A stretch of DNA of 22,398 bases from a virus: IMG/VR virus record IMGVR_UViG_3300009537_000198, positions 1 through 22,398 of that record. The stretch is one strand, 5' to 3'. Shown here piece by piece: positions 1 to 22,398 of this stretch (position 1 is the stretch's first letter; each line of letters begins with the position of its first letter). Under the pieces are notes generated by a model, which saw only the letters and a program-made list of their open reading frames with translations, did not search any database and was not told the DNA's origin. The position numbers and the translations under genes were made by a program.

Positions 1-60
1 CAGACAGGCTATAGAGCGCTAGAATTGGCACAAATGATAAGGACAGGTAAATGGGTCTAA
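1..60 (+). CDS. C-terminal end of an upstream gene, possibly the endolysin (partial)
   Basis: Frame 1 is open from the window edge to a TAA at 58-60 and encodes 19 residues ending in ALELAQMIRTGKWV. Its last 10 bases overlap the start of the holin gene at 51. A gene overlapping and just upstream of a holin is often the endolysin, so this may be the tail of a peptidoglycan-degrading enzyme. That is inference from context only, because too little sequence is present to identify a family. Confidence 0.5.
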   Translation, partial: QTGYRALELAQMIRTGKWV

Positions 61-524
61 AAAATATAATTTCTAAAGTGGCCCCAGCCCTTGGCTCTAT
101 TGTTGGGAGTATTGTGCCTGGCGCGGGGGCAATCATTTCTGGTGTCGCGTCGTTATTTGGCGCTGATCCCTCAAATCAAGATGACATTGCTAAAAAGATT
201 AAACAAGACCCACAAGCGTATTTAAAGCTCGTACAGTTCGAAAAAGAACATGAGGCAGCTATATTAGATATCCAAGCAAAAGACCGTCAGAACGCGCGTA
301 TTAGAGAATTAGAGATGGTTAAAACCACTGGTAAAAGAGATTGGGTAGTAGCCTTTTTAGCGTTAGGCGTTTTATTGGGATATTTTGTGATGGTGGGACT
401 TAGCTGTGTTCCTCATCTTCCAACGTGGGTAGCTGGTTTACTTAAAGAATCATTGGCTGATTGGAAAATGTGCGTGATGCTGGTACTGTCATACTATTTC
501 GGTGCAATGAATAATAGTAAATAG
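51..524 (+). CDS. Holin, three-transmembrane type (Holin_3TMs-like)
   Basis: A 157-residue protein with a hydrophobic, glycine-rich N-terminal segment (about residues 8-37). A charged amphipathic middle follows (about 40-95), then two membrane segments (about 97-121 and 137-152) and a short polar tail. This layout and the GAGAIISGVASLFGAD-type N-terminus match the three-TM holin family of phages and gene transfer agents. Such proteins permeabilise the inner membrane to let the endolysin reach peptidoglycan at the end of infection. An AAGGA at 39-43 lies 7 bases before the ATG. The gene overlaps the preceding gene by 10 bases, suggesting a coupled lysis cassette at the left of the structural region. 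The assignment is by pattern and context; no family search was run. Confidence 0.75.
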   Translation: MGLKNIISKVAPALGSIVGSIVPGAGAIISGVASLFGADPSNQDDIAKKIKQDPQAYLKLVQFEKEHEAAILDIQAKDRQNARIRELEMVKTTGKRDWVVAFLALGVLLGYFVMVGLSCVPHLPTWVAGLLKESLADWKMCVMLVLSYYFGAMNNSK

Positions 525-548
525 TTCAATTTATGATAGAATAAAAAT

Positions 549-605
549 GTTATTCTCCATGATAACGCTCCGGCCTAATTTTTATATTTATTATGAGATT
601 AGGCC
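549..605. promoter_or_regulatory. Two tandem hairpins in the holin-622 intergenic region
   Basis: GTTAT at 549-553 pairs with ATAAC at 562-566. GGCCTAAT at 572-579 pairs perfectly with ATTAGGCC at 598-605 across an 18-base loop. No T-run follows the second stem on the + strand, so it is not a classical intrinsic terminator. It sits just before the SD (AAGGA, 611-615) of the next gene and may be an mRNA processing or stability element. The role is inference. Confidence 0.4.
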
Positions 606-621
606 AATTTAAGGAATCCAA

Positions 622-912
622 ATGTCTAAAAGATTATGTCAAACATGTTACGGTTCAGGTCAAATGGAATCTGGCGGTTTTATAAAAAAACACTGCATTC
701 CTTGCGATGGCGAGGGGTTTGTTTATCCATTAGAATCACGAACAGACCAAGAAAAAAAATTACCCAAAATTGACAGACGATCAAAAGAATATAAGCATAC
801 AATCAAAGAATTAATGAAATTGGGTATGAGTGAAGAAGAAGCTCATAAACAATTTGAGAAGTCTGAAGATAAATATCATGAAAAGCATACAGATAATAAA
901 GAAGCTGCTTAA
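622..912 (+). CDS. Small protein with DnaJ-like CxxCxGxG zinc motifs
   Basis: A 96-residue protein. Two CxxCxGxG motifs, at residues 6-13 (CQTCYGSG) and 25-32 (CIPCDGEG), form the four-cysteine zinc-binding pattern seen in DnaJ central domains and in many small phage proteins. The rest is a highly charged, probably helical tail (residues 48-96) rich in Lys and Glu. An SD (AAGGA, 611-615) precedes the ATG by 6 bases. The stop overlaps the SD of the next gene, the small terminase, so the two are likely co-translated. Zinc binding is likely from the motif. The biological role is unknown, and the absence of a J domain means it should not be called a DnaJ chaperone. Confidence 0.7.
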   Translation: MSKRLCQTCYGSGQMESGGFIKKHCIPCDGEGFVYPLESRTDQEKKLPKIDRRSKEYKHTIKELMKLGMSEEEAHKQFEKSEDKYHEKHTDNKEAA

Positions 913-923
913 GGATTGAACAA

Positions 924-1316
924 ATGGCTAATCGGGGAAGACCAACAAAATATACCGATGAAATGCCTAAATTGGCAAAAGATTACCTTTCTGCTGGTAA
1001 TTCAGTGACCGAATTTTGTGCAGAATATGATATCGATAAGACAACATTTTATCTTTGGGTTAAAACTCATCCTGATTTTTCCTACGCATTTATACGCGGT
1101 AAGAACAATTCTCAAGCATATTGGGAAAAATGGCTTAAAAATAATCTCGATAATCCGAAAGCAAATGGCCCTTTAACTAAGCTTTATTTTGCTAATCGAT
1201 TTGGCTGGTCTGATAAGAAAAAAATCAAACAAGATCACCTGATTGTTGCGACTGAAGTGCAAGAAGTAAGAGACGCAAGAGAAGCGTACAAAGAATCATT
1301 TGAAAAAGAATATTGA
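924..1316 (+). CDS. terS: Terminase small subunit (DNA recognition)
   Basis: A 130-residue protein that starts with the GRPTKYT motif typical of phage terminase small subunit-like proteins. A helix-turn-helix region follows (about residues 25-52, including a DKTTFYLWVKTHPDF stretch), then a helical oligomerisation region and a FANRFGWSDK motif. TerS proteins form rings that bind the packaging site in phage DNA and hand it to the large terminase motor. The SD AAGGA at 912-916 is 7 bases upstream of the ATG. The large subunit is not adjacent: it begins 1.8 kb downstream, after a run of tiny genes. The call rests on motif resemblance and location; a transcriptional regulator with a similar HTH is the main alternative. 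Confidence 0.75.
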   Translation: MANRGRPTKYTDEMPKLAKDYLSAGNSVTEFCAEYDIDKTTFYLWVKTHPDFSYAFIRGKNNSQAYWEKWLKNNLDNPKANGPLTKLYFANRFGWSDKKKIKQDHLIVATEVQEVRDAREAYKESFEKEY

Positions 1317-1516
1317 TGTCATTCCTATTTTATTTGTTAATTCCCTTTTTAGCGGCTGTTGGCTTTGTTTGCTTAATATGGCTCTTAGTTTTTACTATTG
1401 TGTTAATAGACGAATGTAATCGGTATTTCAAACCCAAGTCTCTATCTATCGTAGATATGTTAAAAAAACATCGTGAAGCTGCTCGCCATACAATTTCAGA
1501 TTTAATTGATGACTAA
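1316..1516 (+). CDS. Small membrane protein, unknown function
   Basis: A 66-residue protein with one long or two short hydrophobic segments (residues 2-32), then a basic cytoplasmic-type tail containing KKHREAARH. The ATG at 1316 shares one base with the TGA of terS (TGATG), a classic translational-coupling junction. A TTG three bases upstream is a less likely start. No family is recognised. It is the first member of the small-gene cassette between the terminase subunits. Membrane peptides of this kind in phages may be lysis, superinfection-exclusion or anti-defence factors, but nothing here decides among these. Confidence 0.55.
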   Translation: MSFLFYLLIPFLAAVGFVCLIWLLVFTIVLIDECNRYFKPKSLSIVDMLKKHREAARHTISDLIDD

Positions 1517-1536
1517 ACCCTAATTCCCAGTTTACT

Positions 1537-1569
1537 TGTGCTTAAGAAGTGATTAAAGTGTTAAGCATA
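1537..1569. promoter_or_regulatory. Hairpin in the leader of the small-gene cassette
   Basis: TGCTTAA at 1539-1545 pairs with TTAAGCA at 1561-1567. A G-U pair and one more A-T pair extend the stem outward to 1537/1569, and the loop is 15 bases. The hairpin lies just before the strong SD GAGGAG (1575-1580) of the first micro-gene. There is no T-run, so it is not a clear terminator; regulatory or processing function is inference. Confidence 0.35.
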
Positions 1570-1586
1570 ATAACGAGGAGATTATT

Positions 1587-1667
1587 ATGAGAAATACACA
1601 AAATCTACTATCTGATTATGTTCGTTATCAAGCTCTATCTGATTTGGTGGAGGTAAAATATGACTAA
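1587..1667 (+). CDS. 26-residue micro-protein, unknown
   Basis: ATG at 1587 lies 6 bases after a strong GAGGAG SD (1575-1580), and the frame runs 26 codons to TAA at 1665-1667. The peptide starts MRNTQNLLSDYVRYQ. It overlaps the next gene (ATG at 1660) by 8 bases, and the SD of that gene (GGAGG, 1649-1653) lies inside it. It may be a functional micro-protein or a leader peptide that couples translation into the cassette. No family is recognised. Confidence 0.45.
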   Translation: MRNTQNLLSDYVRYQALSDLVEVKYD

Positions 1668-1833
1668 ATTATCTATTAACCCTAATATTAAAACTCAGAA
1701 ATATGAAATATTATTTAATGATTTTGTTATTGCTGATTTTATTACTTTAGAAAGCGCAGAAAGATTTTGTTGGTCAAAACCATGTAGAGATATTATTAAA
1801 TTTCATTTGGATAAAATAAATGAAAACAAATAA
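1660..1833 (+). CDS. 57-residue hypothetical protein
   Basis: The frame opens with ATG at 1660, 6 bases after GGAGG (1649-1653), and ends at TAA 1831-1833. The product begins MTKLSINPNIKTQKYEILFN and contains a CWSKPC segment near residue 37. It overlaps its neighbours on both sides (8 and 14 bases), as expected for a translationally coupled phage micro-operon. No family is recognised and no membrane segment or zinc motif is clear. Confidence 0.5.
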   Translation: MTKLSINPNIKTQKYEILFNDFVIADFITLESAERFCWSKPCRDIIKFHLDKINENK

Positions 1834-2011
1834 ACGCCTCAGCGTAAGCCTATCAAAAGAAGACTTGCGCAAGATTGAGTCCTTAGCAGATGAGTTCGGT
1901 GAGAGCAAAGCTAGCATTGTTCAGCAGGCTGTGCGTTTATATTATTACCTTCATTATTTAAGTGAAAAGGATTTTAGCCATGGAATTGCCCGAATGGATA
2001 AAAGTATATGA
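1820..2011 (+). CDS. Ribbon-helix-helix (CopG/Arc-type) DNA-binding protein
   Basis: A 63-residue protein whose residues 4-45 fit the ribbon-helix-helix fold. A short basic beta strand (KRLSVSLSKED) is followed by two helices around LRKIESLADEFGESKASIV and a terminal helix. Proteins of this fold bind operator DNA as dimers through the N-terminal strand. The ATG overlaps the preceding gene by 14 bases, and the next gene starts inside its 3' end at 1980. A role as a repressor of the local cassette or of phage early genes is plausible but not shown. There is no toxin partner next to it that would make it an antitoxin. Confidence 0.7.
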   Translation: MKTNKRLSVSLSKEDLRKIESLADEFGESKASIVQQAVRLYYYLHYLSEKDFSHGIARMDKSI

Positions 2012-2114
2012 TCTGCTTGATACAGAAATTGCACGAGAAGTGATGAAAGACCATCCTAAGTGGACTGAGGAGCAAGTTATCAGATATTTATTAAAAGGAA
2101 GTCCGAATGAATGA
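1980..2114 (+). CDS. 44-residue hypothetical protein
   Basis: ATG at 1980 is preceded by AAGGA (1967-1971, spacing 8), and the frame ends at TGA 2112-2114. The product begins MELPEWIKVYDLLDTEIARE and appears wholly helical, with acidic and aromatic residues. It overlaps the RHH gene by 32 bases and the next gene by 8. No family is recognised; the SD and coupling are the main evidence that it is translated. Confidence 0.45.
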   Translation: MELPEWIKVYDLLDTEIAREVMKDHPKWTEEQVIRYLLKGSPNE

Positions 2115-2235
2115 TTTAAAAATGATGGTAATTATTATATCGATGTTGGTATTTTGTACAGTTAGCGTTATTAATACATCGATAATGTATCAGGCATATA
2201 AAAACTCAATTGTAGATAAGGCTTGTTATGATTAA
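2107..2235 (+). CDS. 42-residue single-pass membrane peptide
   Basis: ATG at 2107 follows AAGGAAG (2095-2101) by 5 bases. Residues 6-27 form a hydrophobic membrane segment (MMVIIISMLVFCTVSVI), followed by a short polar tail. It overlaps both flanking genes by 8 bases. The function is unknown; it resembles the many single-TM micro-proteins in phage accessory cassettes. Confidence 0.45.
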   Translation: MNDLKMMVIIISMLVFCTVSVINTSIMYQAYKNSIVDKACYD

Positions 2236-2449
2236 ATTTCTTCAGCTTTCTGAGAATGAATGGATTAATTTAGATAAGATTGACTCATTTTGGCTAAATG
2301 ATTATGACGAAGATTCTTACCATCAAAATAGATATGGAATTGAGTTTAAATGTAATGGATATGATGAATATGGCGTTTGGTTTGATTCAAAAAAAGAACG
2401 AGATAAGTTCCTTGATAAGCTGAAGTTTTATTTTGGTGGTTGGTTGTGA
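2228..2449 (+). CDS. 73-residue acidic hypothetical protein
   Basis: The ATG at 2228 follows AAGG (2218-2221) by 6 bases. The product is rich in Asp, Tyr and Trp (for example WLNDYDEDSYHQNRYG and YDEYGVWFDSKKERDKF). The pattern suggests a small beta sheet followed by a helix. Acidic, compact proteins of this size can be DNA-mimic anti-defence proteins, but that is only a hypothesis here. It overlaps the previous gene by 8 bases and its stop overlaps the GTG start of the next gene. Confidence 0.6.
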   Translation: MIKFLQLSENEWINLDKIDSFWLNDYDEDSYHQNRYGIEFKCNGYDEYGVWFDSKKERDKFLDKLKFYFGGWL

Positions 2450-2544
2450 GCAAATGTTGTAAAGCACCAATGAGAGTGGAAGGAACAGTTACAATGTATT
2501 CTGTATGTACTAAATGTAACTGTCCCTGTGATGCTATTTCTTGA
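2446..2544 (+). CDS. 32-residue cysteine-rich (zinc-ribbon) micro-protein
   Basis: A GTG at 2446 overlapping the upstream TGA (GTGA junction) opens a 32-codon frame to TGA 2542-2544. The peptide contains a CC pair at residues 4-5 and a CTKCNCPC cluster near the C-terminus, spaced like a minimal zinc ribbon. Similar short CC...CxxC...C peptides are common in phage genomes. The non-ATG start and weak SD lower confidence. The cysteine pattern and exact fit between neighbours argue that it is real. Confidence 0.5.
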   Translation: MSKCCKAPMRVEGTVTMYSVCTKCNCPCDAIS

Positions 2545-2798
2545 ACCAGGATTGGAATAATGCGCCAAAGCATGAGCAGCATTCTGCTTCTACTTTTTTG
2601 GTTTGTGGGATATTAATGTTATTAACAAATGTATTTTTATTAATGCACATTGGAGACGGAAGAGGCGTTCCGGGTCTTTTTTTAGGAGACTCAGAAGAGC
2701 TAGAGCTTTCATCGTCAATAATGATTACATGTTTATGCTTACCCATAATCATTCTCCTTTTTACTTTTAGAATAGCACAGGAATTGAACAATGGATGA
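2541..2798 (+). CDS. Small two-transmembrane protein, unknown
   Basis: The frame starts with TTG at 2541 overlapping the upstream TGA (TTGA) and encodes 85 residues. Two hydrophobic segments (about 18-36, STFLVCGILMLLTNVFLLM, and about 58-78, SIMITCLCLPIIILLFTF) flank an acidic loop. It overlaps the next gene by 8 bases. An antisense frame across the same DNA is also open but lacks the operon context and any membrane or motif logic. The TTG start lacks a good SD, so translation would depend on coupling. Confidence 0.45.
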   Translation: MNQDWNNAPKHEQHSASTFLVCGILMLLTNVFLLMHIGDGRGVPGLFLGDSEELELSSSIMITCLCLPIIILLFTFRIAQELNNG

Positions 2799-2997
2799 AG
2801 AAGTTAAAAATTGTCCTTTTTGCGGGAAAGTGCCGTCTGCATGGATAGATAAAATTGAAGATAAGATATTTATTCAATGCAGGAATCAAGATTGTGGAAT
2901 TAAGCCAAGAATCCAGGCTCTGAAAGGGCGCCGTGGAATTTATAAAACATTATCATTATGGAATACAAGACATGAAGCGAGTCAAGAGAATATTTAA
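2791..2997 (+). CDS. Lar-like restriction-alleviation zinc ribbon
   Basis: A 68-residue protein with CPFCG at residues 8-12, CRNQDCGIK at 30-38 and a C-terminal LWNTR at 56-60. The pattern CPxCG ... C(x4)CG ... A ... WN.R is the signature of the Lar/restriction-alleviation family of phages and prophages. In the Rac prophage, Lar modulates type I restriction-modification so that unmodified phage DNA survives. The SD-like CAGGAA (2778-2783) is 7 bases upstream of the ATG. Its place among small accessory genes fits an anti-defence role. Many Lar-family phage proteins have never been tested, so function is inferred from the family. Confidence 0.7.
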   Translation: MDEEVKNCPFCGKVPSAWIDKIEDKIFIQCRNQDCGIKPRIQALKGRRGIYKTLSLWNTRHEASQENI

Positions 2998-3127
2998 ACA
3001 AGGCTTATTTGATGTGTATGTTCAGCAGGTAAAATATATGCCGATGACTAAAGTTGAACAAGATAAAGTAATTGCAGTTCAAAAAAAGGCTTTTGGTTTG
3101 GATGAGCCAAAAGGGATGAAGAAATAA
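2972..3127 (+). CDS. 51-residue basic hypothetical protein
   Basis: The chosen ATG at 2972 gives a product beginning MKRVKRIFKQGLFDVYV and overlaps the Lar-like gene by 26 bases. A GTG at 2933 (after AAAGGG) would add 13 residues and is the main alternative. The product is basic with a helical C-terminal half ending in EPKGMKK. It stops three bases before the large terminase start. No family is recognised. Confidence 0.45.
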   Translation: MKRVKRIFKQGLFDVYVQQVKYMPMTKVEQDKVIAVQKKAFGLDEPKGMKK

Positions 3128-3130
3128 CAT

Positions 3131-5524
3131 ATGCACTTCACGGAAGAAGAAATAGAAAAATATAGACTTCAAGGTTCATTCTTAGAGTTCCTGAGGGTTT
3201 TTTATTACATTCGTAATAACCGTAAGTTTGAGTTATCAGAGCCTGTGGGGCGTGAATCTCACTATATGACAATAGCTCGTGAGCTTAAGAAAGTATTTAA
3301 ACTTGAGACATTGAGACTTGTTTTGAATGTCTTCCCAGGCTCTGGTAAATCAACCATGGCATCTTATTTTGTTGCCTGGACTTTTACGCATTATGCTGAT
3401 TGCAAATGGCTATATTTAGCGCATTCTCAGTCATTAGCAGAAAAAAATACTGCTGAAATTAAAGCTATAATGACTCTTCCTAGTTATAAAAAATTATTCA
3501 ATGTGCATATTGACCCTCACTCTAAATCAAAAAGCAATTTTGCTACGACAGCGGGTGGTCGTGTAATGGCATTTGGTAGCTCAGGTTCAATTGTAGGTCA
3601 AGATGCTGGCCTGCCGAATTTAGATAGATTCTCTGGTGGTATTATGTACGATGATGCGCATAAACCTGATGAAGTATTTTCTGATACGCGTAGACACCAT
3701 GTGATTGATAATTATAACCAGACGGTTAAAACGAGACCGCGTGGTGAATTAGTACCTATTGTTTTTCTTGGCCAAAGACTTCATGAAGATGATTTGCCCG
3801 CGTTTTTGATTAACGGAAAAGATGGTAATGATTGGAAAAAAGTAATTCTTCCGTCTTTGGATGGGGCAGGTAATGCGTTGGCGCCAAATATTTGGACCAA
3901 GCAAAGATTAATGAATGAAGCAGAATATAATCCTTATGTATTTGCATCTCAACACCAACAAAATCCTTCACCAGCTGGAGGAGGTATTTTTAAGATTGAT
4001 GACTTTGTTACGGTACATGAATCACCAAAAATAGAATGCACTTTCTTAACAATTGACACAGCAGAAACGGATAAAACTTACAATGATGCATCTGTCTTTA
4101 GCTTCTGGGGCGTACATAAGATTATGTATAATGGATCTCATCTTGATGGAATGTATGGGTTATATTGGATTGACTGTTTAGAGCTTAGAGTAGAACCAAA
4201 AGACCTTGAGAACGAGTTTATGGAGTTTTATGCAAGTGCATTGGTTCATAAGCCTCAACCCTCCTTTGTTGCCATAGAAAAGAAATCTACTGGCGTTACG
4301 CTTTCTTCTGTATTAAAAACCATACCAGGTTTAAAAATAATAGATGTAGCGCGTACTAGGGCATCAGGAAGTAAAACGACTAGATATTTAGAAGCACAAC
4401 CATTTGTGGCGAGGAAACTCATATCTCTACCTTTTGGAGCGAAACATACTAAGATGTGTATTGAGCATATGGGTAAGATTACGCATAACGACACACATAG
4501 ACATGACGATATTTGTCTGGTAGCTGGTACTAAAATTGCTACTACGAAAGGATATGTGAATATAGAAGACATGAAGGTTGGAGATAAGGTAATCACACCG
4601 TTTGGCATCGGCAATGTAAAAGCGACTGAATGTACTGGAAGTCATAAAGTCATTACTAGATTTGGTTTGACTGGTACTGGGGCGCATCCCGTCTTTGCCA
4701 ACAATAAGTTTCAACGTCTTGACACGCTCTCTGATGATGATAAGATTAATCCTTTTAGATTAAAGGAGTTAATCAGATGGAGATACAGAAAACTATTACT
4801 TTCAATGGAATCGAATATAACCTTATGGGATCGAAACGCTATTACCTTAGCCGCGCAACTACAAATTCAGGAAGAAAAAATCCTAAAGGATTGCATGTGG
4901 CGATTTGGGAATTTTATAGCGGAAAGACAGTACCTAAAGGCTATGTTGTTCATCATAAGGACGGTGATTACTTTAATAACACCTTTGAAAATCTTGAGTG
5001 CATTTCACGTGAGGAACACCTTAAACATCATGCATCTGAAAGAAAAGGTAAAAAGTGTACACCAGAAGAACTTAAGCATTTGGAAAATATTCGAGAGAAA
5101 ACTAAAGAGTGGCATTCAAGTGATGAAGGTATCTCTTGGCATCGTGAAAATGCAAAAACAAGTCTTAACAAGCCCAGACTTATCAAATGTGAAGAATGCG
5201 GACGAGAAGTTATTCGAAAGACCAAAAATGCTAAAAGATGTGGAGCGAGAGCGTGTTATAAACGGTGGGATGCGCGCTATCAAAGAGATAGAAGAGAGAA
5301 AAAACGTCTTCAATCTAACAATTGAGCAATATGGTACATACTATGCAGAAAATATTTTAAATTCTAACTGCGATACCATGTATGACGCTATTAAGTTAGC
5401 ATTGATAGATAGAACAGTTATCAATACGCACGTTGAACCAAAAGACACTATTGACTTTGCTCATCAGCTACAAATGAAATCACGTAAGATTGACTACTTA
5501 AAAAGGAAAGCTTATGGCAAATAA
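3131..5524 (+). CDS. terL: Terminase large subunit (packaging ATPase and nuclease), interrupted by an intein
   Basis: The 797-codon frame encodes a TerL precursor. The N-terminal ATPase has a Walker A at residues 67-75 (VFPGSGKST), a Walker B-like GIMYDDA at 170-176 and a coupling motif FLGQRLH at 212-218. The RNase H-like nuclease has its first catalytic Asp at 309 (TIDTAE), an acidic residue at 383 (AIEKKS) and HDD at 458-460. Directly after HDDI an intein (residues 462-746) interrupts the protein. Excision would restore HDDI-CDTMYDAIKLA and a 512-residue enzyme, a normal length. TerL pumps DNA into the prohead through the portal and cuts it. The frame remains open across an HNH gene encoded in another frame within the intein. 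The SD is weak. The 3' end overlaps the next small gene by 11 bases. Confidence 0.93.
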   Translation: MHFTEEEIEKYRLQGSFLEFLRVFYYIRNNRKFELSEPVGRESHYMTIARELKKVFKLETLRLVLNVFPGSGKSTMASYFVAWTFTHYADCKWLYLAHSQSLAEKNTAEIKAIMTLPSYKKLFNVHIDPHSKSKSNFATTAGGRVMAFGSSGSIVGQDAGLPNLDRFSGGIMYDDAHKPDEVFSDTRRHHVIDNYNQTVKTRPRGELVPIVFLGQRLHEDDLPAFLINGKDGNDWKKVILPSLDGAGNALAPNIWTKQRLMNEAEYNPYVFASQHQQNPSPAGGGIFKIDDFVTVHESPKIECTFLTIDTAETDKTYNDASVFSFWGVHKIMYNGSHLDGMYGLYWIDCLELRVEPKDLENEFMEFYASALVHKPQPSFVAIEKKSTGVTLSSVLKTIPGLKIIDVARTRASGSKTTRYLEAQPFVARKLISLPFGAKHTKMCIEHMGKITHNDTHRHDDICLVAGTKIATTKGYVNIEDMKVGDKVITPFGIGNVKATECTGSHKVITRFGLTGTGAHPVFANNKFQRLDTLSDDDKINPFRLKELIRWRYRKLLLSMESNITLWDRNAITLAAQLQIQEEKILKDCMWRFGNFIAERQYLKAMLFIIRTVITLITPLKILSAFHVRNTLNIMHLKEKVKSVHQKNLSIWKIFERKLKSGIQVMKVSLGIVKMQKQVLTSPDLSNVKNADEKLFERPKMLKDVERERVINGGMRAIKEIEERKNVFNLTIEQYGTYYAENILNSNCDTMYDAIKLALIDRTVINTHVEPKDTIDFAHQLQMKSRKIDYLKRKAYGK
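4744..4774 (+). promoter_or_regulatory. Hairpin sequestering the SD of the nested HNH endonuclease gene
   Basis: GATTAATCCTTT at 4744-4755 pairs with AAAGGA (4762-4767) plus TTAATC (4769-4774), a 12-bp stem with one bulged G at 4768 and a 6-base loop. The 3' arm contains the whole AAAGGAG SD of the HNH gene (ATG at 4777). In the folded mRNA the ribosome site would be hidden. In T4, hairpins of this type block translation of homing endonuclease genes and of gene 49 from long transcripts. Ribosomes translating TerL would transiently open this hairpin, which could couple HNH synthesis to terminase synthesis (inference). Confidence 0.7.
4777..5325 (+). CDS. HNH homing endonuclease encoded in an alternative frame inside the intein
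   Basis: A 182-residue protein in the -1 frame relative to TerL. The HNH core is at about residues 56-85: VVHHKDGD, then NNTFENLE, then a C-terminal HLKHH, matching the HNH_3 type of phage homing endonucleases. The basic C-terminal part carries a four-cysteine zinc pattern (C138, C141, C155, C160). It has its own SD (AAAGGAG, 4762-4768, 8 bases before the ATG), an in-frame TAG just upstream (4756-4758) and its own TGA at 5323-5325. It is therefore a separate gene, not a fused intein domain. Its last six codons overlap the intein block F codons for VFNLTI. Its expected role is to cut intein-less terL alleles so that repair copies the intein. The SD sits in a hairpin. Confidence 0.88.
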   Translation: MEIQKTITFNGIEYNLMGSKRYYLSRATTNSGRKNPKGLHVAIWEFYSGKTVPKGYVVHHKDGDYFNNTFENLECISREEHLKHHASERKGKKCTPEELKHLENIREKTKEWHSSDEGISWHRENAKTSLNKPRLIKCEECGREVIRKTKNAKRCGARACYKRWDARYQRDRREKKRLQSNN

Positions 5525-5672
5525 AAATTATGATTTTAAATTAAGAGATACTATAGAAGATAAAATTGATAAAATTCAAAGCCAAATCGATCTTTTGTTT
5601 GAAAAAGTAGCATCTTTGAGAGAAAGTGTCATAAAATTAGAAATAAATAGCAAAAAAGATACAAATTCTTGA
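5514..5672 (+). CDS. 52-residue coiled-coil protein
   Basis: ATG at 5514 follows AAAGGA (5502-5507) by 6 bases and overlaps the end of terL by 11 bases. The product begins MANKNYDFKLRDTIEDKIDK and shows a heptad-like pattern through residues 12-46 (IEDKIDKIQSQIDLLFEKV), predicting a short coiled coil. It lies between terminase and portal and is probably co-expressed with packaging genes. The function is unknown. Confidence 0.6.
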   Translation: MANKNYDFKLRDTIEDKIDKIQSQIDLLFEKVASLRESVIKLEINSKKDTNS

Positions 5673-5727
5673 TAAAATAAAACAAAATTTTATAACAGTC
5701 TAATTTATTCAACACAAGGATGTGTTC

Positions 5728-7806
5728 ATGGCTGACCTACCTGGTAAAAAGAGTCAAGATAAACTTGAATCAATTAAAAAAAATATAAAAACTTCCTATG
5801 ATTATTTCAAACCAAATTATGATCGGTTTAATGATTTTAGGCAATTTGTTTTCCAGAGCTCTTTATCCTCAGATGATGTAACAATGCTGCAAGCATTAGG
5901 ATTTCCTCAATTAGAATTTAATATTTTAGAAGCATATATTTCACGTTTATTAGGTGAATTTAGTAAGCAAGAACCAGCGATACAGGTGAGTGCACAAGAA
6001 CACGATTCGTTAAGTGCGCCAACCATTGAAATGGTTCAAGACCACATGCGTTTTGCGTTAAATGATGATAATAATGAGCATACGCGATATGAAGTTTATA
6101 AGGATTTATTATCAGGTGGATTTTCTACATTTAAAGTTTTTACAGATTATGAATCGCCCATGTCACTTAAACAGAATATTTATATTGAGCGCGTATTTGA
6201 TCCCACGCTATGTGGCTTTGATCCAAAATGTAGAATGTCGCATAAAGGAGATGGTCAGTATTGTTTTGAATTATTCCCCATGACTAAAGAAGAATTTGAA
6301 CGGGAATATCCAAAAATACCCACTGATAGAATAACCTTCAGAAAAGATTTTAGTGGCTTTAGATGGTCATACATGAATAACAACAAAGAAACATTGATTG
6401 TTGCCGATTATTATGTAAAGAAACCAAAAAAAGAAAAAATTGTTCAAACAATAGATGGTCGCGTCATGCCAAGAGCAGAATATGACGATATGGTTTCTAA
6501 CTGGCCTCATTTAAATAGTGTCCCTCCGGCAATTATTGGTGAAAGAACCACAACGATTGATCATATTGTGCGCTATAGATTAATAGAAAATTTAGTTATT
6601 GAGTATGAATCAACTGATTTCACGATGCTTCCATTGGTATTTGTAGATGGCGATTCGGTTTTAATACGTGGAGAAAACAATGGGGATGTGAGACAAATGA
6701 CGCGTCCTTATGTTTACCATGCACGAGATGCTCAGAGATTAAAAAATAGAGCGGGTATTGGATTAGCCAATGCAATCGAGAATGAAGTTCAACATAAATT
6801 TGCGGTTGCTGAAGAGGCATTGCCGCAACAACAAGAATATTTAGATGCATGGTTAGACCCCACGAAACAATCTGTTTTGGTACATAAGGCGTTCCTTGAT
6901 AACAATCCGGATCAAGCCATTCCAAATCCGTATTCTCCTATTCCAAAAATTCCTTGTCCTCCTGAAATTGCACAGACCTTCCAAGGGACTGACTCATTAA
7001 TTCAACAAATATTAGGATCATATGATGCCTCATTGGGAATTAACAATAACCAACTCTCTGGAGTTGCAGTTGTCGAATCAGCTACACAATCAAATTCAGC
7101 AGCTATGCCGTATGTGGTCGGCTTTATGCATGGACTTCAAAGAGCCGCTCAAATATATATAGAATTAATTCCTAAATATTGGGTAACACCTAGAACTATA
7201 CCAATGACTGACGATAAGGGAAAAAGATATTATTTGCCGATTAATCAAAATAATGATCCTACATTTAAATACAAAAGTAATGCCTTACAAGTTTCTATTA
7301 AAGCGGGCGCAAGTTTCCAAGTTCAGAAATCACGTACACTTCAAATGGTTAAAGAAATGATGGGAATGTCTCAATTATTTGCACAGTTTATTAATGAAAA
7401 AGGTCTTAATTTTGTGCTGGAAAATATGGAAGGAAAAGGGATTGCACAACTTAAAGATATGGTTGATGAATGGTTAAAAGAAGTTCAGCAGCAAAAACAA
7501 ATGGCGCTTCAACAACAGCAACAAGAAATGCAGCAGAATCCAGCAGTTCTTAAAAATCAAATAGAAATGCAGAAATTGCAGTTAGAAAAAGAAAAGATGC
7601 AATTAGACCATCAAATTGACATGTTAAAATTAGAAGTTGAACATAATAAAATTGATTCTGATATATATATGAGAAACCAAAGAGATAAAATGGATATAAC
7701 GCGATCTGCGTTAGATCATCATGAAAAATTAACTAGAAATATGAGAAAAACTGCGGGGGCGACAGCCCATGCTGAAATAAAAGAAGAAAGACAAGAAGGA
7801 TTATAG
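5728..7806 (+). CDS. Portal protein, P22 gp1-like
   Basis: A 692-residue protein, close to the 725 residues of the P22 portal. The N-terminal part has the family pattern with a PQLEFNILEAYISRLLGEFSKQEP stretch (here about residues 60-83), followed by the YxxYKDLLSGG and FDPxxxGFDPKC regions. The C-terminal 100 residues form a Gln-rich coiled coil (about 585-645), as expected for the helical barrel inside the capsid. Portals form dodecameric rings at one capsid vertex, where TerL docks and the tail attaches. The start is ATG 5728, 7 bases after AAGGA (5716-5720); a GTG two codons upstream is also open. Position after terL and before scaffold and coat matches P22 gene order. Confidence 0.9.
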   Translation: MADLPGKKSQDKLESIKKNIKTSYDYFKPNYDRFNDFRQFVFQSSLSSDDVTMLQALGFPQLEFNILEAYISRLLGEFSKQEPAIQVSAQEHDSLSAPTIEMVQDHMRFALNDDNNEHTRYEVYKDLLSGGFSTFKVFTDYESPMSLKQNIYIERVFDPTLCGFDPKCRMSHKGDGQYCFELFPMTKEEFEREYPKIPTDRITFRKDFSGFRWSYMNNNKETLIVADYYVKKPKKEKIVQTIDGRVMPRAEYDDMVSNWPHLNSVPPAIIGERTTTIDHIVRYRLIENLVIEYESTDFTMLPLVFVDGDSVLIRGENNGDVRQMTRPYVYHARDAQRLKNRAGIGLANAIENEVQHKFAVAEEALPQQQEYLDAWLDPTKQSVLVHKAFLDNNPDQAIPNPYSPIPKIPCPPEIAQTFQGTDSLIQQILGSYDASLGINNNQLSGVAVVESATQSNSAAMPYVVGFMHGLQRAAQIYIELIPKYWVTPRTIPMTDDKGKRYYLPINQNNDPTFKYKSNALQVSIKAGASFQVQKSRTLQMVKEMMGMSQLFAQFINEKGLNFVLENMEGKGIAQLKDMVDEWLKEVQQQKQMALQQQQQEMQQNPAVLKNQIEMQKLQLEKEKMQLDHQIDMLKLEVEHNKIDSDIYMRNQRDKMDITRSALDHHEKLTRNMRKTAGATAHAEIKEERQEGL

Positions 7807-7808
7807 AA

Positions 7809-7982
7809 ATGTCAGTGAATAATGAACAACCAGATAATATTTCTGAAAATCAAGCATCTTTTTTTTATGATAATAACGGGGGTGCTAGCCGACAGTATGA
7901 ATCAATTTTTTTAGATGCCCTACAGGATGATGAATTAAATAATCCACAAATTACTTGGGATACAGAAATACATGAATTTTGA
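7809..7982 (+). CDS. 57-residue acidic hypothetical protein
   Basis: ATG at 7809 lies 8 bases after AAGGA (7796-7800), two bases beyond the portal stop. The product (MSVNNEQPDNISENQASFFY...) is acidic, Asn- and Asp-rich and probably disordered at its N-terminus, with an LDALQDDEL segment. It overlaps the next frame by 11 bases. No family is recognised. Confidence 0.5.
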   Translation: MSVNNEQPDNISENQASFFYDNNGGASRQYESIFLDALQDDELNNPQITWDTEIHEF

Positions 7983-8127
7983 TACTAAATATTTTATAAA
8001 TGGATGGGCAGCATTTGGATGGGCACTTCAACTGGATACACTAAAAGAAAAAAAAGAATTTGCAAAATTAGGTAAGGATGGAAAAAACAATGAGCAGAAG
8101 AAAAGTACCGAATGTAGTAAAAGATAG
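7972..8127 (+). CDS. 51-residue hypothetical protein
   Basis: ATG at 7972 opens a frame to TAG 8125-8127 (MNFDTKYFINGWAAFGWALQ...). The N-terminal half is aromatic and hydrophobic and the C-terminal half is Lys-rich. It has no clear SD and would depend on coupling with the preceding gene (11-base overlap). It also overlaps the next gene by 50 bases. This is a tentative gene. Confidence 0.4.
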   Translation: MNFDTKYFINGWAAFGWALQLDTLKEKKEFAKLGKDGKNNEQKKSTECSKR

Positions 8128-8299
8128 GTCAAAATTAAGCCAATACAATATAAAAAATGATAGTATGAAAGATATTAAAAAATTCTATGGATGGTCTGAA
8201 AGACAATTAGAACAGAATGTAAGACAGGTAGCAGGATCACAAAATTCAAAAGAAGCCATTGATGCAGTTTACAATGAAGCATATAAAAGGAAAGATTAA
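8078..8299 (+). CDS. 73-residue basic hypothetical protein
   Basis: The frame encodes a Lys/Arg-rich protein with MSRRKVPNVVKDRSK near the N-terminus and a helical YGWSERQLEQNVRQVAG segment. ATG 8078 has little room for an SD. ATG 8090, four codons on, has AAGGA at 8074-8078 about 11 bases upstream and is a credible alternative giving 69 residues. It sits among small genes after the portal. Its function is unknown; nucleic-acid binding would fit the charge but is not supported by a motif. Confidence 0.55.
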   Translation: MEKTMSRRKVPNVVKDRSKLSQYNIKNDSMKDIKKFYGWSERQLEQNVRQVAGSQNSKEAIDAVYNEAYKRKD

Positions 8300-8359
8300 A
8301 AAAAAACACCAATTATAGATGGCGCAGTCGCTTTTTTAATTTATGATTTTATACAAATC

Positions 8360-8551
8360 ATGGCCATAGGAGATTGGACGTTTGTTGCAAAAAGTGTAGT
8401 TTTGACGGTAATTTGGCATGTAATAAATGCTATTTTATGTTGTTACATTACATGGTGGATTTTTTCAGAACGGTTAGGATTTAAAAAATATAAACATGAG
8501 GAAAATAGTTGCGCATGTTGCAATTTTCACAAAGGAGAAATAAATGGCTAA
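8360..8551 (+). CDS. 63-residue membrane protein with Cys/His-rich tail
   Basis: One hydrophobic segment (about residues 8-34, AKSVVLTVIWHVINAILCCY and onward) is followed by a polar tail with CACCNFH. ATG 8360 lacks a clear SD, so initiation is uncertain. The 3' end contains the strong SD of the next gene and overlaps it by 8 bases, which supports a real operon member. The function is unknown. Confidence 0.45.
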   Translation: MAIGDWTFVAKSVVLTVIWHVINAILCCYITWWIFSERLGFKKYKHEENSCACCNFHKGEING

Positions 8552-8729
8552 AAAATGGATCCAAAAAATGCATATGAAAAAAGGTGCGTTAAGAGAACAA
8601 TTGGGAGTTCCTGCAGGAAAGGATATTCCTGAAAAGAAACTAAGAAAGGCAGCGGCAGGAAAATATGGTAAACTGGCAGAAAAAAGAGCACATTTAGCAG
8701 AAACTTTAAAAAAATTGCATAAAAGGTAA
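8544..8729 (+). CDS. 61-residue basic conserved phage protein
   Basis: ATG 8544 has a strong SD (AAAGGAG, about 8531-8537). The product (MAKKWIQKMHMKKGALREQLG...) resembles a widespread small basic phage protein with the pattern KWIQK..KKGALR..LGV..G..IP..KL..A. The C-terminal part is a Lys/Arg-rich helix (EKRAHLAETLKKLHKR). The resemblance comes from memory of the pattern and no function is established for the group. Its size and charge suggest nucleic acid or capsid association. Confidence 0.65.
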   Translation: MAKKWIQKMHMKKGALREQLGVPAGKDIPEKKLRKAAAGKYGKLAEKRAHLAETLKKLHKR

Positions 8730-8799
8730 TTAGGGTTTCCCTACTGCTTAATTTTTGTCAAAATTATTATTTATAAATAAAAATCCCAAGGAGGGGAAA

Positions 8800-8979
8800 A
8801 TGGATAGAAATGAATTTAAAGATAATCGGCATGTTAGCGGCGATCATCAAAGAGGTATTGAAAGGGTTTTACAGCGTGGTAAAGATAGCGCAGATAAAGA
8901 AGGCCACAGCGGTAAAATGAAATGGACTTCAAAAGGTAATTGGAGTCACAAAATGAATAAACCTCAAGGTGATTATTAA
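8800..8979 (+). CDS. 59-residue charged hypothetical protein
   Basis: The open frame begins with a TTG at 8755, but ATG 8800 directly follows a very strong SD (AAGGAGGGG, 8788-8796) and is the real start. The product (MDRNEFKDNRHVSGDHQRGI...) is His-, Lys- and Gly-rich and likely flexible. It precedes the 233-residue structural gene. The DNA at 8755-8783 has a TTGTCA and an A+T-rich -10-like region that could be a weak promoter. No family is recognised. Confidence 0.55.
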   Translation: MDRNEFKDNRHVSGDHQRGIERVLQRGKDSADKEGHSGKMKWTSKGNWSHKMNKPQGDY

Positions 8980-9000
8980 TTAATATAAAGGAATATAAAA

Positions 9001-9702
9001 ATGGCTATTTTACAACCCCTTCTTCCTATTGCTGCCAATAGTGGTGTGACGCCAAATCTTAAAATGTTAAAAGTAACAGATAATTTGGCAACACTAACTG
9101 CTGCTGGATATCTCACTTTTTCTGATTTACAAGGTTACACAATTGGACCAGAAGATGAAGTTCATGTACGTTACAATGCAAGTGCGACAGATGAAAATCA
9201 GGGAAATCTAATCGTATGTCGCGTAACAGTAACAAACGGCGTCATTCAATTAGTACCAGATTTGGCTGAAGGAAATGTTGAACTTCCCGTCGTAATTAAC
9301 GATTTTGCAGTGTTTGCAGATGCAGAAGGTAAAATAAAAGATAAAAGCTTTTCTGCGTCTGATGCAACTAAAACTAAAGTTGTAATGGCAAATTCTGCTA
9401 CTGTAGTAGACAACTTTGCTACCTTTGTAGATATTGCGGGTACAGTAAAAGATTCTGGCTTTAGAATTGATTATGGTGTTTCTCCTTCAGTACCATTAGG
9501 AAATGATCCAATTATTATCAATCCGGCAACTGGCGTACGTAGTAATTCAGTTATCTTTGTTGCAACAAAAACAGCAGTAGATAAAAGTGATCGGGTATCT
9601 AGTTGGGGAATCCCTGCTGATAACCAAATCCAAGTAAATATGAATCAAACCACATTGGGTGCGGTTACGTTGGCTTGGATGGCAATTACACCTAATCCAT
9701 AA
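9001..9702 (+). CDS. Putative virion protein (fibre- or decoration-like)
   Basis: A 233-residue, low-Lys, Thr/Val/Asn-rich protein with a beta-strand pattern typical of virion surface proteins. A short motif is repeated: FAVFADAEGKIKDKSF at residues 102-117 and FATFVDIAGTVKDSGF at 139-154. This FAxFxDxxGxxKD element occurs in phage fibre-like proteins. The SD (AAAGGA, about 8987-8992) is 8 bases upstream. A strong terminator follows immediately, so it is the last gene of its transcription unit. Alternatives are a head decoration protein or a minor tail protein; the sequence does not decide. Confidence 0.6.
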   Translation: MAILQPLLPIAANSGVTPNLKMLKVTDNLATLTAAGYLTFSDLQGYTIGPEDEVHVRYNASATDENQGNLIVCRVTVTNGVIQLVPDLAEGNVELPVVINDFAVFADAEGKIKDKSFSASDATKTKVVMANSATVVDNFATFVDIAGTVKDSGFRIDYGVSPSVPLGNDPIIINPATGVRSNSVIFVATKTAVDKSDRVSSWGIPADNQIQVNMNQTTLGAVTLAWMAITPNP

Positions 9703-9707
9703 ATTAT

Positions 9708-9727
9708 GCCCCTTTTGGGGCTTTTTT
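9708..9727 (+). terminator. Intrinsic terminator after the 9001 gene
   Basis: GCCCC (9708-9712) pairs perfectly with GGGGC (9717-9721) across a TTTT loop, followed at once by six T residues (9722-9727). This is a textbook rho-independent terminator, five bases after the stop codon. Confidence 0.9.
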
Positions 9728-9736
9728 ATCTTTTAG

Positions 9737-9764
9737 TTGACAATATTTGTACGTATAATAAAAT
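9737..9764 (+). promoter_or_regulatory. Sigma-70-like promoter for the scaffold-coat unit
   Basis: A perfect TTGACA -35 box at 9737-9742 is followed after 16 bases by TAAAAT at 9759-9764. A perfect TATAAT lies at 9754-9759, but only 11 bases from the -35, too close for standard use with it. Position between a terminator and the scaffold gene supports a real promoter that restarts transcription for the abundantly needed capsid proteins. Confidence 0.7.
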
Positions 9765-9832
9765 TTGATGTACAAAATAACTTAAATATTATTTTGCATT
9801 TTCAAACGAGACTCTTGCGTTACTAGAGGATT

Positions 9833-9914
9833 TTACGGTTACGCGGTTAATAGTACGGGACCTAGACGTTATGTAGGGAGGCAATGAATGCCATTACCGT
9901 TGCGGGGTTAATAG
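9833..9914 (+). repeat. Two copies of a 21-base imperfect direct repeat in the scaffold leader
   Basis: Copy 1 (9833-9853) and copy 2 (9894-9914) match at 18 of 21 positions. They share TTAC at the left end and GGTTAATAG at the right end. They start 61 bases apart in the 5' leader between the promoter and the scaffold gene. Copy 2 ends two bases before the SD region. ACGGT in copy 1 can pair with ACCGT in copy 2, so the two may fold together as well as being repeats. Confidence 0.65.
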
Positions 9915-9949
9915 CAAGGAAGCAAAAATGGATAGTTCAACTGGAATGA
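9884..9949 (+). CDS. Possible 21-residue leader peptide overlapping the scaffold start
   Basis: ATG 9884 follows a strong AGGGAGG (9875-9881) and opens a 21-codon frame (MNAITVAGLIARKQKWIVQLE) to TGA 9947-9949, overlapping the scaffold ATG at 9928. It may be a translated leader peptide that influences scaffold expression. It could equally be chance, because the frame is short. Confidence 0.3.
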   Translation: MNAITVAGLIARKQKWIVQLE

Positions 9950-10701
9950 ACACGGGTCAGGATATTTCACCTGCACCGGTATTAACACAACCTGTGGAAT
10001 CTGGAGAATCCAGAAACTCAGAGGCTGGTAGTGAAAAAACGTTTACTCAGAGTGATGTAAATGACATCGTTAAAAGAGCAAAGCAGGAAGCTGTTGAACG
10101 TGATCGTAGGTTGCGTACGGAACAGCCTGAGTATGCTCAGAAGAAATATACGGATAATTTCAGCCAATCTCCTCGTGAGAATCAAAGAAATTATGAAAAT
10201 CCAAATATTTCAAATGATGATCAAATACGTCAGATTGTTGCTGATGAAGCTAGAAGACAGCGTGACGCTTGGGAAAAAGAAAATCTTGAGCGTAGTCAAA
10301 AAGAGCAAGCACAAGGAATTGTGAGTAAATTTTTAAGCAAAGTTAATGCAGGCAAAGAAAAATATACTGATTTTGATAGTGTAACCGGTGACATAGAATT
10401 TGCGCGATTTCCTAATACTGTTCAGCTACTCGCTGAACATATTGATAATGCAGCTGATGTATTATACGAATTAGGAAAGGACAGATTCAAAATGGCTCAA
10501 CTGGAAAGTTTGAGTTATATGTCACCTAATGATGCTATTAAACAAGCGCAACGTTTGGCTGACTCAATTAAGCAAAATGCTGATGCAAGCCGTATAAGAT
10601 TACCAAATGAACCATTATCACAACTGCGACCTTCTACAACAGGGACGGATAATGGACAAACTCCAAGTATGTCTGAATTAAAAAGAAAATATAGAACTTA
10701 A
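9928..10701 (+). CDS. Scaffolding protein
   Basis: A 257-residue, highly polar, Gln/Glu/Arg-rich protein. It has a disordered N-terminus, a long helical centre (about residues 90-135, with ADEARRQRDAWEKENLE) and a basic C-terminal tail MSELKRKYRT. This composition and a small basic C-terminal helix are characteristic of P22-type scaffolds, whose C-terminus binds coat protein and guides procapsid assembly before exit. P22 gp8 has 303 residues, so this one is somewhat shorter. It lies directly before the coat gene. The SD AAGGAAG (9916-9922) is 5 bases before the ATG. Promoter and leader upstream suggest separate control of the scaffold and coat genes. Confidence 0.82.
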   Translation: MDSSTGMNTGQDISPAPVLTQPVESGESRNSEAGSEKTFTQSDVNDIVKRAKQEAVERDRRLRTEQPEYAQKKYTDNFSQSPRENQRNYENPNISNDDQIRQIVADEARRQRDAWEKENLERSQKEQAQGIVSKFLSKVNAGKEKYTDFDSVTGDIEFARFPNTVQLLAEHIDNAADVLYELGKDRFKMAQLESLSYMSPNDAIKQAQRLADSIKQNADASRIRLPNEPLSQLRPSTTGTDNGQTPSMSELKRKYRT

Positions 10702-10732
10702 TTCACATATTTAGACAGCATTATCCAAGGTT

Positions 10733-10750
10733 TTAATGATTATTCATTAA
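10733..10750. promoter_or_regulatory. Hairpin just upstream of the coat-gene SD
   Basis: TTAATGA (10733-10739) pairs perfectly with TCATTAA (10744-10750) around a 4-base loop. The GGGGG of the coat-gene SD (10751-10755) follows directly and stays unpaired. A 5'-proximal hairpin with the SD left open fits an mRNA-stabilising or processing element for a highly expressed gene. The function is inferred. Confidence 0.5.
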
Positions 10751-10760
10751 GGGGGCCAGG

Positions 10761-12080
10761 ATGGCTGTATTTCCTAATAATATTTTACAAACGGTACAAA
10801 CCTACCAACGCTCAAGTTTGGCATTGCTTCAAAACTTATGTGCGCATTTATCAACTGCGAACATGAAATTTAAAGATTTCGATAAGATCGAAGCCAACTT
10901 GGGATCTACCGTAACTTTTGACCTACCACCTCGTGCAGTGACTGCTGCTGGCTTGGTAGCTGATTTTCAACCTGCTGTTCAACGAGTTCAAAACTTAGTT
11001 GCTGACCAAGCAAACAACAGTTCATTCGCTGTAACCGCACAACAACGTATCTTCAACTTAGAAAAAGGTGAAGAAGATTATATGCGTGTTTTTGGTAAAT
11101 CATTCATTGCTGAATTAGCCACACGTGTAGAATCAAATGTAGCAAAAAACTGGGATTCAAGTGTTGTTTCACAATTGGATTCTACGGTTAATACATTCTC
11201 AGGTCCTTATCGATTCTTTGGTAATGGTTCAACTGCGATTAGTTCTTTCAACCAACTTGCACAAATGCATATGTTATTTAAAAACTATGGTTCTGTGGCA
11301 GAAGGTATGAAAGTGTATTTGCCAGATACTGTAGTTCCAAGTGTTGTTGGTAACGGTATCAACCAATTCGTACCACGTCGAAATGACGAGATTGCAATGT
11401 CATGGGAAATTGGTGAATGGGGTACGCCTCCTGTTGAATACTACCAATCTAACTTAATGCCACTTCACACTTCTGGTAATACTGGTGTAAATGGAGATAC
11501 ATTGACTGTTGTTTCAACAAATGATGCAACTGGACAAAATGTAACTCAAATTACTGTCAGTGGTGCAAGTGCAGTTAGTGATGCAAATGCTGTATTTTCT
11601 GGTGACGTTTTCCAATTTGCAGATGGCGTTTCTGGTCAACCAAATATGCGTTATTTGACATTCATTGGCCATCAACCTTCTGCTAACCCTGTTCAATTCC
11701 GTGTAACAGCAAACGCAGCATCTGATGGTTCAGGTAATGTCGTATTGAATATATTTCCTGCATTAAATTGGGCAGGAGGTAGAGATCAAAATCTAAACAA
11801 TCCTATTGCTGCTGGTATGCAATTACTAACCTTCCCTTCTCATAGATGTGGAGGAGTATTGGGTGGTGAAGCATTCTATGTTGCTATGCCTCGCTTACCA
11901 GAACAAAAACCATATGATACTGCAAACGAAAATGACCCAGATACTGGTGCATCTTTACGTTTGACTTATGGTTCATTGTTCGGACAAAACCAAACAGGCA
12001 TGATTTATGATGAGGTTCATGGTTCAGTAATTGTTCCTGAATACTCCATGCGTATTTTGGTTCCATTGTCTCAAGGTTAA
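10761..12080 (+). CDS. Major capsid (coat) protein, P22 gp5-like
   Basis: A 439-residue protein, very near the 430 residues of P22 coat. The N-terminus shows the family layout (short N-arm, VQTYQRSSLALLQNL, then DKIEANLGSTVTFDLPPR). The centre has a Thr/Val/Ser-rich insertion region (about residues 240-330). The C-terminus reads VHGSVIVPEYSMRILVPLSQG. HK97-fold subunits of this family assemble with the scaffold and portal into a procapsid. The SD is GGGGG at 10751-10755. Its codons look less extremely AT-rich than those of neighbouring small genes, as expected for a highly expressed gene. The position after scaffold supports the call. Confidence 0.92.
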   Translation: MAVFPNNILQTVQTYQRSSLALLQNLCAHLSTANMKFKDFDKIEANLGSTVTFDLPPRAVTAAGLVADFQPAVQRVQNLVADQANNSSFAVTAQQRIFNLEKGEEDYMRVFGKSFIAELATRVESNVAKNWDSSVVSQLDSTVNTFSGPYRFFGNGSTAISSFNQLAQMHMLFKNYGSVAEGMKVYLPDTVVPSVVGNGINQFVPRRNDEIAMSWEIGEWGTPPVEYYQSNLMPLHTSGNTGVNGDTLTVVSTNDATGQNVTQITVSGASAVSDANAVFSGDVFQFADGVSGQPNMRYLTFIGHQPSANPVQFRVTANAASDGSGNVVLNIFPALNWAGGRDQNLNNPIAAGMQLLTFPSHRCGGVLGGEAFYVAMPRLPEQKPYDTANENDPDTGASLRLTYGSLFGQNQTGMIYDEVHGSVIVPEYSMRILVPLSQG

Positions 12081-12089
12081 AAATAAATA

Positions 12090-12104
12090 GTGTTCTTTGA
12101 ACAC
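12090..12104. promoter_or_regulatory. Small hairpin after the coat gene
   Basis: GTGTTC (12090-12095) pairs perfectly with GAACAC (12099-12104) over a TTT loop. No T-run follows, so it is more likely an mRNA 3'-end protecting or processing hairpin than a terminator. It lies between the coat gene and the SD (GAGG, 12115-12118) of the following gene. Confidence 0.45.
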
Positions 12105-12127
12105 ACAACTTATACGAGGTATATATT

Positions 12128-12919
12128 ATGGTTGATCAAGTAGAATCAATAATTAATTTGCCACCTTTAGCCATTAAAGGGTTGAAAATTTCAAATAATG
12201 CGGCAACTCCTGATGAAAAAATAGATATTTCTGCTGGTATGTGTCGTGATTCTGCAAATAATACGGATATGGTGTTAGGTGCAGCATTTCCAAATGCAGA
12301 AAATAAAACATTTGCTGCTCCATTAACTTTAGACATTACAGTGTCTGGAAAAAATGGACTAGATAACGGAACAGTAGCTGCTAATACAATGTATGCAGTT
12401 TATTTGATTAGTGACTCACGTGGTTACGGTACTACATCAGGTTTATTTACACTTGCGACAAATGCATCACCTAAAATGCCATTTGGATATGATTCATGGC
12501 GTTTGATTGGCTTTGTAAATACTGATGGAACATCAGATATATTTAAAGGTCATATGAGTGGTGATGGTAACTGGCGTGAATGGCGATATGATGCAGCAAT
12601 AAGTGCTGGCACAAGTTTAACCAGTGCTACGTATGCCGCTGTTTCTATGCCAACTTCAGTTCCTCCTCAAGAAAATGCATTAGTCCGTATGCAATTTGAT
12701 TGGACTGCCAATGCAGCAGCAGATACATTCAATCTTAGACAATTTGGCGCAACTGGCGATCAATTTGGTCTAATTGCAACAGTTGCGGGTGCAACTGCGC
12801 ATATGTATAACAACACTGTGTTGCCTGTTTCTTTAGATGCAGGTGCACCTAAAATTCAATATAAAATCAGTGCTGGTTCACTTGATTTAGCAGTTTTAGG
12901 TTTTGCATTTGGTGTGTAA
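12128..12919 (+). CDS. Putative capsid decoration or minor head protein
   Basis: A 263-residue protein, Ala/Thr/Asn-rich with many predicted beta strands. It resembles a recurrent phage protein type with an N-terminal pattern of the form LKISNNAATPDEKIDISAG, then a YAVYLISDS element and an FGYDSWRLIGFV element. Such proteins are found beside coat genes and in tail regions and are likely virion components. Co-transcription with coat and a following terminator imply large amounts, which favours a head decoration or fibre protein. No specific family or experimental function is known to me. The SD is GAGG with 9-base spacing. Confidence 0.55.
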   Translation: MVDQVESIINLPPLAIKGLKISNNAATPDEKIDISAGMCRDSANNTDMVLGAAFPNAENKTFAAPLTLDITVSGKNGLDNGTVAANTMYAVYLISDSRGYGTTSGLFTLATNASPKMPFGYDSWRLIGFVNTDGTSDIFKGHMSGDGNWREWRYDAAISAGTSLTSATYAAVSMPTSVPPQENALVRMQFDWTANAAADTFNLRQFGATGDQFGLIATVAGATAHMYNNTVLPVSLDAGAPKIQYKISAGSLDLAVLGFAFGV

Positions 12920-12930
12920 CTATTAATACA

Positions 12931-12960
12931 GGGGCTTCTAAGGATGGAAGCCCTTTTCTT
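12931..12960 (+). terminator. Intrinsic terminator closing the capsid transcription unit
   Basis: GGGCTTC (12932-12938) pairs perfectly with GAAGCCC (12947-12953) around an 8-base loop, followed by TTTTCTT (12954-12960). It lies 12 bases after the stop of the putative decoration gene. The downstream tail genes must be read by partial read-through or by a promoter not recognised here. Confidence 0.82.
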
Positions 12961-12977
12961 GCCAGGGAGGGCGCCCT

Positions 12978-13688
12978 ATGACGATGTTAGCTCAAACCCT
13001 GATAACACGATCCTGGTATTTATCAGGCATAGTGGCCAGAAATTTGCAAACCGTCACTGGTGATCAGATGGATGATGGTCTAATAATGTTGAATGCATTG
13101 TTAGATTTCAAGCAAGTCGAATTAGAATTAGTTCCTTATTTTGAATATAATGAAACACTCACAACCGTTCCTGGTCAAGAAAAGTATTTTATTCAAAATT
13201 GCGCACAAATTGAAAGCTGTACGTTTAATCTTCAAGAAGTGCGATATCCCATGGAATACACGTCTCAAAGGAATTACTTTGGATCTGCACGTGTAGATAA
13301 TATCAGCTCATTGCCTTTTAGTTGGACATTTAACAGGAAGTTAGGTGGTGGTGATTTATACATGTATTTCCTTCCACAAGGTGAGTTTCCAATCAAAATC
13401 TTTGGTAAGTTCTTTTTGACAGATGTCAATTTAGATACTGAGATGGAAACGGTTTATGACCGATCCTATTTAGAATATTTACGTTATGCATTAGCACAAT
13501 ACATGTGTTCAGAATATGGCGTAGATTTTAATCCTCAATCTGAACGCATCCTAAATTCTTACAAACACAAATTGATGTATGTAACTGGCGTTGACTTGAG
13601 TAATAAAAAGACAACTACGCTTGCTAGAGGGGGTCAAGGATTTAGTTGGGGCGATGTCAATATTGGCAGGGGGTGGCGCCCTTCATAA
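12978..13688 (+). CDS. Tail adaptor / head completion protein, P22 gp4-like
   Basis: A 236-residue protein. The N-terminal half (ITRSWYLSGIVARN, then GDQMDDGLIMLNALLD) matches the gp4-type tail accessory proteins. These bind under the portal after DNA packaging to seal the head and seat the tail hub. P22 gp4 has 166 residues, so this is a longer member with a C-terminal extension ending GQGFSWGDVNIGRGWRPS. The SD AGGGAGG (12964-12970) is 7 bases upstream of the ATG. A 10-base palindrome, AGGGCGCCCT (12968-12977), overlaps the SD and abuts the ATG. The gp10-like gene follows after an inserted endonuclease. Confidence 0.8.
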   Translation: MTMLAQTLITRSWYLSGIVARNLQTVTGDQMDDGLIMLNALLDFKQVELELVPYFEYNETLTTVPGQEKYFIQNCAQIESCTFNLQEVRYPMEYTSQRNYFGSARVDNISSLPFSWTFNRKLGGGDLYMYFLPQGEFPIKIFGKFFLTDVNLDTEMETVYDRSYLEYLRYALAQYMCSEYGVDFNPQSERILNSYKHKLMYVTGVDLSNKKTTTLARGGQGFSWGDVNIGRGWRPS

Positions 13689-13756
13689 GGACGAGGATGG
13701 CGACCAGTATAAGTATAGTGTTATTTTTAAAATAGGTTGCGGTTTAAATTGGTTTG

Positions 13757-13795
13757 TATTAATATTCCTTTCCCATAAAGTAAGGAATATTAATA
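13757..13795 (+). promoter_or_regulatory. Hairpin sequestering the SD and start of the endonuclease VII-like gene
   Basis: TATTAATATTCCTT (13757-13770) pairs without mismatch with AAGGAATATTAATA (13782-13795) around an 11-base loop. The stem can continue into the ATG through G-U pairs and two further A-T pairs. The SD AAGGAA is fully inside the 3' arm. This is the arrangement known for T4 gene 49 (endonuclease VII) and for I-TevI, where long transcripts cannot be translated from the site and only transcripts starting within the loop are active. Whether a promoter lies in this loop is not evident. Confidence 0.75.
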
Positions 13796-14427
13796 TGAAA
13801 GAAATAGTTAAAGTTTGTAAAAAACATGGAGATTTAAATATATCGCAGGTCTACGAAGAAAGGCCAAAGAATAAACCAACATTTAGATTTCGATGTAAGG
13901 CTTGTAGAAAAGACTATAGTGATGCAAATAGAGAAAAATTAAGAGAAAAAAGTAGAGAATACGAAAAAACAAAAAGGAAAAGACCAAAATATCATTATGA
14001 AAATTATATGAAACCATATCAACAAGAATGGCGAGAAATTCATAAAGATGAAATTAACGAAAAAATAAGAAAGGATAGGGAACAAAATCCAGAAAAATAT
14101 AGAGAATGGGAAAGAAATAAGAGAGCCACTAATTTACAAAAATATAGAGAATTAGATGTTATTAAAGGAAAAGACATCACATATGAAAAATATAAATGGA
14201 TGTTGGATAAACAAGATAGTAAATGTGCAGCATGTGGTGATTATGAAACTAAAAAATCTCGCACGCAAGGTCAAATTTGCAGATTAGCAATTGATCATAA
14301 CCATGAAACAGGCGAAGTAAGAGAATTGTTATGTCACAATTGTAATATAGTAGTTGGTCATCTAAAAGAATCACTTACTAGATTAGAAAACATAAAACAA
14401 TATATGATAAAACATAATTGTAAATAA
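13795..14427 (+). CDS. Endonuclease VII-like HNH endonuclease (probable free-standing homing enzyme)
   Basis: A 210-residue protein. An N-terminal zinc region (C8, C34, C37) is followed by a long, very basic helical linker (residues 43-125). The C-terminal recombination-endonuclease-VII-type HNH module contains CAAC at 144-147, an AIDHNH stretch ending at 170, then RELLCHNCN at 176-184. ATG 13795 is chosen because AAGGAA (13782-13787) precedes it by 7 bases; the frame is open farther upstream into the gp4 gene but without a good start. The DNA is more A-rich than its neighbours and interrupts the conserved gp4-gp10 pair. This suggests a mobile homing endonuclease rather than the phage's own Holliday-junction resolvase, though the latter remains possible. 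Confidence 0.85.
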   Translation: MKEIVKVCKKHGDLNISQVYEERPKNKPTFRFRCKACRKDYSDANREKLREKSREYEKTKRKRPKYHYENYMKPYQQEWREIHKDEINEKIRKDREQNPEKYREWERNKRATNLQKYRELDVIKGKDITYEKYKWMLDKQDSKCAACGDYETKKSRTQGQICRLAIDHNHETGEVRELLCHNCNIVVGHLKESLTRLENIKQYMIKHNCK

Positions 14428-14455
14428 AGTAAAACCCCACAACCAAGGATGGTAC

Positions 14456-16495
14456 ATGGGCTATGCTAGAAATAAGACATTCCAACAATTTCCACTCAAT
14501 GTAGTTGGTTCCTCTGTATTTGGAATTTATACCAAACAGAGCACAGAACGCACCTACAATATGACCATTTCTGATAATTGGTTAGTCCCGTATATGGGAT
14601 ATAAAGTTGGAATGGATAATAATAATTTTTCGCAAGCAGAACGAGGACGTGGTTTATATCAAAGTGTTCGTTTAAATAAAATGTTTGCTGTATTTGATGA
14701 TGGCGTTTATTCGATTGATGTTGACTATAATCATCAAACCAGAGAAATAATAAAACAAGATGTTTTAAAGATTGGCTCTATCGATACAACGCAAGGAATT
14801 GTATATTTTGCTGAAAATAATAAACCACAAATTTTAATATCTGATGGCGTAAATCTTTATTTATATGATCAAGCATTAAAAGCAGATAATTATATATTTA
14901 CAACTGACGCAGCTGCACCTACTGATCCAGGAAAAAGACAATTTACTGTTGATAGAGAAGTTGTATTTGCCATTGGTGAACCTATTACATTTTCTAATAC
15001 GGGAGGGAGTTTACCAACCGTAAAATTAGGCGCATCTGGGACGCCTTTTGTTTTATCAGATAGTGCCACTTATTATGTGGGAAACTATACAACCGCTAAT
15101 AACCAAACACAAATTGAGGTTTCGCCTACCGCATTAGATGCCTTTAATGGAAACACTTATACAGTTACCATAGATGGTACTGGCACAAATAAATTTCTCA
15201 CATCTGGGCCTTTTCAAGCAATTCCAACCGATTTTACGCCTGGATTCATTACCTTCCATGATACATATTTTATTGCATCGGCAGAAAACGATACGTTCTA
15301 CGCACCGCCTGCGCAAAACACGTGGAGATTATCGGGACAAAACAATGGATTTGTATGGCCATCTGATGCACAGCATGTGGGACTTTTAGAATCTAAATCA
15401 GATGTTACACAAGCAGTAACACGCTTTCCATCCAGAGGAAATATGATTCTGGTTATGGGAAAAGCAATTACTGAATTTTGGTTTGATACGGGCAATCAAT
15501 TATTTCCTTATCAGCGTCAGAATCAAAGTTCCATTGATTATGGATGCGTCAGTCCTGCGACTGTTGCTGTATTAGACGATATTGTAATTTGGCTTGGACA
15601 AAATGAAAAATCAGGTCCAATTGTAATGTATACAACAGGTGGGCCAGAACCAAAAAAAATAACCACCGATGGGATTGATTTTCAATTATCTGAAATTGAC
15701 AATCCAGAAGATTCTCAAGGTTTTATTTTCAGAAAAAATGGCCATTTATTTTACCATCTTAATTTTTATACTGATAACTTTTCGTATGTTTTCGATTTAA
15801 CCACAAATAAAATTTATAACGCATGTGATGAAAGATTAAATTATTACATCATGGGTCAAGCAGTTTGGTATCAAAACCAATATTTTTCTATTAGTAGAAA
15901 TCATGGAAACTTATATATTTTTGATACGGTATTTAATGTTTATGAAGATACGAATGCTGAAAATATAATTGTTAAAAATGAGGTCCCACGTATTAGGTAT
16001 ACGCAGAATATTAGATTACCATCCCAAGATTATTTTATTGTAAATGATGTAAGTTTTGTAATTGAAAGTGGTGAATCTGATTATATTTATCAAGACCATG
16101 GTCCTTGGTTTTTATTAACGGAAGATGATAAAAAATTAATAACTGAAGATATTGCATTTGAAGGTTTTTTGCTTTTTGAAAATGGTAATTTTTGGGAAAC
16201 AGAAAATGATAATTTAATAATAGGTGAAATTGTTGATTTTAGTGAAAGCGCATTTTTAATTACTGATAATAATAATCTGGTGCCAATTACACCACGCGTA
16301 GATTTGTCGGTATCTTATGATGGCGGTGCAACATTTAGTTCAAACTTTCCTTACCAGTTACCACATATTGGAAAACGTAAAAATAAATTAATCTGGTGGA
16401 ACGTAGGAATGGGAAATGATGTGGTATGTCAATTTAATTTCTGGAATGTCGGTGCTGTCGTAGCAGATGGTGGTGTAATCAATATAAGGAAATAA
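14456..16495 (+). CDS. Tail hub / packaged-DNA stabilisation protein, P22 gp10-like
   Basis: A 679-residue protein with the gp10-type N-terminus (NVVGSSVFGIYTKQSTERTYN, then MTISDNWLVPYMGYK) and repeated beta-strand elements. Examples are FHDTYFIASAENDTFY and FPSRGNMILVMGKAITEFW, typical of the beta-propeller-like fold of gp10. gp10 forms the tail hub below gp4 and keeps packaged DNA from leaking. P22 gp10 has 472 residues; the extra length is mainly C-terminal. It includes repeated (L/I)TE/D(D/N) strands at residues 547-612 (FLLTEDDKKLITED, WETENDNLII, FLITDNNNLV). The SD AAGGA (14445-14449) is 6 bases before the ATG. The gene lies after the inserted endonuclease. Confidence 0.8.
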   Translation: MGYARNKTFQQFPLNVVGSSVFGIYTKQSTERTYNMTISDNWLVPYMGYKVGMDNNNFSQAERGRGLYQSVRLNKMFAVFDDGVYSIDVDYNHQTREIIKQDVLKIGSIDTTQGIVYFAENNKPQILISDGVNLYLYDQALKADNYIFTTDAAAPTDPGKRQFTVDREVVFAIGEPITFSNTGGSLPTVKLGASGTPFVLSDSATYYVGNYTTANNQTQIEVSPTALDAFNGNTYTVTIDGTGTNKFLTSGPFQAIPTDFTPGFITFHDTYFIASAENDTFYAPPAQNTWRLSGQNNGFVWPSDAQHVGLLESKSDVTQAVTRFPSRGNMILVMGKAITEFWFDTGNQLFPYQRQNQSSIDYGCVSPATVAVLDDIVIWLGQNEKSGPIVMYTTGGPEPKKITTDGIDFQLSEIDNPEDSQGFIFRKNGHLFYHLNFYTDNFSYVFDLTTNKIYNACDERLNYYIMGQAVWYQNQYFSISRNHGNLYIFDTVFNVYEDTNAENIIVKNEVPRIRYTQNIRLPSQDYFIVNDVSFVIESGESDYIYQDHGPWFLLTEDDKKLITEDIAFEGFLLFENGNFWETENDNLIIGEIVDFSESAFLITDNNNLVPITPRVDLSVSYDGGATFSSNFPYQLPHIGKRKNKLIWWNVGMGNDVVCQFNFWNVGAVVADGGVINIRK

Positions 16496-16496
16496 A

Positions 16497-16916
16497 ATGG
16501 CACAGAACTTATTAGATAAATTACGTCAATCCATTTTTCCAGATTTTCCACGTGGATCTAAAATCGCACATAAAGATGGCAGTATGACAGAGACATGGCA
16601 TTTAGCTTTGTCTAACTTATTCCAGAATTTACAACGCACATTTTCAAATGAAGGATTTCAATTTCCTGGATTAAATGAAACTGACTTAGATTCTATTGAG
16701 CAGATTTATACTAATTTAATTGGAAAAACTTTATCAACAACTAATCCCCCTACACCTAATATTGCTGGTAAAATAGTTTATGATATTACTAATGAAGTGC
16801 CTAAGATATTTATAATAGAATTTGAAGTAAAGGGAGACCCAAGCTCTCAAATTTTAGGTATTAGTACTACTCCATCAGGTAATGATCCTGCGTGGAAAAC
16901 ATTTACGATAACTTAA
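16497..16916 (+). CDS. 139-residue putative virion-associated protein
   Basis: The ATG is one base past the gp10-like stop, with AAGGA at 16486-16490 as SD. The N-terminal half is helical (LDKLRQSIFPDFPRGSK; HLALSNLFQNLQRTF) and the C-terminal half (residues 90-139) is beta-rich. In P22 the next gene after gp10 encodes the tail needle gp26, but this product lacks the long trimeric coiled coil expected of a needle. It is left as unknown, likely structural by position between gp10-like and ejection genes. Confidence 0.55.
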   Translation: MAQNLLDKLRQSIFPDFPRGSKIAHKDGSMTETWHLALSNLFQNLQRTFSNEGFQFPGLNETDLDSIEQIYTNLIGKTLSTTNPPTPNIAGKIVYDITNEVPKIFIIEFEVKGDPSSQILGISTTPSGNDPAWKTFTIT

Positions 16917-16925
16917 GGAAGAGTT

Positions 16926-17711
16926 ATGAGAGATCCATATTCAGCCACAATGGGTGCAGGTACAGGTTTAGGAGCAATGGCACCCTCCTGGGAAAGATCT
17001 GCTATTACCCCATCATCTTTTAAGCAATATTTATCTCCTGAAGCAGGAGGAATGATGGGAGGTGATCCATCTAGCAGTGGATTTGATTGGGGTCATGGAT
17101 TATTAAGTGGCGCTCTTGGAGGTATTTTGCCATCCATATTAGGCGGTTTATTTGGAGGGGATTCAGGTGAAGACCCCTCTTCATATTTACAACAATTACC
17201 TGGGGAGATTTCTCCATATATGAAACCGTATATGGAAGCTGGACAATCACAATTAGGTCCTTTATCACAACAATATGGTCAATTGGCTCAACATCCAGGT
17301 GAAATGCTTAATAAAATTGGCGGTCAATTTCATCAATCTCCTGGATTTAATTTTATGATGCAACAAGCGCTTCAAGGCGCTGGTCATGCTGCCGCGGCTG
17401 GTGGAATGGCAGGATCTCCTCAAGCACAGCAACAATCTCAACAATTAGCAACCCAATTAGCAAATCAGGATTATTATAATTGGCTAAACCAAGCGAAAGG
17501 AATGATGGGCGCTGGTTTAGGTGGTGAACAACAATTAGCTGGTATGGGTATGCAAGGCGCAACTAATATGGCGAATGTAATAGCATCTCAATTAATGGCA
17601 CAAGCACAAGAAGCACAAGAACAACAAGCACAGCAAGCACAGCAAGAAGGCGGTATGTTAGGTGGTTTAGGATCCATTATTGGATCAATAATAGGTGCAG
17701 GAGGATTATAG
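16926..17711 (+). CDS. Probable DNA-ejection (internal virion) protein, Gly/Gln/Met-rich
   Basis: A 261-residue protein with very low complexity. It has a Gly-rich segment (about 57-80, LLSGALGGILPSILGGLFGG), a Pro/Gly/Gln centre (LPGEISPYMKPYMEAGQ), Gln/Ala-rich helices (170-245) and a terminal glycine-zipper-like hydrophobic tail (GSIIGSIIGAGGL). Such sequences are typical of podovirus ejection proteins that leave the virion first and form a channel across the envelope. The two hydrophobic Gly segments may insert in membrane. The SD AAGGAAG (about 16916-16922) precedes the ATG. Identification is by composition and position, as expected for this rapidly evolving group. Confidence 0.6.
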   Translation: MRDPYSATMGAGTGLGAMAPSWERSAITPSSFKQYLSPEAGGMMGGDPSSSGFDWGHGLLSGALGGILPSILGGLFGGDSGEDPSSYLQQLPGEISPYMKPYMEAGQSQLGPLSQQYGQLAQHPGEMLNKIGGQFHQSPGFNFMMQQALQGAGHAAAAGGMAGSPQAQQQSQQLATQLANQDYYNWLNQAKGMMGAGLGGEQQLAGMGMQGATNMANVIASQLMAQAQEAQEQQAQQAQQEGGMLGGLGSIIGSIIGAGGL

Positions 17712-18308
17712 ATGAGAATACCTAATCCAAATTTAAATGTAATGGATCCAAGATTGCTTAGCCCGATGCAATCAGCATTAAGTTCTATGGGCCAGATGAA
17801 CAAAAATTTATTAGGCGTACAACAAGCGCGACAATCTGGAATTGAAACTGGATTTTTACCACAACAATTACAGGCTGCACTGACGCAACAGCAACAAAAA
17901 GCTTTGCAGGAAAAAGAAATAACGCCTTATTCCGGTCAAAAAATTAGCGCAGATATTCAGAAGACTTTAGCTGGCGCAGGTCTAACTCAACAAGAAGTTA
18001 AAAATTTAGAGGAAATGAAAAAATTAATGCCTTCAAAATTCGGCCTAGCCCTAGCACAATTAGTAGCCCAACATCCGGTAAAAGCTTTGTTTATGGGTGG
18101 CGTGGATCCTTATAAGAAATTAATTAATAACTTAGTTAATATTCCAGGCCTTAATACACAAAACGCTCAAGGTTTAGTATCTGATACATATCCTTATCAG
18201 ACCCCAACTGATAAAGAAATAGAATCTTGGCCTACAAAAACTGACAGTGCGGGTATCACATATTACTATAATCCTGATAACCCAAAACAAACTTTTAGGG
18301 CTGCATAA
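17712..18308 (+). CDS. Putative ejection/internal virion protein, 198 residues
   Basis: ATG 17712 abuts the stop of the preceding gene and uses AGGAGG (about 17699-17704) within it as SD. The first 65 residues are Gln/Leu/Met-rich helices (MQSALSSMGQMNKNLLG), followed by a mixed region with LALAQLVAQHPVKALFMGG. The tail is Tyr/Pro-rich (ITYYYNPDNPKQTF). Tight packing between two probable ejection proteins suggests a shared role in the internal core. No family is recognised. Confidence 0.5.
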   Translation: MRIPNPNLNVMDPRLLSPMQSALSSMGQMNKNLLGVQQARQSGIETGFLPQQLQAALTQQQQKALQEKEITPYSGQKISADIQKTLAGAGLTQQEVKNLEEMKKLMPSKFGLALAQLVAQHPVKALFMGGVDPYKKLINNLVNIPGLNTQNAQGLVSDTYPYQTPTDKEIESWPTKTDSAGITYYYNPDNPKQTFRAA

Positions 18309-18309
18309 T

Positions 18310-19695
18310 ATGCCTAAATATATTCCATATACTCCTGTTGAAAATGATCAACAGCCTATTACAAAGAGTAAGTATGCACCTTATACGCCTGTATTAAATC
18401 AAGCACAAGATCCATCGTTTTATAGCTCTTATGTTGAACCAGTTGAATCTTTTGTATCACATATACCAACTGGTATGGCTCAAGGAACCTATGAAGGTAT
18501 GCAAAGCCTTTTAAATCCGGCTTTACATGCAAGTGCTGATATTGTTAATAAAATAAAAAATTTAATGGGTGATAAACCAACAGAACAAGCACTTCAGTTA
18601 CCATCTATAAACATTTCCAAAGAAATAGGATTACCGCAAGATAGAAGCGGTCAGTATGGAGAATTAGCAGGTCAATGGGGCCCTTTAGCCTTAGGAATAG
18701 GAGACGCAGCTTTTGGTGCTTTGGCTAGAAAATCACCTAAAATATTAGAAGCATCTCAACAAAATTTACCTTACTTAAAAGATATATTAACTAATTTACC
18801 AAAAAAAGCTACTTCATCTGATATATCGAATGCTGCCGTACAAGGTGGTTTTAAAAGTATTATGGATAAAATTGGCCAACAAGCAGATGCAGCATATTCT
18901 CCATCTACTCCCTATATTTATGGTGATAAAAACATAGTTAATATTGATGATTTTATAAAAAATAATGGAAAAGAACCGTCTAATGAAGAATTATTTCAAT
19001 ATTTAGCACCTCAGTTTAGAAACCCAAACATATTGGAATCCCCCGCTACTAAGGATATTTTGCGTGCTAAATGGTTACAGGATAATCCTCAAAAAATAAA
19101 TATTGTGGATGGAAACGTTTTACAAGATTTATCTACGCCTATGAAAAAATCTATAGATACATTTATGAAAAGTAGGACAGCTGAAGACCTTAAAAATGTT
19201 AGGGATTTGGCGGGGCAAGAGTTAGCTAATGCTGACTTTGGAGATGCTGGAAAAGTTAATTACAGAGATGCCATAAAACAAGTTAGAAATATTTCTGATC
19301 AAATAATGGAAAATCATTTGGTGAATGATCCAAAGGCTCTACAAGGATGGAGAATGGGAAATGCAATAAAAACTGCTATGTATCATCCTGTTATGAATAA
19401 TAGTTCCTTAGAACAAATGTCTCGCTTTAATCCTCTTTCAAAAAACGCGGCTAATCCTGAAGGTCAACCATATTATTTTACAGGTGCAACTCCCAAAGAA
19501 GTAAATACAGCGGTCACTAAAGCACAAAGAAGTCCTTATGGGTTAGTTCCTGATCACCCTGTAACAGAATTGAATGATATAATTCAACGACAACTTAGCA
19601 AAGAAAATAAAAAACCTGGATATATATCAAAAGGTGTAGCAAGTGTTTTAAAACATACAGGGTTACCAAATATTTTACAGCAACTTTTAAAATAA
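18310..19695 (+). CDS. Putative ejection/internal virion protein, 461 residues
   Basis: The frame is open from 18247, but ATG 18310 is the likely start: it is one base past the upstream stop, with AGGG (18297-18300) 9 bases before it. The N-terminus carries a duplicated motif, KYIPYTPV (residues 3-10) and KYAPYTPV (about 21-28). A possible membrane-active Gly/Ala segment follows (about 45-70), then a long helical, Lys/Asn-rich body and the C-terminal helix VASVLKHTGLPNILQQLLK. Length, composition and order (third of three) resemble the large ejection protein of P22-like phages, but no enzymatic motif is visible. Function by position only. Confidence 0.5.
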   Translation: MPKYIPYTPVENDQQPITKSKYAPYTPVLNQAQDPSFYSSYVEPVESFVSHIPTGMAQGTYEGMQSLLNPALHASADIVNKIKNLMGDKPTEQALQLPSINISKEIGLPQDRSGQYGELAGQWGPLALGIGDAAFGALARKSPKILEASQQNLPYLKDILTNLPKKATSSDISNAAVQGGFKSIMDKIGQQADAAYSPSTPYIYGDKNIVNIDDFIKNNGKEPSNEELFQYLAPQFRNPNILESPATKDILRAKWLQDNPQKINIVDGNVLQDLSTPMKKSIDTFMKSRTAEDLKNVRDLAGQELANADFGDAGKVNYRDAIKQVRNISDQIMENHLVNDPKALQGWRMGNAIKTAMYHPVMNNSSLEQMSRFNPLSKNAANPEGQPYYFTGATPKEVNTAVTKAQRSPYGLVPDHPVTELNDIIQRQLSKENKKPGYISKGVASVLKHTGLPNILQQLLK

Positions 19696-19716
19696 AAATT
19701 TGTCAAGGAAGACAAA

Positions 19717-21882
19717 ATGCCAATAGTAGAAGAAAATTTAGTACAAGCGTATATTTTGCAGGATTATTTTGTAGATAAAGATACCAGTGAAGCGTTAACA
19801 GCAGGCATTGTAACTTTATATAAAGATAATGATCGTCAAGTATTAAAAAATTGGTATTATTTGGATGGCACCTATGGTGATTACAAATTTAAAGCATTAC
19901 CAAATCCGCTTACATTAAGTTCAATTGGGACCATTGTTGATGACAACGGAAATAATGTCATTCCTTTTTATTATCCATTTGCTGAGGATTCTCCAAGTAC
20001 GCCAGAGGCATATTACATAACTATTGATAGTTCTTCAGGACAACGACAATTTACAGTTCAGAATTTCCCTGCCGTGCCTGATGAACGTCAAGATAGTGTG
20101 GTAGCGAATTATCAAAACTTAATAATTAATAATAGATTTTGGAGAAATATTACTAAAACTAAAGGAAATAAACAGCCACAATCGACAGATTTAACAAATC
20201 AAACCAATTTAGTCGTGTGTCCGAGTGCGCATGATGGGTTTAATGAGCCGGATATGCGCTTTAAAAAAGCAATTACAGGGGGTGTAGATACATTAACATT
20301 CAAACAATTTGAATCTGGCGCAGATTCATTTCAAGGGGGCGCACGTCCTGAATATTATTTAAATCATATTTGTACAACACAAACTGCCAATGATTCAAAT
20401 AAATATTATCAAATACCTATTTCTTTACATTTAAAAACCTTAGATGATATTGATGCCTCTTTAACTATTTGGGCACGTTCTGGAAATGTTAATGTAAATA
20501 ATAAAATTACCTTAGCAATTTATAAATTTTTAGGTTCCGATGTTGGGACATCTACCGCGATTACAATTCCAGATAGCCAACTTACTTTATCTACTGAATG
20601 GAGAAAATTTCATAGAACATTTAAATTTCCATCGACAAGTGGGTTAGATTTGCCTAGTAATACTGGTGATGATGCATACTTTTTAAGAATAGAATTACCG
20701 GAAGAATTAGATTTTAATATTGATTTTTGTTTACCCTCCCTTTATTTAAGCGATGATGTTCCTACTAATGAATTTCAAACTTATGATCAAATTGATCCAT
20801 TTATTAATGGATTCAGAACAGGCGATGTTAGATCATCATTAAATTTTCAAGGTGAAGGATGGGTTTCGGCAAATGGCGGAACAATTGGTAATTTTGCTTC
20901 AAATGGTACAGCAAGGAATAATGTTGATACATGGCCTTTGTTTAGAGATTTATATTTAAAAGTTCCAGATTTATATGCGCCTGTTAGTGGAGGGCGAGCA
21001 GGATCAACCGAAACAGATGCAAAAAATGATTTTATTGCTAATAAAAAAATGACATTACCTCTAAGTTTAGCGCAAGTATTAATGGGTTCTTCGCCAACAT
21101 TTGAAACTGATATTGAATTTACAGTTAATATTACCACCTCAGCATCAACCACAATTAATACGGGTGCTCGCACAGAAAGTGTTACATTTACAGATATTGG
21201 AGATCTATTAAAGGGCGATATTGCACAAGTAGATACCACTATGTATGGTTTAACTGCCAATACTAATTATTTTGTAAGAGTAATAGCAGCAAATGAATTA
21301 GCATTTTATGAGAGTTTATTTAATGCAACTACCGATAATGATCGGATTGTAATTACTGGTCCTTATTCGTCTGCAATAAATCTTAGAAATACTGATTTAT
21401 CTATTACATTATCGTCTGCGCCTTCTCAAACTTTATTAACTGGAACTCCTATTATATTTAATCAGGTTGGAACATTACCAAATAATTTAAGCACGGCAGA
21501 GATTTATTATATTAGTAGTAGATCTACTAGTCTCACTAAATACAAAATATCTCGAAGTTATGAAAATGCGGTAAATGGCTATAGTGTGAATTTTTATACT
21601 TTGGGTACTGGCGCAAACACACTGCAAAGTTCTATTGGCGCAAGTACAGGTGAATCTGACCATCAATTGACTGTAGCTGAATTAGCCGAACATACGCATA
21701 CATTCACAGCAGATCAAGAATATTTTGAATTCTTAGGCGCTGGCCCTCCTCCAGCATTAGGTGGTCCAACCGTTACATATAATAATACTAAGCCATCTGG
21801 TACCACAGATGCTACGGGTAAAAATGCAGTTCATAATAATATCCAAAGATCGGCATTTGTAAATATGTTTATTAAGCTTTAA
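19717..21882 (+). CDS. Tail fibre / receptor-binding protein with collar-like C-terminus
   Basis: A 721-residue beta-rich protein. The N-terminal part (1-130; YILQDYFVDKDTSEALTAG, then VTLYKDND) looks like a virion-attachment domain. The middle (about 195-355) has a jelly-roll-like pattern compatible with carbohydrate binding. The C-terminal tip has DHQLTVAELAEHTHTF (residues 648-663) and ends NNIQRSAFVNMFIKL. The combination of an H.LT..E...HTHT stretch and a terminal NN.Q.....MFIKL is typical of phage tail collar and fibre tips, where His residues can bind metal. The SD is AAGGAAG with a short spacer. It is the probable host-recognition protein. The exact receptor is unknown. Confidence 0.72.
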   Translation: MPIVEENLVQAYILQDYFVDKDTSEALTAGIVTLYKDNDRQVLKNWYYLDGTYGDYKFKALPNPLTLSSIGTIVDDNGNNVIPFYYPFAEDSPSTPEAYYITIDSSSGQRQFTVQNFPAVPDERQDSVVANYQNLIINNRFWRNITKTKGNKQPQSTDLTNQTNLVVCPSAHDGFNEPDMRFKKAITGGVDTLTFKQFESGADSFQGGARPEYYLNHICTTQTANDSNKYYQIPISLHLKTLDDIDASLTIWARSGNVNVNNKITLAIYKFLGSDVGTSTAITIPDSQLTLSTEWRKFHRTFKFPSTSGLDLPSNTGDDAYFLRIELPEELDFNIDFCLPSLYLSDDVPTNEFQTYDQIDPFINGFRTGDVRSSLNFQGEGWVSANGGTIGNFASNGTARNNVDTWPLFRDLYLKVPDLYAPVSGGRAGSTETDAKNDFIANKKMTLPLSLAQVLMGSSPTFETDIEFTVNITTSASTTINTGARTESVTFTDIGDLLKGDIAQVDTTMYGLTANTNYFVRVIAANELAFYESLFNATTDNDRIVITGPYSSAINLRNTDLSITLSSAPSQTLLTGTPIIFNQVGTLPNNLSTAEIYYISSRSTSLTKYKISRSYENAVNGYSVNFYTLGTGANTLQSSIGASTGESDHQLTVAELAEHTHTFTADQEYFEFLGAGPPPALGGPTVTYNNTKPSGTTDATGKNAVHNNIQRSAFVNMFIKL

Positions 21883-21939
21883 GGATAATTGATATACAAT
21901 ATAAACAACCAGGATGGTTAAACTCACAAGGATGTGAAA

Positions 21940-22320
21940 ATGGCTGAAAAAGAATTACATTTTGGGCGCGATAATCAAGGTTATGTAGCGTATGCGCCTC
22001 AACCTGCAGAAATTATGTATAGTGCAACCTTAGTTAATGGGGCTGCAAAATCAATTAATATTCCACTTTCCCATGAAAAATGGATTATTGCGTTTGCTTC
22101 GCAACCAGGTACAAATATATTTGTAGATTTTACGGGTATTACTGCCGCCCAACCTGCGGGTTCAAGTTTTGCTGCTACTACAAGTACATTAAATCCAGGC
22201 GCAAGATTAGTGGATTCAAAGGATAATAAAGGCGTTCAAAAATCTATTAGCGTACTTACCAATAATGCAACTGCAGAAGTTGTTATTGAGTTTTATGTTG
22301 CTCCTCAGGAAGGTGGTTAA
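21940..22320 (+). CDS. 126-residue putative virion protein
   Basis: A GTG at 21934 is in frame, but ATG 21940 has AAGGA (21928-21932) at 7-base spacing, the same layout as the portal gene. The product (MAEKELHFGRDNQGYVAYAP...) is beta-rich and small. It has the composition of a tip, collar or decoration subunit and no cysteines. It follows the fibre gene and overlaps the next gene by one base. No family is recognised. Confidence 0.55.
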   Translation: MAEKELHFGRDNQGYVAYAPQPAEIMYSATLVNGAAKSINIPLSHEKWIIAFASQPGTNIFVDFTGITAAQPAGSSFAATTSTLNPGARLVDSKDNKGVQKSISVLTNNATAEVVIEFYVAPQEGG

Positions 22321-22398
22321 TGAGATCTAATGATAAAGATTTTCAATTTGGTGTAAATTATGCTTTTTCTACTGATTCTATATTTAAACAAAGGAATG
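22320..22398 (+). CDS. Start of another structural-region gene (partial)
   Basis: ATG 22320 shares one base with the upstream TAA (TAATG), and the frame is open to the window edge for 26 codons (MRSNDKDFQFGVNYAFSTDS...). Too short to identify. The coupling junction and open frame support a real gene. Confidence 0.5.
   Translation, partial: MRSNDKDFQFGVNYAFSTDSIFKQRN

Follow-up and report, generated by a model that had tools for sequence, protein, structure and literature searches.

A phage terminase intein with a putative homing endonuclease gene overprinted in a second reading frame

Mobile inteins are usually seen as bifunctional proteins, with an endonuclease domain that is excised along with the splicing domain. 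A different arrangement, in which split inteins in "fractured" genes occur with free-standing endonuclease genes, was reportedly described by Dassa and colleagues in 2009. The endonuclease domains of inteins are said to occupy one conserved place (PMC6801210), and self-excision has been shown for the in-frame HNH_3 intein in the dCTP deaminase of cyanophage CL131 (PMC6293099). Terminase inteins are common in mycobacteriophages (PMC5050341) and present in Microcystis phage Mic1 (PMC7156551); the accessible text of these two papers describes no overprinted HNH gene in them. Introns with neighbouring endonuclease genes are known from collaborative homing (PMC10448857). The closest precedent for the locus described here is the ShiLan element, an out-of-frame HNH gene in actinophage DNA methylases that lacks intein motifs, is thought to stay in the protein, has no detected ribosome binding site and appears to home (PMC11855218, 2025). 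That paper cites, for overlapping frames, a preprint (bioRxiv 2025.01.02.630785) concerned with actinophage inteins of "Non-Canonical Architecture", which may anticipate part of the layout.

Here we characterize an intein in the large terminase subunit (TerL) encoded by a 22,398-base IMG/VR virus record, the whole of which is termed the window, and report the dispersal of its layout among phage genomes and metagenomic samples. The explanation that we consider very probable is a mobile terL intein that carries its homing endonuclease not as a domain but as an independent gene, overprinted across its middle in another frame. The first-pass annotation of this DNA, which proposed the layout, knew of no earlier description; that statement now carries the caveat of the ShiLan element, which has no intein, and of the preprint.

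The terL intein and its nested HNH gene

Genes for a TerS-like protein (924-1316), TerL (3131-5524) and a portal protein (5722-7806) follow one another in the window. The TerL ORF, of 797 residues, is single and unbroken, host gene and intein not being split. Its parts, all on the + strand, comprise an N-extein with the ATPase and most of the nuclease domain (3131-4513; PHROG terminase large subunit, E=1.6e-65), an intein of 285 residues (4514-5368), and a C-extein (CDTMYDAIKLALID...) that aligns with an uninterrupted TerL and forms the end of the nuclease domain (5369-5524). The intein runs from Cys1 (codon 4514-4516) through TGTGAH to VFNLTIEQYGTYYAENILNSN, ending in Asn (codon 5366-5368) with Cys+1 next. 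Within it, also on the + strand and in the -1 frame relative to TerL, lies an HNH endonuclease gene of 182 residues, ATG to TGA (4777-5325), preceded in its own frame by a TAG (4756-4758) and by a Shine-Dalgarno (SD)-like AAGGAG (4763-4768) 8 nt before the ATG. The corresponding intein-frame linker (4778-5305) is the stop-free shadow translation of this gene and leads into splicing blocks F and G (5306-5368), where the TGA that ends the HNH gene (5323-5325) is read out of Ile-Glu codons (ATT GAG), an arrangement shared by relatives. Rechecking of ORFs and sequence bore out every coordinate and structural claim of the first-pass annotation for TerL, intein and HNH gene, including the latter's own SD, start, stop and upstream TAG.

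The required intein residues C1, T55..H58, N285 and C+1 are all present in the window, and C1, T55, H58 (block B TxxH included) and N285 are invariant across 44 aligned inteins; the linker instead follows the HNH. Matches to Pfam Hint/Hint_2 and Intein_splicing are weak, while profile matches to solved inteins reach 3e-12 (gp41-1-like). AlphaFold2 predicts a Hint fold with both halves at pLDDT 92-98, and the best Foldseek and profile matches are inteins or intein-like domains, solved inteins being among those from Foldseek. The residue preceding the terminal Asn is Ser rather than the usual His, in the window and in many relatives, and this counts against the explanation we favor. Removal of the intein joins HDDI to CDTMYDAIKLALID, a junction that aligns with the uninterrupted DDI-GDVLSDAIKIALID in the 55%-identical TerL of locus L121 (DDI-GDVLSDAIK in L121, DDI|CDTMYDAIK in the window), so that excision would restore a continuous host protein. 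TerL is likewise uninterrupted in L122 and L123, and no HNH match was found in the stretch examined around each of these three empty sites. Their +1 residue is Gly or Val, against Cys in the window, the pattern expected if Cys+1 arrives together with the intein. By sequence, predicted fold and junction the window element is an intein, with splicing a prediction.

The nested gene matches Pfam HNH_3 (E=2e-14) and the PHROG HNH endonuclease family (E=4.5e-23), is modelled by AlphaFold2 at pLDDT 93, and shares with its relatives a conserved motif, HHxDx(4)NN...NL...H, that keeps the catalytic His and Asn. I-HmuI is a weak sequence match (E=0.009) and the top Foldseek match, albeit at E=0.066. The predicted nuclease would be expected to be synthesized and to cleave site-specifically. 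As a separate observation, the window holds a second nuclease gene at 13621-14427 (+; 268 residues; Pfam Endonuclease_7, E=9.6e-18), possibly another free-standing homing-type nuclease, which overlaps the 3' end of the gene at 12978-13688 in another frame if its TTG start is right.

A family of nested elements in one register

A scan with the HNH protein retrieved 31 loci, in all but one of which HNH frame+1 was open through the whole match; an HNH profile scan retrieved at least 556 relatives, the best 80 of which were used. Three profiles, two for the N and C parts of the intein and one for the HNH, were then run against all loci. This revealed 102 nested hits, every one stop-free and with the two frames in the same relation, along with six having one intein half only (mostly at contig ends) and 12 without an intein; deduplication of the nested hits left 75 distinct elements. 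A second scan, seeded from the intein N part (profile A7, a close set) and so unselected on HNH, contributed 13 more elements, again all in this register, plus an HNH-less mini-intein (L138). The layout, initially treated as a single case, is instead widespread: at least 88 distinct elements, grouping at 80% HNH identity into 82 clusters and with a median HNH identity of 38%, have a continuous intein frame that is HNH frame+1 (88 of the 88 found). Because so many distinct elements share it, we regard the layout as a recurrent design for a mobile intein, not a chance occurrence. Relatives with the HNH in frame with the intein, named by the first-pass annotation as one case that would speak against its reading, did not occur among the relatives found.

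The 88 elements come mostly from metagenomes and also from sequenced phages, namely Tetrasphaera phage TJE1, Rhodobacteraceae phage LS06-2018-MD07 and Acinetobacter phage vB_AbaM_Highwayman, and the layout is also carried by a faecal clone, MT838676 (unverified). Over this region the records of the three named phages annotate a terminase alone, so that annotation misses the nuclease. A scan of bacterial genome contigs gave only three HNH relatives, none matching the intein profiles. Most elements occupy the site in the TerL nuclease domain; those of L141 and L143 follow ..TDDI and ..VDDL, a Walker-B-like motif, and one TerL ORF (L098:109-939 and 1801-2709) carries two inteins at different sites, each with an overprinted HNH in the same register.

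Openness of the intein frame across the HNH gene is far beyond chance. In the window, 0 stops were seen. With the HNH protein held fixed and its codons sampled at the frequencies of the window, 8.2 would be expected, and not one of 20,000 samples was free of stops; the third frame of the gene contains 26. Shuffling the gene's own codons gave P=0.028, a value that by itself is modest and counts against the favored explanation; the test is conservative because those codons are already depleted of stop-makers. Across the 75 distinct elements, 0 stops were found against 369 expected under a null using each element's own extein codon usage, related sequences being not fully independent; 333 are still expected for 69 representatives at 80% identity. 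This comparative result is the decisive evidence, and while the original figure of one stop per 14 codons was rough, the conclusion drawn from it stands. In GC-rich members taken alone, openness carries little weight, because the GC-rich free-standing HNH genes L039 and L040 are also open in frame+1 through composition. The 15 intein-frame stops of L027 are likewise a weak control because its HNH is probably frameshifted; L043, with seven stops within the match, is a better one. Frame+1 of the HNH needs about five synonymous fixes to become stop-free, against typically ~20-28 stops in frame+2, and so appears to be the out-of-frame register most easily opened.

The borders of the HNH gene are accommodated within the intein's own codons. 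Its start corresponds to intein residue 73-95 in most elements (mode 88-89), and in 58 of 75 it reads ATGG, the TGG encoding a near-invariant Trp of the intein. Most HNH stops lie within splicing block F, where, reading the codons by inspection, TAA at -55 is drawn from Tyr-Asn (TAT-AAY) and TGA at -43, as in the window, from Val/Ile-Glu (..T-GAR). Since both frames lie on one mRNA, most of the HNH might come from TerL-translating ribosomes that undergo programmed frameshifting, as an intein-N/HNH fusion and not a free protein. Five elements whose HNH frame is open for more than 57 nt upstream would suit this, as would the lack of a clear SD in about half, a recognizable SD in only half of elements also counting against the explanation we prefer. 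We nevertheless consider frameshifting improbable: 68 of 73 elements have a stop in the HNH frame no more than 57 nt upstream (median 24), the start codon is conserved (64 ATG, 10 GTG and 1 TTG in 75), and SD-like motifs precede 34 of 69 HNH starts, compared with 14.7% of control ATG/GTG codons elsewhere in these ORFs (P ~1e-11). These features lend support to independent translation of the HNH gene, as first suggested for the window.

Signs of mobility and loss, and free-standing relatives

Several pairs of elements are nearly identical within diverged TerLs. Third-position differences for extein and HNH, respectively, are 0.45 and 0.06 (L019-L057), 0.19 and 0.01 (L085-L088), and 0.17 and 0.05 (L068-L070), and HNH identity follows that of the intein N part more closely (rho 0.50) than that of TerL (0.30). 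Such pairs are consistent with homing. Between L019:3651-4607 and L057:1934-2890, the third-position difference is 0.06 in the HNH and 0.14 in the intein N domain, hinting that the HNH may also be exchanged between inteins.

Altered and absent nucleases occur as well. The HNH of L022 (3189-3719) has a stop at codon 23 (Y23 to TAG) and FDN in place of FNN, within an intein frame that is open, and looks like a decayed endonuclease. Comparison of inteins with and without the HNH at one site, as the first-pass annotation had suggested, is afforded by L138:4001-4390, a mini-intein of 130 residues at the same TerL site. Free-standing HNH relatives lie directly behind intein-less terL in L027, L082, L106, SN1, FBPa53 and PAE1, and upstream of terS in Acinetobacter phage BP10, whose copy groups with the nested copy of Highwayman (SH-aLRT 96). 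The HNH at L027:4983-5654 has a second half that is apparently frameshifted and is possibly a degrading free-standing copy. In an HNH tree built by a quick method, with weak deep forks, nested and free-standing copies are interspersed, with seven changes between the states, at least three of them forced. The pattern accords with a terL-associated nuclease found in two settings, next to terL and within its intein.

A terminase-linked packaging role has been proposed for HK97-type HNH proteins (PMC10448857), and the occurrence of nested and many free-standing copies in or beside terL raises the prospect that this HNH, too, is a packaging nuclease partnering terminase, its place in the intein being incidental. 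We rate this no higher than frameshifting, given that the intein-less L121-L123 show no HNH match in the stretch examined, that the L022 copy has acquired a stop codon and a changed motif residue, and that the HNH travels with the intein between diverged TerLs.

Constraint on the linker and relation to known systems

The ratio of observed to expected codon identity at identical amino acids is 1.16 for the overlap; the corresponding values are 1.155 for the intein N domain and 0.97 for the extein. Because the first two values are nearly equal, the overlap shows no general constraint beyond the intein's own. In pairwise comparisons the linker showed lower identity than the HNH every time except once, when the two were equal. 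AlphaFold2 renders the linker partly helical, with long helices at pLDDT mostly 79-90 over residues 91-190 and values below 50 over residues 218-254, a confidence that may be inflated because the linker alignment is the shadow of the HNH. Apart from the absence of stops, the linker peptide thus seems to be under no clear selection, and its description as a tolerated linker gains support from these ratios and from mini-intein L138. The predicted helices, together with somewhat raised conservation of the first 50 HNH codons (ratios 1.22-1.35), could be taken to mean that the linker is itself a functional domain aiding splicing, both frames then specifying functional proteins. This seems to us marginally less credible even than the two preceding alternatives, against the single-coding level of codon conservation, the lower identity of the linker, its absence from L138, and a predicted structure that may mirror the HNH.

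A lone metagenomic contig could mislead, but assembly error or compensating indels, raised at the outset as a danger, cannot account for a layout found again and again in 88 distinct elements, including those of three named phage genomes, and an RNA intron in terL is rejected for want of any Rfam match at E<=1 (window 3000-6500), group I/II ribozymes included, and of room for a ribozyme, the frame being open throughout and the HNH spanning from the end of the N splicing half to block F; to this group of readings we assign almost no credence.

The mobile terL intein with a separate, overprinted homing endonuclease gene therefore remains our preferred explanation; it builds on features legible in the sequences, namely the architecture, its conservation, the avoidance of stops, the signal of transfer, and the apparently decayed and HNH-less states. 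Ribosomes would read TerL straight through the intein, and a Hint fold assembled from ~88 N-terminal and ~42 C-terminal residues would cut itself out together with the ~155-residue shadow linker, restoring the TerL nuclease motif. From the same mRNA, internal initiation at ATG 4777 would yield a free HNH nuclease that, during mixed infections, could cut intein-less terL alleles, repair then copying intein and HNH into the cut site. With somewhat less assurance, we think it fairly likely that these elements constitute a large class of phage inteins, mainly at the nuclease site and also at the Walker-B-like site, in which the endonuclease is always overprinted in one fixed register, codons of a splicing block double as the HNH stop and a Trp codon forms part of its start; splicing would be decoupled from nuclease expression, and the nuclease could decay or depart while the intein stays open.

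Across deep divergence, a single stretch of DNA would then keep the splicing element of an essential gene readable in one frame while a second frame encodes a selfish nuclease. It offers a natural system for dual-frame coding in which hardly anything but stop avoidance seems to constrain the linker frame. Entry and exit of endonucleases from inteins become testable because free-standing, nested, broken and HNH-less states all exist. The intein architecture would be an undescribed one, provided that the preprint does not already cover it.

Comparison with known systems places the locus among several partial likenesses. As in canonical endonuclease-containing inteins, the endonuclease sits between splicing blocks B and F; in those inteins, that of CL131 included, whose HNH matches the profile of ours, it shares the intein's frame and leaves with the intein on excision, whereas here a different frame encodes it as a gene of its own. 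Mic1 has a terL intein at the same nuclease-domain site, but a small one without an HNH. With split inteins the element shares a separately encoded endonuclease serving an intein, although there the host gene and intein are divided among separate ORFs, and here the intein frame continues through the nuclease gene. Collaborative homing likewise involves a separate endonuclease thought to spread a self-splicing element, and free HNH relatives of the present gene adjoin terL; the difference is that the endonuclease gene lies within the splicing element, overprinted. The ShiLan element comes nearest, having an HNH overprinted on an insertion that is kept open in the frame of the host gene; what distinguishes the present elements is that a complete Hint domain surrounds the HNH, that the host protein is a terminase, and that SD-like sites are found in half of them.
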